DNA of 64,000 bases from Pseudonocardia sp. Lineage in GTDB: Bacteria > Actinomycetota > Actinomycetes > Mycobacteriales > Pseudonocardiaceae. Position 1 is the stretch's first letter, and each line of letters begins with the position of its first letter. Below are positions 1-64,000 of this stretch, piece by piece. The translations under genes were made by a program, and so were the position numbers. Under the pieces are notes generated by a model. It saw nothing but the letters and a program-made list of their open reading frames with translations, was not told the DNA's origin and made no database searches. The stretch is taken from NCBI RefSeq assembly GCF_029263155.1, contig NZ_JAJCYB010000131.1:62001-126000 (forward strand). Reading direction: 5' to 3'.

Positions 1-38
1 GCGTCTACGACGTGTACCGGGTGACGTCGGCGGCCTGA
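1..38 (+). CDS. relA: 3' end of RelA/SpoT-type (p)ppGpp synthetase/hydrolase (partial)
   Basis: The window opens inside a reading frame whose last codons, read from base 3, give VYDVYRVTSAA and a TGA stop at 36-38. This ending resembles the C-terminal ACT-domain tail of actinobacterial bifunctional RelA (a ...GVYDVYRV... ending), and relA is normally followed by the PPIase, MBL and hisS genes found next. Only 11 codons are visible, so the call rests on the motif and on synteny. If right, the protein makes and degrades the (p)ppGpp alarmone in the cytosol. Confidence 0.5.
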   Translation, partial: VYDVYRVTSAA

Positions 39-231
39 CCGGCGCGAACACATGATCGCCACGTGCGGTGCGATCGCGACAGCTCTGTCGCCCCTGCACC
101 ACAGACCGCGATCGAGGGCTACCGGTCCCACAGGTCGCAGTGGTGGGCCGCGGCTGCGGGCGTCGCGTCGCGGCCCGTCGCGGTGATCGTCGACAGCGCG
201 CCGCCGGGCCCGCTGCCGGCCGCGGGGAGCG
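39..231. other. Intergenic gap between relA end and PPIase
   Basis: 193 bases between two convergent genes. Open frames here are short and arginine/proline rich, as expected by chance at this GC content. I see no convincing hairpin with a U tract and no gene. Confidence 0.4.
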
Positions 232-1068
232 TCAGCCGACCGTCGCGGTCTCGATGGTGACGGGCTGGTTGGGAGCGCCGTCACCCTGCGGGGTCGACCC
301 GGCCCGCGCGACCTCGTCGACGACCGACAGGCCCTCGGGCGAGATCGTGCCGAACGCCGTGTACTCCGGCGGCAGGTCGGCGGTGCCGTACACCATGAAG
401 AACTGGCTGCCGCCGCTGTCGGGCTCCGGGGTCTTGGCCATCGCGAGGATGCCGCGGCCGTAGGCCAGCTCGGCGAACACCTCGTCCGGGATGGTGTAGC
501 CCGGCCCGCCCGTTCCGGAGCCGGTGGGGTCGCCGCACTGCAGCACCTGCAGGCCGGGGCTGGTGGTGAGGCGGTGGCACGGGGTGCCGTCGTAGTAGCC
601 CTGCTGGACCAGGCTCACGAAGCTGTTGACCGTGCACGGTGCCAGCGCCCGGTCCAGTGCGAGTGGCACGACACCCGCGCTGGTGTTCAGCGTGACAGCC
701 TGGGTGCCCTCGCTGCTCACGTCCGTGGCCGGCGGGAGCTCGGCGGGCTTGGCGGCCTCGCCGCCCGCGACGTAGTCGCAGGAGGTGGGGTTCGGCAGCG
801 GTGTGGAGCGCGCCGGGACCGGAGCGAGCTCGGTGGGGATGTCGACGGCGGCCACCGGGTCGTCGTCGGGCGGCGCGGCGACGTCGGTGGTCTCGGACCC
901 GCCGCCCAGCGTCGTGAGCAGCACGATCCCGACGACGACCACGACCACCACCGCCGCCGAGGTGATCACGGCGACCCGCTGGCGGCGCTTGGTCTGCATC
1001 TCCCGCCGCTCCTGCTGGCGTTCGAGCTTGCGCTTGGCCGCCTCGCGCCGCATCTGGTTCGTCGCCAC
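232..1068 (-). CDS. Membrane-anchored cyclophilin-type peptidyl-prolyl isomerase
   Basis: 278 residues. A charged N-terminus (about residues 1-31, rich in K/R/E) is followed by one hydrophobic segment at about 32-53 and a Gly/Asp/Pro-rich linker. A cyclophilin fold covers about 120-275 (blocks such as [28 protein letters not shown] and [10 protein letters not shown]). This layout suggests a signal-anchor protein with the isomerase outside the membrane, catalysing cis-trans proline isomerisation during folding of exported proteins. The cyclophilin arginine/phenylalanine pattern is only partly kept (HRLTT rather than HRVI), so activity is likely but not certain. It lies divergent from the MBL-hisS pair, in the usual actinobacterial place next to relA. 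Confidence 0.85.
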
Positions 1069-1124
1069 CGTGCACCCCTCTGCTCCGCCGATCGGCCGCC
1101 ACGATATCCAGCAGCACCGGGCTC

Positions 1125-1130
1125 TACGCT
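1125..1130 (+). promoter_or_regulatory. -10 element TACGCT, leaderless start for MBL-hisS
   Basis: TACGCT ends six bases before the GTG start at 1137, which would put the transcription start on or next to the start codon. No Shine-Dalgarno sequence precedes the GTG. Inferred from spacing; no -35 box is obvious. Confidence 0.45.
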
Positions 1131-1136
1131 GGTCGG

Positions 1137-1820
1137 GTGCTCGTCGCCGGATTTCCCGCAGGTTCGTTCCAGACCAACTGCTACGTGGTGGCCCAGGGTC
1201 CGGGGGAGGCGTGCGTCGTGGTCGACCCCGGCCAGGACGCCGTCGAGCCCCTGGACGCCCTGCTCGCCGAGCACCGGCTGACCCCGGTCGCCGTGCTGCT
1301 CACGCACGGGCACTTCGACCACACGTTCAGCGTCACCCCGGTCTGCGACGGCCACGACGTCGCGGCCTGGATCCACCCGGACGACCGCGCGATGCTCGCC
1401 GACCCGATGAAGGGCCTGTCCTCCGAGGCGGCCGCGTTCTTCGGGGGGCGGCTGGAGATGCGCGAGCCCCGGTCGGTGGAGGAGCTGGTCGACGGCGCGT
1501 CCCTGGAGCTCGCCGGGCTCACGCTGCGCGTCGACCACACACCGGGCCACACGCGGGGCTCGGTCGTGTTCACGACCGACACCCCCGAGGGCGTCGAGGT
1601 CGTCATCGCGGGCGACACGCTGTTCGCCGGGTCGATCGGGCGCACCGACCTGCCCGGCGGCGACCACGCGCAGATGCTGGTCAGCCTGCGCGACAAGCTG
1701 CTGACCCGACCCGACGACGCGGTGGTGCTGCCCGGGCACGGGCCCACCACCACGGTCGGTCGCGAGCGCGCGTCCAACCCGTTCCTGCAGGGCCTGCCCG
1801 TTCCCGGTCGTGGCCTGTGA
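1137..1820 (+). CDS. MBL-fold metallo-hydrolase, glyoxalase II-like
   Basis: 227 residues with the metallo-beta-lactamase signature THGHFDHT (about residues 57-64) that binds two metal ions. A second metal histidine lies in [10 protein letters not shown], a bridging Asp in AGDTLF, and a late His in LPGHGPTT. This set is typical of glyoxalase II-like thioester hydrolases, but the physiological substrate cannot be read from sequence. The GTG start sits just behind a -10 box. The stop overlaps the hisS start (GTGA at 1817-1820), so the two are translationally coupled, as in many actinobacteria. Confidence 0.88.
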
Positions 1821-3082
1821 ACACCGCGTTCGCCGCGCCCAAGGGGATCCCCGAGTACACCCCGCCCGACTCCGCGGGGTTCGCGCACGTCCGCGCCACG
1901 CTGATCGCCGCCGCCGACCGCGCCGGCTACGGGCTGCTGGAGCTGCCCGTCTTCGAGGACACCGGGCTCTACGCCCGCGGGGTGGGGGAGTCCACCGACG
2001 TCGTCAGCAAGGAGATGTACACCTTCGCCGACCGCGGAGGGCGCTCGGTCACGCTGCGGCCGGAGGGCACGGCGGGTGTGGTGCGGTCGGTGATCGAGCA
2101 CGGGCTCGACCGCGCCGGGCTGCCGGTCAAGGTCCACTACTCCGGCCCGTTCTTCCGGTACGAGCGCCCGCAGGCGGGGCGCTACCGGCAGCTGCAGCAG
2201 GTGGGTGTCGAGGCGATCGGGATCGACGACCCGGCGCTGGACGCCGAGGTGATCGCGGTGGCCGACGAAGGGTTCCGGGCGCTCGGGCTCACCGGGTACC
2301 GCCTGGAGCTCACCTCGCTCGGCGACGAGGACTGCCGCCCCGCCTACCGGGAACTGCTCACCGGGTTCCTGTCCCGGCTCGATCTCGACGAGTCCACGCG
2401 CGAGCGGGCCAGGGTCAATCCGCTGCGGGTGCTCGACGACAAGCGGCCGGAGGTGCGCGCCCTGATGGCCGACGCGCCCCTGCTGCGCCACCACCTGTCC
2501 CCGGCGGCGGCCGAGCACCACGCCGCCGTGCTCGGTCACCTCGACGACCTGGGTGTCGCGTACGTGGAGAACCCGCGGATGGTGCGCGGGCTGGACTACT
2601 ACACGAAGACCACGTTCGAGTTCGTGCACGACGGGCTGGGCGCGCAGTCCGGCATCGGCGGCGGCGGACGCTACGACGGGCTGATGGCCACGCTCGGCGG
2701 GCCGCCGCTGTCCGGCGTCGGGTTCGGGATCGGGGTCGACCGCACGCTGCTCGCCTGCCGGGCCGAGGGCGTCGCACCGTGGACCGGGGCCCGCTGCGAG
2801 GTGTTCGGGGTGCCGCTGGGCGAGGCCGCGAGGCGCCGGCTCGTCGCCATGGCGGGGGAGCTGCGCCGCGCGGGGGTGCGCGTGGACCTGTCCTACGGCG
2901 GGCGCGGGCTCAAGGGAGCGATGAAGTCGGCCGACCGGTCCGGGGCCCGCTACGCGCTCGTGCTCGGCGACCGGGACCTCGACGCCGGCACCGTCGGGGT
3001 CAAGGACCTGGTGTCGGGTGAGCAGCGGTCGGTTCCGCTGGACGGGGCCGTCGCCGAGCTGGTCGCGTCGCTCGGTGGCTGA
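1817..3082 (+). CDS. hisS: Histidine--tRNA ligase
   Basis: 421 residues, normal for bacterial HisRS. Class II signatures are present: RPEGT at about 81-85, motif 2 as [14 protein letters not shown] at 112-125, the HisRS-specific [14 protein letters not shown] at about 255-268, GGGGRYDGL, and motif 3 [10 protein letters not shown] at 300-309. A C-terminal anticodon-binding domain follows. The enzyme charges tRNA-His in the cytosol using ATP. The GTG start overlaps the stop of the upstream MBL gene by four bases, and the next gene starts inside its last codons, so the three form one operon. Confidence 0.97.
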
Positions 3083-3755
3083 GCCGTCGGGCCCGCCGCC
3101 GGACGGGCGTGCGACCGACCCGGACCCGGCGCGAACGGTGCCGGGACCGGCCGACGTGGGGCCCGGGCCGCGGGTGCCGGACACCGCCGGAGCGTCCGAT
3201 CCGCGACCGCTCGCGGCCCTGTCCGGTGCGGCGGCGGACCGCGAGCGTTGGGACGGTCGGCACGCCGTCGCCGGACCGACGGTGGCGGCGCCGCCGGACG
3301 CCCTGCGCGGGCGCGAGTCGCTGCTCCCCGTGAGCGGCCGGATGCTCGACGTGGCCTGCGGGCGCGGCGGGGTGGCCGTGTGGTTCGCGCGGCGCGGCTG
3401 GCGGGTGGACGCCGTCGACGTGTCGCCGGTCGGGCTCGCCGCGGGTGCGGCGGCGGCCCCGCAGGTGACCTGGCACGTCCACGACCTCGGCCGCGGGCTC
3501 CCCGTGGAGTGCGCCGGGCCCTACGACGTGGTCGTCTGCCAGCGCTTCCGCGACCCCGCGCTGTACCCGGCCCTCGCCGCGGCCCTCGCGCCGGGCGGGC
3601 TGCTGGTGCTCACCGTGCTGTCCGAGGTGGGCGACACCGCGGGTCCCTACCGCGCAGCACCCGGCGAGCTCGCCGCCGCGTTCCCCGAGCTGGAGCACCT
3701 CGCGCACGCCGAGCGTGACGGACAGGCCACGCTCCTGGCCCGCCGCGGGCCCTGA
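3075..3755 (+). CDS. Class I SAM-dependent methyltransferase
   Basis: 226 residues from the GTG at 3075, which lies inside the last codons of hisS (8-base overlap). A proline/alanine-rich N-terminal stretch of about 80 residues precedes a Rossmann methyltransferase core with motif I as [19 protein letters not shown], an acidic residue after strand 2 (DAVDVS), motif II-like [10 protein letters not shown] and [12 protein letters not shown]. The substrate is unknown. Tight overlap with hisS suggests co-expression, though a link to tRNA or histidine is not shown. The last codons and stop lie in a 17-base direct repeat. Confidence 0.8.
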
Positions 3756-3785
3756 CGCCGCGTCCGCGCGCCGCGGGCCCTGACG
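3741..3785. repeat. 17-base direct repeat spanning the methyltransferase stop codon
   Basis: CGCCGCGGGCCCTGACG occurs at 3741-3757 and again at 3769-3785. The first copy contains the last codons and TGA of the methyltransferase gene; the second lies just after it. A short local duplication is the simplest reading. Confidence 0.6.
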
Positions 3786-3994
3786 CGCGCCCGCCGCACC
3801 GCGCAGGCCGGTTCCGGGCGGACCTGCGGTGCGCACCTGCCCGCGACCCCGGCGCAGTGCCGTGCTCGTCCCCGCTTCGCGCGCCGCCGGGGCCCTCGCG
3901 GCCTGCCGGGAGCGCGCGAGCCACGGCTGGGCGCGCGAGCGGCGGCTGGGCGCGCGAACCGCCCGGGCCGTGCGGCGGGGGTGCGGGCTCGGCG
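3756..3994. repeat. Intergenic spacer with GCGCGCGA-type motifs
   Basis: Between convergent genes. Around 3878-3962 the motif GCGCGCGAGC/GCGCGCGAACC recurs three times with spacers such as CACGGCTGG and GGCGGCTGG. The same core is arrayed at 11158-11290. No coding potential is recognised, and no clear terminator hairpin with a T run was found. Confidence 0.45.
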
Positions 3995-5728
3995 TCACAC
4001 GCGCAGCGACTCCGGGGACTCACGGCTCGCCACCACCGCGGCGAGGGCGGTGGTGATCGGCACCGACGCGACCAGCCCGATGCTGCCCACCAGCGTCCGG
4101 ACGATCTCGGTGGCCACCGCCTGCGTCGAGGCCACGTCGCCGAGCCCCTGCCCGGACAGCGAGAACAGCAGCAGCAGCGGCAGCGACGCGCCCGCGTAGG
4201 CGAGCACGAGAGTGTTGACCGCCGACGCGACGTGGTCGCGCCCGATCCGCATCGCCGAGGTGAACAGCGCCGGCGTGCTCATGTCCGGGTCGGCGCGGCG
4301 CAGCTCCCACACCGCGCTGGTCTGGGTCACGGTGACGTCGTCGAGCACGCCCAGCGCACCGATGACGACCCCGGCCAGCAGCAGGCCGCGGGCGTCCACC
4401 CCGGTGTCCAGCGTCGCGATCAGGGTGGTGGTCTGGTCGTCGAGGCCGGTGAGCCGGGCGGCGGCGGAGAACGCCGCGCCGAGCACCCCGATCAGGGCGA
4501 GCGAGGCCAGCGTGCCCAGTACCGCGGTGGACGTGCGCGCCGACGGGCCGTGCGTCAGGTAGAGCACCGCGAACATGATCAGACAGGAGCCGACGACCGC
4601 CACCGCCAGCGGGTCCCGCCCGGCGAGGATCGCCGGCAGCACGAACACCAGCAGCACCCCGAAGCTCAGCACCAGCGCGCCCAGCGCCGCGAGCCCGCGC
4701 CAGCGCCCGAGCAGCAGCACCGCCGCGGCGAACAGCAGGGTGAGCCAGACCAGCGGGGCGCCGCGCTGGAAGTCGACGACCTGGTAGGAACCGGGGTCGG
4801 TGGGGTCCCCGCCGGACCAGGCCAGCACGATGTCGTCGCCGACGCCGAACGTGGGCGTGCCGGGCTCGACCGGGACGACCTGCACCAGGTCGCGCCCCGG
4901 TAGCGGCCCGTCAGACATGCGGACGACCAGCGCGGCGCAGCCGCCGTCCCCCGAGCCGGGGGTGCAGTCCGACGCCTGCGCCGCGGTGATCTCACCTCGC
5001 ACCGGTCGCTCGGCGGTCACCGGCTCCGGGCCCGCCGACGGCCACAGCAGCCCCACCCCGACCAGGGTGGCCAGTGCGCACGGCACCAGCAGGGCGGCGA
5101 TGAGCAGGCGCACGCGCCGCCCCGCGGGCGGCGCCGCCCCGTGGCCGTGCCCGTGGCCCACCGGGGCCCGGGGGAGCGCACCGCCGCTCGCACCGGCCGG
5201 ACGGGACCGCCGCATGCGCGGCGGCGCGGGCGCCGCCGGGGGGACCACGGCCGGTCCGGGGTCCACGGCCGGTCCGGGGTCCCCGTCCGGTCCCGGGTCC
5301 CCGTCCGGTCCCGGGCCCACGGCCGGGAACTCGTCGGTGACCCCGGCGTCCGACGGCGATCCCGACCTGCGGCCGCTCGCAGCGGTGTCGGGTGGCGGGC
5401 CGTCCGCGTGCGTGCGGCGACCGCTGTGTGCCGGGCCGCCGTTCTGTGCCGGGCCGTTGTGTGCCGGGCCGTTGTGTGCCGGGCCGCTGGTGGCCCGGCG
5501 GTCGGGGGTCGGGCCGCCGGGGGTCGGGCTGCCGCTGTGTGCCGTGCGGCCCGGCTCCGGTTCGCCCGGATCCGTCCCGTCGCCGGTCTCGTGGCCGGCT
5601 GCGCGGACCCGGCGACCGTCCGGCGGACCACCGCGGCCGGATGCGGCATCGGCGCGCGCGGCCGCCGGCCCGCCCGGCTCGACGCCTGCGGGCCGGTGGC
5701 GGCCGGAGGGCCGCTGGTCGGGGGTCAC
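3995..5728 (-). CDS. YibE/F family multipass membrane protein
   Basis: 577 residues from the GTG at 5728 (VTPDQRPSG...). The open frame extends further upstream but into the divergent SOS promoter. About the first 230 residues are proline/glycine-rich and low complexity, with GPAHN and PGPDGD repeats. A hydrophobic segment (RLLIAALLVPCALATLVGVG) follows, then an extracytoplasmic part, then about seven membrane helices matching the YibE/F family, including GVLDDVTVTQTSAVWELR. The function of YibE/F proteins is not established. The gene stands alone, divergent from the radical SAM gene with about 80 bases between them. Confidence 0.83.
   Translation of the reverse strand: MTPDQRPSGRHRPAGVEPGGPAAARADAASGRGGPPDGRRVRAAGHETGDGTDPGEPEPGRTAHSGSPTPGGPTPDRRATSGPAHNGPAHNGPAQNGGPAHSGRRTHADGPPPDTAASGRRSGSPSDAGVTDEFPAVGPGPDGDPGPDGDPGPAVDPGPAVVPPAAPAPPRMRRSRPAGASGGALPRAPVGHGHGHGAAPPAGRRVRLLIAALLVPCALATLVGVGLLWPSAGPEPVTAERPVRGEITAAQASDCTPGSGDGGCAALVVRMSDGPLPGRDLVQVVPVEPGTPTFGVGDDIVLAWSGGDPTDPGSYQVVDFQRGAPLVWLTLLFAAAVLLLGRWRGLAALGALVLSFGVLLVFVLPAILAGRDPLAVAVVGSCLIMFAVLYLTHGPSARTSTAVLGTLASLALIGVLGAAFSAAARLTGLDDQTTTLIATLDTGVDARGLLLAGVVIGALGVLDDVTVTQTSAVWELRRADPDMSTPALFTSAMRIGRDHVASAVNTLVLAYAGASLPLLLLFSLSGQGLGDVASTQAVATEIVRTLVGSIGLVASVPITTALAAVVASRESPESLRV
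5441..5485. repeat. Coding minisatellite in yibE/F: 15-base unit x3
   Basis: Three consecutive 15-base units, GTTSTGTGCCGGGCC (S = C then G then G), encode GPAHN-type repeats on the minus strand. A second repetitive stretch at about 5262-5330 encodes PGPDGD/PGPAVD units. Both lie in the predicted disordered N-terminal region. Confidence 0.65.
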
Positions 5729-5782
5729 CGGGCCATCCTGCCAACCGGCGCGCCCGTCCACGGACCACCCCTTGCCCCGAGA

Positions 5783-5798
5783 TCGAACGTGTGTTCGA
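5783..5798 (+). promoter_or_regulatory. LexA/SOS box
   Basis: TCGAACGTGTGTTCGA is a perfect inverted repeat of TCGAAC/GTTCGA with a four-base spacer. This matches the actinobacterial (mycobacterial) LexA operator consensus. It ends eight bases before the ATG of the radical SAM gene and overlaps its probable -10 region (TCGAAT, 5795-5800). LexA binding here would block transcription until DNA damage. The M. tuberculosis relative Rv2578c is, to my knowledge, listed among SOS-box genes, which supports the assignment. Confidence 0.85.
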
Positions 5799-5806
5799 AT
5801 TTGGTC

Positions 5807-7855
5807 ATGCGATGGAGCCGCCAGCAGGTCCAGGACGACGGGGTCGGCACGGAGCAGGCGCTGCCGGGGCTGCGGGGGCTGCTGCGCTCGGTGCGCACGC
5901 CCGAGTTCGCCGGTGCGGTGTTCCACGAGGTGGAGGCGCGCTCGGTGCTCAACCGCGTGCCGGGCGGCTCACCCGTGCCGTTCCGCTGGACGGTCAACCC
6001 GTACCGCGGCTGCTCCCACGCCTGCGTCTACTGCCTCGCGGGCCCGACGCGCGTGCTGATGGCCGACGGCAGCACCCGCCCGATCGCGCAGCTGCGGGTG
6101 GGCGACGCGGTGATGGGCACCGAGCGGGTCGACGGGCTGCGCCGCTACGTCGCCACCGAGGTGGTGGCGCACTGGTCCACGCGCAGGCCGGCGGTGCGGC
6201 TGCGGCTGTCCGGCGGCACCGAGATCGTCGCGAGCGGCGAGCACCGGTTCCTCACCGAGCGGGGCTGGCGCCACGTCACCGGGGGGTGGTGCCGTTCCGG
6301 GCGCCGGCCGCGGCTGCGCGAGGGCGACATGCTGCTCGGCCCGGGCGCGTTCGGGGAGCGGCCCGCCGCCCGGCACACGGCCGGGTACCGCCGGGGCTAC
6401 CTGTGCGGGCTGGTCCGGGGCGACGGGCCGAGCCCGGCGCAGCCGGACCGCTGCTTCCCCTCCGATCGGCTGGCGCTCGAGGTGCTCGGCCGCGCCCACC
6501 ACTTCATGTCCCTGGAGCAGCGCCGGTCGCGCGCTCCTGCGGGACCCACGATGGCAGCGGCCGGGCGGGTGGTCGACGGCCGCATCGCCCCGCCCGCGGA
6601 CCACGCCCTGCCGCGCGAACCGGACCGGGTCGACACCGCGATCGGCTGGCCGCGGCACGCGGGGGAGGACTGGTGCGCGGGCTTCCTGGCCGGCCTGCTC
6701 GACGCCCGGGGCAGCGTGGCGCGCGGTGAGCTGCGGATCGGGCACACCGACGAGGAGGTCGTCGGGCGGGTGGCCGGGGCGCTGCACCGGCTCGGCTTCC
6801 GGTTCGCGGTGGAGCCGGGGGAGCACGGTGAGCGGGTCGTGCGCCTTGCCGGGGGCCCGGGCGAGCTGGTCCGGCTGGTGGCGCTCGCCGGCCCGGCGGT
6901 GCGGCGCGACGTCGGCGGGGCGCCGGTCGGGGGCGCGGCCCGGGTGGTCGCCGTCGAGCCGCTGGGCCGCACCGAGGCCATGTACGACATCACCACCGAC
7001 ACCGGTGACTTCGTGGCCGAGGGCGTGGTCAGCCACAACTGCTTCGCCCGGGGCACCCACACCTACCTCGACCTCGACGCGGGGGCCGACTTCGACAGCC
7101 AGATCGTGGTCAAGGTCAACGTGGCACGCGTGCTGGAGCGGGAGCTGAGCGCGCCGCGATGGGCGGGCGAGCCCGTCGCCATGGGTACCAACACCGATCC
7201 CTACCAGCGGGCCGAGGGTCGGTACCGGCTGATGCCCGGGGTCATCGGGGCGCTCGCCCGGTCCGGCACGCCGTTCTCGCTGCTCACCAAGGGCACCGTG
7301 CTCACCCGCGACCTGCCGCTGCTCACCGCGGCGGCCGCGGACGTCCCGGTCGGGCTGGGGGTGTCGATCGCGCTGCTCGACCGCGGGCTTCAGGCAGGTC
7401 TCGAGCCGGGCACGCCGTCCCCGGAGGCCCGGCTCGACCTCGTCCGCCGCATCGCCGACGCCGGGCTGCCGTGCGGGGTGATGGTGGCACCGGTCCTGCC
7501 GCTGCTCACCGACTCCACCGAAGCCCTCGACGCCCTGCTGGGTCGGATCGCCGCGGCCGGGGCCACCGGTGCGAGCGTGCTTGCGCTGCACCTGCGCCCC
7601 GGCACCCGCGAGTGGTTCCTGGCCTGGCTCGCGCGCGAGCACCCGCGGCTCGTGGAGCCCTACGGGCGGCTCTACCGGCGCGGCCCCTACGTCGACGCGG
7701 AGTACCGGCGCGCGCTCGGCGCCCGGGTGGCGCCGCTGCTGCGCCGCCACGGCCTGGCGTCCTCGGACGGTGTGCTGCGGGGCCCGCCCGGTGCGTCCGA
7801 GCTCGCCCGCGCGGCGGTGCACTCCCCGCAACCCGAGCAGCTCACGCTGCTCTAG
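5807..7855 (+). CDS. Intein-containing Rv2578c/SplB-family radical SAM protein
   Basis: 682-residue precursor. Residues 1-75 and 412-682 are exteins; 76-411 are an in-frame intein, so the spliced product would be 346 residues, close to Rv2578c. The N-extein ends in NPYRGCSHACVY, with C69 and C73 of the CX3CX2C iron-sulfur motif. The third cysteine comes from the C-extein residue C412 (CFARGTHTYLDLD), so no [4Fe-4S] cluster can form until splicing restores CSHACVYC. The C-extein has the TIM-barrel blocks VAMGTNTDPYQ and SLLTKGTVLTRD of SplB-like COG1533 proteins. The exact reaction is unknown; DNA repair is suggested by the family and by the SOS box at 5783-5798. No Shine-Dalgarno is visible before the ATG, which may be leaderless. 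Confidence 0.93.
   Translation: MRWSRQQVQDDGVGTEQALPGLRGLLRSVRTPEFAGAVFHEVEARSVLNRVPGGSPVPFRWTVNPYRGCSHACVYCLAGPTRVLMADGSTRPIAQLRVGDAVMGTERVDGLRRYVATEVVAHWSTRRPAVRLRLSGGTEIVASGEHRFLTERGWRHVTGGWCRSGRRPRLREGDMLLGPGAFGERPAARHTAGYRRGYLCGLVRGDGPSPAQPDRCFPSDRLALEVLGRAHHFMSLEQRRSRAPAGPTMAAAGRVVDGRIAPPADHALPREPDRVDTAIGWPRHAGEDWCAGFLAGLLDARGSVARGELRIGHTDEEVVGRVAGALHRLGFRFAVEPGEHGERVVRLAGGPGELVRLVALAGPAVRRDVGGAPVGGAARVVAVEPLGRTEAMYDITTDTGDFVAEGVVSHNCFARGTHTYLDLDAGADFDSQIVVKVNVARVLERELSAPRWAGEPVAMGTNTDPYQRAEGRYRLMPGVIGALARSGTPFSLLTKGTVLTRDLPLLTAAAADVPVGLGVSIALLDRGLQAGLEPGTPSPEARLDLVRRIADAGLPCGVMVAPVLPLLTDSTEALDALLGRIAAAGATGASVLALHLRPGTREWFLAWLAREHPRLVEPYGRLYRRGPYVDAEYRRALGARVAPLLRRHGLASSDGVLRGPPGASELARAAVHSPQPEQLTLL
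6032..7039 (+). other. Intein with LAGLIDADG-type endonuclease domain
   Basis: 336 codons inserted at the third cysteine codon of the radical SAM motif. Splicing features: Cys1 (CLAGPTRVLMADG), a block B-like stretch IVASGEHRFLT containing the conserved His but Ser in place of the usual Thr, a block F-like stretch YDITTDTGDFVAEG, and the C-terminal VVSHN followed by Cys+1. Two dodecapeptide-like motifs are present: GYLCGLVRGDG (residues 197-207, with the catalytic-position Asp) and GFLAGLLDARGS (292-303, where that Asp is Arg301). Splicing residues look intact while the homing endonuclease looks inactivated. GC content and codon use resemble the host gene, suggesting long residence. Confidence 0.92.
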
Positions 7856-7868
7856 GCCCCGCGGCGAG

Positions 7869-7935
7869 CCGCGCACGTTCCGGCGGGTTGCGCACGTCCC
7901 GACGTGCGCGGATGGCGGGGAGGTGCGCGGGTCGC
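7869..7935. repeat. Intergenic palindromic element, family A copy 1
   Basis: About 67 bases between the radical SAM gene and aspS. The core GCGCACGTC-CC-GACGTGCGC (7890-7909) is a perfect hyphenated palindrome. Outer arms CCGCGCACGTTCC and GGAGGTGCGCGG pair imperfectly. A second copy with the same core and better outer arms lies after rarA at 23126-23193. Confidence 0.75.
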
Positions 7936-8001
7936 GTCGACGAGCGCCGACGGGGGCGCGGTGTAGGGAAACCTGCTGGCCGCGGCCCCGGGGGCGCCGG
8001 A

Positions 8002-8007
8002 TAGCCT
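8002..8007 (+). promoter_or_regulatory. -10 element TAGCCT, leaderless start for aspS
   Basis: TAGCCT ends seven bases before the GTG at 8015. There is no Shine-Dalgarno sequence between them. The spacing supports transcription starting at the start codon and favours GTG 8015 over ATG 8018. Confidence 0.5.
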
Positions 8008-8014
8008 CGGCCCC

Positions 8015-9802
8015 GTGATGCGCACCCACCCCGCCGGCACCTTGCGTGCCGAGCACGCCGGACAGACCGTGACCCTTGCCGGGTGGGTGTCGCGCCGCCG
8101 CGACCACGGCGGGGTGATCTTCGTGGACCTCCGCGACTCCTCCGGGTCGGCGCAGGTCGTCTTCCGCGAGGGCGAGATGGCCGAGCGCGCGCACCGGCTG
8201 CGCTCGGAGTTCTGCGTGCAGGTCACCGGTGAGGTCGGGATCCGTCCCGCGGGCAACGAGAACCCCGACCTGCCCACCGGCGCGGTCGAGGTGACCGTCA
8301 GCGAGCTGACCGTGTTGTCGGAGTCGGCGCCGCTGCCGTTCCCGGTCGACGAGCACGCCGAGGTCGGCGAGGAGATCCGGCTGCGGCACCGCTACCTCGA
8401 CCTGCGCCGCAGCGGTCCCGCCGCGGCGATGCGGCTGCGCAGCGCGGTCAACAAGGCCGCCCGCGGCGTCCTCGACGCCCGCGACTTCGTCGAGGTCGAG
8501 ACCCCGACGCTCACCCGCTCCACACCCGAGGGCGCCCGCGACTTCCTCGTGCCGGCCCGCCTGCGCCCGGGCAGCTGGTACGCCCTGCCGCAGAGCCCGC
8601 AGCTGTTCAAGCAGCTGCTCATGGTCGGCGGCCTGGAGCGCTACTACCAGATCGCGCGCTGCTACCGCGACGAGGACTTCCGCGCCGACCGCCAGCCCGA
8701 GTTCACCCAGCTCGACATCGAGATGAGCTTCGTCTCCCAGGACGACGTGATCGAGCTGGCCGAGTCGATCCTCGCCGCGCTGTGGGAGCTGATCGGCTAC
8801 GAGATCCCGCGCCCGATCCAGCGCATGACCTACGCCGACGCGATGCGCCGTTTCGGCTCCGACAAGCCCGACCTGCGCTTCGGCATCGAGCTCACCGAGA
8901 TGACCGAGTACTTCGCCGAGACGCAGTTCCGGGTGTTCCAGAACCCCTATGTCGGTGCCGTGGTCATGCCCGGCGGGGCGTCCCAGGCTCGTCGCGCGCT
9001 CGACGCCTGGCAGGAGTGGGCCAAGCAGCGGGGCGCCCGCGGGCTGGCCTACGTGCTGATCGGCGAGGACGGCACGGTCGACGAGCGCGGCCCCGTGGTC
9101 AAGAACCTGTCCGAGACCGAGCGCGAGGGCCTCGCGAAGGCCGTCGGCGCCGCCCCCGGCGACTGCATCTTCTTCGCGGCGGGGTCGGCCAAGGACGCCC
9201 GCGCACTGCTCGGCGCGGCCCGCGGGGAGATCGCGCGGCGCACCGGGGCGCTCGACGAGTCCGCGTGGTCGTTCGTCTGGATCGTCGACGCCCCGATGTT
9301 CGAGGCCACCGCGGAGACCGACGACGTCGCCGTCGGCAGCGGCCAGTGGACGGCGCTGCACCACGCGTTCACCTCGCCGAACAGCGACTGGATCGACACG
9401 TTCGAGTCGGACCCGGGCAACGCGCTGGCCTACGCCTACGACATCGTCTGCAACGGCAACGAGATCGGCGGCGGGTCGATCCGTATCCACCGCGCCGACG
9501 TGCAGAGGCGCGTCTTCGAGATCATGGGCCTGGGCGAGGAGGAGGCGCAGGAGAAGTTCGGCTTCCTGCTCGACGCGTTCGCGTTCGGCCCGCCCCCGCA
9601 CGGCGGCATCGCGTTCGGCTGGGACCGGATCACCGCGCTGCTCGCCGGCGTCGACTCGATCCGCGAGGTCATCGCGTTCCCCAAGACCGGCGGCGGGTAC
9701 GACCCGCTCACCGCCGCCCCGGCCGCGATCACCGCGGAGCAGCGCAGGGAGGCCGGGGTCGACGCCAAGCCGGCCCCGAAGGCTCCCGCCGAACCGCGCT
9801 GA
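8015..9802 (+). CDS. aspS: Aspartate--tRNA ligase
   Basis: 595 residues, the size of bacterial-type AspRS with an inserted GAD domain. An N-terminal OB-fold anticodon-binding domain ([22 protein letters not shown]) is followed by class II core motifs: [24 protein letters not shown], motif 2 [19 protein letters not shown], and motif 3 AFGWDR near the end. It charges tRNA-Asp in the cytosol. Species lacking AsnRS use a non-discriminating form that also makes Asp-tRNA-Asn; this cannot be decided here. Start GTG 8015 is immediately followed by ATG 8018, and both are possible. Confidence 0.97.
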
Positions 9803-9882
9803 CCGGCGGTGCCGCACCTGCACGTCGGCTCCCCGGCGGCGCCGATCGCCGGCGCCGCGGGTTGCCGCGCCTGCCCACCGGG

Positions 9883-9888
9883 TAGGGT
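9883..9888 (+). promoter_or_regulatory. -10 element TAGGGT before the kinase-like gene
   Basis: TAGGGT ends five bases before GTG 9894 and eight before ATG 9897, with no Shine-Dalgarno in between. This is the same arrangement as at aspS, aroB and other genes in this window. Confidence 0.45.
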
Positions 9889-9893
9889 CCCCG

Positions 9894-11090
9894 GTGATGG
9901 TTCGTGACCTGGGCAGTTTCCCCAGGCCGGTGCTCGCCGCGCTGGCTGCCGCCGAGCGACTCCTCACCCGCCGGGCGGGAGCCAGCGTCGTACTGGCCGA
10001 TCCGGAGGACCTCGGAGGCAGCGAGCGGTCGGTCGTCGCGCGGGCGCGGGTGTCGCGCAACCCGTTCTCGCTGCCGCGCACGCTCGTCGTCAAGCACTAC
10101 CTCGGCGAGTCCGACCCGAACCTGCCCGACCCGTTCCACCACGAGGTCGCGAGTTGCCAGCTGTTCACCGCGCTTCCGGCCGACGCCCGGCCCAGCCCCG
10201 TGCTCATCGCGCACGACCCGGCCACCCGGCTGCTGATCCTGGAGGACCTGGGCCGCAGCTCCACCCTCGCCGACAAGCTGTTCGGTCCCGACCCGGTCGA
10301 CGCGCAGCGCTGCCTGCTCAGCTGGGCCCGCGCCCTGGGCCGGATGCAGGCGGCCACCGCGGGTCGGGAGAACGACTTCGGCGCGCTGCTGCGCAGGCTG
10401 GGGGAGCGGGCGTGGCGCGACCCGGTCGCCGACGATGCCCGGGCGGCGCTGGCCGGGGTCACCGAGCTGCTCGAGCGTGACCTGGGTGTGCGGGTGTCCG
10501 CCGCGGCCATGACGCAGGCACAGGACACCGCCCGGCTGCTGGGCGGCACCCGCTACCGCGCGTTCAGCCCGTCCGACACCTGCCCGGACAACAACCTCGT
10601 GACCAGTCGCGGCGTGCGGTTCGTCGACTTCGAGTGGGGCTGCTTCCGCGACATCGCGCTGGACACCGCCTACTTCCGGGTGCCGTTCCCGGCCTGCGAG
10701 GCCAGCTTCGCGCTGCCCGGCGGCATGGCCGAGTCGATGCTGGAGGCGTGGCGCAGCGAGATCGCCACCGTCTGGCCCGACCTGGACGACCCCGAGACGA
10801 TCGAGCGTCGCCTCCTCGACGCCCAGCTCATGTGGGTGTGGCTGTGCACCTGGTGGCTGCTGCCCCGGATCCGGCAGCGCGACCGCCCCATCGGCGACGA
10901 CGTCACCCGCTCCCCCCGGATCAGCACGGCGCTGGGCCACTACTGGCGGCAGATGGCCGAGTCGGCCGATGCCGGCGGGCTCTCCGCGAGCGCGGAGCTG
11001 GGCCGCGCCGTCGCCGACGCGCTGCACGAGCGGTTCTCCGACGCGCCGTCCTCGCTGCCCGTCTACCCGGCGTTCCGCTCGGTCGCCTGA
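9894..11090 (+). CDS. Aminoglycoside-phosphotransferase-fold kinase-like protein
   Basis: 398 residues from GTG 9894 (ATG 9897 equally possible). It shows an APH/choline-kinase-like layout: an N-lobe with LVVKHYLGE (candidate ATP-binding Lys), a hinge-like LLILEDLGR, a catalytic-loop-like SDTCPDNNLV with Asp and Asn, and DFEWG in place of the usual metal-binding D-hydrophobic-E. A tryptophan-rich helix (MWVWLCTWWLLPRI) follows. The kinase residues look conserved, but the substrate is unknown. It need not be antibiotic resistance; many actinobacterial homologues are metabolic or uncharacterised. Monocistronic by spacing, after aspS. Confidence 0.75.
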   Translation: MMVRDLGSFPRPVLAALAAAERLLTRRAGASVVLADPEDLGGSERSVVARARVSRNPFSLPRTLVVKHYLGESDPNLPDPFHHEVASCQLFTALPADARPSPVLIAHDPATRLLILEDLGRSSTLADKLFGPDPVDAQRCLLSWARALGRMQAATAGRENDFGALLRRLGERAWRDPVADDARAALAGVTELLERDLGVRVSAAAMTQAQDTARLLGGTRYRAFSPSDTCPDNNLVTSRGVRFVDFEWGCFRDIALDTAYFRVPFPACEASFALPGGMAESMLEAWRSEIATVWPDLDDPETIERRLLDAQLMWVWLCTWWLLPRIRQRDRPIGDDVTRSPRISTALGHYWRQMAESADAGGLSASAELGRAVADALHERFSDAPSSLPVYPAFRSVA

Positions 11091-11157
11091 GCGGAGCCCG
11101 GCGAACGGCGCCTCCCGCGCCGGGCCGCGGTTCGCGCGCCGGGCCGCGGTTCGCGCG

Positions 11158-11290
11158 GTGCCGGCGGCGCGCGAACCCACGGCGCGCGAACCCATCGGCG
11201 GCGCGCGAACCGACCCGGCGGCGCGCGAACCCATCGGCGGCGCGCGAACCGACCCGGCGGTGCGCGAACCGACCTGCGGCGCGCGCGGGG
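11158..11290. repeat. Tandem array of GCGCGCGAACC units
   Basis: The core GCGCGCGAACC (or GTGCGCGAACC) recurs six times at about 19-20-base steps. Alternating spacers ending CATCGGCG and GACCCGGCG give a 39-base higher-order unit present twice. The surrounding bases 11091-11380 contain no recognisable gene. Related motifs occur at 3878-3962, 24300-24390 and 52217-52230. Confidence 0.75.
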
Positions 11291-11380
11291 TCCCGGCCGG
11301 CGCGTGCTGTTCCCTGGCCGGTCCGCGACACGTCACCCGCTGCACACCGAGGGTGAGCCCGGCTGCGTGATCGTGGCGGC

Positions 11381-12325
11381 GTGAGCGTGACGGCCGAGCC
11401 CGCCCTGCCCGAAGTCCTGCCGCCCGGGACCCTGCCGAGCACGATCCCCACGACCGCGACGCGCGTGTGCACCCTCGCCACCCTGGGCGACTCCACGCCC
11501 GTCGGGCTCGGCGACCCGGCCCCCGGCGGCGGGTGGCGGGGGTTCCCGGTGCTGCTGCGCGACGCGCTCGGCGCCACCGAGCTGGTGAACCCCGCGCGCA
11601 CCGGTGCGCGGATGTCGTGGGTGCGCCACGAGCAGCTCCCGTCGACGCTGGCGGCGTCGCCGCAGGTGGCGGTGCTGTTCGTCGGCATGAACGACACGCT
11701 GCGCTCGGACTTCGACCCCGCGGCGATGCGGGCCGACTGCGCCGCCACCGTCGACGCGCTGCGCGCCGCCGGCGCCCACGTGCTGATGCTGCGCTACCAC
11801 GACCACACGCGGGTCTTCCGGCTGCCCGCCCCGCTGCGGCGGGCGCTGCGCCGCCGGATCGACGCCCTCAACGCCGTGACCGACGCCGTGGCCGCGGGCC
11901 GGGCGGGGGTCGGCGTGCTGGACCTCGACCGGATCCCCGGCGGCTACGACCGCGCGTCGTGGGCCGTGGACCGGCTGCACCCCTCCGAGCTCGGCCATCG
12001 GATGCTGGCGGCCGGGTTCGCCGCCCTGCTCGCCGACGCCGGGTTCGCGGTGCCGCACCCGGTCGATCTGCGGTGCGGCGGCGGTCGCCGGGTGGGCGCC
12101 GCCCACCGCGCCGCCTGGCTGGTGGTCAAGGGCGTGCCGTGGCTGGCGCGGCGCAGCCGCGACCTCGGCCCCGTGATCGTGCAGGGGCTCGTGGACGAGC
12201 TGCGCCGCACCCGCACCGGCGACCGGGGCGCTAGCCGACGCCCTGCCGCGCCTGCTCCACCTGCTCGGCCCGGTCCTCCTCCGCGAGCCGGGTCAGCTCC
12301 GCGCCCGCTTCGGCGTCCCGCGTGA
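11381..12325 (+). CDS. SGNH/GDSL-type hydrolase
   Basis: 314 residues. An SGNH esterase/lipase-like fold is indicated by TLATLGDSTPVGLGDP (block I nucleophile Ser in GDS, residues about 34-38), a block III-like FVGMNDTLR, and a block V-like SWAVDRLHPSELGHR with the catalytic D-x-x-H pair. No signal peptide is evident, so it is probably cytosolic; substrate unknown. About the last 30 residues are Pro/Ala/Arg-rich and lie antisense to the end of the neighbouring ABC ATPase gene (95-base convergent overlap). That tail may be a late extension caused by loss of an earlier stop. Confidence 0.8.
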   Translation: MSVTAEPALPEVLPPGTLPSTIPTTATRVCTLATLGDSTPVGLGDPAPGGGWRGFPVLLRDALGATELVNPARTGARMSWVRHEQLPSTLAASPQVAVLFVGMNDTLRSDFDPAAMRADCAATVDALRAAGAHVLMLRYHDHTRVFRLPAPLRRALRRRIDALNAVTDAVAAGRAGVGVLDLDRIPGGYDRASWAVDRLHPSELGHRMLAAGFAALLADAGFAVPHPVDLRCGGGRRVGAAHRAAWLVVKGVPWLARRSRDLGPVIVQGLVDELRRTRTGDRGASRRPAAPAPPARPGPPPRAGSAPRPLRRPA

Positions 12326-13472
12326 GGTTCTCACCGGTGCCCGGGTCGAAGACGTGCACCTTGCGGCTGTCGAGCCAGAACTCGGCGTCCCGGCCCTCAC
12401 GGATCCGGCTGGTGGAGTCGATCGACACGATCGCCTGCGTGCGCAGCTGGTCGCTGTCCAGCTCCCGGGAGAGCTCCTTGAGCTGCTGGGTGACCTCGTC
12501 GGAGGCGTCGAACGGGATGTAGGCGAACTGCGAGTCGCCCAGCCACTCGGTGACGTCGACGCGCGCGGTGAACGTCGACCCCAGCGGTCGCTTGGCCTCG
12601 TCGACCAGCGTGGCGTCCTCGAAGTACTCGGGCCGGATGCCGACGAGCACCAGGTCCCGCTCGCCGACGGCCGCCGCGCGTTTCTCGTCCATCTCGATCG
12701 AGCCGAACGGGGTGACGAGGCGGCTGCCCTCGATCGTCGCCGGCAGGAAGTTCATCGGCGGCGATCCGATGAACCCGGCCACGAACAGGTTGACGGGCTG
12801 CTCGTAGAGCTCCCGCGGCGATGCGACCTGCTGGATGAGGCCCTTGCGCAGCACGCAGACCCGGTCGCCCAGGGTCATCGCCTCGGTCTGGTCGTGGGTG
12901 ACGTAGACCGTGGTGATGCCCAGCCTGCGCTGCAGCCGCGCGATCTCCGTGCGCATCTGGCCGCGCAGCTTGGCGTCGAGGTTGCTCAACGGCTCGTCGA
13001 ACAGGAACGCCTCCGCCTGCCGGACGATCGCGCGGCCCATGGCGACGCGCTGGCGCTGGCCGCCCGACAGGTTCGCCGGCTTGCGCTCCAGGTGCTCGTG
13101 CAGCTCCAGCACGTCGGCCGCCTCGTCGACGCGGCGGCGCACCTCGTCGTCGGGGGTGTTGGACAGCCGCAGCGGGAACGCGATGTTCTCGTACACCGAC
13201 AGGTGCGGGTACAGCGCGTAGTTCTGGAACACCATTGACAGGTTGCGGTCGCGCGGTGCCTTGTCGTTGACCCGGGTCCCGCCGATCACCATGTCGCCGG
13301 AGGTGATGTCCTCCAGCCCCACGATCATCCGCAGCAGCGTGGACTTCCCGCAGCCCGACGGCCCGACGAGGATCATGAACTCGCCGTCGGCGATGTCCAG
13401 GCTGACGTCGTTGACGGCCGGGAAGCCGTCGCCGTACTTCTTGACGATGTTGCGCATCTCGATCGAAGCCAT
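12231..13472 (-). CDS. sugC: ABC transporter ATP-binding protein, SugC/MsmK/UgpC type
   Basis: 413 residues from ATG 13472, preceded by GGAGAAG. It has Walker A GPSGCGKST, Q-loop MVFQNYALYPH, signature NLSGGQRQRVAMGRA, Walker B AFLFDEPLSNLDAKLR, and H-loop YVTHDQTEAMTLGDR. A C-terminal regulatory (TOBE/OB) domain covers about 240-380. This architecture is typical of ATPases energising sugar importers, here most likely the LpqY-SugAB trehalose system encoded directly upstream. It is last in the four-gene operon. Its 3' end overlaps the convergent SGNH gene by 95 bases. Confidence 0.9.
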   Translation of the reverse strand: MASIEMRNIVKKYGDGFPAVNDVSLDIADGEFMILVGPSGCGKSTLLRMIVGLEDITSGDMVIGGTRVNDKAPRDRNLSMVFQNYALYPHLSVYENIAFPLRLSNTPDDEVRRRVDEAADVLELHEHLERKPANLSGGQRQRVAMGRAIVRQAEAFLFDEPLSNLDAKLRGQMRTEIARLQRRLGITTVYVTHDQTEAMTLGDRVCVLRKGLIQQVASPRELYEQPVNLFVAGFIGSPPMNFLPATIEGSRLVTPFGSIEMDEKRAAAVGERDLVLVGIRPEYFEDATLVDEAKRPLGSTFTARVDVTEWLGDSQFAYIPFDASDEVTQQLKELSRELDSDQLRTQAIVSIDSTSRIREGRDAEFWLDSRKVHVFDPGTGENLTRDAEAGAELTRLAEEDRAEQVEQARQGVG

Positions 13473-13480
13473 GACTTCTC

Positions 13481-14314
13481 CTAACCCTTGACCGCGCCGT
13501 TGGTGAGACCGGCGACGATGCGCCGCTGGAAGAGCAGAACGAGGATGATCACCGGGATGGTGACGACCACGGCCGCCGCGGCGATCGCGCCGGTCGGGTC
13601 CTCGAACTGGGACGCGCCCGAGAACAGGCCGAGCGCGGCAGGCACCGGTCGCGCGGCCCCGGTGGAGGTCAGCGAGATGCCGTAGACGAAGTCGTTCCAG
13701 GCCAGGAAGAACGCGATGATGGCCGTGGTGAACACGCCCGGCGCGGCGAGCGGCACGATCACCTTGCGGAACGCCTGCCAGGTCGTGGCCCCGTCGACCT
13801 GCGCGGCCTGCTCCATCTCCCAGGGGATCTCCCGGAAGAACGCCGACATCGTCCAGATCGAGATGGGCAGGGTGAGCGACAGGTACGGGATGATCAGACC
13901 CGGCCAGGTGTCGTAGAGCCCGATCTGGCGCCACAGGTTGAACAGCGGCGTGACGATCGAGATCACCGGGAAGATCGCCACGGCCAGTGCCGTGGACAGG
14001 ATCAGCCGCTTGCCCGGGAAGTCCAGCCGCGCGATGGCGTAGGCGGCGAACATCGCGAGCAGGCACGACAGGAACGTCGCGATCAGGCAGATCCCGAACG
14101 AGTTGATCAGGGCCGGGAGGAACAGGTCGCTCGCGTCACCGGTGAGGATGAGCGAGTAGTTCTCCCACGTGAACACCGTGGGCAGGAACTGGCCGTTGGA
14201 GATGTCGGCCGCCGCCTTGAACGACAGCGAGACGATCCAGGCGATCGGGAACAGCGCATAGATGATGATCCCGATGCCGGCGACGATCCACCAGTTGCGT
14301 TCGCGCGTGGACAT
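13481..14314 (-). CDS. sugB: Carbohydrate ABC transporter permease, SugB-like
   Basis: 277 residues with about six membrane helices and the permease EAA loop (EMEQAAQVDGATTWQAFRKV) that docks on the ATPase. The N-terminus MSTRERNWW leads straight into the first helix. It forms the transmembrane channel with the SugA-like partner. Start ATG 14314 lies five bases after the stop of that partner, so the genes are coupled. Assignment to SugB follows from operon order and from the LpqY-like binding protein. Confidence 0.87.
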   Translation of the reverse strand: MSTRERNWWIVAGIGIIIYALFPIAWIVSLSFKAAADISNGQFLPTVFTWENYSLILTGDASDLFLPALINSFGICLIATFLSCLLAMFAAYAIARLDFPGKRLILSTALAVAIFPVISIVTPLFNLWRQIGLYDTWPGLIIPYLSLTLPISIWTMSAFFREIPWEMEQAAQVDGATTWQAFRKVIVPLAAPGVFTTAIIAFFLAWNDFVYGISLTSTGAARPVPAALGLFSGASQFEDPTGAIAAAAVVVTIPVIILVLLFQRRIVAGLTNGAVKG

Positions 14315-14319
14315 CTCCC

Positions 14320-15288
14320 TCACTTCTCCCCTCGGGTCTGTGACAGGTCGACCTTGAACCCCTTGATGAACCCGAACGCGATGAGCACGACCGACAGGAA
14401 CAGCAGCACCGACACCGCCGACCCCAGGCCGATCTCCAGGCGGGCGATGGTCTGGCGGTAGGCCAGGAACGACACGGTCTCGGTGCCGTTCGCACCCGCC
14501 GTCATGACGAACACGCTGTCGAACACGCGGAACGCGTCGAGCGTGCGGAACAGCAGGGCCACCATGATCGCGGCCTTCATGTTCGGGATGGTGACCTTCC
14601 ACATCCGCTGCCACCAGGTGGCGCCGTCGACCTGGGCCGCCTCCTGCAGCACGTCGGGCACCTGGGCGAGGCCGGCGAGCAGCAGCAGCGAGATGAACGG
14701 GGTGGTCTTCCAGATCTCGGCCAGGCAGATCACCAGCAGCGACGTGCCGGTGCCGCCGAACCAGTCGGTGTCGGCCGAGACGCCGGGCAGCCACGCGAAC
14801 CAGGTGTTCACGAACCCCGAGGTGAGGTCGAACGCGAACTGCCACGCGAACGCCGAGACCACCGTGATGATCGCGTAGGGCAGCAGGATCGCCGCGCGCA
14901 GGATCGGGCGCAGCCCCTTGAGCGCCTTGAGCATCACCAGCGCGAGCGCGAAGCCCAGCACCAGCTCGACGGCGACGGTGACGACGGTGATGAAGGCGGT
15001 GACCGCGAAGGACTGCCACCACAGCGCGTCGGTGAGCACGACCCAGTAGTTGCCCAGGCCCACGAACTCCCGGTTGCCCGGGTCGGTGAGCCGGTAGGAG
15101 AACAGCGAGTCGTAGACGGCCTGCGCGATCGGGTAGGCGGTGACCAGCAGCATCACCGCGAACGCCGGGCCGGCCAGCATCCAGCCCAGCTTCCGCTCGG
15201 CGCGGACCCGGTCGGACATCCCGGTCGGACGGGTGGGCGGCTTGTCCTCGACGGAGGACCCGACGCCCGGAGGCACGGTGGTGGTCAC
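14320..15288 (-). CDS. sugA: Carbohydrate ABC transporter permease, SugA-like
   Basis: 322 residues from GTG 15288, overlapping the binding-protein stop by four bases (GTGA). A short polar N-terminal tail precedes about six membrane helices, with the EAA loop VLQEAAQVDGATWWQRMWKV. It is the first membrane subunit of the sugar importer. An internal ATG (MSDRVRAERK, about residue 24) is an alternative start, but the coupling overlap favours 15288. Confidence 0.87.
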   Translation of the reverse strand: MTTTVPPGVGSSVEDKPPTRPTGMSDRVRAERKLGWMLAGPAFAVMLLVTAYPIAQAVYDSLFSYRLTDPGNREFVGLGNYWVVLTDALWWQSFAVTAFITVVTVAVELVLGFALALVMLKALKGLRPILRAAILLPYAIITVVSAFAWQFAFDLTSGFVNTWFAWLPGVSADTDWFGGTGTSLLVICLAEIWKTTPFISLLLLAGLAQVPDVLQEAAQVDGATWWQRMWKVTIPNMKAAIMVALLFRTLDAFRVFDSVFVMTAGANGTETVSFLAYRQTIARLEIGLGSAVSVLLFLSVVLIAFGFIKGFKVDLSQTRGEK

Positions 15289-16583
15289 AGCAGTTCCTCC
15301 CCGGTCAGGACGGCACGGATGAGCTCGGCCGCCGTCGGCCCGGTGGAGCCGGGGTCGACCGCGGTCGGCGGGTGGTAGACGCGCTGCAGGCTGCCGGAGA
15401 CCTCGCTGTAGTACGCCGTCTGCGGGCGGGGGGCCGCCTGCTGCAGCGACTGCGCGATCACCGGGGCCATCGGGAACTCCGCGACGACCTCCGGGTCCTC
15501 GAACACGGCGAGGCTGGACGCCGGGTTGCCGTTGGACACGAAGTAGTACGCCTGGTTCTCGTCGGAGGTGATGCACTGCGTGGCCTCGTAGGCCAGGTCG
15601 GGGTACTTGCTCGACGCGCCCACCCCGAGGTTGATCCCGCCGTAGGGCGGTGCGCTCGGCGTGCCCGGGTCGACCTGGGGGTAGACGGTCCAGCCGTAGT
15701 CGTCGACGACGGACTGCTCCAGGGTGCCCCCCTCGACGCCGCTGGCCGCCCGGCCCCACACGAACGGCCAGTTGACCATGAACGATGCGTCGCCCGCCTC
15801 GAACGACGCGACGCTCTCGTCCTCGCCCGCGGTCGTGAAGGCCGGGCCCACGACGCCGCTGTCGGCCACCTCCCGCATGACCTCCGCGGCGCGCTGCGCC
15901 TGCGGGGTGTCCAGACCCAGCTGGATGTCCTCGGGGTCGTCGGCGGTCTGCGCGATCACCGCGCCACCCGCGGAGGCGATGAGCGCGTTGAACCAGACCA
16001 CGAGGGACTCTGCGCGCCTGCCCTGGGCCGCGATCTGGGTGTCCTGCTCCTGCGCGGCGGTGACCAGCTGGTCCCAGGTGACCGGCTCGCTCATGTCCAG
16101 CCCGGCGGCCTCGGCGACCGACTTCTTGTACCAGAGCAGCTGGGTGTTGGCCCAGAACGGGATGCTGACCAGCTGACCGTTCCAGGTGGCGCCGTCGATC
16201 GCGCTCTGCACCACGCCGTCGGCAGCCTCGGCGGCGACGTCGGCGGGGATCGGGGCGAGGAACCCGGCCTGGGCGAACTCCGGGATGTAGGGCGGGTCCA
16301 GGCTCATGATGTCGATCGAGGAGTCGTTGGCGGCCAGCCTGCGCACGAGCTGCTGGCGCTGCTCGGAGGACTCGCGCGGGAGCACCGAGACCGTGATGTC
16401 GTAGGCGCCGTTCGCCGCCTCCGTGCACCGGGCCGCGATCTCCTCCTGACCACCGGAGTCGGGGTTGGTGTACCACGTCAGGGTGGGTGGGCCGGGATCG
16501 CCCGCCCCGCACCCGGCCAGGCCGCACAGGGCGGCCGCGGCGAGTGCCGCGGTACCCAGGCGCCGCCGTCGTCGTTGACGCAT
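15285..16583 (-). CDS. lpqY: LpqY-like trehalose/sugar-binding lipoprotein
   Basis: 432 residues from ATG 16583, preceded by GAGGAGGAGC. An arginine-rich N-region (MRQRRRRRL), a hydrophobic core and the lipobox LAGC mark a lipoprotein tethered outside the membrane. The mature part resembles extracellular solute-binding proteins of the LpqY type: LTWYTNPDSGG, ESSEQRQQLVRRLAANDSS, ANTQLLWYKKS and AESLVVWFNAL. LpqY-SugABC recycles trehalose in mycobacteria, and the same substrate is inferred here. It is the first gene of the operon, behind a long (about 320-base) leader controlled by a LacI-type operator. Confidence 0.85.
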   Translation of the reverse strand: MRQRRRRRLGTAALAAAALCGLAGCGAGDPGPPTLTWYTNPDSGGQEEIAARCTEAANGAYDITVSVLPRESSEQRQQLVRRLAANDSSIDIMSLDPPYIPEFAQAGFLAPIPADVAAEAADGVVQSAIDGATWNGQLVSIPFWANTQLLWYKKSVAEAAGLDMSEPVTWDQLVTAAQEQDTQIAAQGRRAESLVVWFNALIASAGGAVIAQTADDPEDIQLGLDTPQAQRAAEVMREVADSGVVGPAFTTAGEDESVASFEAGDASFMVNWPFVWGRAASGVEGGTLEQSVVDDYGWTVYPQVDPGTPSAPPYGGINLGVGASSKYPDLAYEATQCITSDENQAYYFVSNGNPASSLAVFEDPEVVAEFPMAPVIAQSLQQAAPRPQTAYYSEVSGSLQRVYHPPTAVDPGSTGPTAAELIRAVLTGEELL

Positions 16584-16891
16584 GCTGCTCCTCCTCGTCG
16601 TCGTGCCGATCGCGGTCATCCCGGCCGAACCGGGCCGCGGTCTCGGAGGCGGGCCGCCCGCCGTCCGGTGGGGAGTGGATGGGTCGCGGATCGCGCCGCA
16701 CCGGCCCGGGCCGCGAGGGGGGTCGGCACGGGACCGCCACCCACCGCGCCCGCCGTGGCGCGGGGTCGGGACCACGGGGCGGCGATTTTCCCGGCCGTAT
16801 TGCCCGGTCCCCCGGGATGGGCGATGCTGCGCAGTCGGCGCGCGTGGTTCACGACCGTGCGCCACCATGGCCCGCTCACGGCCCACCCCCT

Positions 16892-16905
16892 TGGAAGCGC
16901 TTCCA
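16892..16905. promoter_or_regulatory. LacI-family operator O1 of the sugar operon
   Basis: TGGAAGCGCTTCCA is a perfect 14-base palindrome of the LacI/GalR type, with a central CG. On the minus strand it lies immediately downstream of the predicted start of lpqY transcription (about 16907), the classical place for repression. The divergent LacI-family gene at 17001 is the obvious candidate regulator. Confidence 0.85.
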
Positions 16906-16913
16906 GCCCAACG

Positions 16914-16942
16914 ACTCTGGGGGACTCGTGGACGACTGTCAA
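16914..16942 (-). promoter_or_regulatory. Promoter of lpqY-sugABC
   Basis: On the minus strand, TTGACA (16942-16937) is followed after exactly 17 bases by CAGAGT (16919-16914). The predicted start is near 16907, so the mRNA would carry a 5' leader of about 320 bases before ATG 16583. The -35 is a perfect consensus; the -10 is weaker, which suits a repressed promoter. Confidence 0.7.
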
Positions 16943-16967
16943 GACCTTGCAGGATCTGCGGCCGGTG

Positions 16968-16981
16968 TGGAAGGGCTTCCG
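16968..16981. promoter_or_regulatory. Second LacI-type operator O2
   Basis: TGGAAGGGCTTCCG is an imperfect copy of operator O1 and lies 76 bases away. It sits just upstream of the -10 box (TATGCT, 16989-16994) of the regulator gene, so it may give autoregulation or allow looping with O1. Confidence 0.7.
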
Positions 16982-16988
16982 GCGAACC

Positions 16989-16994
16989 TATGCT
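16989..16994 (+). promoter_or_regulatory. -10 element TATGCT of the lacI-type gene
   Basis: TATGCT ends six bases before GTG 17001 with no Shine-Dalgarno in between, so the regulator mRNA is probably leaderless. A GTG at 16995 is closer but too near the -10 box. Confidence 0.5.
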
Positions 16995-17000
16995 GTGGCG

Positions 17001-18041
17001 GTGCGGTCCGCGTCGACGTCGGTCACCCTCGCCGATGTGGCACGCCTGGCGGGCGTCTCCTCCGCGACGGCGTCGCGGGCACTGAGCGACCACCCGCACG
17101 TCGCCGCCGCCACCCGGGCACGGGTGCTGCGGGTGGCCGACGAGCTCGCCTACGTCGTGTCGCCCGACGCCTCACGGCTGGCTGCCGGCTCGACCGGGAG
17201 GGTGGCCGTCGTGGTCCCGCACCTGTCCCGGTGGTTCTTCGGGGCGGTGCTCGAGGGGCTGGAGGCCGCACTCCGGGAGGCCGGGATCGACCTGCTCCTC
17301 TACCGCGTCGGCGACGCCACGCAACGCCGTGCCTTCTTCGACCGGCTGCCGGTGCGGCGCAAGGTCGACGCGATCGTCGTGGTCGGGCTCGCCGTCGAGG
17401 GGTGGGAGCGCGAGCGGCTCGAGCTCATGGGGGTGGACATCGTGGCGGCGGGCGGGCAGGTGGCGGGCCACCCGTTCGTCCGCATCGACGACCACGGCGC
17501 CGGCCGCCAGGCCGTCGACCACCTGATCCATCTCGGGCACCGGCGGATCGGCATGATCGCCGCCGTGGACCCGGATCGGTGCGGCAGGGGGCCGGAGGCC
17601 CGCTCCGCCGCCTACCGCGACGCGCTGGCGGACGCCGGTGTCGAGGTGGACGAGGAGCTGGTGGCGGCCGTCGACCCGGGCGGTGCGGGCGGGGCGCGGG
17701 GGATGGCCCGGCTGCTGGGTCTGCGCGAGCCGCCGACGGCCGTGTTCGCGCACTCCGACGAGGCGGCGCTCGGCGCGGTGCGGACGCTGCGCAGGGCCGG
17801 GCTGCGCGTGCCCGACGACGCCTCGGTGGTCGGGATCGACGACCACCCGCTCGCCGATCTCGCCGACCTGACCACGGTCGGTCGCCCGGCGCGGGAGCAG
17901 GGCGTCGCCGCCGGTGCGATGGTGCGGGCGGTGCTGCGCGGCGAGGAGGCCGGGCCGGGGATCACGCTGCCCACCCAGCTGGTGCTGCGGGGCAGCACGG
18001 CGCCGCCGCGGGGCCGGAGGCGGCGCCCGCGATCGGATTGA
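17001..18041 (+). CDS. LacI-family transcriptional regulator
   Basis: 346 residues. The N-terminal helix-turn-helix TLADVARLAGVSSATASRAL (residues 7-26) is followed by a hinge helix (SPDASRLAAGSTG) and a periplasmic-binding-protein-like effector domain with typical LacI blocks (GHRRIGMIA, TAVFAHSDEAALGAVRTLRR, DDASVVGIDDHPLADL). It probably represses lpqY-sugABC and its own gene through the two operators in the divergent spacer and is released by a sugar; trehalose or a derivative is inferred. GTG 17001 was chosen from the -10 spacing. Confidence 0.9.
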   Translation: MRSASTSVTLADVARLAGVSSATASRALSDHPHVAAATRARVLRVADELAYVVSPDASRLAAGSTGRVAVVVPHLSRWFFGAVLEGLEAALREAGIDLLLYRVGDATQRRAFFDRLPVRRKVDAIVVVGLAVEGWERERLELMGVDIVAAGGQVAGHPFVRIDDHGAGRQAVDHLIHLGHRRIGMIAAVDPDRCGRGPEARSAAYRDALADAGVEVDEELVAAVDPGGAGGARGMARLLGLREPPTAVFAHSDEAALGAVRTLRRAGLRVPDDASVVGIDDHPLADLADLTTVGRPAREQGVAAGAMVRAVLRGEEAGPGITLPTQLVLRGSTAPPRGRRRRPRSD

Positions 18042-18391
18042 GGACCGCCGGTCCGGGTCGCGGCCGTGTGCGGTGGCCCGGGGTGCGGTGGCCCGGGGTG
18101 CGGCTTCCTGGTGCGCCGGTGGAGGGGTGCTGGGCCGGGGGTGCGGTGGCCCGAGTGCGGTGCCCTGGTGGCCGGGGCCGGGCCGGAGCCCGTGATCATC
18201 GGTTGGGAACCGTGAGGCGTTCCCCGGACGCCTCCCCGTGCCGAGACGCCGATCAATCCGGATGCGCACACACGCCCGGTGCCGGACCGGTGGTCACCGC
18301 CCCGGTGCCGGACCGGTGATCACCGCCGCCGGGTGCGGTCTGTCCGGCCGGCGACCGGAGTGCGGAGCGTCGCCGTGCCCCGCCGGGTCGC
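18042..18391. repeat. Repeat-rich intergenic region with a 26-base tandem duplication
   Basis: 350 bases with no recognisable gene. Around 18068-18165 the phrase GGTGCGGTGGCCC recurs imperfectly. At 18275-18300 and 18301-18326 the unit CCCGGTGCCGGACCGGTGRT plus CACCGC stands in direct tandem with a single mismatch. The unit contains a short palindromic core (CGGTGATCACCG in copy 2). Confidence 0.65.
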
Positions 18392-18610
18392 TCAGGCCGC
18401 CCGCCACACCGGCACCGGCGGCGCGGACGCCCGGGGCGTCGCGACCGCCAGCCCGGCCTCGATCAGCCAGAGCTGGGCGCGGGTGCAGGTGGGGCAGAGC
18501 CAGACGACGGTGCCGTCCGGCTCGTGCTGGCTGCTCCAGGCCAGCCCGGCCGCGGCGTCGGCGGTGCGGGGCAGCGCGCACAGGGGGCAGGTGCGGGTCT
18601 CCATGGCCAC
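18392..18610 (-). CDS. Small CPxC zinc-ribbon-like protein
   Basis: 72 residues (70 if started at the second ATG). Two cysteine pairs, CPLC near the N-terminus and CPTC about 30 residues later, suggest a single zinc ribbon. A tryptophan- and leucine-containing segment and a short Ala/Pro tail follow. No family is recognised and the function is unknown. It stands alone downstream of the aminotransferase gene on the same strand, about 90 bases away. Confidence 0.55.
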   Translation of the reverse strand: MAMETRTCPLCALPRTADAAAGLAWSSQHEPDGTVVWLCPTCTRAQLWLIEAGLAVATPRASAPPVPVWRAA

Positions 18611-18704
18611 CGAGGGTGGACGGCGTCCTTTGCCGGGCCGTGAACGCCGTGGGAACGCTGCGGTCCCTTGACCTCCGACTACCGGTCGTCCGACGAGCCG
18701 CGGT

Positions 18705-19853
18705 TCAGAGCGCGCTCAGGAAGCGGTCCATCCGGACCAGCGCCTCCTCCAGTTGGGGTAGCGCCGTGGCGTAGGAGCACCGGATGTGCCCCTCGCCGGA
18801 CGGTCCGAACACGTTGCCGGGGACGACCGCCACGCTCTCCGCGTGCAGCAGTCGCTCGGCGAAGGTCTCCGAGTCGAGCCCGGAGGACCGGATCGAGGGG
18901 AACGCGTAGAACGCCCCGCCCGGCTCCGGGCAGTCCAGCCCGATCCCGCGCAGCCCCTTGACGAACACGCGGCGGCGCCGGTCGTAGTCGGCCACCATCG
19001 TCTCGACGTCGTCGTCGGGGCCGCTCAGGGCCTCCACGGCGGCGAGCTGGGAGACGTGCGGAGCGCACAGCATCGTGTACTGGTGCACCCGCACGCACAG
19101 CTCGGCGACGGCCTGCGGCGCGCAGATCCAGCCGACCCGCCAGCCGGTCATCGCGTGGGCCTTGGAGAAGCCGCCCAGCAGGACGGTGCGCTCCCGGGCC
19201 AGCGTCCCCAGGCAGGTGTGCACGCCGTCGTAGGTGAGGCGGTCGTAGATCTCGTCGGAGATCAGGTAGAGGTCGTGCTGCTCGGCCAGGCGGACCAGCG
19301 CCTCCAGCGCCGCCCGCGGCTGCACGGCGCCGGTCGGGTTGGCGGGGGAGCCGATCAGGATCGCCTTCGTGCGCGGGGTGATCGCGGCGGCGACGACGTC
19401 GGCGTCGATCGCGAACCCGTCCTCCCACCGCGTCGGCACCCGCACGGGCGTGCCCCCGGCGAACCCGACGCACGGCTCGTACGCCACGTAGCAGGGCTCC
19501 GGCACGATCACCTCGTCGCCGGGGTTGAGCAACACCCGCAGCACGAGGTCGAGGCCCTCGGAGACCCCGGTCGTGACGAGGCACTCGTCGCCGGGGTCGT
19601 AGTCGGCGCCGTAGCGGGCGGCGAGGTCGGCGCAGACCAGCTCGCGCAGCCGCGGCAGCCCCGCGTTGGAGGTGTAGGTGGTGTATCCGTGCTCGAGGGC
19701 GTAGATCCCGGCCTCGCGGATGCGCCACGGCGTCACGAAGTCGGGCTCGCCGACGCCCAGGGAGATCACGTCGTCCATCTCGGCGGCGATGTCGAAGAAC
19801 CGCCGGATCCCCGAGGGCGGGCAGGCGGCGATCACCGCGTTGAGCGGCCTCAC
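18705..19853 (-). CDS. Class I/II PLP-dependent aminotransferase
   Basis: 382 residues from GTG 19853. Fold type I signatures: SLGVGEPDFVTPWRIREAG at the N-terminus, YTSNAGLPRLRE, the substrate/PLP Asn in GSPANPTGA, ISDEIYDRLTY with the PLP Asp, and the Schiff-base Lys in GGFSKAHAMTGWRVGW. It resembles AspC-like aromatic/aspartate/alanine aminotransferases; the amino donor cannot be told. The start overlaps the stop of the Lrp-type regulator by four bases (GTGA), so regulator and enzyme are translated together. That context suggests amino-acid-responsive control. Confidence 0.9.
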   Translation of the reverse strand: MRPLNAVIAACPPSGIRRFFDIAAEMDDVISLGVGEPDFVTPWRIREAGIYALEHGYTTYTSNAGLPRLRELVCADLAARYGADYDPGDECLVTTGVSEGLDLVLRVLLNPGDEVIVPEPCYVAYEPCVGFAGGTPVRVPTRWEDGFAIDADVVAAAITPRTKAILIGSPANPTGAVQPRAALEALVRLAEQHDLYLISDEIYDRLTYDGVHTCLGTLARERTVLLGGFSKAHAMTGWRVGWICAPQAVAELCVRVHQYTMLCAPHVSQLAAVEALSGPDDDVETMVADYDRRRRVFVKGLRGIGLDCPEPGGAFYAFPSIRSSGLDSETFAERLLHAESVAVVPGNVFGPSGEGHIRCSYATALPQLEEALVRMDRFLSAL

Positions 19854-20341
19854 GGCGTCACCGGCAGGCGGTGGTCGGGGTCCGGGGTGGCGAAGGAGTC
19901 GCCGTCGCGCTTGTAGGTCTTGAGCACGAAGTGCGTGGCCGTGGCCCGGACGCGGTCGATCGTGGACAGCTTCTGCGACACGAAGTCCGACACCGCGCGG
20001 ATGCTGCGGCCGTCGACGGTGCAGCGCAGGTCCTGGCTGCCCGAGACGAGGTACACGCTGCGCACCTCGGGGAACCGCGCGATCCGCTCGGCCACGTCGT
20101 CGAAGCCGACCCCGCGCGCCGGGGCGAGCGAGACGTCGATGAAGGCGGTGACCATCTCGCTGGTCGGGTCGTCGTCGACGGCGTCCCAGTTCACGACGGC
20201 CTTGTAGCGCCGGATCGCGCCCGACGCCTCCCACGCCGCGACCGCGGCCCGTACGTCGGCGACCGGGATGCCGGTCATGGTGGCGAGGGTGTCGTGGGAG
20301 AGCTGGGCGTCGCGCTCCAGCAGTTCGAGGATCTGGCGCAC
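19850..20341 (-). CDS. Lrp/AsnC-family transcriptional regulator
   Basis: 163 residues from GTG 20341 (VRQILELLERDAQLSHDTLA). A longer form from GTG 20374 would overlap the upstream gene and add 11 residues. An N-terminal winged helix-turn-helix (LSHDTLATMTGIPVADVRAAV) is followed by a RAM/AsnC ligand-binding domain (EMVTAFIDVSL ... VRSVYLVSGSQDLRC). Lrp proteins sense amino acids and often control neighbouring amino-acid enzymes. Here the regulator is sandwiched between two aminotransferase genes on the same strand, the likely targets. Confidence 0.88.
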   Translation of the reverse strand: MRQILELLERDAQLSHDTLATMTGIPVADVRAAVAAWEASGAIRRYKAVVNWDAVDDDPTSEMVTAFIDVSLAPARGVGFDDVAERIARFPEVRSVYLVSGSQDLRCTVDGRSIRAVSDFVSQKLSTIDRVRATATHFVLKTYKRDGDSFATPDPDHRLPVTP

Positions 20342-20351
20342 GTCCGCGACC

Positions 20352-21548
20352 CTACGTCCCCGCGCGTAGCGCACGCGGAGCGCGCCTCGACACGGCCCGC
20401 GCCAGCCGCCGCACCGCCTCGGTGATCACCGGTGCGGGGTGGGAGGCGTAGCAGCAGCGGATCGCCGACGGTGCCGGCTCGGCCACGGCGAACGCGCTGC
20501 CCGGCACGACACCCACGCCGTGGTCCAGCGCGCGGGGGAGCAGGGCCGTGGTGTCGACGCCGGGCAGGTCCAGCCAGCAGAACATCCCACCGGCCGGCAC
20601 GGAGCAGGTGGCGCCGGGCAGGTGCTGAGCCACGGCCGCGGTGAACGCGCGCGCCCGGCCCGCGACGGCCGCCCGGACGTGGCGCAGGTGCGCGTCGAAC
20701 CAGCCGGCGTCGGCGAGCAGGTCGGCGGTGACGGCCTGCGTCAGCGACGAGGTGCACAGGTCGGTGCACTGCTTGAGCCGCTCGACGGCCGCGGTGAGTT
20801 CGGGCGGGCCGTGCAACCAGCCGATCCGCAGCGCCGGGGCGAGCACCTTGGACGCGCTGCCCAGCCGGACCACCCGGTCGGTGTGGGCCGCGACCGGCGG
20901 CGGTGACGCGCCGTCGAAGGAGAGCAGGTCGTACGGGTCGTCCTCCACGACGAGGAAGCCGAACTCCTCGGCCAGTGCGGCCAGGTGCCCGCGGCGCTGC
21001 GCGGCGAGGGTCACGCCGCGGGGGTTGTGGAAGGTCGGGACGGTGTGCACGAGGCGCGGGCGCAGGCCGCCGCGCAGGCGGTGTTCGAGCAGGTCGACCC
21101 GCATGCCGCCGGTGTCGAGGGGGACCGGGTGCAGCGTGGCACCCGCGGCCTGGAACGCCTGCAGCGCGCCGACGTAGGCCGGGTCCTCGACCACCACCGG
21201 GTCGCCGGGATCGAGCACCGCGCGCGCGACGAGGTCCAGTGCCTGCTGCGAACCGGTCGTGACGACGACGCGGGCGACCGGCCGCCCGCAGCGCGCGGTC
21301 TCGTGATCGACGAGCACGGTGCGCAGGGACGCGAGGCCCGCGGTCTCGCCGTACTGGATCGCGGACGGGTCGGTGAGCACGGCCGCGGCGGCCGCGGCGA
21401 TCCGCTCCCGGGGCATCAGGTCGGGAGCGGGCAGGCCACCGGCCAGGCTGATGACCGGCGTCGCCCCCGCCCGGCCCGGGGCGGTGAGCGCGAGCAGGTC
21501 GCGGATCGCGGAGCCGCGCACGGCGCGGGCGGCGGTGGACAGGTTCAC
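20352..21548 (-). CDS. PLP-dependent aminotransferase of the MocR/2-aminoadipate type
   Basis: 398 residues from GTG 21548. It looks like the aminotransferase part of MocR-like proteins or LysN/2-aminoadipate aminotransferases: ISLAGGLPAPDLMPRE, IQYGETAGLASLR, VTTGSQQALDLVARAVLDPG, TVPTFHNPRG, VVEDDPYDLL, and the Schiff-base Lys in RLGSASKVLAPALRIGWL. No N-terminal GntR helix-turn-helix is present, so it is an enzyme rather than a MocR regulator. The donor amino acid is unknown. It is first in a three-gene unit with the Lrp gene 10 bases downstream. Confidence 0.88.
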   Translation of the reverse strand: MNLSTAARAVRGSAIRDLLALTAPGRAGATPVISLAGGLPAPDLMPRERIAAAAAAVLTDPSAIQYGETAGLASLRTVLVDHETARCGRPVARVVVTTGSQQALDLVARAVLDPGDPVVVEDPAYVGALQAFQAAGATLHPVPLDTGGMRVDLLEHRLRGGLRPRLVHTVPTFHNPRGVTLAAQRRGHLAALAEEFGFLVVEDDPYDLLSFDGASPPPVAAHTDRVVRLGSASKVLAPALRIGWLHGPPELTAAVERLKQCTDLCTSSLTQAVTADLLADAGWFDAHLRHVRAAVAGRARAFTAAVAQHLPGATCSVPAGGMFCWLDLPGVDTTALLPRALDHGVGVVPGSAFAVAEPAPSAIRCCYASHPAPVITEAVRRLARAVSRRAPRALRAGT

Positions 21549-21767
21549 GGGTACCTCGCGGTCGATCCGGCGGGAGGGACGTCCTGGATCGACAGGGCGG
21601 GTGGCGCGGTCCGGGGGTGGCGGGCCCGTGTCGATGATGCCGGTGTCTCCCGAAATACGGAACTCAGTTCTCCTTGAATGGAACAGAAGGCCGGTTCCGG
21701 CCCGCCCGTCCCGCCGGGGGTCCCGGGCCGTTCCCGGACCGTCGGTACCCGGTGGCAGGGTGGCGGG
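21549..21767. promoter_or_regulatory. Divergent promoter region, aminotransferase / rarA
   Basis: A 219-base spacer between divergent genes. It contains the hyphenated palindrome GAACT-C-AGTTC (21660-21670), a candidate operator for the leftward unit, and CAGGGT (21756-21761), a weak -10 six bases before the rarA GTG. The identity of any regulator is not shown. Confidence 0.4.
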
Positions 21768-23120
21768 GTGACCACCGACGCGGACGGGCTGTTCGAGCTC
21801 GACGAGCCCGCCCCGACCCCCGCGCCGGACGGCCCGCGGGCCACCGCCCCGCTGGCCGCCAGGATGCGCCCGCGCACCCTCGACGAGGTCGTGGGCCAGG
21901 CGCAGCTGCTGGCCCCCGGAGCTCCGCTGCGGCGGCTGGTGGAGGGCGGGGCGGCGGCGTCGGTCCTGCTCTACGGCCCGCCCGGCACCGGCAAGACCAC
22001 GATCGCGCGGCTGCTCTCCCAGGTCGGCTCCCGGCACTTCGTGGCCCTCTCGGCGCTGTCGTCGGGGGTCAAGGAGCTGCGCGAGGTGATCGCCGATGCC
22101 CGCCGCCGCCGCGACCATCACGAGCAGCAGACCGTCCTGTTCATCGACGAGGTGCACCGGTTCTCCCGGACCCAGCAGGACGCCCTGCTCGGCGCGGTGG
22201 AGGACCGGCTGGTGCTGCTCGTGGCCGCCACCACGGAGAACCCGTCGTTCTCGGTGGTGGCGCCGCTGCTGTCGCGCTCGCTGGTGCTGCAGCTGCGGTC
22301 GCTGTCCGACGACGAGGTGCGCGAGCTGCTGCGCCGGGCCGTCGCCGACCCGCGCGGGCTCGCCGGTGCCGTCGAGCTGGTGGGCGACGCCGAGGACGCG
22401 CTGGTCCGGCTCGCGGCGGGGGATGCCCGCCGCGCCCTCACCGCCCTGGAGGCCGCCGCCGACGGGGTGGCCGGCACCGGGGGCGGCGTGATCGACGTGC
22501 CGGCCGTCGAGCGGGCCGTCACCGAGGCCACCGTGCGCTACGACCGGCAGGGCGACCAGCACTACGACGTCATCAGCGCGTTCATCAAGTCCATCCGCGG
22601 CTCCGATCCCGACGCCGCGCTGCACTATCTGGCCCGCATGATCGTGGCGGGCGAGGACCCGCGGTTCATCGCGCGCCGGCTGGTGGTGCACGCCAGCGAG
22701 GACGTCGGGCTCGCCGACCCCACCGCGCTGCAGGCCGCCGTCGCCGCGGCGCAGACCGTGGCGCTGATCGGGATGCCCGAGGCCCGGCTCGCGCTCGCGC
22801 AGGCCACGGTGCACCTGGCCACCGCGCCCAAGTCGAACGCGGTGATCGCCGGCATCGACGCGGCGATGGCCGACGTCCGCGCCGGCGCCGTCGGGGCGGT
22901 GCCGCCGCACCTGCGCGACGGTCACTACAGCGGTGCGGAGAAGCTCGGCAACGCCGTGGGCTACCGCTACCCGCACGACAGCCCCGACGGCGTGCTGGCC
23001 CAGCAGTACCCGCCCGATGCGCTGGTCGGCAGGGACTACTACGAGCCGACCCCGCACGGCGGGGAGCGCACGCTGTCCGAGCGCCTGGCCAAGCTGCGCC
23101 GGGCCGTCCGCGGGCGCTGA
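21768..23120 (+). CDS. rarA: Replication-associated recombination protein A (RarA/MgsA)
   Basis: 450 residues. AAA+ ATPase with Walker A GPPGTGKT at about 70-77, Walker [11 protein letters not shown] at 125-134, sensor 1 [11 protein letters not shown], and the C-terminal RarA tetramerisation region ([19 protein letters not shown] ... [20 protein letters not shown]). RarA acts at stalled replication forks with SSB. GTG 21768 ([14 protein letters not shown]) is preferred over an ATG 90 bases upstream, because family proteins begin with a short acidic FxLF-type lead such as LFELDEP. Monocistronic by spacing. Confidence 0.94.
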
Positions 23121-23125
23121 CCCCC

Positions 23126-23193
23126 GACCCGCGCACCTTCGGGCCACCCGCGCATGTCCCGACGTGCGCAGGTCGCCGCGAGGTGCGCGGGTC
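23126..23193. repeat. Intergenic palindromic element, family A copy 2
   Basis: Perfect 13-base arms GACCCGCGCACCT (23126-23138) and AGGTGCGCGGGTC (23181-23193) flank an inner near-palindrome, CGCATGTCCCGACGTGCG. It lies between convergent genes five bases after the rarA stop, so it could also act as a bidirectional transcription barrier, though there is no T tract. Family A copy 1 lies at 7869-7935. Confidence 0.8.
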
Positions 23194-23198
23194 GCGGG

Positions 23199-24086
23199 TC
23201 AGGTGCCGAGGTCCGCGCGGAACTGCATCGCCTTGTACGGCCAGTTGCGGGCGGTGTTCCACTGGCTCACCACGAGGTGCAGGTCGTCCGTGCGGGAGCC
23301 GGGCAGCACGTAGCCGCCGTAGAGCTGCGCCACCCGCCCGGCCGCGTGGTCCTCGTGCTCCCACGCGCAGCCGTGCAGCACCGTGACCCGGCGGGCGGTG
23401 TGCAGGTCGTCGAGCGGGGAGGCGAGGTCGAGGACGTCGATGCGGTAGTTCCCGGCGTCGAACACCGACAGCAGCCAGCGGTCCTGCACCCGGCGCAGGC
23501 TCAGCTCGCCGAACGCCCCGGGCAGCGTGGTCGTCGGCGGCCGGTCCCAGGCCCACCCCTCGGCCGGCGAGTGGCCCCAGCTCTGCCAGGCCCCCGGGTC
23601 GGTGATCCGGTCCTCGGGCACGCGGTGCAGCAGGAGGCCCCTGTCCCGCTGGAAGCCGGTGGTGAACGCGTGGACGAAGCCGTCGTCGCCGCGTTCCCAG
23701 GTGAGCATCTGGAACAGCCCGCCGTGGTGCCCGCCCGGCCAGCGGGCCCCCGTCGGGCGCCAGGTGAGGCCCTGGTCGCGGGAGCTGTGGATCTCCGTCC
23801 AGTGCACCCGGCCGAGCTCGCGGCACACCATCACGTGCAGGTACATCGTGTCGCCGACGGTGATGACGTCCGTGGGCAGCACGGTGGTGACCCGCCGCGG
23901 CCTGCCCGCGAACCAGCGCGGGAACCGGTGGAGGTAGCGCACCACCTGCCGCGCCCGCCGGCCCCGCCCGGCGGCCCCGGTCCAGCGGACGCCGGTGGGC
24001 ACCGATGCGGGGTCGCCGAACAGCACCACCGGCGAGCGCCAGCCCCACCCGCCCGCGCGCGCCGATGCGAAGGTGTCGCCGAACAC
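23199..24086 (-). CDS. DUF4185-domain protein, main ORF of a frameshifted gene
   Basis: 295 residues from GTG 24086. The sequence fits the DUF4185 five-bladed-propeller-like family (FGDTFASARAGGWGWRSP, SRDQGLTW, WNTARNWPYKAMQFR at the end), whose function is unknown. The start at 24086 falls inside the conserved domain. In the same frame just upstream lies HTDRFGIGGTDLG, a typical domain beginning without any start codon. A proper start with VGAATKITDLTGG is in another frame, at GTG 24199. One missing base near 24162-24164 would join them. It is therefore either a real frameshift (pseudogene) or a sequencing error. No signal peptide is visible. Confidence 0.7.
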   Translation of the reverse strand: MFGDTFASARAGGWGWRSPVVLFGDPASVPTGVRWTGAAGRGRRARQVVRYLHRFPRWFAGRPRRVTTVLPTDVITVGDTMYLHVMVCRELGRVHWTEIHSSRDQGLTWRPTGARWPGGHHGGLFQMLTWERGDDGFVHAFTTGFQRDRGLLLHRVPEDRITDPGAWQSWGHSPAEGWAWDRPPTTTLPGAFGELSLRRVQDRWLLSVFDAGNYRIDVLDLASPLDDLHTARRVTVLHGCAWEHEDHAAGRVAQLYGGYVLPGSRTDDLHLVVSQWNTARNWPYKAMQFRADLGT

Positions 24087-24199
24087 GGAGACCAGCCGCC
24101 CGTCGGGGGCGGTGGTGGTCGTGCCCAGGTCGGTACCGCCGATGCCGAACCGGTCGGTGTGCCGCCGGTGAGATCGGTGATCTTGGTTGCCGCGCCCAC
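24087..24199 (-). pseudogene. Displaced 5' end of the DUF4185 gene
   Basis: From GTG 24199 the codons read VGAATKITDLTGG, then the conserved reading continues one frame over as HTDRFGIGGTDLG into the ORF starting at 24086. An in-frame TGA lies just upstream of the second frame, so no alternative start can rescue it. The break maps to the GGCGG stretch complementary to 24162-24166. Confidence 0.65.
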
Positions 24200-24424
24200 G
24201 CCGTCAGCGTGGCACGGGAGCCGCAGCGGTCGATGGTGGGCCGTCACCGCCGGGCCCGGGCGACCGCCGGGCCCGGGTGACCGCCGGGCCGCCGCGTGTC
24301 CGCGTGCTGCGGGGTGTCCCGCGCGCCGTCGGGGTCCCTGCGCGCCGCCGGCAGCGCGCGAGACGCGGTTCGGTGCGCGAGTCCACGGGCAGGTGCCGGG
24401 CGGCCTCCGCGACCGGGCCGCGGT
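24200..24424. repeat. Intergenic spacer with 17-base tandem repeat
   Basis: The unit ACCGCCGGGCCCGGGYG stands at 24246-24262 and 24263-24279, with a partial third copy to 24290. Further on (24300-24390) scattered GCGCGC motifs recall the GCGCGCGAACC family. No gene is recognised. Confidence 0.6.
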
Positions 24425-25681
24425 CTACCGGGCCGGGTCCCGCTGGACCGGGCAGCTCATGCACCGCGGCCCGCCCCGCCCGCGCCCCAGCTCACCGCCC
24501 GGGATGTCGAGCACCTCGATGCCGTGGCGGCGCAGGAACGTGTTCGTGGTGACGTTGCGCTCGTAGGTGACGACCACGCCGGGGGAGACGGCGAGGACGT
24601 TGCAGCCGTCGTCCCACTGCTCGCGCTCGGCGGCGTGCACGTCCTGCTCCGCGGTGAGCACCCGGATCTCCGCGAGCCCCAGCGCGTCGGCGATCGCGCG
24701 GTGCATGCCGTCCGGGGGGTGGTCGGTGACGTGCAGCTCCTTCTCGTCGTCCCCCGGGCGCACCGTGTACGCCGGGAGCATCCCGAGGCCCGCGTACTTC
24801 GTGAACGTCTCGGGGTCGACCATCGTCATCACGGTGTCGAGGTGCATCAGGGCCCGGGTCTCGGGCATCCGCACGGCCACGATCCGGTCGACCTCGCCAC
24901 CGGCGAACAGCGTCCGCGCCAGCCGTTCCACCCCGGCGGCCGTGGTGCGCTCGCTCAACCCGACCAGCACGGCGCTCCCGCCCCCGTCGGCCGAGGCGCC
25001 GAGCACGAGCATGTCGCCGCCCTCGGTGGTGGCCACCCCGTTCGCCGAGCCGGGCGACCAGATCCGGAACTCGCCCCCGGCGAACAGGGGGTGCCAGCGG
25101 TACACGGCCTCGTAGTGCAGGGTCTCGCGGATCCGGGCCTGCTTGCGCATGCTGTTGATCGACACGCCGCCGCCGATCCAGGCCGAGGTGTCGCGCGTGT
25201 AGAGGTGGTTGGGCAGCGGTTCGAGCACGAAGTCGTCGGGGTCGAGGACGTGGAAGGCCACCGACCGCGGCTCCGGGATCCGGTCCAGCACCTCGCGCTT
25301 GGTGATCCCGCCGACCAGGTGCTCGGTGAGGGTGTCCAGGTCCATCGCGTCGAAGCAGTTGCGCAGGGCGTCGATCGCCATCGGGCCGTAGACGCGCTCG
25401 TCGACGATCCGGTCGAGTATGTGGGCGCGCGCCTCCGGGATGCCGACGGTCGTGCGCAGCAGCTCCCCGAACAGGTGCACCGCGACGCCGCGCTCGCGCA
25501 GCAGCGCCGCGAAGCGGTCGTGCTCGGACCGGGCGCGCTGCACCCACAGCACGTCGTCGAACAACAGCCGGTCCTTGTTGCCCGGCGTGAGCCGTTTCAG
25601 CTCCAGGCCGGGCCGGTGCAGGATCACCTGGCGCAGGGGCCCGACCTCGGAGTCGACGCGGAACACGGTGCCATCCTGCAC
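24425..25681 (-). CDS. arcA: Arginine deiminase
   Basis: 418 residues, full length for the family. It hydrolyses L-arginine to citrulline and ammonia. Expected catalytic positions are all visible: Asp164 (YTRDTS), Glu220 (TEGGDMLVL), His280 and Asp282 (LMHLDTVMT), and the nucleophile Cys410 ([11 protein letters not shown]). Start GTG 25681 lies 21 bases after the stop of the upstream DNRLRE gene, so the two may be co-transcribed. No arcB, arcC or arginine/ornithine antiporter gene is nearby, so the complete ATP-yielding ADI pathway is not encoded here. The enzyme may serve arginine turnover or acid tolerance. Confidence 0.93.
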
Positions 25682-25702
25682 CGCCCGCGCCGCCTGGCGG
25701 TG

Positions 25703-26842
25703 TCAGCCGATGGTGATCTCCAGCTGTGGCACGTTCGGGCTCTCCGCCGACCCGAGCCGCTTCCAGCCCAGCGGCGAGGACTCGTCGGCGGCCCGCAGCA
25801 GCATGGTGCCGCTGGGCGCGCCGCTCGCGGCCCAGGAGCGCACCAGCTCGGTGACGTCCACCTCGGTCCACCCGGGCGCGCAGGCCGCGGCGTTGCCCCG
25901 GGTCTCGGTGCTGGTCGCCCACAGGCGCTCGGCCGCGGGTTGGGCGGCGAAGCGGGTCGCCGGGCCGACGCCGTCACCGGCGACCGACCAGACCTGCCAG
26001 GCGGCGGGCCGGCACGAGGAGGACCAGTCCTGGTGCACCCGCAGCCGCGCCGCGGAGATCGGCGCCCCGGCCGCCCCCGAGCCGGCGATCTCCGCGAGGT
26101 CCCAGACCAGGTAGGAGCGGGCGACGGCGACCCCGTCGTAGCTGCCCAGGCGCAGGTCGGGGTCGCCGGAGCTGTCCGAGCGCAGGATCGTCGACTGCAC
26201 CGTGGTGTCGAACGGCACCGGTGCCGGCCCGGGCGGGGGAGCTGCGGCCACGACCCTGCTCACCGCCGACTCGGTGGCCGCCACGGCCTCCGGGGCCGCC
26301 TCCGCGCCCCTCGGCGTGGAGGTCAGCGCGAGCGTCGGCGGCGGGCCGGTCGCGACCCCGGCCGCCCGGATGGACGCGGCGAAGCCCGCTCGCGTCGCCT
26401 CGACGAGGAGGTCGTACCCGGGCGCGACCTGCGCGTACCTCGCGCGGTTGCCGGACAGGGCCGGGGCCGGGAGCGGGCCCGTGGTGACCGGGGCCAGCGC
26501 CGCGGACCCCCCGTCGGCGAAGTGCACCACCGGCCCGGTGGGGGTGAGGGCGAGGTCGTGCGGTGCCGCGACGGGGCGGACCACGCCGTCGCCGCCGGGG
26601 CGCAGCGTCAGGTCGACGGTCACCCACTCGGCCCCCCGGCGTAGCTGCACCGGGCCGGTGAACAGCGTGACGGTCCGCGTCCCGTCGGTCCGGGCCACGG
26701 TCGTGCTGGCCTCGGTGCGCGTCCCGGGGTCGTCCGGGACGGGGCCGGCCGTGGCGGGCGCCGCCGTGGCGGTACCGGGGAGGGCCAGCACGAGCGCGGC
26801 TCCGACGGCGAGCGGGAGGAGCCGACCTGCTCGGTATCTCAT
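25703..26842 (-). CDS. Secreted DNRLRE-domain protein
   Basis: 379 residues from ATG 26842. A signal peptide (MRYRAGRLLPLAVGAALVLA followed by LPGTATAAPA) predicts export. The middle carries beta-rich, low-complexity Ala/Pro segments. From about residue 215 a DNRLRE-type domain is recognisable (TTVQSTILRSDSSGDPDLRL, YLVWDLAEI, ISAARLRVHQDWSSSC). Such domains occur in cell-surface or secreted actinobacterial proteins, often beside Rhs or carbohydrate-related modules; the function is unknown. It lies just upstream of arcA on the same strand. Confidence 0.8.
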   Translation of the reverse strand: MRYRAGRLLPLAVGAALVLALPGTATAAPATAGPVPDDPGTRTEASTTVARTDGTRTVTLFTGPVQLRRGAEWVTVDLTLRPGGDGVVRPVAAPHDLALTPTGPVVHFADGGSAALAPVTTGPLPAPALSGNRARYAQVAPGYDLLVEATRAGFAASIRAAGVATGPPPTLALTSTPRGAEAAPEAVAATESAVSRVVAAAPPPGPAPVPFDTTVQSTILRSDSSGDPDLRLGSYDGVAVARSYLVWDLAEIAGSGAAGAPISAARLRVHQDWSSSCRPAAWQVWSVAGDGVGPATRFAAQPAAERLWATSTETRGNAAACAPGWTEVDVTELVRSWAASGAPSGTMLLRAADESSPLGWKRLGSAESPNVPQLEITIG

Positions 26843-26976
26843 GATCGATAGAAGTAGGGCCCGTGACGGTGCGCCGACAAGATCCACGGTGCGATCGCCC
26901 CCACACGGGTGATGGCGTCCACCCGGTCGGAACTCCGGGGACACGGCCGATCGCCGAGCGGTACGCCCGAACAGCG

Positions 26977-27669
26977 TCAGGAATGAGGCCTGAACGGGCG
27001 ACAGTCAGCTGGTCCGTTCAGCAGGAGATCGGGCCGGAGGGTGCCGAACAGGACGGTCAGCAGGAACTCGGCGCGCCGGTCGGCGGGCTCCCTGGGTCGG
27101 TTGACGGCACGCAGCAGCAGGAGGTTGACGACCATCCCGCTGATCTCGGTGGCCGGCGGGAAGGGGCGCAGTTCGCCGGTGCGCTGGCCGTGGTCGATCA
27201 GCAGGCGGACCGACTCGGGGACCGGGGCCACCGTGCGCGGGTCGATCTCGTCGTCCGGATCGGGGGGGCCCTCGACCCGGATCGTGTAGTCCTGCACGGC
27301 GGAGAAGAACGACGCGGTGAGTTCCCGATGCCGGGAGGTCGTCCGCGCCAGCGCCCTGACCTGGTCCTCCAGTGCGGCGACGACCGGCCTGCCCGCGGCG
27401 ATGTCCCGCTCGGCCTGCACCCGCAGCGGCCCGATCAGCGGCGCGTAGACGTGGCCGATGAGCGAGTGCTTCGACGGGAAGTGGTTGTAGGCGGTGGCGG
27501 CACTCACGCCCGCCGCGGCCGCGATGTCCTCGATCCGGGTCCGCGCCCAGCCCCGTGACCCGAACGTGGCGTCGGCCGCGTCGAGCAATGCGCGCCGTGT
27601 TCGGTCGCGCTTCGTCTGGGCCGCACGGGCACGCGGATCGTCCGGTCGGGGTTCGTCGGAGGGGGACAT
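26977..27669 (-). CDS. TetR/AcrR-family transcriptional regulator
   Basis: 230 residues from ATG 27669 (MSPSDEPRPD). An N-terminal TetR helix-turn-helix (RIEDIAAAAGVSAATAYNHF, about residues 45-64) is followed by a helical ligand domain. On the minus strand TACGCT (27682-27677) lies seven bases before the ATG, suggesting a leaderless transcript. A perfect palindromic operator (27685-27702) overlaps the promoter, consistent with autorepression and perhaps control of rightward transcription toward the sigma factor gene. Ligand unknown. Confidence 0.88.
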   Translation of the reverse strand: MSPSDEPRPDDPRARAAQTKRDRTRRALLDAADATFGSRGWARTRIEDIAAAAGVSAATAYNHFPSKHSLIGHVYAPLIGPLRVQAERDIAAGRPVVAALEDQVRALARTTSRHRELTASFFSAVQDYTIRVEGPPDPDDEIDPRTVAPVPESVRLLIDHGQRTGELRPFPPATEISGMVVNLLLLRAVNRPREPADRRAEFLLTVLFGTLRPDLLLNGPADCRPFRPHS

Positions 27670-27684
27670 CGAGCGCAGCGTAAC

Positions 27685-27702
27685 CAACTCGCAGCCGAGT
27701 TG
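27685..27702. promoter_or_regulatory. Palindromic operator next to tetR
   Basis: CAACTCG-CAGC-CGAGTTG: 7-base perfect arms with a 4-base spacer. It lies directly upstream of the tetR -10 box and just before a rightward TTGACT at 27706-27711. Half-site-like CTAAGTTGG follows at 27712-27720. Position and symmetry fit a TetR-family binding site. Confidence 0.75.
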
Positions 27703-27705
27703 CCC

Positions 27706-27735
27706 TTGACTCTAAGTTGGAGTGTCACCCAAAAT
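27706..27735 (+). promoter_or_regulatory. Candidate rightward promoter toward shbA
   Basis: TTGACT (27706-27711) and, 18 bases on, CAAAAT (27730-27735) resemble -35 and -10 boxes. A transcript from here would have a leader of about 190 bases before the 11-codon ORF at 27931. Strength cannot be judged from sequence. Confidence 0.4.
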
Positions 27736-27930
27736 ACGTACTTGAACGATGAACGAGTTCGCGGAGACGGGCACAGCGACGCGAACTCGGGAGGGTCTCG
27801 AACCGGTGGCGTCGGGGGACGTTACACGTATCTGTCGGGCATCTCGATTCCTCCACGCAGGATGACGCAGTTCGCATCACCGCACGAAGCCGGCGCCACG
27901 GGCGTCTGCCACCGGGGAGGGGAACCCATC

Positions 27931-27966
27931 ATGTCCGAATCCGTCGTGTCCGAGTCCGTCCGATGA
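27931..27966 (+). CDS. 11-codon leader ORF coupled to the sigma factor gene
   Basis: ATG at 27931 preceded by GGGGAGGGG with good spacing, encoding MSESVVSESVR and ending in a TGA that overlaps the next ATG (ATGA at 27963-27966). The sigma factor start has no Shine-Dalgarno of its own, so its translation probably depends on ribosomes finishing this small ORF. The peptide contains a repeated SESV. Its role as a leader is inferred from layout. Confidence 0.55.
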   Translation: MSESVVSESVR

Positions 27967-28775
27967 CCGCCGCGCATGTCCTGGAGCCGTCGGGTGTTGC
28001 CACGCTCCGCTTCGAGCGCCGCGTCGAGGCCGGTTCCGTCGCGGCCGGCCGCGCGACTCCCAGTCTGAGGGTCGTACCCGCATCCGTCGAGCCGGTGTCA
28101 CCCCTTCCGGTGACCCCCGACGGGGATGCCGGAGCCGACGACAGGGGTGTGCCGGAGGAGACGCCCGCCGAGACCCTCTGCGTCGAGTCGCTCGTCGCCG
28201 CGGCCGTCTCGGGCGACCACGGCGCGCGCGCCCGGTTGCTCGCCGAGATCCACCCGTTCGTCCTGCGCTACTGCCGTGGCCGGCTGGGCAGGCAGGAGAC
28301 CGTCACCGGGTCCGCCGACGACGTCGCGCAGGAGGTCTGCCTGGCCGTCGTCACGGCGCTGCCCAACTACACGGTGAAGGGCCTGTCGTTCCGCGCGTTC
28401 GTGTACGGCATCGCGGCACACAAGGTGACCGACGCGTTCCGGGCCATCGGCCGCAACCGCAGCGACCCGGTGGCGGACCTGCCCGACAACCCCGTCGCCG
28501 AGGACGGCCCGGAACACCACATCATCGCATGCGAGCTGAGCGAGCGGCTCGGCCTGCTGCTGTCCCAGCTGACCCCGCGCCAGCGCGAGGTGCTGGTGCT
28601 GCGGATCGCGGTGGGCCTGAGCGCCGACGAGACCGCGCACGCCGTCCGCTCCACACCGGGTGCGGTCCGGGTCACCCAGCACCGGGCGCTCAACCGGCTG
28701 CGGGATCTGCTCGGGCGCAACCCGGCGGACGCGCTGCTCGCGGGTTTCGGCGAGCCGTCGACGCCTGCGGAGTAG
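27963..28775 (+). CDS. shbA: ShbA/SigD-type RNA polymerase sigma factor
   Basis: 270 residues. A disordered N-terminus of about 75 residues precedes sigma region 2 (VLRYCRGRLGR, SADDVAQEVCLAVVTALPNY, FRAFVYGIAAHKVTDAFRA) and region 4 (LTPRQREVLVLRIAVGLSADETA). The sequence closely recalls M. tuberculosis SigD and Streptomyces ShbA, which drives hrdB. It directs RNA polymerase to its own promoter set. No anti-sigma gene of the RsdA type follows; the next gene is DUF948. The start ATG 27963 is coupled to an 11-codon leader ORF. Later starts are possible because the N-terminus is long for the family. Confidence 0.82.
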   Translation: MTAAHVLEPSGVATLRFERRVEAGSVAAGRATPSLRVVPASVEPVSPLPVTPDGDAGADDRGVPEETPAETLCVESLVAAAVSGDHGARARLLAEIHPFVLRYCRGRLGRQETVTGSADDVAQEVCLAVVTALPNYTVKGLSFRAFVYGIAAHKVTDAFRAIGRNRSDPVADLPDNPVAEDGPEHHIIACELSERLGLLLSQLTPRQREVLVLRIAVGLSADETAHAVRSTPGAVRVTQHRALNRLRDLLGRNPADALLAGFGEPSTPAE

Positions 28776-28894
28776 TGCTGCGCGTGCCCGTCGCCGTCGC
28801 CGCAGCGGGTCGTCCGGTCGGGCCGCCCCGCGGTGGCGCCGACCCGCCGTGGGAGTAGCCTTTCCGCGATCACCCATCGCATCAGGGAGGCTTC

Positions 28895-29317
28895 GTGTCG
28901 GCTGGTCAGATCGCCGCACTGATCGCTGCGGGGGCCTTCGTGGTCCTCGTGCTGCTGCTGGCGGTCCCGCTGCTGAAGCTCGGTCGCACCCTGGACGAGG
29001 CCACCGTCGCGATCCGCAAGGCCCACGAGGGCAGCGCGCCGCTGCTGGACAACGCCCAGACCACGCTGCACCAGGTGAACACGCAGCTGGAGCGGGTCGA
29101 CGGCATCACCTCGAGCGCGCGCACGGTCACCAGCAACGTCTCGGTGCTCACCTCGCTGTTCACGGCCACGATGGGCGGCCCGCTGGTGCGTGCCGCGGCG
29201 TTCTCCTACGGGCTGAACAAGGCGGTGAAGGCCCGCCGGGCGGGCAAGGACGCCGGGGCGCACTCGTTGCGGACCCGCCCGGGGCGCCTGCGCCGTAAGG
29301 GGAAGAAGCAGCAGTGA
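28895..29317 (+). CDS. DUF948-domain membrane protein
   Basis: 140 residues from GTG 28895, preceded by GGGAGG. One N-terminal transmembrane helix (about 5-27) is followed by a helical, coiled-coil-prone segment (EATVAIRKAHEGSAPLLDNA, TTLHQVNTQLERVDGI) and a very basic C-terminus. Function unknown. It is conserved directly upstream of alaS in actinobacteria together with the next small gene, which its last codons overlap by four bases. Confidence 0.85.
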   Translation: MSAGQIAALIAAGAFVVLVLLLAVPLLKLGRTLDEATVAIRKAHEGSAPLLDNAQTTLHQVNTQLERVDGITSSARTVTSNVSVLTSLFTATMGGPLVRAAAFSYGLNKAVKARRAGKDAGAHSLRTRPGRLRRKGKKQQ

Positions 29318-29613
29318 AGCGCCTGTTCTGGCTCGGCGTGGGTGCCGCGGCCGGGTCCTACCTCACCCGCCGTGCCACGCGCGCCGCGCACGCCGTCACC
29401 CCGGCCGGGATCGGGGAGAACATCGCGGACGGGCTCCGCGAGCTCGGGGCGGGTCTCGGGGCGTTCGGTGCCGAGGTCCGGGCGGGGATGCTCGCGCGGG
29501 AGCAGGAGCTCACGGAGCTGGTCGAGCGCCGCACCGGCGGGCACGTCCCCACCTACGCCGAGGCGCTGGCCGAGCCCGCGCCCGCCGCACGAGCGCCGCG
29601 GGCAGGACGGTAG
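29314..29613 (+). CDS. DUF6167-type small protein
   Basis: 99 residues, GTG start overlapping the DUF948 stop. It begins with MKRLFWLGVGAAAGSYLTRR, a short hydrophobic glycine-rich segment that could insert in the membrane, followed by a helical region and an Ala/Pro tail. No catalytic motif. Its conserved place between DUF948 and alaS suggests a shared cell-envelope role, but the function is not known. Confidence 0.75.
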   Translation: MKRLFWLGVGAAAGSYLTRRATRAAHAVTPAGIGENIADGLRELGAGLGAFGAEVRAGMLAREQELTELVERRTGGHVPTYAEALAEPAPAARAPRAGR

Positions 29614-29682
29614 ACGCCGCGCGTCGCCCGGCCCGCCCTGCCGTTCCCGCGTCCGCAACCCACCCTGTCGGAGAGCCCTGCC

Positions 29683-32355
29683 GTGCAGACCCACGAGATC
29701 GTCCGCCGCTTCACCGAGCACTTCGTCCGGGCCGGGCACACCCCGGTGCCCAGCGCCTCGCTCATCCTCGACGACCCCAACCTGCTGTTCGTCAACGCGG
29801 GGATGGTGCAGTTCAAGCCCTACTTCCTCGGTGAGGTGCCTGCGCCCTACCCGACCGCGACGTCGATCCAGAAGTGCGTGCGCACCGGGGACATCGACGA
29901 GGTGGGCCGCACCACGCGGCACAACACGTTCTTCCAGATGGCCGGGAACTTCTCCTTCGGCGACTACTTCAAGGCCGGGGCGATCGAGCTGGCCTGGACG
30001 CTGATCACGGAGTCCTTCGGGTTCGACCCGGAGCGGCTGTGGGCCACCGTCTACCTCGACGACGACGAGGCCGAGCAGCTGTGGCGCAGGTACCTGCCCG
30101 CGGAGCGGATCCAGCGCCGCGACGGCAAGGACAACTACTGGGACATGGGCGTGCCCGGCCCGGGCGGGCCCTGCTCGGAGATCTACTACGACCGCGGGCC
30201 CGAGCACGGCCGCGACGGCGGCCCGGTCGCCGACGAGGACCGGTACCTGGAGATCTGGAACCTGGTCTTCATGCAGGACGTCCGGGGTGATCTCTCCCCG
30301 AAGAACGGTCACCCGCCGATCGGGAAGCTGCCCCGGCCGAACATCGACACCGGCATGGGGATCGAGCGGGTCGCCACGCTCCTGCAGGGCGTGGACAACG
30401 TCTACGAGACCGACCTGGTGCGCCCGGTGATCGCGCGCGCCGAGGAGCTCTCCGGCCGCCGCTACGGCGCGGGGGGCGCCTCCGGGGCCGAGGACGACGT
30501 GCGCTTCCGCGTCATCGCCGACCACGCCCGCTCCGGCGTGATGATCATCGCCGACGGGGTCACCCCGGCCAACGACGGCCGCGGCTACGTGCTGCGCCGC
30601 CTGCTGCGGCGCATCGTCCGCTCCGCCCGGCTGCTGGGGGTCACCGAGCCGGTGCTCGGGGCGTTCGCCGAGGTCGTGCGTGACGCGATGGCCCCGTCCT
30701 ACCCGGAGCTCGTCACCGACTTCGAGCGGATCTCCGCGGTCGTCCGCGCCGAGGAGGAGGCCTTCCTCCAGACCCTGACCGCGGGCGAGCGCATCTTCGA
30801 CACCGCGGTCGCCGAGACCAAGCGGGCCGGGGCCGCGGTGCTCGCAGGCGACCGCGCGTTCCAGCTGCACGACACCTACGGGTTCCCGATCGACCTCACG
30901 CTGGAGATGGCCGCCGAGGCCGGTCTGGAGGTCGACCGCGACCGGTTCACCGCGCTCATGACCGAGCAGCGCACCCGCGCGAAGGCCGACGCGGCCAAGC
31001 ACAAGGTCGGCCACGGCGGCGACGGGTCGATCTACCGGGCGATGCTCGACACCCACGGCGCGGTCGACTTCCTCGGCTACACCGAGCTGGCCGCCGAGGC
31101 CACGGTCATCGGCCTGCTCGTCGACGGCACCCCGGTGCCGGCCGCGCGCGAGGGCGACGCGGTCGAGGTCGTGCTGGACCGCACCCCGTTCTACGCCGAG
31201 GCCGGGGGGCAGCAGGCCGACACCGGGGAGCTGCGGGGTGCCTCGTTCACCGTCCGCGTCGACGACGTGCAGTCGCCCGTCGCGGGCCTGCGGGTGCACC
31301 GCGGCACGGTCACGGCGGGCGAGGTCCCGCTCGACGCGTCCGTCGTCGCGTCCGTGGACACCGCGCGCCGCGCGTCGGTCTCCCGTGCCCACACCGCCAC
31401 CCACCTCGTGCACGCCGGGGTCCGCGGCGCGCTGGGTCCGTCCGCGGCCCAGGCCGGCTCGCTCAACGCCCCGGGCCGCATGCGCTTCGACTTCACCTCG
31501 CCCGGCGGCGGCGTGGCCCCGGCCGCGCTCGCCGAGATCGAGGACGAGGTCAACACCGTCCTGCAGCAGGACCGCTCCGTCGAGGCCTACGAGACCACGA
31601 TGGACGAGGCGCGCCGGCTGGGCGCGATGATGCTGTTCGGCGAGAAGTACGGCGACCGCGTGCGCGTCGTCGACATGGGCGACTACTCCCGCGAGCTGTG
31701 CGGCGGCACGCACGTGGCCCGCACCGGGGAGATCGGCATGATCAAGGTGCTCTCCGAGGGCTCGATCGGGTCGGGGGTGCGCCGCGTCGACGCGCTGGTG
31801 GGGCTGGACGCGTTCCGGTTCCTCTCGCGCGAGCACCTGCTCGTGTCCAACCTCGCCGAGCAGCTCAAGACGCGGCCGGAGGACCTCCCGGAGCGGATCA
31901 ACGGGCTCGTCGAGCGGTTGCGCACGGCGGAGCGCGACCTGGAGAAGGTCCGGGCCGACTCCCTGCTGTCCTCGGCGGGGGCGCTCGCCGGCGAGGCCGA
32001 GGAGGTCGGTGGGGTCGCGCTGGTCGCCGTCGCGGCGCCGGAGGGCGTCGGGGGCAACGACCTGCGGGCGCTCGCGTCCGACGTGCGGGGCCGGCTCGGC
32101 GCGCGGCCCGGGGTGGTCGCCCTGTTCTCCGCATCCGTCGACGAGAAGGGCGCCGGGAAGGTCGCGTTCGTGGTGGCCACCACCGCGGCGGCCCGCGACG
32201 CCGGGCTCGCGGCGGGGAAGCTGATCCCGGCGTTCGCGGCCGCTGTCGGCGGCCGCGGCGGGGGCAAGCCGGACCTCGCCCAGGGCGGCGGGACCGACCC
32301 GTCGGGGATCCCGGCGGCCGTCGAGGCCCTGCGGGCGCACCTGCGCGCCCGATGA
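29683..32355 (+). CDS. alaS: Alanine--tRNA ligase
   Basis: 890 residues, full length. The class II core at the N-terminus ([43 protein letters not shown]-like [11 protein letters not shown]) is followed by the editing domain with zinc-binding [10 protein letters not shown] (about 567-576) and CGGTHV (about 672-677), and a C-terminal C-Ala domain ending in a glycine-rich stretch ([15 protein letters not shown]). It charges tRNA-Ala and clears Ser/Gly mischarging. Start GTG 29683 follows a GGAGAG ribosome site. ruvX begins 15 bases downstream. Confidence 0.97.
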
Positions 32356-32370
32356 CGAGCACGGCCCGTA

Positions 32371-32796
32371 GTGATCGGGCGCGGTAGGCGGCTGGGCGTC
32401 GACGTCGGTTCGGTCCGCATCGGGGTGGCGGTGTCCGACCCGGACGGGCTGATCGCCACCCCGCTGGTCACCGTGCCGCGCGACGTCGAGGGCGGCAGCG
32501 ACGTGGCCGCGCTCGCCGCGCTGGTGTCCGACCACGACGTGGTCGGCGTAGTGGTCGGGCTCCCGCGCACCCTGGCGGGGCGCGAGGGCCCCGCGGCGGA
32601 AGCGGCGCGCGAGTTCGTGACCGCGCTGGAGCCCGCGCTGGCGGTACCCGTGGAGCTGTCCGACGAGCGGCTCACGACCGTCGTCGCCACCCGGCAGATG
32701 CGGGAGAGCGGCCGCCGGGGGCGCCGGCAGCGTGCGGTCGTCGACCAGGTGGCGGCGGTCGGTATCCTGCAGGGCTGGCTCGACCGCCACCGGTGA
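32371..32796 (+). CDS. ruvX: RuvX/YqgF Holliday-junction-resolvase-like protein
   Basis: 141 residues with the RNase H-like fold: LGVDVGSVRIGVAVSDPDG (catalytic Asp), VVVGLPRTLAG, ELSDERLTTVVA and a final VDQVAAVGILQGWLD with Asp. Family members process pre-16S rRNA 5' ends and resemble Holliday-junction resolvases. GTG start 15 bases after alaS. The stop overlaps the mltG start (GTGA). alaS-ruvX-mltG is a standard actinobacterial order. Confidence 0.92.
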   Translation: MIGRGRRLGVDVGSVRIGVAVSDPDGLIATPLVTVPRDVEGGSDVAALAALVSDHDVVGVVVGLPRTLAGREGPAAEAAREFVTALEPALAVPVELSDERLTTVVATRQMRESGRRGRRQRAVVDQVAAVGILQGWLDRHR

Positions 32797-34217
32797 GCTC
32801 GGCGGACCCGGTACGGGTGTCCGGTATGCCCCCGTCCGGTGGGCTGCGGCGAAGCTGGCTACCCTCCGGAACCGTGGACCTCGACGGCCCGACGGCACGG
32901 CTGCGCCCCGTGAACGCCCCCGCGCGGGCGGCGTGGGCGCCCGACGACGACGCCGACGCGGAGACCGCGCCGCTGCCCGTGGTGCACGCGCGGGACACCG
33001 ACGGCGACGGGTCGCGGCCGGGTGGGGACGGCGACGTGGCGTCACCGGCGCGGTCGCGGCCGCTGCGCTCCGGTGGCGACGACCTGCCCCCGCGTGGCTC
33101 GCGGTGGCGCCGGTCGGCGGTGCTGCTGGTCGCCGTGGGGGTGCTGCTGGCCGCGGTGCTCGGTGGGGGCCTCTACCTGTTCTCGACGCTGGGTTCGGCG
33201 CCCGACTTCGAGGGGCCCGGCGACGGCGACGTCATCGTGGCGGTCTCCGAGGGGGACTCCACGGCGCAGATCGGGCGCACCCTCGAGGGCGCAGGCGTCG
33301 TGGCCAGCGTGGCGGCGTTCCTCGACGCGGCCGCCGAGGACGAGCGCATCCTCACGGTGCAGCCGGGGACCTACCAGATGCGGCTGCGGATGTCGGCGGC
33401 GGCGGCGGTGGCGCGGTTGCTGGACCCCGCGGCGCGGGTGGGGCAGCTGGAGATCCGCGGCGGGGTGCAGCTCGACGACACGAGCGGGCCCGACGGCTCC
33501 GTCGCACCCGGGGCGCTCAGCCTGATCTCGCAGGCGACCTGCGCCACGATCGACGGCGCCGAGTCCTGCATCGGTGTCGAGGAGCTGCGGGCCACCATGG
33601 CCGAGACCGACCCGGCCGAGCTGGGCGTACCGGAATGGGCGCTGGAGCGGGTCCGGGCCGCGGACCCGGTCCGGCGGCTGGAGGGTCTGTTCGCACCCGG
33701 TCTCTACGACATCGAGCCGGGGCAGTCGGCGGCCGACGTGCTGCGCGCCCTGCTGGCCACGTCCGAGACCCGGCTGGAGGCCACCGGCCTGGTGTCGGGG
33801 GCCCGTGACATCGGCTCCTCGCCCTACGAGGTGCTGGTGATCGCGTCCCTGGTGGAGAAGGAGGGCATCACCGCGGACATGCCCGAGGTCGCCCGCGTGA
33901 TCTACAACCGGCTCGGCGTCGGGCAGCGCCTCGAGCTGGACTCCACGGTCAACTACCCGCTCGACCTGCAGGCCCTCGCCACCACCGACACCGACCGCTC
34001 GACCCCCGGGCCCTACAACACCTACCGCACCGCGGGGCTGCCGCCGACGCCGATCGCGGCGGCGGGGGAGGCCGCGATCGGCGCGGCGCTCGCCCCGGAG
34101 CCCGGGCCGTGGTTCTACTTCGTGCGCTGCCGGCCCGACGGCACCTCGTGCTTCGCCGAGACGTTCGAGGAGCACACCGCGAACGTGGCGCTGGCCCGCG
34201 AGAACGGGGCCTTCTGA
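32793..34217 (+). CDS. mltG: Endolytic transglycosylase MltG
   Basis: 474 residues. An acidic, disordered cytoplasmic N-terminus of about 105 residues and one transmembrane helix (SAVLLVAVGVLLAAVLGGGL) are followed by an extracytoplasmic YceG domain with the conserved VLVIASLVEKEG (catalytic Glu near residue 355), ARVIYNRL, LELDSTVNY and PGPYNTYRTAGLPPTPI. It cleaves nascent peptidoglycan strands and sets glycan length. Translationally coupled to ruvX. aroE, which often follows in relatives, is missing downstream. Confidence 0.93.
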   Translation: MSSADPVRVSGMPPSGGLRRSWLPSGTVDLDGPTARLRPVNAPARAAWAPDDDADAETAPLPVVHARDTDGDGSRPGGDGDVASPARSRPLRSGGDDLPPRGSRWRRSAVLLVAVGVLLAAVLGGGLYLFSTLGSAPDFEGPGDGDVIVAVSEGDSTAQIGRTLEGAGVVASVAAFLDAAAEDERILTVQPGTYQMRLRMSAAAAVARLLDPAARVGQLEIRGGVQLDDTSGPDGSVAPGALSLISQATCATIDGAESCIGVEELRATMAETDPAELGVPEWALERVRAADPVRRLEGLFAPGLYDIEPGQSAADVLRALLATSETRLEATGLVSGARDIGSSPYEVLVIASLVEKEGITADMPEVARVIYNRLGVGQRLELDSTVNYPLDLQALATTDTDRSTPGPYNTYRTAGLPPTPIAAAGEAAIGAALAPEPGPWFYFVRCRPDGTSCFAETFEEHTANVALARENGAF

Positions 34218-34237
34218 CCCCCGGTGGGCCACCGCGC

Positions 34238-35101
34238 TCACGGCCTGCCGAAGAACCCCGAAGGCGGCATCGGTGACGGGGTGGCGGTCCGGTCGGTCGG
34301 CGCCACCGTGGCCATCCGCCCGGCCTGCGTGCTGTCGAGGACCCGCGCCGGGAACGGGTCGCCCGCGGCCCGGCGGGTGAGCCCGTCCACCGGGAGCGGG
34401 GCACGGGCCCCGAGCACCACGACGTTGCCGAACCGGCGCCCGCGCAGCACGTCGGGGGCGGCCACGGCGGCCAGCTCCGGGAACACCGCGGCGACGGCGG
34501 CGAGCTGGGTGCGGGCGAAGCCCAGATCGCCCCCGTCGGCCACGTTCGCCGCGTAGACGCCACCCGGCGCCAGCAGCGCGGCCGCGGCCGTCACGTACTC
34601 CACGGACGTCAGATGGGCCGGCGTGCGCGCCCCGGCGAACACGTCGAGCACCAGCAGGTCCACCGACCCCGGGTGGACCGAGGTGAGCGCCGCCCGCGCG
34701 TCGCCCACGGTGACCTCGAGACCGAGCCCGTCGGCGGGCAGCCGGGCGGTCACCAGGTCCACCAGCCCCGCGTCGATCTCCACGATCCGCTGCGTCGACC
34801 CGGGACGCGTGGCGGCGACGTAGCGCGGGAGCGTCCACGCGCCGCCCCCCAGGTGCAGGACGCGCAGCGGCGCGGTGGCCGGCGCGATCAGGTCGACGAC
34901 GTGCGCGAGCCGGCGCACGTACTCGAACTCCAGATGCGTGGGGTCGTCGAGGTCCACGTGCGACTGGGCGGTGCCGTCGACGAGCAGCGTCCAGCCCTGC
35001 GGCCGGTCGGGGTCGCCGAGCAGCTCCGCGCTGCCGTGCTCGACCTCGGCCCGCACCACCGCCCGCGCCCGGCCCCCGGGCCTGCCGGCGCCCCGCCTCA
35101 C
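34238..35101 (-). CDS. Spermidine-synthase-like methyltransferase-fold protein
   Basis: 287 residues. A spermidine synthase/PABP-type Rossmann fold: LLVDGTAQSHVDLDDPTHLE, LRVLHLGGGAWTLPRYVAA (motif I), IVEIDAGLVDLV, DLLVLDVFAGARTPAHLTS. True spermidine synthases have a DxGGGDG-type motif; here the loop reads HLGGGAWT, so polyamine synthesis is doubtful and the substrate unknown. Start GTG 35101 overlaps the stop of the upstream oxidoreductase gene (GTGA). The pair lies antisense between mltG and the prepilin peptidase. Confidence 0.78.
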   Translation of the reverse strand: MRRGAGRPGGRARAVVRAEVEHGSAELLGDPDRPQGWTLLVDGTAQSHVDLDDPTHLEFEYVRRLAHVVDLIAPATAPLRVLHLGGGAWTLPRYVAATRPGSTQRIVEIDAGLVDLVTARLPADGLGLEVTVGDARAALTSVHPGSVDLLVLDVFAGARTPAHLTSVEYVTAAAALLAPGGVYAANVADGGDLGFARTQLAAVAAVFPELAAVAAPDVLRGRRFGNVVVLGARAPLPVDGLTRRAAGDPFPARVLDSTQAGRMATVAPTDRTATPSPMPPSGFFGRP

Positions 35102-35544
35102 GCCGGTGGCCGGACCCAGCCGTAGACGTGGTCGATCGCGACGGTGAGCAGGACGCGGCGGTCGGCGACCATGGTGGCGCGGTAGTCGTCCCAGTCGGGG
35201 TGCTCCCCGCGCAGGTCGCGGTAGTAGCCCACCAGGGCCTCCACGGTGGCGTCGTGCGGGTCCGCGGCGGGGGCCGAGAGCTGGGCCAGCCCCTCACCGA
35301 CGGCGTAGGCGCCGAGGTCGGCGCGGGCGACCTGGTAGCTGACGCGCGGGTCGCGGCGCAGGTTGCGGGTCTTCGCCCGGCCCTCGGTGACCGAGATGCG
35401 CAGCGCGCGCGAGGCGGGGTCGAAGGCGTGGGTGACGATCGAGGACTGCGCGCGGCCGTCGCGCTTGAGCGTGATGAGCGTGCCCCCGCCGATCTCGGAG
35501 AACAGGCCGAGCAGCGCGGGATCGGGGGCGGTGTCGGGGGGCAT
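35098..35544 (-). CDS. PPOX-class F420-dependent oxidoreductase
   Basis: 148 residues from ATG 35544 (MPPDTAPDPALL). A flavin-reductase-like split beta-barrel of the pyridoxamine-5'-phosphate-oxidase superfamily: GTLITLKRDGRAQSSIVTH, LRISVTEGRAKTRNLRRDPR, YYRDLRGEHPDWDDYRATMV. In actinobacteria, members of this length are mostly F420-binding reductases; the actual substrate is unknown. First of a two-gene unit with the spermidine-synthase-like gene. Confidence 0.85.
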   Translation of the reverse strand: MPPDTAPDPALLGLFSEIGGGTLITLKRDGRAQSSIVTHAFDPASRALRISVTEGRAKTRNLRRDPRVSYQVARADLGAYAVGEGLAQLSAPAADPHDATVEALVGYYRDLRGEHPDWDDYRATMVADRRVLLTVAIDHVYGWVRPPA

Positions 35545-35738
35545 GGCGCAACTCCTGCCGGTCGTCGGTTCGCATCCATGACGCGGGTCTACCACCGGGC
35601 ACCAACGCCATGGGGGCGCCGCGATATGCCCGGGCACGGTTGTCCACATCGGCCACCGGCCGTCCACAGCTTCGTGCCGCGGCCCGGCGCCGCCGCCGCG
35701 GGCACCGACACTTGGGACCGGAGCGGACGGAGGACCTC

Positions 35739-36368
35739 ATGGTCGGGTGGGTGCTGGTGGTCGGGTGGGTGCTGGGCGGGGCGGTGGCCGGGTTCGGGGC
35801 CGGGGCGGTGGCCCGGGTGCTGCTCGGGAGGCTGCGCAGGGGCACGCGCGTGCGGGCGCCGGTGTGCGAGCTGGCGGTCGGGGCGCTGTGGGCCGGGGTG
35901 GCCGGGTGCTGGGTCACGGGGGTCGTGCCGGGCCGCTGGGTTCCCGCCCTGCTCGGCCTGGCCTGGTTCGGGGTCGCGGCCGGGCTGGTGGACCTGCGCC
36001 ACAACCGGCTGCCCGACGCGCTCACCCTGCCGGCGGTGCCGGCGGCGGTCCTGCTCGTCGTGCCGCTGGGGGCCGGTGCCGCCGGGCGCGCGGTCGGTGG
36101 CGCGCTGCTCGCCGCCGCGGTCCACGCCGCGGTGCACCTCACGGCGCCCGGTGCGCTCGGTGCGGGTGACGTCAAGCTGGCGGCCCCGCTGGGGGCGGTG
36201 CTCGCCGCCGCCTCGTGGCCCGCGATGGTGCTGGCCGTGGTGTGCGCCTCGGTGGTGACCGCCGTGGTCGGGCTGGCCCGGCGGCGCACGGTCGTGCCGC
36301 ACGGGCCCTCGATGCTGCTGGGCACGGCCGTGGTGCTGGCGGCGGCCGCGGCGGGAACCGGTGGGTAG
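35739..36368 (+). CDS. A24-family prepilin peptidase
   Basis: 209 residues from ATG 35739, preceded by GGAGGACC. Almost entirely hydrophobic with about six membrane helices. The two catalytic aspartates of A24 aspartyl peptidases are visible as [12 protein letters not shown] (Asp85) and GAGDVKL (Asp144). The short N-terminus lacks the cysteine-rich methyltransferase domain of PilD, as is usual for actinobacterial forms. It would process type IV-like prepilins of Tad/Flp pili or pseudopili encoded elsewhere. It sits immediately upstream of aroC. Confidence 0.88.
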
Positions 36369-36400
36369 GGGTGCGGGGTGCTGGTGTGAGAATGGACGGC

Positions 36401-37573
36401 GTGCTGCGTTGGATCACTGCCGGGGAGTCCCACGGTCCCGCGCTGGTCGCCGTGCTGGAGGGCATGGTCGCCGGTGTCGAGGTCACCACGAAGGAGCTGG
36501 GCGCCGAGCTGGCCCGACGCAAGCTCGGCCACGGCCGCAGCCCCCGCATGGCGTTCGAGGCCGACGAGCTGGAGGTGATCGGCGGCATCCGGCACGGCCG
36601 CACCCAGGGCGGCCCGGTGGCGGTCCGCATCGCCAACACCGAGTGGCCGAAATGGGAGACCGTGATGGCGGCCGACCCCGTCGATCCCGAGCTGATCGCG
36701 GGCCGGGCCCGCAACGCGCCGCTCACCCGCCCGCGCCCCGGGCACGCCGACATGGCGGGCATGACGAAGTTCGGCTTCGACGACGCCCGCCCGGTGCTGG
36801 AGCGGGCCAGCGCCCGGGAGACGGCCGCGAAGGTGGTCATGGGCACCGTCGCGAAGGCGTTCCTCACCCAGGCGCTGGGCGTCGAGATCGTGTCGCACGT
36901 GGTGGCCATCGGAGCCGTCGACGCCCCCGAGGACGACCCGGTGCCCGGCCCCGGCGACCTGGAGCGGGTCGACGCCAGCCCGGTGCGGGCGTTCTCCGCC
37001 GACACCACCGCGCGGATGGTCGCCGAGATCGACGCGGCCCACACCGACGCCGACACGCTCGGTGGCGTGATCGAGGTGATCGCCTACGGCATGCCGGTCG
37101 GCGTCGGTTCCTACGTGCAGTCCGACCGCAGGCTCGACGGCCGCCTCGCCGGGGCGCTGATGAGCATCCAGGCGATGAAGGGTGTGGAGATCGGCGACGG
37201 GTTCCGCACCGCGCACCGGCGGGGGAGCGCGGCGCACGACGAGATGGTGCCGGGGGATCCGGTGAAGCGGCTGTCCAACCGCGCGGGCGGGATCGAGGGC
37301 GGTATGACCAACGGCGAGCCGGTACGCGTGCGGGTGGCCATGAAGCCGATCTCCACGGTCCCCCGCGCGCTGCGCACCATCGACACCGCCACCGGTGAGG
37401 AGGCCACCGCGATCCACCAGCGCTCCGACGCGTGCGCGGTGCCGCGCGCGGGCGTGGTGGCCGAGTCCATGGTGGCGCTTGTGCTCGCGGACGCCGCGCT
37501 GGAGAAGTTCGGCGGCGACTCGCTGGCCGAGACCCGGCGCAACGTCCGCGCCTACCTCGGCGCGGCGGGCTGA
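36401..37573 (+). CDS. aroC: Chorismate synthase
   Basis: 390 residues from GTG 36401 ([20 protein letters not shown]). ATG 36392 would add three residues. The -10-like GAGAAT (36388-36393) overlaps that ATG and lies seven bases before the GTG, which favours 36401. AroC signatures present: GESHG, RQ-type flavin-binding [49 protein letters not shown] and [13 protein letters not shown]. It converts EPSP to chorismate using reduced FMN, the last step of the shikimate pathway. It leads the aroC-aroK-aroB-aroQ cluster. Confidence 0.96.
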
Positions 37574-37808
37574 GGTAGGCGCAGGGCAGGGCAGGCCCGG
37601 TGCCCCTCGGCCCGGTGCCCGATGGCCTCGTCCACGCATCCCGCGATCGTCCCGATCCACCAGGCAGCGGAGCCGTGGCCGGGGACCGGCCGAAGTCGTC
37701 ACCCAGCGCCGCGCACGACGCCGCGAACAGCGTATCCGGCCACCGTTGCAGGTGATCAACCGGGCGCCGGGGTGGGTACGCAGGGTCACCGCGCCTATCC
37801 TCGGCGCG
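37574..37808 (+). promoter_or_regulatory. aroC-aroK spacer with leaderless aroK promoter
   Basis: 235 bases without a gene. TATCCT (37796-37801) lies seven bases before the aroK GTG and looks like a -10 box for a leaderless transcript, so aroK may have its own promoter. Nothing else is recognised. Confidence 0.45.
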
Positions 37809-38423
37809 GTGACCGCCTCCCACCGGCCGACGCTCGTGCTGATCGGCCCGCCCGGCGCCGGGAAGTCGACCGTCGGGCGGGTGCTCGCCCGCCGTCTCGG
37901 GATCGGCTTCACCGACGTCGACGCCCTCATCGTCGAGCGGGCCGGCAAGCCGATCGCCGACATCTTCCTGCACGACGGCGAGGACGCCTTCCGTGCGCTG
38001 GAGACCGCCGTCGTGGCCGAGGCCCTGACCACCGTCGACGGCGTGCTCGCCCTGGGCGGGGGGTCGGTGCTGGCGGCGGCCACGCGGGAGCGGCTGCGGG
38101 GGCACCGGGTCGTCCACCTCACGGTGGGGCTGGCCGACGGCCTGCGCCGCACCGGGATGTCCACCGCACGCCCGCTGCTGGCCGGGGTCAACCCGAGGGC
38201 CACCTTCAAGGCGCTGCTCGACGCCCGCACGCCCCTGTACCGCGAGGTGGCCACGGTGGAGGTGGACACGGCCCGGCGCAGCGCGAACCAGGTCGCCCGC
38301 GCCGTGCTGGAGGCGGTGGGAGAGCCGGTGACGGGCCCGGAGTCCAGCGACCCGCACGACCCGCTGAACATCCCCACCCCGCACGAGAGCACCCTCCTCC
38401 CGGACCCGGGCCGCCGTCCCTGA
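37809..38423 (+). CDS. aroK: Shikimate kinase
   Basis: 204 residues from GTG 37809. P-loop GPPGAGKST (about 13-21), shikimate-binding DVDALIVERAGKPIADIF, GEDAFRALE, the LALGGGSVL loop, and the lid-region RPLLAG. About 30 extra residues at the C-terminus are Pro/Asp-rich and not conserved. It phosphorylates shikimate at O3. aroB follows about 100 bases later with its own apparent promoter. Confidence 0.95.
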   Translation: MTASHRPTLVLIGPPGAGKSTVGRVLARRLGIGFTDVDALIVERAGKPIADIFLHDGEDAFRALETAVVAEALTTVDGVLALGGGSVLAAATRERLRGHRVVHLTVGLADGLRRTGMSTARPLLAGVNPRATFKALLDARTPLYREVATVEVDTARRSANQVARAVLEAVGEPVTGPESSDPHDPLNIPTPHESTLLPDPGRRP

Positions 38424-38515
38424 GTCGAGTTCCCCTCCCCGGACCACGTACCCCCCGGAGCGTGGTCCGGGCCCACGGCGGCGCTCCGCGGTGCGGGTGC
38501 GGGTGCGGGCGGCAG

Positions 38516-39601
<1,086 letters not shown>

Positions 39602-39677
39602 GCGGTGATCGCCAGGATCGGGACATGAGCTGCGGATCCGCAGCCCGTGTCCGGCAGCCGGCGACCGTGGAGGTGTC

Positions 39678-40157
39678 ATGAGCGAGGATGCCGGGGTCGT
39701 CCGGGGCGGACCGCGTCCCGTCCTCGTCCTCAACGGGCCCAACCTGGGCCGGCTGGGCACCCGCGAGCCCGCGGTCTACGGCTCCACGACCCACGCCGAC
39801 CTCGTGGCGCTGTGCGAGCGCACCGGCGCCGAGCGGGGGCTGGCCGTGCAGGTGCGCCAGACCGATCACGAGGGCGAGCTGCTCGGGTGGCTGCACGAGG
39901 CCGCCGACACCGGTACGCCCGTGGTGCTCAACGCCGGGGCCTGGACGCACACCTCGGTGGCCGTGCGCGACGCGTGCGCCCAGCTCAGCGCGCCGCTGGT
40001 GGAGGTGCACATCTCGAACGTGCACAGACGCGAGGAGTTCCGCCACCACTCCTACATCTCCGCCGTCGCCGACGGCGTGATCATCGGATTGGGTGTCGCG
40101 GGGTACGCCCTCGCGCTGCGCTGGATCGCCGAGCAGGACGGGCCCGCCACGCGATGA
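39678..40157 (+). CDS. aroQ: Type II 3-dehydroquinate dehydratase
   Basis: 159 residues. Type II signatures: [19 protein letters not shown] (catalytic Tyr at the end), the catalytic His within [32 protein letters not shown], and [17 protein letters not shown] with the catalytic His. It dehydrates 3-dehydroquinate to dehydroshikimate. ATG 39678 is preceded by GGAGGTGTC. The ending overlaps a small doubtful ORF (ATGA at 40154). Confidence 0.95.
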
Positions 40158-40399
40158 CCGGTCCCGGCCGTCGCCCCGACCTGCTGCCGACCGTCGCCGT
40201 GCTCGGGCCGGCGCACGGCCTGTCCGGCAACCTCCACGCCGTCCGTGGGATCGTCGTCCCCCTCGTGTTCACGTCCCCCGGGCCGGGTGACGCGGCACGC
40301 GCTCGGCGGCTCCGCCGCGATGTGGCTCGGATGGCGGCCACCGCGATCGCCTGGTCGCGGGCGCGTCGGGTGCGGGCCCGACGGCGCGGTCCCCGATAG
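40154..40399 (+). CDS. Doubtful small ORF between aroQ and pepP
   Basis: 81 residues starting in an ATGA overlap with the aroQ stop. The product is basic, with a moderately hydrophobic middle ([16 protein letters not shown] ... [11 protein letters not shown]), and ends in an arginine-rich tail. No family is recognised. Its end reaches into the -10 box (TAGCGT, 40397-40402) of the next gene. The overlap is suggestive of translation, but the composition could also arise by chance. Confidence 0.25.
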
Positions 40400-40402
40400 C
40401 GT
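40397..40402 (+). promoter_or_regulatory. -10 element TAGCGT, leaderless start for pepP
   Basis: TAGCGT ends seven bases before ATG 40410, with no Shine-Dalgarno in between. It indicates a separate, leaderless transcript for the aminopeptidase gene. Confidence 0.5.
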
Positions 40403-40409
40403 GGCGAGC

Positions 40410-41495
40410 ATGCCCCACCCGCTCCGACGGGCCGCGCTGCGCGAGTCGCTGCGGGCCGCCGATGTCGACGCCCTGCTCGTCACCGACCTGACCAACGTCC
40501 GGTACCTCACGGGGTTCACCGGTTCGAACGCCGTGCTGCTGGTGCACGCCGCAGGGGACGCGTCGAGCCGGTTCGGCACCGACGGGCGCTACCGCGAGCA
40601 GGCCCGGACCGAGGTGCCGGACCTGGCGCGGATCGAGGACCGCGCCACCGGCGTCGCGGTCGCCGCGGCCGCCCACGACCTGGGGGTGCGCCGGCTGGGT
40701 TTCGAGTCCGACTCGGTCACCGTGGACGGGCACACCGCACTGGACGCGGCGGCCGAGGGGGTGTCCCTGCACCGCGTGCCCGGGCTGGTGCAGCGGCTGC
40801 GCGCGGTCAAGGACGGCGGCGAGGTGGACGCGCTGCGCCTGGCGTGCGCCCTCGCCGACGCCGCGTTCGCCGACCTCGTGGCCGCCGGTGGGTTGCGGCC
40901 GGGCCGCACCGAGCGCGAGGTCGCCCTGGACCTGGAGATCCGCATGCGCCGGCACGGGGCGCAGGGCCCGTCCTTCGAGACGATCGTGGCCGCCGGGGCG
41001 CACTCCGCGGTGCCCCACCACCGGCCCACCGACGCCGTGCTGCGCGCGGGTGACCTCGTGAAGCTGGACTTCGGCGCGCTGCACGCCGGCTACCACTCCG
41101 ACACGACCCGCACGGTGGTGCTCGGCCCGGCCGCGGACTGGCAGCGCGAGCTGCACGCGCTGGTGGCCGCGGCGGCGCGGGCCGGCCGGGACGCGGTCCG
41201 GCCCGGCGCCGAGGCCGTGGCCGTCGACGGGGCCGCGCGCGAGGTCTGTGCCGCCGCCGGGCAGGCCGAGCGGTTCCTGCACGGGCTCGGGCACGGCGTC
41301 GGGCTGCAGATCCACGAGGCCCCCGCCCTGTCGCCCACCGCGACCGGTGCGCTGTCCGCCGGGATGGCCGTCACCGTCGAACCCGGCGTGTACCTGGAGG
41401 GGCGGGGCGGGGTGCGGATCGAGGACCTGCTCGTCGTGCGGTCGGGGCGGGCCGAGGTGCTGACCGGTGCGCCCCGGGAGCTCTCGGAGCTCTGA
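40410..41495 (+). CDS. pepP: Xaa-Pro aminopeptidase / M24 family metallopeptidase
   Basis: 361 residues. An N-terminal creatinase-like domain ([21 protein letters not shown]) is followed by the pita-bread M24 domain: [39 protein letters not shown] (two metal-binding Asp), [15 protein letters not shown] (His), [11 protein letters not shown] (Glu) and [11 protein letters not shown] (Glu). It removes N-terminal residues preceding proline. Located between aroQ and efp as in most actinobacteria. ATG 40410 chosen from -10 spacing. Confidence 0.92.
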
Positions 41496-41554
41496 TCGGC
41501 CCGGGCGCAGGCGAGCGGGTCGAGCCGCCGGCCGGGCCGTCGGACCGTCACCGG

Positions 41555-41560
41555 TATCGT
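41555..41560 (+). promoter_or_regulatory. -10 element TATCGT upstream of efp
   Basis: TATCGT ends eight bases before an ATG at 41569 that opens a 31-codon ORF. The efp GTG is about 105 bases further on. This suggests an efp promoter independent of pepP. Confidence 0.45.
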
Positions 41561-41568
41561 GGACCGGG

Positions 41569-41664
41569 ATGGTGGCGCCGCCCCGCGGCGGGCGCCCCGA
41601 CGACACCGGCCGAGCCGCTCGGCCCACCCCGGACCGAAGCAGCGCAGCGCGAACCAGGAGTTGA
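41569..41664 (+). CDS. Possible leaderless 31-codon leader ORF of efp
   Basis: ATG 41569 begins [12 protein letters not shown] and ends in SSAARTRS with TGA at 41662-41664, eight bases before the efp GTG. The efp Shine-Dalgarno (AGGAG, 41656-41660) lies within its last codons, so translation of this ORF would affect access to efp. It contains an APP motif near its start, the kind of Pro-Pro context relieved by EF-P. Whether it is translated is unknown. Confidence 0.35.
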
Positions 41665-41671
41665 CACCCAC

Positions 41672-42235
41672 GTGGCCACCACGAACGACCTGAAGAACGG
41701 CCTGGTCCTCAACCTCGACGGCCAGCTCTGGGCGGTCACGGCCTTCCAGCACGTCAAGCCCGGCAAGGGTGGCGCCTTCGTGCGCACGACGCTGAAGAAC
41801 GTCATGACCGGGAAGGTCGTCGACAAGACCTTCAACGCCGGCACCAAGGTCGAGACGGCCACCGTCGACCGGCGCGACATGACCTACCTCTACCGCGACG
41901 GCGCCGACTTCGTCTTCATGGACGGCGACACGTTCGACCAGATCCCGATCCCTTCGAGCACCGTCGGCTCGGCCGCGGGCTTCCTGCTGGAGAACCAGGT
42001 GGCGATGGTGGCGCTGCACGAGAGCGTGCCGCTGTTCGTCGAGCTGCCCACCTCGGTCGAGCTGGTGATCAGCCACACCGACCCCGGCCTGCAGGGCGAC
42101 CGCTCCACCGGCGGCACCAAGCCGGCCACGCTGGAGACGGGCGCGGAGATCCAGGTGCCGCTGTTCGTCACCACCGGCGAGAAGGTCAAGGTCGACACCC
42201 GCGACGGGCGCTACCTCGGCCGCGTCTCCAGCTGA
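41672..42235 (+). CDS. efp: Translation elongation factor P
   Basis: 187 residues, standard three-domain EF-P. N-terminal KOW-like domain [20 protein letters not shown], loop PGKGGAFVR with the usually conserved Lys (PGKGG), central OB domain ([20 protein letters not shown]) and C-terminal [14 protein letters not shown] plus [14 protein letters not shown] rescues ribosomes stalled at polyproline. GTG 41672 is preceded by AGGAG. nusB follows 17 bases later. Confidence 0.97.
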
Positions 42236-42252
42236 TGCGAGGTCTGGTCTAA

Positions 42253-42675
42253 GTGCTACGCGCCCGTACCAAGGCCCGCAAGCGCGCGTTGGACATCCTG
42301 TTCGAGTCCGAGGCCCGCGGCGACGACCCGCTGTCCGTGCTCGTGCAGCGCCAGGAGACCGACGACGCTCCGCCGGTCTCGGAGTACGCGGCGATGCTCG
42401 TGGCCGGTGTCGTCGAGCACCGGGAGCGCATCGACCAGCTGCTCACCGAGCACGCCGAGGGCTGGACGGTGGTGCGCATGCCCGCCGTCGACCGCGCCCT
42501 GCTGCGGATCGGGGTGTTCGAGCTGCTCTGGGTCGACGAGATCGACGACCCGGTGGCGATCACCGAGGCCGTCGAGCTGGCGAAGACCCTGAGCACCGAC
42601 GACAGCCCCAGGTTCCTCAACGGCGTCCTGGGCCGCATCGCCGACATCGCCCCGCAACTCCGCGCCACCCGCTGA
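42253..42675 (+). CDS. nusB: Transcription antitermination protein NusB
   Basis: 140 residues, all-helical NusB fold: RTKARKRALDILFESEARG at the start, YAAMLVAGVVEHRERID, MPAVDRALLRIGVFELLW, DDPVAITEAVELAKTLSTDDSPRFLNGVLG (as consecutive helices). It binds boxA RNA with NusE for rRNA antitermination. GTG start. The gene ends before a palindromic repeat and a strong bidirectional terminator shared with bldD. Confidence 0.95.
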   Translation: MLRARTKARKRALDILFESEARGDDPLSVLVQRQETDDAPPVSEYAAMLVAGVVEHRERIDQLLTEHAEGWTVVRMPAVDRALLRIGVFELLWVDEIDDPVAITEAVELAKTLSTDDSPRFLNGVLGRIADIAPQLRATR

Positions 42676-42684
42676 CGCCCCCGT

Positions 42685-42751
42685 CCCCGCACTTCGGAGC
42701 CGTACCGCTGTTCGGGACGTCCGGGAACAGCACTGTGGCTCCGAGGTGCGG
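42685..42751. repeat. Intergenic palindromic element, family B copy 1
   Basis: Arms CCGCACTTCGGAGCC (42685-42699) and GGCTCCGAGGTGCGG (42737-42751) pair with one mismatch that would be a G-U pair in RNA. An inner stem GCTGTTC/GAACAGC extends the structure. It lies between nusB and the terminator. Family B copy 2 is at 51252-51316. Confidence 0.82.
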
Positions 42752-42765
42752 GTGGGACGCAGACC

Positions 42766-42792
42766 GGCCCCCGTCCGCGAAGGACGGGGGCC
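42766..42792. terminator. Bidirectional terminator hairpin between nusB and bldD
   Basis: GGCCCCCGTCC (42766-42776) and GGACGGGGGCC (42782-42792) form a perfect 11-base-pair GC stem with a 5-base loop between two convergent genes. T-rich tails are weak, as is common in high-GC actinobacteria. Confidence 0.85.
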
Positions 42793-42835
42793 GTTCGTGC
42801 GTGGTGCGGGTGGCCTTCCCCTGCCACCCGTGCCA

Positions 42836-43318
42836 CTACTGCGCGGGCCGCGCCTCGGGGGGCAGGACGCCCCACTCGATGAGCTGGTCGGTCAGCTCGC
42901 CCGGGCTCTTGTCGTAGATGATCGCGAGCGAGCGCAGGTCCTCGGCGCGGATGCTGAGCACCTTGCCGTTGTAGTCGCCGCGCTGGCTCTGGATGGCGGC
43001 GGCGTAGCGGGCCAGCGGGCCCACCTTGTCCGCCGGGAGCTGCTGCAGCCGCTCCAGGTTGATGACGATCTTCGTGGCGGGCTCGGAGCCGGACGGCACG
43101 CGGCCCTCGGGCAGGAGCTCGGCCACGGGCACGCCGTAGAAGTCGGCCAGCTCGGCCAGCTTCTGGACGGTGACGGCACGATCGCCGCGCTCGTAGGAGC
43201 CCACGACGACGGCCTTCCACCGGCCGCCCGACTTCTGCTCGACACCGTGCAGCGACAGACCCTGCTGCTGCCGGATGGCGCGGAGCTTCCCGCCGAGCGC
43301 CTTGGCGTAGTCGCCCAT
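42836..43318 (-). CDS. bldD: Developmental regulator BldD
   Basis: 160 residues. The N-terminal Xre-type helix-turn-helix (residues about 8-70; LSLHGVEQKSGGRWKAVVVG) binds DNA. The C-terminal domain carries the BldD c-di-GMP signature R113-G-D115 followed by eight residues and R124-x-x-D127 (RGDYNGKVLSIRAED). In Streptomyces, a c-di-GMP tetramer dimerises BldD to repress sporulation genes; here it probably controls development or envelope genes. ATG 43318 is preceded by AGGAGG. TTACTCACTG (43331-43340) just upstream resembles a BldD half-site, so autoregulation is possible. Confidence 0.94.
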   Translation of the reverse strand: MGDYAKALGGKLRAIRQQQGLSLHGVEQKSGGRWKAVVVGSYERGDRAVTVQKLAELADFYGVPVAELLPEGRVPSGSEPATKIVINLERLQQLPADKVGPLARYAAAIQSQRGDYNGKVLSIRAEDLRSLAIIYDKSPGELTDQLIEWGVLPPEARPAQ

Positions 43319-43790
43319 GCAGCGACCTCCTTACTCACTGGCACCGGCCGCGGGACCGGTGTCGTAGGACCTGATGTGGATCGGGGCCCGGCGCTCGGGA
43401 ACGCCGGAGTGCCGGTGGTGGTGCCCCCCGCGGCCGCGGCCACCCACGGAACAGTCGATCAATACGGAGAGTAATCATGCGCTCGCCGTCGCTGTTCGGT
43501 CAAGTTGCCCGCCCTCTCCCACCATCATGGTCGCCCGGTTCCACCCAAATGGCTGATCGACAGGGCGCCGCCAGGCGATTCGCTACGGGTCCGGCGGCGG
43601 GACGCGCCGTATCCGTGACCGGAGCGTGACCGGCCTGTGACAGGCGGGACTCCGGAGGGTGTCGTGGGCGGCCGGTGTGACGCTCGCGATGTCGGGCCGC
43701 GGCGAGGCGGGTCGGACGCGGCGGCGCTGGTACGGTCGCCGTACATCGATCCTTTAAGGCCCGTCCGGTGAGGCGGGGAAGGAGTGCCTC
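43319..43790. promoter_or_regulatory. Divergent bldD / pyrR control region
   Basis: 472 bases without a gene. It holds the bldD leader with AGGAGG on the minus strand, and on the plus strand a possible pyr -10 (TACGGT, 43731-43736) followed by the PyrR-type hairpin. The middle (43440-43700) shows short AT-richer stretches (for example CAATACGGAGAGTAATCATG), perhaps further promoter sequence. Nothing else is recognised. Confidence 0.5.
43760..43784 (+). promoter_or_regulatory. PyrR-binding leader hairpin overlapping the pyrR ribosome site
   Basis: CCCG (43760-43763) and CGGG (43774-43777) close a loop TCCGGTGAGG, which matches the PyrR anti-antiterminator loop consensus (UCCNGNGAGG). The 3' strand runs straight into the Shine-Dalgarno GGGGAAGGAG (43775-43784) of pyrR. 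In M. smegmatis, PyrR represses translation of the pyr mRNA through such an element, so pyrimidine-dependent translational repression of the operon is expected here. Confidence 0.8.
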
Positions 43791-44396
43791 GTGGCGAACG
43801 ACCGCCGCGGGGACGTCACGGGTGCGCCGGGTGACCGGGAGTTGCTCAGCGCCGCCGACGTCACCCGCACCATCGCGCGCATCGCGCACCAGATCATCGA
43901 GAAGACCGCGGGTACCGACGTCCCGGTGCTCATCGGCATCCCCACCCGCGGAGCGGTGCTCGCCCGGCGCCTGGCCGCCGCGATCGGCGAGTTCTCCGGC
44001 ACGGCGCCCGAGGTCGGGTCGGTCGACGCCACGCTCCACCGCGACGACCTGCGCCGCCGCCCCGCCCGGCCGCTGGAGGACACCGCGGTGCCCGAGGGCG
44101 GGCTCGACGACCGGCTGGTCGTCCTCGTCGACGACGTGCTGATGTCCGGGCGCACCGTGCGTGCCGCCCTGGACGCGCTCGCCGACCACGGACGTCCCCG
44201 CGCCGTGCAGCTGGCCGTGCTGGTCGACCGGGGCCATCGCGAGCTGCCGATCCGTGCCGACTACGTCGGCAAGAACGTGCCCACGTCGCGGGAGGAGCAG
44301 ATCCTCGTGCTGCTGAGCGAGACCGACGACCTCGACGGGGTGCGCCTGCGGCGGGGGCTCCCCACCGGCGGAGCCGGATCCGGCGGCGCAGCGTGA
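43791..44396 (+). CDS. pyrR: Bifunctional PyrR regulator / uracil phosphoribosyltransferase
   Basis: 201 residues from GTG 43791. PRPP-binding signature [18 protein letters not shown] (about 113-130), [14 protein letters not shown], and the dimer/loop region [22 protein letters not shown] ([18 protein letters not shown]). PyrR senses UMP/UTP, binds pyr mRNA and has weak UPRT activity. It is the first gene of pyrR-pyrB-pyrC-carA-carB-pyrF and binds the leader hairpin at 43760. Its stop overlaps the pyrB start (GTGA). Confidence 0.95.
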
Positions 44397-45337
44397 AGCA
44401 CCTGCTCTCCGCCGCCGACCTCGACGCGGCCGCCGCGACCGGGCTGCTCGACACCGCCGACCGGCTCAAGCAGGCGCTGCTGGGCCGGGAGGTCCGCAAG
44501 CTGCCGACGCTGCGCGGCCGCACGATCATCACCATGTTCTACGAGAACTCCACCCGCACCCGCGTGTCGTTCGAGGTGGCGGGCAAGTGGATGAGCGCGG
44601 ACACCGTCAACGTCAGCGCGTCGGGCTCGTCGGTGGGCAAGGGGGAGTCGCTGCGCGACACCTCGCTGACGCTCTCGGCGATGGGCGCCGACTGCGTGGT
44701 CGTGCGGCATCCCGCATCCGGTGCCGCGCACCGGATGGCGGCGTGGGCGGACCGGGACCGCGCCGCGACGGGCACCCACACCTCGATCGTCAACGCCGGC
44801 GACGGCACCCACGAGCACCCCACCCAGGCGCTGCTCGACGCCGCGACGCTGCGGGACCGGCTCGGGTCGATCGCCGGGCGGCGCGTCGGGATCGTCGGTG
44901 ACGTGCTGCACAGCCGCGTCGCCCGGTCCAACGTGCTGCTGCTGGCCACGCTGGGCGCGGAGGTCGTGGTGATCGCCCCGCCCACGCTGCTGCCCGCCGG
45001 CGTCGCGCAGTGGCCGTGCCGGGTGAGCCCGGACCTGGACGCCGAGCTGCCCGCCCTGGACGCGGTGATGATGCTGCGCGTGCAGGCCGAGCGGATGCAC
45101 GGCGCGTTCTTCCCGTCCGCGCGGGAGTACGCGGTGGGCTACGGGCTCTCGCCCGCCCGCGCCGCGCTGCTGCCCGAGCACGCCCCCGTGCTGCACCCTG
45201 GCCCGATGGTGCGCGGGATGGAGATCGCCCCGGCCGTGGCCGACGGCCCGCGGTCGGCGGTGCTGGCCCAGGTGGCCAACGGCGTGCACGTCCGCATGGC
45301 GGTCCTGTACCACCTGCTGGCCGGAGCGCCGGAATGA
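44393..45337 (+). CDS. pyrB: Aspartate carbamoyltransferase catalytic subunit
   Basis: 314 residues. Carbamoyl-phosphate motif [13 protein letters not shown] (STRT at 53-56), [17 protein letters not shown] (active-site Ser-Lys loop), [13 protein letters not shown], and the late aspartate-binding [10 protein letters not shown] and HPGPMVRG. It condenses carbamoyl phosphate with aspartate. No pyrI regulatory subunit is present, as usual in actinobacteria. GTG start overlaps pyrR. The stop overlaps an ATG (45334) that could be the original pyrC start. Confidence 0.96.
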
Positions 45338-45364
45338 ACGCCGTCCCCCCGACCCCGTTGCAGG

Positions 45365-45405
45365 AAGGCCACCTTCATGCAACCAGATTGCGTGAAGGTG
45401 GCCTT
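45365..45405. repeat. Palindromic element, family C, between pyrB and pyrC
   Basis: Arms AAGGCCACCTTCATGCAA (45365-45382) and TTGCGTGAAGGTGGCCTT (45388-45405), loop CCAGA. Seventeen of 18 positions are complementary, and the exception is a G-U pair in RNA. The element lies between the pyrB stop and the conserved pyrC start. It is open in the frame that begins at the pyrB-coupled ATG 45334. Confidence 0.88.
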
Positions 45406-45411
45406 GCTGCA

Positions 45412-46707
45412 ATGTCGTGCGACCTGTTGATCACCGGTGTGCGGCCGTACGGGGGCGAGGTCGTCGACGTGCTGGTGCGCGACGGGATCGTCGAGTCCGT
45501 CGGCTCCGGGCTCGAGGCCCCCGACGGCGTGCCCGCACTGGACGGCGGCGGCGCCGTGTTGCTGCCGGGGTTCGTGGACCTGCACGTGCACCTGCGCGAG
45601 CCGGGTGGCGAGGAGTCCGAGGACGTCGCCACCGGGTCGGCGGCCGCGGCGCTAGGCGGGTTCACCGCGGTGTTCGCGATGCCCAACACCGATCCCGTGG
45701 CCGACACCGCCGTCGTCGTCGAGCACGTGTGGCGGCGCGGGGTGGAGGTCGGGCTGGTCGACGTGCACCCGGTGGGCGCGGTCACCGTCGGGCTCGAGGG
45801 CGCGAGGATGGCCGAGCTCGGCACGATGGCCGCCAGCCGCGCCCAGGTGCGGATGTTCAGCGACGACGGTCGGTGCGTCAACGACCCGTTGATCATGCGC
45901 CGGGCGCTGGAGTACGCGTCCGCACTCGGGGCGGTCGTCGCCCAGCACGCGGAGGACCACCGGCTCACCGGCGGCGCCCAGGCCCACGAGGGCGTGGTCG
46001 CCTCGCGGCTGGGCCTGCAGGGCTGGCCCGCCACCGCCGAGGAGACGGTCGTGGCCCGCGACTGCGCGCTGGCCCGCGACGCCGGGGCCCGGCTGCACGT
46101 CTGCCACGTCTCCAGCGCCCGCACCATCGAGGTGATCCGCGCCGCGAAGGCCGCCGGGGTCCGGGTGAGCGCCGAGGTCACCCCGCACCACCTGCTGCTC
46201 ACCGACTCGCGGCTGCGCGGCTACGACCCCGTCAACAAGGTCAACCCGCCGCTGCGCACCGCCGAGGACACCCGCGCGATGCGCGAGGCGCTGGCCGAGG
46301 GCGTGATCGACGTGGTCGCCACCGACCACGCGCCCCACGCGGTCCAGTACAAGGACACCGAGTGGCAGGCCGCCCGCCCGGGGATGCTGGGGCTACAGAC
46401 GGCGCTGTCGGTGCTGGTGCACACCATGGTCGAGCCCGGGCTGCTGGACTGGCGCGGCGTCGCCCGCGTGCTGTCCGAGCGGCCCGCGGAGATCGGCGGG
46501 CTGCCCGACCAGGGCCGCCCGATCGCGGAGGGGGAGCCGGCCACGTTCGCGCTGGTCGACCCCGACGCGCAGTGGACGGTGCGGGGGGAGGCGCTCGCGA
46601 GCCGGGCGTCGAACACCCCGTACGAGGGAATGCGGCTGCCCGGGGCGGTGGTCGCGACGGTCCTGCGGGGACGGATCACCGCGCGGGACGGGAAGGCTCA
46701 GGAATGA
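45412..46707 (+). CDS. pyrC: Dihydroorotase
   Basis: 431 residues from ATG 45412 ([15 protein letters not shown]), where conservation with other actinobacterial PyrC proteins begins. An ATG at 45334 overlapping the pyrB stop (ATGA) would give a 457-residue form with an N-terminal extension read through palindrome C. Amidohydrolase motifs: [15 protein letters not shown] (metal His-x-His and Arg), [18 protein letters not shown] with the metal-ligand region, [21 protein letters not shown], and VATDHAPHA with catalytic Asp. It cyclises carbamoyl aspartate. Stop overlaps carA (ATGA). Confidence 0.95.
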
Positions 46708-47837
46708 CAGCGGTCCTGGTGCTCGAGGACGGGCGGATCTTCCGCGGCCAGGCCTACGGGGCGCGCGGCACGGGGCTGGGCGAGGCGGTGTTCACCACCG
46801 GCATGACCGGCTACCAGGAGACGCTGACCGACCCCTCCTACCACCGCCAGATCGTGGTGCAGACCGCACCGCAGATCGGCAACACCGGCTGGAACGACGA
46901 GGACGACGAGTCCGCGGGCATCCAGGTGGCCGGGTACGTGGTGCGCGACCCGGCGCGGTCGCCGTCGAGCTGGCGGTCCACCGGCTCCCTCGCCGCGGCC
47001 CTGGAGCGGCAGGGGATCGTGTCGGTGGCCGGCATCGACACCCGCGCGCTGGTGCGGCACCTGCGCGAGCGGGGCGCGATGCGCGCGGGCGTGTTCTCCG
47101 GTGCCGACCTGGCCGCCGACGACGTGCTGGTGCGGCGCGTGCGGGAGAGCCTGTCGATGGAGGGCGCCGACCTCTACGGCGCGGTCACGACGCGCGAGCC
47201 CTACGTCGTGCCCGCGGACGGGGTGCGCCGGTTCCGGGTGGCGGCGCTGGACGTCGGGATCAAGTCGAACACCCCGCGCTGCCTGGCGCGCCGCGGCGTC
47301 GAGACCCACGTGCTGCCCGCGTCGAGCACGATCGAGCAGGTCGAGGCGCTGGCGCCGGACGGGTTCTTCCTGTCCAACGGACCCGGCGACCCGGCCACCG
47401 CCGACGGCCCCGTCGCGCTCACCCGGCAGGTGCTGGAACGGCGGATCCCGCTGTTCGGCATCTGCTTCGGCAACCAGATCCTGGCCCGCGCGCTGGGCCG
47501 CGGCACCTACAAGCTGCGCTACGGCCACCGCGGCATCAACATCCCGGTGGTCGAGCACGCCACCGGCCGCGTCGCGATCACGTCGCAGAACCACGGGTTC
47601 GCCGTCGAGGGCGAGGCGGGGGAGATCTTCGACGGCCCGTTCGGGCGCGCGCAGATCACCCACATCTGCCCCAACGACGGTTGTGTCGAGGGGCTGGCGG
47701 CCCTGGAGGTGCCGGCGTTCAGCGTGCAGTACCACCCCGAGGCGGCGGCGGGCCCGCACGACGCCGAGGACCTGTTCGACCGTTTCGTGGACCTGATGAC
47801 GGCGCACCGCACCCCCGACCGCCGGGGCGCCTCGTGA
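46704..47837 (+). CDS. carA: Carbamoyl-phosphate synthase small subunit
   Basis: 377 residues from ATG 46704, overlapping the pyrC stop. An N-terminal CPSase small-chain domain ([36 protein letters not shown]) precedes a class I glutamine amidotransferase with the nucleophile Cys in [11 protein letters not shown] (about residue 254) and the His-Glu pair in VQYHPEA (about 343-345). It supplies ammonia to CarB. In many actinobacteria a small PH-like membrane protein gene separates pyrC and carA; it is absent here. Confidence 0.96.
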
Positions 47838-47856
47838 CCGGCCGCGTACTACCCAC

Positions 47857-47916
47857 GCGATCAAGGGCAGACGGTCGCTCGTGGATCACTGCAAGCCGCC
47901 ATCTGCCCTTGATCGC
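47857..47916. repeat. Palindromic element, family D, between carA and carB
   Basis: Perfect 15-base arms GCGATCAAGGGCAGA (47857-47871) and TCTGCCCTTGATCGC (47902-47916) enclose a 30-base loop that can pair further at its base (CGG/CCG). It fills most of the 118-base carA-carB gap inside an otherwise tightly packed operon. Confidence 0.85.
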
Positions 47917-47955
47917 CGCCCGCCCCGGTGTCGCCCGGAACCAGGAGGACCGCTG

Positions 47956-51243
<3,288 letters not shown>

Positions 51244-51251
51244 CCGCCGGA

Positions 51252-51316
51252 CCGCACTTCGGAGCCAGAACGCGGTCCCCGGGGCGGCAGAACAGCGGTG
51301 TGGCTCCGAAGTGCGG
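51252..51316. repeat. Intergenic palindromic element, family B copy 2
   Basis: Perfect 16-base arms CCGCACTTCGGAGCCA (51252-51267) and TGGCTCCGAAGTGCGG (51301-51316) around a 33-base loop. It sits between carB and pyrF and ends eight bases before the pyrF GTG. It shares arms with the copy after nusB (42685-42751). Confidence 0.88.
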
Positions 51317-51324
51317 GGTGGGTC

Positions 51325-52152
51325 GTGGGTGACGCGTTCGGGCTGCGGCTGCGCGCCGCCACCTCCGCGCTCGGGGCGCTGTGCGTCGGGATCGACCCCC
51401 ATCCCGCGCTGCTGGCCGAGTGGGGGCTCACCGACGACGTCGACGGGCTCGCCCGCTTCTGCGACGGGTGCGTGCAGGCGTTCGCGGGGCAGGTGGGCGT
51501 GGTCAAGCCGCAGTCGGCGTTCTTCGAGCGGCACGGCTCGGGGGGCGTCGCGGTGCTGGAACGGCTGCTCGCCGCGTTCGCCGGATCCGGCACGCTCACG
51601 CTGCTCGACGCCAAGCGCGGCGACATCGGGTCCACGATGGACGGCTACGCGGACGCGTACCTCGCGCTCGGCGCCCCGCTGGGTGCGGACGCGGTGACGC
51701 TGTCGCCCTACCTGGGTTTCGGGTCGCTGGCGCCGGCACTCGACGCGGCGGCGGACGCGGGGCGCGGGGCGTTCGCGCTGGCCCGGACGTCGAACCCGGA
51801 GGGCACCGAGGTGCAGTTGGCCACGCTGGCGGGGCGCTCGGTCGCCCAGTCCGTGGTGGACGGTGCGGCGGCGCGCAACGCCGGTGCGTCGCCGATCGGG
51901 GACGTCGGGGTGGTCGTCGGGGCCACGCACGACCACGGCCTCGACCTGTCGGCCCTGCACGGTCCGGTCCTCGCACCCGGCGTCGGAGCGCAGGGGGCGG
52001 GGCCGGCCGACGTCGCCCGCCGGTTCGCGGGCGTCGACGGCATCGTGTTGCCCGCGGCGGCCCGCTCGGTGCTCGCCGCGGGCCCGGACGTCGGGGCACT
52101 GCGCTGCGCGGCCCAGCGTCTGCGCGACGAGATCGCCGCGGCGCGTCCATGA
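51325..52152 (+). CDS. pyrF: Orotidine-5'-phosphate decarboxylase (type 2)
   Basis: 275 residues from GTG 51325. Actinobacterial type 2 OMP decarboxylase: CVGIDPHPALLAEWG, VVKPQSAFFERHGSGG, catalytic TLLDAKRGDIGSTMDGYA (Lys-Asp pair), and the late DVGVVVGATH and LAPGVGAQGAG phosphate-binding segments. It converts OMP to UMP, the final step of the pathway. It is separated from carB only by palindromic element B copy 2. The only ribosome-site candidate is G-rich sequence at the end of that element. Confidence 0.95.
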   Translation: MGDAFGLRLRAATSALGALCVGIDPHPALLAEWGLTDDVDGLARFCDGCVQAFAGQVGVVKPQSAFFERHGSGGVAVLERLLAAFAGSGTLTLLDAKRGDIGSTMDGYADAYLALGAPLGADAVTLSPYLGFGSLAPALDAAADAGRGAFALARTSNPEGTEVQLATLAGRSVAQSVVDGAAARNAGASPIGDVGVVVGATHDHGLDLSALHGPVLAPGVGAQGAGPADVARRFAGVDGIVLPAAARSVLAAGPDVGALRCAAQRLRDEIAAARP

Positions 52153-52923
52153 TCGTCCGGGATCGGGACCCGGGCAGCGCATCGGCAGCCGACGCCCGGG
52201 ACCGGTGATCACGGCGCGGGTTCGCGCGCGGGGCTGATCGTGGGGTGGCGTCGGCCCGCGGCTCGGCGTCCTGCGCACACGCTGCAGCCGGTCGCACAGG
52301 CTGCGACCTGTGCGGGAGACGGCGTCATCTGCGACAGCGCGGTGGTGGGGGTGTTCTCGACGGCGGAGCGGTGCGAGCCGGGGTCGTTCGTCGCCGCGGG
52401 TGCGGGAGTCGCCGTCGTCGAGGTGCCGGTGTCGGCCGGCGGGCGGGTGCGCTCGTCGCCGCCGGCCGTGCTGACCACCCGGGAACGCGCGACGTGCCCG
52501 CCGAGATCGCACAGGGTCGCCAGCAACGCCGGCGTGGCCGCCGCGCCGCACCCGTCCGAGCGCGCCGTCGGGCGGCATGTCACCACGCTGTTCGCCGAGC
52601 GCGGGCTGGAGGCCGAGCCGGACACCGGCCCTCGCGTCGAGGCGGTGCCGATGCCACTGGCCGACGGGGCCGGGCGTGGGGTGCCAACCCTTCCCGGGCC
52701 CGCCGGACGGGCGCACGATCGGCCGATGACGGGGAGGCCGGCGGTGGTGGCTCGCACCCGCGCCGGGCACCACGGACGTGCTGCTGAGCAGCTGCGCCCG
52801 GGAGGATCTGCCCCGCAGGCGCCGCCGACTGCGGTGCCGTGGCCGACCCCCCCGAGGAGGCCTGACACCGGCGGCGCTGCGCGCCTCGTCAGCGCGCAGC
52901 AGTGCTCCGGCGCCGCGGCGCAC
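52153..52923. other. Unassigned region between pyrF and the FAD oxidoreductase
   Basis: About 770 bases between convergent genes. A plus-strand frame open from 52240 keeps G/C at nearly every third position over about 52310-52700 and reads like protein (VGVFSTAERCEPGSFVAAGA, VTTLFAERGLEAEPDTGPRV). It runs on antisense through the next gene, however, and matches no family I know. Minus-strand frames are also open. At 52217-52230 there is a GGTTCGCGCGC motif. It may be a decayed gene or an unrecognised one. Confidence 0.35.
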
Positions 52924-54345
52924 TCACGGGCCCGCCAGCGCCAGACCGGCCGCCTGCCAGCCGCCCATGCCGTGCACGCCGCCGCCGGGCGGGGTGCTCG
53001 ACGAGCACAGGTACACACCGGGCAGCGGGGTGCGCCACGGGTGGCGGGCCAGTACCGGGCGGCTGAGGAACTGGCGCCAGTCGCCCGCGCCGCCGTTGAT
53101 GTCGCCGCCGACCTCGTTGGCGTTGTGCGCCTCCAGCGCGGCGGGCCCCATCGCGTGCCGGGCCAGCACCCGGTCACCGAAGCCGGGCGCGAACCGCTCG
53201 ATCTGCCCCTCGATCGCCGCCGTCATGTCCACCGTGGACCCGTTGGGCACGTGGCAGTAGGCCCAGAACGTGTGCTTGCCTTCCGGCGCCCGGGACGGGT
53301 CGGCGGTGCACGCCTGCACCCCGAGGACGAACGGGCGCTCGGCGTGCCCGCCGCGGGCCACGGTCCGCTCCGCCGCAACGACCTCCTCGAACGTGCCTGC
53401 GAGGTGTACGGTCCCGGCACCGGCGACCGCCGGGTCGGACCACGGCACGGGGGCGTCGAGGGCGTAGTCCAGCTTGAAGACCCCCGCGCCGTAGCGGAAC
53501 CGGGCCAGCCGGCGGCGGTAGCCGGTGGGGAGCCGGTCCCCGGCCAGGGCGAGCACCTGGCGCGGGGTCAGGTCCAGCAGCGTCACCGGGGCCGGGGGCA
53601 GCTCGCCGAGGTCGCGGACGCGGCACCCGGTGACGATCTCGGCCCCCAACCCGCGCAGCCGCGTCACCAGCCCGTCGGCCAGGCCCTGCGACCCGCCCCG
53701 CACCACGGGCCAGCCGACGGAGTGGGCCAGTGCGCCGATCAGCAGGCCGTAGCCCGCGGTGACGGGCGCGCCGAGGTCGAGGATGGCGTGCGCGGCCATG
53801 CCGGCGAAGGCCGCACGGGCCGCGGGCTCGCGGAACAGGCGCCCGGTGACGGTCGCGGGCAGCGCGCCCAGCACGCCGTACCGCGCGGCGGCGAGCAGCG
53901 CCGCCGGGGGCAGGTCCAGCGGCGCGAGCAGCGTGTCCACCAGCGGGAACCCGGCGCCGGCCGTGGCCCCGACGGTGGCCCGCCAGCGGGCCGCGTCGGC
54001 ACCGAACCCGGCGGCGGTCGCATCGACGTCACGCAGCACCAGCGCTGCGGGGGCGCCGTCGAGGGGGTGCGCGGCCGGGACCGGGGGGTGGCAGAACTCC
54101 ACGCCGTCGCGGGTGGGGTCGATCGCCCGCAGCGCCGGGGACGCCAGCGCCAGCGGTAGCGCGGTGGCGCACACGTCGTGGTGGAAGCCGGGCAGCGTGA
54201 GCTGCTCGGTGCGCAGCCCCCCACCGAAGGTGTCGGCGGCCTCCACGAGCAGCACGCGGAGCCCCGCCTCGGCCAGCCGCACCGCGCCCACGAGCCCGTT
54301 GGGCCCCGACCCGACGACGACGGCGTCGAACCCGTCGGGGCTCAC
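52924..54345 (-). CDS. Phytoene-desaturase-like NAD(P)/FAD-dependent oxidoreductase
   Basis: 473 residues from GTG 54345. An N-terminal dinucleotide-binding fold (DAVVVGSGPNGLVGAVRLAE, residues about 5-24, then an acidic strand-2 end LLVEAADTFGGGLRTE) continues into an amine-oxidase/CrtI-like body, and the C-terminal FAD motif reads GVYLCSSSTPPGGGVHGMGG. This pattern is typical of the broad phytoene dehydrogenase/pyridine nucleotide-disulfide oxidoreductase (COG1233) group. No carotenoid genes are nearby, so the substrate is unknown and carotenoid synthesis is not implied. It stands alone. Confidence 0.88.
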   Translation of the reverse strand: MSPDGFDAVVVGSGPNGLVGAVRLAEAGLRVLLVEAADTFGGGLRTEQLTLPGFHHDVCATALPLALASPALRAIDPTRDGVEFCHPPVPAAHPLDGAPAALVLRDVDATAAGFGADAARWRATVGATAGAGFPLVDTLLAPLDLPPAALLAAARYGVLGALPATVTGRLFREPAARAAFAGMAAHAILDLGAPVTAGYGLLIGALAHSVGWPVVRGGSQGLADGLVTRLRGLGAEIVTGCRVRDLGELPPAPVTLLDLTPRQVLALAGDRLPTGYRRRLARFRYGAGVFKLDYALDAPVPWSDPAVAGAGTVHLAGTFEEVVAAERTVARGGHAERPFVLGVQACTADPSRAPEGKHTFWAYCHVPNGSTVDMTAAIEGQIERFAPGFGDRVLARHAMGPAALEAHNANEVGGDINGGAGDWRQFLSRPVLARHPWRTPLPGVYLCSSSTPPGGGVHGMGGWQAAGLALAGP

Positions 54346-54659
54346 CGGTGCCCCCTGGCCGGCCGCTGTGACCGGATCGGCGGGCTCACGGCGCGGCCAC
54401 CCCGGATCGAGTCGACCTCCGGGTCGCCGCCCACCGCGCCGAGGCGGTCGCCCGGGTCGACGAGGCCGGGCCTGTCGGCGGCGGGCCTGTCGGCGGCGGG
54501 CCGGGAGCCCGCCCGGTCGTCGCCGACGACGGAGCGCAACCGGCCCCGGAGTGGTCCACGCGCACGAGTATCTCCGTCCCCGCCCCGGCGTGCTCGCCGG
54601 CCGCGCTCGGCGCCGGGCACCCCCGCGAGCTGCCCGGCTGCGCGGAGCGGCGTTCGTGA
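54346..54659. other. Upstream part of a decayed region
   Basis: About 310 bases with no intact gene. A 17-base unit GGCCTGTCGGCGGCGGG is repeated in tandem near 54470-54505. The plus-strand frame that ends in the MBL remnant is interrupted by TGA at 54657-54659. Its reading before that stop does not resemble MBL proteins. Confidence 0.35.
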
Positions 54660-54860
54660 GGCCGGCCCGGGCACGCGACCGTCGGGGACGCCGTGGTGTT
54701 CGCCCGCCGGTGTGGCGTGCGGCACCTCGTGCCCACCCACCACGCCCCCGCCCGTACGGATCGGCAGCGCGACGAAATCGTGGAGTTCGCACGGTATGTC
54801 GCGGGTCGCGCACCGTGGGTCACCGCGGCGATCCGGGGGACGGTCCCCGGGATGCGCTGA
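54660..54860 (+). pseudogene. C-terminal remnant of an MBL-fold hydrolase gene
   Basis: Directly after an in-frame TGA (54657-54659) the frame reads GRPGHATVGDAVVFARRCG, then VRHLVPTHHAPARTDRQRDE and IVEFARYVAG, ending in TGA at 54858. This strongly resembles the last helix-strand-helix of metallo-beta-lactamase-fold proteins (GHs...A...A...AGV..LVLFHHDP..tD). The N-terminal catalytic part with HxHxDH is not found upstream in any frame. There is no start codon with a ribosome site. It looks like a truncated, decayed gene. Confidence 0.6.
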
Positions 54861-55041
54861 ACGGGCGCGTCGAGGGGGCGTGCAGCCGTCGGCACGTGGT
54901 ATCGCCCGACCGGGTGACAGATGAGGAAACCCACAGGTGGCACCCCCCGTTTCCCTTCTCGGACGTGGCGTGAGTACGTTCGGAACCGTCCCCGTGGGCA
55001 GGCCCGCGGGGCGGTGGATTTCACGAACGACGGAGGAGACC
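54861..55041 (+). promoter_or_regulatory. Upstream region of mihF
   Basis: 181 bases before mihF. Contains slightly AT-richer sequence (GACAGATGAGGAAACCCACAG near 54916) and TACGTT near 54975, a possible -10. The mihF ribosome site CGGAGGAGACC lies just before its GTG. No operator is recognised. Confidence 0.35.
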
Positions 55042-55353
55042 GTGGCCCTTCCCCAACTCACCGACGAACAGCGTGCTGCCGCGCTGCAGAAGGCAGCGGC
55101 TGCGCGCCGGGCGCGGGCGGAGTGGAAGGAGCGTCTCAAGCGTGGGGGCGCGTCCCTGCACGAGGTGCTCAAGGAGGCCGACACCGACGAGGTGCTCGGC
55201 AAGATGAAGGTCTCGGCGCTGCTCGAGGCGCTCCCCGGCGTCGGCAAGGTCCGGGCCGGTCAGATCATGGAGCGTCTGGAGATCGCCCCGAGCCGCCGCC
55301 TTCGCGGGCTCGGCGACCGGCAGCGCAAGGCGCTGCTCAGCGAGTTCGCCTGA
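55042..55353 (+). CDS. mihF: Actinobacterial integration host factor (mIHF)
   Basis: 103 residues from GTG 55042, preceded by GGAGGAGACC. Nucleoid-associated protein with an H2TH-like module: PQLTDEQRAAALQKAAAARR, RAEWKERLKRGGASLHEVL, VSALLEALPGVGKVRAGQIM, SRRLRGLGDRQRKALLSEF. It binds and bends DNA and is essential in mycobacteria. It occupies its usual place upstream of gmk, which starts six bases after the stop. A longer upstream reading frame is ignored because the family starts at ALPQLT. Confidence 0.95.
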   Translation: MALPQLTDEQRAAALQKAAAARRARAEWKERLKRGGASLHEVLKEADTDEVLGKMKVSALLEALPGVGKVRAGQIMERLEIAPSRRLRGLGDRQRKALLSEFA

Positions 55354-55359
55354 TCCGTC

Positions 55360-56004
55360 GTGACGGTGTCGTCTCGGGCCGGGTCGCCCCGGAAGGGGTC
55401 TGCGCGGAGGGGTCGGCTGGTCGTCCTGCTCGGCCCCTCCGGCGTCGGCAAGAGCAGCGTGGTGCGCGAGCTGCGCGCGATGCTGCCCGAGATGTACTTC
55501 AGCGTGTCGGCCACCACGCGGGACATGCGGTCCGGTGAGGTCGACGGCGTCGACTACCGGTTCGTCGGCCCCGCGGGCTTCGACGACCTCGTCGCGCGCG
55601 GCGAGCTGCTCGAGTGGGCGGAGATCCACGGCGGGCTGCAGCGTTCGGGCACCCCGCGCGAGCCCGTGGAGTCCGCGCTCGCGGCCGGCGTACCCGTCGT
55701 GGTCGAGGTGGACCTGGCCGGGGCCCGCGCGATGAAGCAGGCGATGCCGGAGGGTGTCACCGTCTTCCTCGCGCCGCCCTCGATGGCCGAGCTGGAGCGG
55801 CGGCTGCGCCACCGCGGCACCGAGAACGAGGCCGCGTTCGCCCGGCGCCTGCAGACCGCGCGCGAGGAGATGGCCGCCCGCCACGAGTTCGACGTCACCG
55901 TGATCAGCGACGAGCCGCGGGCCGTCGCCGCCCGGTTGGTAGAGTTGTTGGTTCCCGCCCCATCGCATCCCCCGCTTCCTCGTCCGCAGGAGTCTTCTTC
56001 GTGA
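55360..56004 (+). CDS. gmk: Guanylate kinase
   Basis: 214 residues from GTG 55360. P-loop [13 protein letters not shown] (about 23-35), GMP-binding [19 protein letters not shown] and [19 protein letters not shown], and the lid-region [16 protein letters not shown]. It phosphorylates GMP to GDP. A basic N-terminal lead and a Pro-rich C-terminal tail are unconserved additions. Stop overlaps the rpoZ start (GTGA at 56001). Confidence 0.96.
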
Positions 56005-56282
56005 GCATGCCGCTGACCGCCCCCGTCGCCGGGGCCCTCCCCGAGGGCATCACCAACCCGCCGATCGACGACCTGCTCGGCCAGGTGAGCTCCAAGTACG
56101 CGCTGGTCATCTACGCGGCCAAGCGCGCCCGCCAGATCAACGACTACTACTCCCAGCTCGGCGAGGGCCTGCTCGAGTACGTCGGCCCGCTCGTCGAGCC
56201 GGGTCCGCGCGAGAAGCCGCTGTCCATCGCCATGCGCGAGATCCAGGCGGGCATGCTCGAGCACACCGAGGGCGAGCAGTAG
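56001..56282 (+). CDS. rpoZ: RNA polymerase omega subunit
   Basis: 93 residues from GTG 56001, overlapping the gmk stop. ATG 56007 is an alternative. Omega signature: [38 protein letters not shown], and [15 protein letters not shown] at the end. It stabilises the beta' subunit and helps assembly of RNA polymerase. A ribosome site AGGAG lies 13-17 bases upstream, within the end of gmk. Confidence 0.95.
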
Positions 56283-56284
56283 CC

Positions 56285-57520
56285 GTGCCCTCGTCACCCT
56301 CGGTGCTGCTGGGGGTGGCGGGTGGGATCGCCGCCTACAAGAGCGCGGAGCTGCTGCGCAGGCTCACCGAGACCGGCCACTCCGTGCGCGTGCTGCCGAC
56401 GGCGGCGGCGCTGGAGTTCGTCGGCGCCGCGACGTTCGAGGCGCTGTCCGGGCAGCCGGTGCACACCGGCGTCTTCTCCGACGTCCCGTCGGTTCCGCAC
56501 GTCAGGCTCGGCCAGCAGGCCGACCTCGTCGTCGTCGCCCCCGCCACGGCCGATCTCCTGGCCCGCGCCGCGCACGGCCGGGCCGACGACCTGCTCACCG
56601 CGTCGCTGCTCACGGCGCGCTGCCCGGTGCTGTTCGCGCCGGCCATGCACACCGAGATGTGGGAGCACCCCGCCACCCGCGCCAACGTGGCGCTGCTGCG
56701 CTCGCGCGGCGCCGTCGTCATGGAACCGGCGTCGGGGCGCCTGACCGGCCGCGACACCGGCCCCGGCCGGCTGCCCGACCCGGCCGAGATCGCCGACCTC
56801 GCCCGGCTGCTGCTCGAACGCGCCGACGCGCTGCCCCGGGACCTGGCCGGACGGCGCGTGGTCGTGTCCGCGGGCGGTACCCGCGAGGCGCTCGACCCGG
56901 TGCGGTTCCTGGGCAACCGCTCCTCGGGGAGGCAGGGCTACGCGCTCGCGCGGGTCGCCGCGCAGCGCGGGGCCGCGGTCACCCTGGTGTCCGCGCACAC
57001 CGCGGAGCTCGCCGACCCGGCCGCCGTCGACGTCGTGCGCGCCGGCTCGGCCCGGGAGTTGCGCGAGGCCGTGCTGGCCGCGGTGCGGGGCGACGCCGCG
57101 GTCGGGGGCGCCGACGCCGTGGTGATGGCCGCGGCGGTGGCCGACTTCCGCCCCGTCGACCTCGCCACGCACAAGATCAAGAAGGACGGGTCGGAGCCGG
57201 AGCCGCTGCGGCTGACGACCAACCCGGACATCCTGGTCGATCTGGTGCGGCAGCGGGCGCCGGGCCAGGTCGTCGTCGGGTTCGCGGCGGAGACCGGGGA
57301 CGGCTCGGGTGACGTCCTGCACCACGGGCGGGCCAAGCTCGCGCGCAAGGGCTGCGACCTGCTCGTCGTCAACGCGGTGGGGGACGGGCGGGCGTTCGAG
57401 GTGCCCGACAACGCGGGCTGGCTGCTCGGGGCCGACGGCAGCGAGCGGGAGCTGACCTCCGGCTCGAAGGCGCTGCTGGCCTCCCACGTCTGGGACGCGG
57501 TCGCGGCCCGGTTCGGCTGA
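56285..57520 (+). CDS. coaBC: Bifunctional phosphopantothenoylcysteine decarboxylase/synthase
   Basis: 411 residues from GTG 56285, two bases after the rpoZ stop. CoaC half: VLLGVAGGIAAYKSAELLRR with flavin binding, the conserved APAMHTEMWEHPATRANV (PXMNXXMW-like motif with His-Thr), and a lid. CoaB half from about residue 195: VVVSAGGTREALDPVRFLGN, NRSSGRQGYALA, AAAVADFRP and KIKK. It converts 4'-phosphopantothenate plus cysteine to phosphopantetheine for coenzyme A. Confidence 0.95.
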   Translation: MPSSPSVLLGVAGGIAAYKSAELLRRLTETGHSVRVLPTAAALEFVGAATFEALSGQPVHTGVFSDVPSVPHVRLGQQADLVVVAPATADLLARAAHGRADDLLTASLLTARCPVLFAPAMHTEMWEHPATRANVALLRSRGAVVMEPASGRLTGRDTGPGRLPDPAEIADLARLLLERADALPRDLAGRRVVVSAGGTREALDPVRFLGNRSSGRQGYALARVAAQRGAAVTLVSAHTAELADPAAVDVVRAGSARELREAVLAAVRGDAAVGGADAVVMAAAVADFRPVDLATHKIKKDGSEPEPLRLTTNPDILVDLVRQRAPGQVVVGFAAETGDGSGDVLHHGRAKLARKGCDLLVVNAVGDGRAFEVPDNAGWLLGADGSERELTSGSKALLASHVWDAVAARFG

Positions 57521-57646
57521 GCCCGCCCGCCCCTCCTCGGCCGCCGACCGGCCGGCGGTCACCGGGCGGCCGCCGGCTGCGGAGCGCCGCGGGGCGGGGC
57601 TCGACGGGTCTCGGGGAACCCGGAGCCTCCGCCCCGCGGCGGGGGG
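57521..57646. other. Spacer between convergent coaBC and SH3 gene
   Basis: 126 bases, very GC rich. GCCCCGCCCC-like and GGGGCGGAGG-like segments near 57590-57650 could form a GC stem (for example CCGCGGGGCGGGGC with GCCCCGCGGCGG), a weak terminator candidate. No gene. Confidence 0.3.
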
Positions 57647-58240
57647 CTACAGCAGGCCGCCCGCGAGACCGGGGCTCTGCGGCTCCGGCTCGTCGTCGTC
57701 GGTGGTGGGCGAGGTGTCCGACTCCTGCGGGGTGAAGGTGTTGCGGCCGGTGGTGGAGGGTTCGGAGCCCGACGGCGTCTGCCGCAGCTCGTCGCCCGCG
57801 TCGCCGCCGGTCCCGGAGCCGGTCTCGTCCGTCGGGGCCGGGCGGGTGGAGGGCCGCGTCGTCGGCTCCGTCGTCGGCTCCCCGGTCGGCTCCGTCGTCG
57901 GCTCCGTGGTCGGGGAGGTCGCGGTGCTCGGGGCGGGCCCGCTCGACGCCGGCGGCGCACCGTCGATGGAGATGTACTCCGCCGACGCCCAGCCGCCCAG
58001 GTCCATGAGCCGCACGAACCCGTCGCGGGTGGCACCGGTCTCGACCGCCGTTCCGGCCTCGCACAGCGCGACGATGCGGGAGTCGATGCTCGGCTCGGCC
58101 CGGACGTTGACGTTGTCGGTGCAGGTGCCCGGCACCCGGGCCAGCGCCGTCCCGGCGAATCCCATCAGGGTGGTCGCGCTGACCGCGACCACCGCGCCGA
58201 CCACTGCAGCCGTGCGGCCCGGTCGTTGCAACGCCTTCAT
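57647..58240 (-). CDS. Secreted SH3-like (bacterial SH3) protein with Thr/Pro repeats
   Basis: 197 residues from ATG 58240. A signal peptide ([20 protein letters not shown] followed by AGTALA) is followed by a bacterial SH3/YgiM-type domain at about 38-92 ([31 protein letters not shown]) and then a Thr/Pro/Glu-rich disordered tail with tandem PTTE units encoded by a 12-base repeat. Such domains bind cell-wall components; exact function unknown. It is divergent from metK with about 190 bases between them. Confidence 0.75.
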
Positions 58241-58400
58241 CTGTCGGTCCTCTGCTCGGTGGGGATGTCTACAGGGCCCAACGAGCGTCTCCGTTACCGA
58301 TTCGCTACCAGCCACGACACCACCGGAACCGGTGACGGCGGCCGAAGCCGATCACCGAGCGTCACGACGAACGTCACGTCGACCCGCGATCGGACTCCAC

Positions 58401-58406
58401 TAGGCT
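58401..58406 (+). promoter_or_regulatory. -10 element TAGGCT of metK
   Basis: TAGGCT lies 26 bases before ATG 58433. GTCGAC-like sequence about 17 bases upstream could be a weak -35. The short leader has no room for a known SAM riboswitch. Confidence 0.4.
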
Positions 58407-58432
58407 TCGGGAACGATTACCAGGGCCAACGG

Positions 58433-59647
58433 ATGGAGCAGGGCGTGGGAGCAGTGGGTCGACGGTTGTTCACGAGCGAGTCGGTGACCGAGGGGCACCC
58501 GGACAAGATGTGCGACGCGATCAGTGACACGATCCTCGACGCGCTGCTCGCCGACGACCCGCGCAGCCGCGTGGCCGTCGAGACGATGGTGACCACGGGG
58601 CAGGTGCACGTCGCGGGTGAGGTCACCACCAACACCTATGCCGACATCCCCACCCTGGTGCGGGACAAGATCCTGGAGATCGGCTACGACTCCTCGGCCA
58701 AGGGCTTCGACGGCGCGTCCTGCGGGGTCAACGTGGCGATCGGCGCGCAGAGCGCCGACATCGCCCAGGGCGTCGACACCGCCTACGAGAGCCGCGTGGA
58801 GTCCAGCGAGGACGAGATCGCGAAGCAGGGCGCGGGCGACCAGGGCCTGATGTTCGGCTACGCCGACACCGACACCGACGAGCTGATGCCGCTTCCGATC
58901 GCGCTCGCCCACCGGCTGGCGCGCCGGCTCACCGAGGTACGCAAGACCGGCGTTCTGCCCTACCTGCGCCCGGACGGCAAGACCCAGGTCACCATCACCT
59001 ACGACGGCGACAAGGCCGTCGGCGTGGACACGGTCGTGGTCTCGAGCCAGCACGCGGCGGACATCGACCTCGACGGGATGCTCGCCCCCGACGTCCGTGA
59101 GCACGTCGTGCTCCCGGAGCTCGCCGACCTCGGACTCGACACCTCGGCGATGCGGCTGCTGGTCAACCCGACCGGCCGCTTCGTCGTCGGCGGTCCGATG
59201 GGTGACGCCGGCCTCACCGGCCGCAAGATCATCGTCGACACCTACGGCGGGTACGCCCGCCACGGCGGTGGCGCGTTCTCCGGCAAGGACCCGTCGAAGG
59301 TGGACCGGTCGGCGACGTACGCCATGCGCTGGGTCGCGAAGAACGCGATCGCGGCCGGGCTGGCCGAGCGCATCGAGGTGCAGGTCGCCTACGCCATCGG
59401 CAAGGCCGCGCCGGTCGGCCTGTTCATCGAGACCTTCGGCACCGAGCACGTCGACCCGGCGAAGATCGAGAAGGCCATCGGCGAGGTCTTCGACCTCCGC
59501 CCGGCCGCGATCATCCGCGACCTCGACCTGCTCCGCCCCATCTACGCGCAGACCGCCGCGTACGGCCACTTCGGCCGCCGCGACGTCGACCTTCCGTGGG
59601 AGAGCACCGACCGCGCCGACGCACTCAAGGCCGCCTGCGGGGCATGA
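58433..59647 (+). CDS. metK: S-adenosylmethionine synthase
   Basis: 404 residues from ATG 58433; GTG 58445 would also fit the family start ([20 protein letters not shown]). Signatures: [52 protein letters not shown] and [16 protein letters not shown]. It makes SAM from methionine and ATP. Upstream lacks a recognisable SAM riboswitch. The stop overlaps the start of the cupin gene (ATGA). Confidence 0.96.
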
Positions 59648-60084
59648 GCTACCACGTGCACCGCGCGGCGGACCCACCCGAGCTCGTGGGTCCGCCGGCG
59701 GTGCGCTTCGTCGCGCCCGGGTCGAGCACGGCCGGGCGCTACGGCCTGTTCGAGTACACGGCACCACCCGGCTCCGGCGCCCCGACGCACCTGCACCACA
59801 CGTTCTCCGAGTCCTTCTACGTGCTCGGCGGCGAGCTGACGATCTTCGACGGTGGCACGTGGTCGGTCCTCGGGCCCGGGGACTACGTGTACGTGCCCGA
59901 GGAGGGCGCGCACGCTTTCCGCAACGACGGCGACGTCGACGCGAGGTTCCTCATCCTGTTCGCACCCGGCATCCCGCGCGAGCGGTTCTTCACCGAGCTG
60001 CACGAGATCCGGGACTCCGGGCGGACGCTCTCGCAGGGGGAGTGGGTGGACTTCTACGTCCGCCACGACCAGGTCAACCTCTGA
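59644..60084 (+). CDS. Cupin-domain protein
   Basis: 146 residues from ATG 59644, overlapping the metK stop. A single cupin barrel: [20 protein letters not shown] (metal-binding His-x-His-His and Glu) and the second motif [16 protein letters not shown] (His). It could be a metal-dependent dioxygenase-like or isomerase-like enzyme; the substrate is unknown. Coupling to metK suggests co-expression, but a role in SAM metabolism is not shown, and this neighbour is not a standard metK partner. Confidence 0.82.
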
Positions 60085-60235
60085 ACCCGCCCCCCGTCCG
60101 CCCGGTGGCCGGTACTCGGCCGTCGCGCCGGGTCGGGACGTGGCGGTCACGGGGATCAGGCGCGGCCGTCGTGAGTCGCCCCCGGGTGCGGCGCCGGTGC
60201 CGGGATCGTCGGGCCCGTCCTGCACCATGCGGGAC

Positions 60236-62317
60236 ATGACGTCGTCGGCCGTGACTCCGGCCCGGGGGGAGTGGCGGCCCGCAGCGGTCGGGCCGGTGGC
60301 GCGCGTGGCCGTCGACGTCCCGCTCGCCCACCTGGACCGCCCCTTCGACTACCGGGTGCCGGCGCACCTCGACGCGGACGCACGACCCGGGGTCCGGGTC
60401 CGGGTGCGGTTCGCCGGGCGCGCGCTCGACGGGTACCTGCTCGAGCGGGTGGCCGATTCCGAGCACGAGGGCCGGCTGGCGTGGATCGACAAGGTGGTGT
60501 CCCCGGAGCCCGCCCTGTCCGCCGAGGTGGCCGCGCTGTGCCGGGTGGTCGCCGACCGGTACGCGGGCGTGTTCGCCGACGTCGCCCGTCTCGCGGTGCC
60601 ACCGCGGCACGCGCGGGTGGAGAAGGAGGTCCCGCGCCGGCGGGAACCCGCGGCGCCCGCCGCCCCCGACCCGACCGGGTGGGGCCGCTACCCCCGCGGC
60701 CCGGCCCTGCTCGACGCGCTCGCGGGCGGTCGCGCGGCGCACGCGGTGTGGCAGGCGCTGCCCGGGGAGCGGTGGGCCGACCGGCTGGCCGAGGCCGCTG
60801 CGGCCACCGCGGGCGCGGGGCGGGGTGCCCTGCTCGTGGTGCCCGACCAGCGTGACGTCGACGCCGTGGTGGCCGCCTGTGCCGCCCTGCTCGGCGAGGA
60901 CGCGGTGGTGGCGCTCACCGCGGAGCTCGGGCCCGCCGAGCGGTACCGCCGCTGGCTCGCGGTGCGCCGCGGCACGGTGCGGGTGGTCGTCGGCACCCGC
61001 TCGGCCGCGTTCGCGCCGGTCGCCGACCCGGGCCTGCTCGTGGTCTGGGACGACGGCGACGACCTGCACGCCGAGCCCCGCGCTCCCTACCCGCACGTGC
61101 GGGACGTCCTGGTGCTGCGCGCGCACGCGGCCGGGGCGGCGCTGCTGGTCGGCGGGTACGCCCGCACGGCGGAGGCCCAGCTGCTGGTGGAGTCGGGGTG
61201 GGCGCGCGAGGTGGTGGCCGACCGGGCCGGGGTGCGCTCCGCGATGCCGCGGGTGGTCGCGCTCGGGGAGACCGACAGCCACCTGACCCGCGACCCCGAC
61301 GCCCGCGCCGCCCGGTTGCCGCACGTGGCGTTCGAGGCCGCGCGGGCGGCGCTGGACGCCGGCCGGCCGGTGCTGGTGCAGGTGCCGCGCGGCGGGTACG
61401 TGCCGTGGCTGTCCTGCGGCAGCTGCCGGGAGGCGGCGCGGTGCCGGCACTGCGCGGGGCCGCTGGGCCTGCGCCGCGGTGACGACACCGGCGACCCGGC
61501 CGACCGCGACGGTGCGGGCGCCGCAGGGTCCGTGGCGTCCCCGCACTGCCGCTGGTGCGGGCGGCCCGATCCGGCGTTCCGGTGCGCGGCCTGCGGGTCG
61601 CGGCGCCTGCGGGCCGGGGTGGTGGGGTCCGGGCGCACGGCCGAGGAGCTCGGGCGCGCGTTCCCCGGCGTCCCCGTGCGTACCTCCGGTGGCGGGGCGG
61701 CCGTGCTCGCGCGGGTCTCCGCCGGCCCGGCGCTGGTGGTGGCGACCCCGGGCGCCGAGCCGCCCGCCGACGGCGGCTACGGCGCGGCCCTGCTGCTCGA
61801 CGGCTGGGCGATGCTCTCGCGGCCCGACCTGCGCGTCGGGGAGGAGACGCTGCGCCGCTGGCTCGCCGCCACGGCGCTGGTGGTGCCGCACACCGACGGC
61901 GGGCGCGTGGTCATCACCGCCGACGCCGCGCTGCCCGGCGTACAGGCCCTGGTGCGGTGGGACCCGGCCGGGCACGCCGCCGCCGAGCTCGCCTCGCGCG
62001 CCGAGGTGGGCTTTCCTCCCGCGGTGCGGATGGCCGCGGTGGAGGGCGTGCCGGCGTCGGTGGCGCACGTCGTCGACGAGGTGCTGGCGGCCCTGCCCGA
62101 CGTGGAGGTGCTCGGCCCGGTCGAGATCGAGCCGCCGCACGGTCCGCCACCGGACCCCGCCGGCGGTGACCCGGTCCGCGAGCGCACGCTGCTTCGGGTG
62201 CCCCGGGCGCAGGGGAGGGCGCTCGCCGCCGCGCTGCACGCCGCCCAGGCCGCCCGCACCGCCCGCAAGGCCGCCGACCCCGCACGGGTGCGGCTCGATC
62301 CGGCCGAGATCGGCTAG
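60236..62317 (+). CDS. priA: PriA-like primosomal protein N' with degenerate helicase motifs
   Basis: 693 residues from ATG 60236; ATG 60227 adds three. CACCAT (60223-60228) may be a -10 for a leaderless start. The N-terminal 3'-DNA-binding domain is present (VAVDVPLAHLDRPFDYRVPA), as is the zinc-binding insert with eight cysteines (CGSC, CRHC, CRWC, CAAC). The ATPase motifs are not intact: the Walker A position reads LPGERWADRL rather than GxTGSGKT, and the DExH position reads VWDDGDDLH. This matches the known actinobacterial PriA variant, probably a structural replication-restart protein rather than an active helicase. Confidence 0.9.
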   Translation: MTSSAVTPARGEWRPAAVGPVARVAVDVPLAHLDRPFDYRVPAHLDADARPGVRVRVRFAGRALDGYLLERVADSEHEGRLAWIDKVVSPEPALSAEVAALCRVVADRYAGVFADVARLAVPPRHARVEKEVPRRREPAAPAAPDPTGWGRYPRGPALLDALAGGRAAHAVWQALPGERWADRLAEAAAATAGAGRGALLVVPDQRDVDAVVAACAALLGEDAVVALTAELGPAERYRRWLAVRRGTVRVVVGTRSAAFAPVADPGLLVVWDDGDDLHAEPRAPYPHVRDVLVLRAHAAGAALLVGGYARTAEAQLLVESGWAREVVADRAGVRSAMPRVVALGETDSHLTRDPDARAARLPHVAFEAARAALDAGRPVLVQVPRGGYVPWLSCGSCREAARCRHCAGPLGLRRGDDTGDPADRDGAGAAGSVASPHCRWCGRPDPAFRCAACGSRRLRAGVVGSGRTAEELGRAFPGVPVRTSGGGAAVLARVSAGPALVVATPGAEPPADGGYGAALLLDGWAMLSRPDLRVGEETLRRWLAATALVVPHTDGGRVVITADAALPGVQALVRWDPAGHAAAELASRAEVGFPPAVRMAAVEGVPASVAHVVDEVLAALPDVEVLGPVEIEPPHGPPPDPAGGDPVRERTLLRVPRAQGRALAAALHAAQAARTARKAADPARVRLDPAEIG

Positions 62318-62419
62318 CCCTACCCGCCCCGGGCCTGCTCCGTCGGCCCTCCCACCCCCCTCACCCGGCGCGTGACAGAATCTCCGGGCACCCCGTCGAA
62401 GCCGCCGCGTAGGAGATCC

Positions 62420-62968
62420 GTGCCCGTCCAGCCCGTCCGCCTGTTCGGCGACCCCGTGCTGCGCACCCCCGCCGCTCCCGTCACCACGTTCGACGCGGAG
62501 CTGCGTCGGCTCGTGGCCGACCTCACCGACACCATGCACGAGGAGGGCGGCGCCGGGCTCGCCGCACCGCAGCTGGGCGTGGGCCTGCGCGTGTTCACCT
62601 ACGACTGCGACGGCTTCGCCGGGCACCTGGTGAACCCCACCTGGGACGTCGTCGGCGACGAGGAGCAGCTCGGGCCCGAGGGATGCCTGTCGATCCCGGG
62701 CCTGGGCTGGGACTGCCGCCGGCACCTGCACGTGGTGGCCCGCGGCTGGGACATGCACGGCGAGCCCCAGGAGATCGAGGGCAGCGAGCTGCTCGCCCGC
62801 TGCATCCAGCACGAGACCGATCACCTCGACGGCATCCTGTTCGTCGACCGCCTCGATCCCGAGACCCGCAAGCAGGCGATGGCCGAGATCCGCGCGGCCG
62901 AGTGGTTCGGTGCCGCCGTGCCGGTCGTGCGCGAGAGCCCGCACGCGCTGTTCGGGAAGGCCCGGTGA
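62420..62968 (+). CDS. def: Peptide deformylase
   Basis: 182 residues from GTG 62420, preceded by AGGAGATCC. All three motifs: [10 protein letters not shown] (44-53), EGCLSIPG with metal ligand Cys89, and QHETDHLDG with His131, Glu132 and His135. It removes the formyl group from nascent N-termini. It pairs functionally with fmt downstream, which adds the formyl group to initiator Met-tRNA. Confidence 0.96.
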
Positions 62969-63129
62969 CGGGAGGGACCGCCGAGCGCGGCCCGGCCCGG
63001 CCACGCGCCGCCCGGCGGACGCCCGCGCCGCGCCGGGCGGGCCGCCCGTCCGGCGGTGGCGCGATCGGGTCGCCGACGGGGCCGGGCACCGGTGCGGGTC
63101 GAACCGGTGCTCCCGGGGCCCACCGGTGA
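62965..63129 (+). CDS. Small Arg/Gly/Pro-rich ORF linking def and fmt
   Basis: 54 codons from GTG 62965, which overlaps the def stop by four bases (GTGA), to TGA 63127-63129, which overlaps the fmt GTG by four bases. The product is almost only R, P, G, A and T, with no recognised family. Overlaps at both ends suggest a translated linker that couples the two genes. The composition would also be expected of non-coding high-GC DNA, so a functional protein is doubtful. Confidence 0.35.
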
Positions 63130-64000
63130 GGCTGGTGTTCGCGGGCACCCCCGAGCCCGCGGTGCCGTCGTTGCGGGCACTGCTGGCGTCGGCACGCCAC
63201 GAGGTGGTGGCCGTGGTGACGCGGCCGGACGCGCCGTCGGGCCGGGGCCGCAGGCTGCGCCGCTCCGCGGTGGGGGCGGTCGCCGACGAGGCCGGCATCC
63301 CGGTGCTCACGCCCGCGCGGCCGTCGGAACCGGAGTTCCTCGACGCCCTGCGCGCTCTGGCGCCGGACTGCTGCCCCGTGGTCGCGTACGGCGCGCTGGT
63401 GCCCCGCGCCGCGCTCGACGTGCCCCGGTACGGCTGGGTCAACCTGCACTTCTCGCTGCTGCCCGCGTGGCGCGGCGCCGCCCCGGTGCAGGCGGCGATC
63501 CGGCACGGCGACGACATCACCGGCGCCAGCACGTTCGGGCTGGAGGAGGGGCTCGACACGGGGCCCGTGTACGGCGTGGTCACCGGGGCGGTGGGACCCC
63601 GCGACACCGCGGGCGACCTGCTCGGCCGTCTCGCGGTCTCCGGCGCCGACCTGCTCGTGGCCACCATGGACGGCATCGCCGACGGCACTCTGGTGGCCCG
63701 CCCCCAGCCCGTCGAGGGGGTCTCGCACGCCCCGAAGGTGACCACCGCGGACGCCCGGGTCGACTGGGGCCGGGCGGCCGCGGTGATCGACCGGACGGTG
63801 CGGTCGGTGACCCCGGAGCCCGGCGCGTGGACCACCTTCCGCGGGGAGCGGCTCGGCCTCGGCCCGCCGAGCCCGGTGAGCGACCCGCCGCCGCTGGGAC
63901 CCGGGGTGCTGGCGCCGGGCAGGCGGCAGGTGCTGGTGGGGACCGGGTCGGGCGTGCTGGAGCTGGGCGAGGTGCGCCCGGTCGGCAAGCGCGCGATGCC
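63126..64000 (+). CDS. fmt: Methionyl-tRNA formyltransferase (3' end outside window)
   Basis: GTG 63126 opens [20 protein letters not shown] and stays open to the window edge (291 codons seen of about 310). Fmt motifs: [27 protein letters not shown], the folate/catalytic loop [20 protein letters not shown] with Asn, His and SLLPx[15 protein letters not shown] with the catalytic Asp, and the C-terminal domain starting near [12 protein letters not shown]. It formylates initiator Met-tRNA using 10-formyl-THF. Only the last few codons are missing. Confidence 0.95.

Follow-up and report, generated by a model that had tools for sequence, protein, structure and literature searches.

Gene Organization and Family Assignment

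The window, a 64,000-nucleotide stretch of Pseudonocardia DNA, was shown to carry on its forward strand, like the other coordinates given below for it, a gene (5807..7855) for a Rv2578c-family radical SAM protein of 682 aa that contains an in-frame intein. The product scored 789.4 bits over residues 1-650 against NF038136, the NCBIfam model for the intein-containing Rv2578c family radical SAM protein (cut-off 700), and 511.5 bits against the intein-free family model NF038135 (cut-off 430). Its nearest named relatives, at 77-80% identity, were Pseudonocardia proteins annotated as "intein-containing Rv2578c family radical SAM protein". The insertion class is thus already known, as the original prediction had allowed, since NF038136 covers the intein-bearing proteins of this family; one more member of it changes little.

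In one continuous frame, the gene encodes an N-extein of 75 aa (5807..6031) ending NPYRGCSHACVY, a class-1 intein of 336 aa (336 codons, 6032..7039), and a C-extein of 271 aa (7040..7855), the extein limits being set from the sequence and its alignment to empty alleles. The intein is placed between CSHACVY and CFARGTH, exactly at the originally predicted coordinates. The stretch CSHACVYC (6011..6034) supplies C69, C73, and C76, the last of which is Cys1 of the intein, and the C-extein begins with C412. Alignment to empty alleles bore out the earlier proposal that this +1 splicing nucleophile is itself the third cluster ligand. The enzyme displays CX3CX2C on a partial TIM barrel, as found in SPL-like radical SAM proteins. 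A PDB sequence search with an intein-free homologue returned no match, and one with the intein gave weak matches only, to RecA and other inteins.

When the insert alone was scored against four intein or endonuclease profiles, intein_Nterm and LAGLIDADG_3 exceeded their cut-offs, and Intein_splicing and Hom_end_hint fell below theirs. The predicted fold was that of HINT domains, and the residues of a class-1 intein were all present, namely Cys1, the block B His within SGEH (SxxH, 6233..6244), the block F Asp, the terminal His-Asn (7034..7039), and an accepted +1 residue (Cys, Ser, or Thr; Cys in the window). This set, catalytic block B His included, was complete in 93/93 distinct occupied alleles. 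At block B, the usual Thr was replaced by Ser in 81 of the 93 and by Gly in the other 12, a point against the reading as a canonical intein.

An additional intein cysteine, Cys87 in GWCRSGRR (6290-6292), was observed in 32/32 inteins of the window clade defined below and in 46/93 occupied alleles overall, and it is a possible candidate for a disulphide partner of Cys1. The same genome was also found to carry a second intein (G000:C33, L141), in the vitamin B12-dependent ribonucleotide reductase NrdJ (NF005122, 1178 bits; intein_Nterm, 32.6 bits). It sits between QQVSA and CFILAV, likewise at a cysteine, which we take to be an active-site cysteine.

Occupancy of the Insertion Site

To survey the site, 140 records found with intein-bearing or C-extein queries were scanned with motifs for both gene halves. 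Both halves lay in one open frame in 127 records, corresponding to 114 distinct alleles, 93 occupied and 21 empty, a ratio that is not a prevalence because such queries found the records. The boundary CxxxCxY|C was present in 114/114 alleles. The identical site was thereby seen to be filled in many Actinomycetota, with empty and mini-intein alleles at exactly that position; mini-inteins of 143-166 aa made up 18/93 occupied alleles. The 13 records outside the count comprised one empty allele missed by the motif (L110), four frame-shifted within the intein (L117, L122, L131, L138), four split genes (L070, L095, L101, L114), and four with a frame reaching the contig end (L084, L111, L118, L119). 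The four frame shifts belong to genomes of the genus (G321, G301, G295, and G297, respectively) and may be either real losses or assembly errors.

A fairer count came from searching 62 genomes of the genus, including the one that carries the window, with the C-extein as the only query. These yielded 35 intact full inteins, one mini-intein, four frame-shifted copies, one split gene, four copies cut by contig ends with intein sequence present (G307, G315, G316, G306), 12 empty alleles (G280 and G281 being the same in sequence), and five genomes without a convincing gene, so that the intein was absent from 12/57 gene-bearing genomes. Among 60 sampled genomes of the class, 25 besides the window's matched at E < 1e-50, of which 5 were occupied, 18 empty, and 2 unassigned. 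Judging from the empty alleles within the genus, the five genomes without a convincing gene, and the disrupted copies, both the intein and the enzyme seem dispensable. In S. ambofaciens, inactivation of the gene targeted by phage Samy, a member of the Rv2578c family, was argued to have no notable fitness effect (PMC12924846).

The extein tree grouped L057 with L086 and L105 with L109, that is, Haloechinothrix with Streptomonospora and Amycolatopsis antarctica with Nakamurella, and an actinobacterial-type copy (L099) occurred in a record titled Melainabacteria; gene transfer, a weak tree, or misbinning are alternative explanations of these placements.

Genes Split at the Intein/C-extein Junction

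In three genomes, the gene was found to be split by foreign DNA precisely at the intein/C-extein junction: G318, a Pseudonocardia MAG (L070/L142 with L114); G390, Amycolatopsis anabasis (L147/L151 with L095); and G391, an Actinophytocola MAG (L145/L152 with L101). In each, the N-part with a full intein stops at SHN|C, where foreign DNA takes over, and the C-extein lies on a separate contig, beginning CFAR and preceded by foreign DNA. A serine integrase gene adjoins the junction in two of the three, the stretch remaining on the G390 contig being short. In G318 it is intact, encoding 461 aa, and begins 24 bases beyond an AACTG retained from the junction (Resolvase, 102 bits; Recombinase, 57.5 bits). 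In G391 it is broken into pieces in three frames, one above the cut-off for Recombinase and zinc ribbon, one scoring 21.7 against 23.3 for Resolvase, and one without a score. Judged from these sequences, the junction seems to act as an attachment site, with the intein supplying its left half and the extein its right; the element itself is deduced from halves on separate contigs (n=3), too few cases to say that the intein half is required.

Probable Decay of the Endonuclease and History of the Intein

An active LAGLIDADG endonuclease has an acidic residue at the end of each of two helices. The window intein retains it in the first motif (YLCGLVRGDG, 6398..6427), which ends RGDG, and has lost it in the second (FLAGLLDARG, 6683..6712), which ends DARG with Arg at the catalytic position (codon 6707-6709). 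Because one of the two catalytic acids is lost, the endonuclease is probably inactive. Both acids were kept in just 17/75 full-length inteins. In the intein tree, the window fell in a branch of 32 members, all Pseudonocardia, with an SH-aLRT of 97, many other forks of the trees (140 extein and 144 intein columns) being weak. Throughout this clade the second acid was absent (15 Arg, 10 Cys, 5 Ala, 1 Leu, 1 Ser). The inteins of the clade have not shrunk, ranging from 319 to 519 aa; their median length of 335.5 exceeds that of the remaining 43 full inteins, which is 293.

Within the clade, mean identity was 0.69 for the splicing domain versus 0.86 for the extein; in Actinokineospora, the intein was more similar than the extein (0.87 vs 0.82). 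The window clade intein thus looks vertically inherited, and the pattern fits a homing cycle with the window clade at a late stage. Elsewhere in the genus, one close Pseudonocardia clade was shown to include L025, whose full intein has both acids, along with the mini-intein allele L067 and the empty allele L080, the exteins of which were identical at 130-131 of 140 compared residues; the L067 and L025 inteins agreed at 108/149 residues. These two inteins cluster with other intein lineages, apart from that of the window, which makes repeated acquisition of the intein by the genus probable. At a cysteine that binds the cofactor, the genus thus provides alleles with a full intein, a mini-intein, or none, a natural series that allows the effect of the intein on radical SAM cluster loading to be tested.

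A phage source for the window intein was sought and rejected: viral contigs contained no relative, and annotated phages showed only 30-35% similarity, confined to the N-terminal part of the intein and covering 29-35% of the query; it occurred in 20 records, of which 18 came from Gordonia phages (terminase).

Taken together, we consider with high confidence that the window carries a canonical class-1 intein, which entered the gene of an SPL-like radical SAM enzyme by homing in the distant past, with a probably inactive endonuclease and mainly vertical descent within its clade. According to this proposal, homing would have placed the intein in the most conserved codons of the gene. Self-excision would proceed from the Cys1 thioester through transfer to Cys+1 to cyclisation of Asn, joining C73-V-Y to C412 and thereby rebuilding the loop of cluster ligands in the radical SAM barrel. 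Persistence in the clade would be mainly by vertical descent, because any non-precise deletion would wreck the enzyme.

A stronger form of this proposal, in which the intein is a purely neutral parasite remnant that splices fast and completely under all conditions with no effect on the host, is quite probable in our estimation. It agrees with the loss of an endonuclease acid across the whole sampled clade, with the empty alleles in the same genus, and with the mini-inteins elsewhere. Against it, conserved core positions are kept in the endonuclease region, and the moderate dN/dS of that region in close pairs points to some structural constraint. In 13 close pairs, hand-picked among the pairs listed with each row used once (10 of them within the 32-member clade), median dN/dS was 0.32 for the endonuclease region, 0.18 for the splicing domain, and 0.10 for the extein, indicating that some purifying selection still acts on the endonuclease region, which counts against the main proposal as well. 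The corresponding medians were 0.87, 0.54, and 0.29 for all 1,622 accepted pairs with an acid missing from each intein, and 0.62, 0.34, and 0.42 for the 99 both-acid pairs, values that were not leaned on since dS is unreliable in distant pairs.

The first acid was retained in 32/32 members of the window clade (31 Asp, 1 Glu), though all had lost the second; this counts against full decay, as a fully decayed endonuclease would not need it, and a structural or partial-activity reason is conceivable.

Cluster Cysteines and Possible Redox Control

The original prediction held that no cluster can bind until splicing joins C69, C73, and C412. In this form the claim was not supported, since intein Cys1 substitutes directly for the +1 Cys and the unspliced precursor consequently keeps C69-x3-C73-x2-C76, a full CX3CX2C. 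What the precursor lacks is not a cysteine of CSHACVYC, which is unbroken, but the proper link of the third ligand to the barrel, and we infer that splicing is very likely the step that rebuilds the active enzyme. With Cys1 at the third-ligand position, a clear prediction follows for the unspliced precursor that can be put to the test, unlike the simple view of no cluster before splicing.

The site also brings a Cys at -3 (C73-V-Y-C76) beside Cys1, with C73 aligned to the -3 position in 3nzm. A redox-gated activation, compatible with the canonical-intein reading, can be envisaged, in which oxidation would form a C73/Cys1 disulphide that stops splicing, so that the oxygen-sensitive enzyme would be released only in a reducing cell. 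A Cys-3/Cys1 trap of this kind is plausible by analogy with the Pyrococcus abyssi MoaA intein, for which reviews describe one (PMC10663303, PMC3922620). Cys-3 was, however, present in 21/21 distinct empty alleles, and its conservation thus needs no role in control, cluster binding being sufficient. Moreover, the intein is missing from 12 of the 57 gene-bearing genomes of the genus, five more genomes have no convincing gene, and broken copies occur. A search of the open-licence PMC literature found neither an experiment on the Rv2578c family nor any text linking an intein with Rv2578c; by title, none of the papers listed on inteins and radical SAM enzymes dealt with this family, and none of those listed on inteins and attB dealt with the present subject, which is no proof of absence from print. 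Redox gating as the function of this intein therefore appears unlikely, and nothing here demonstrates control by a selected splicing switch; redox inhibition through Cys-3 and Cys1 might arise as a chemical side effect of where the intein sits.

Far less probable still is that C69, C73, Cys1 (C76), and Cys+1 (C412) of the precursor coordinate a [4Fe-4S] cluster or Zn and so keep the intein from splicing. Were this so, splicing would respond directly to the iron-sulphur, metal, or redox state of the cell at the place where the enzyme holds its cofactor, with cluster loading and splicing in competition for one set of thiols. Finally, the possibility that the insert belongs to the enzyme fold or is some unrelated domain, for which no evidence was found, can be dismissed in light of the intein profiles, the fold, and the conserved splicing residues, and the alignment to intein-free family members called for by the original prediction was carried out and ruled out the normal-fold possibility, the empty alleles being seamless.

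Comparison with Known Systems

The closest known system is the NF038136 family, which shares host protein and intein class with the window copy, the latter differing in its degraded second LAGLIDADG motif. Another radical SAM family with a curated intein model is NF045703 (tetraether lipid synthase Tes, intein-containing), a different enzyme, compared here by family name alone. Spore photoproduct lyase (PDB 4fhf and others) shows 13-15% identity to the Rv2578c-family enzyme.

MoaA belongs to the radical SAM enzymes and has a CX3CX2C motif. Its intein in P. abyssi resembles that of the window in having a Cys at -3 next to Cys1, and differs in that its host is archaeal and another enzyme. A disulphide trap has been reported for the MoaA intein (Callahan 2011, as reviewed in PMC10663303 and PMC3922620), whereas for the Rv2578c family such a trap is putative. 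Insertion at the third cysteine of CX3CX2C holds for the window; for MoaA it would follow from the -3 position given in the reviews (PMC10663303, PMC3922620) together with its motif. The DnaB inteins of Mycobacterium smegmatis, as described in PMC6195587 and PMC7360933, are actinobacterial like that of the window and splice conditionally, being sensitive to redox state and Zn; unlike the window intein, DnaBi1 is of class 3, forms its disulphide inside the intein, and has a helicase as host.

Streptomyces phage Samy is a serine-integrase element that targets a Rv2578c-family gene (PMC12924846). Its 12-base att repeat matched, with one mismatch, the FDTPEF codons in the N-part of the gene, and not the intein junction, in three probable Streptomyces genomes (L168, L170, L171). 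The phiJoe attB, according to the paper on that phage, is located towards the end of another radical SAM gene. From the Samy repeat matches, we propose that the FDTPEF site may be a second insertion hotspot in the same gene.
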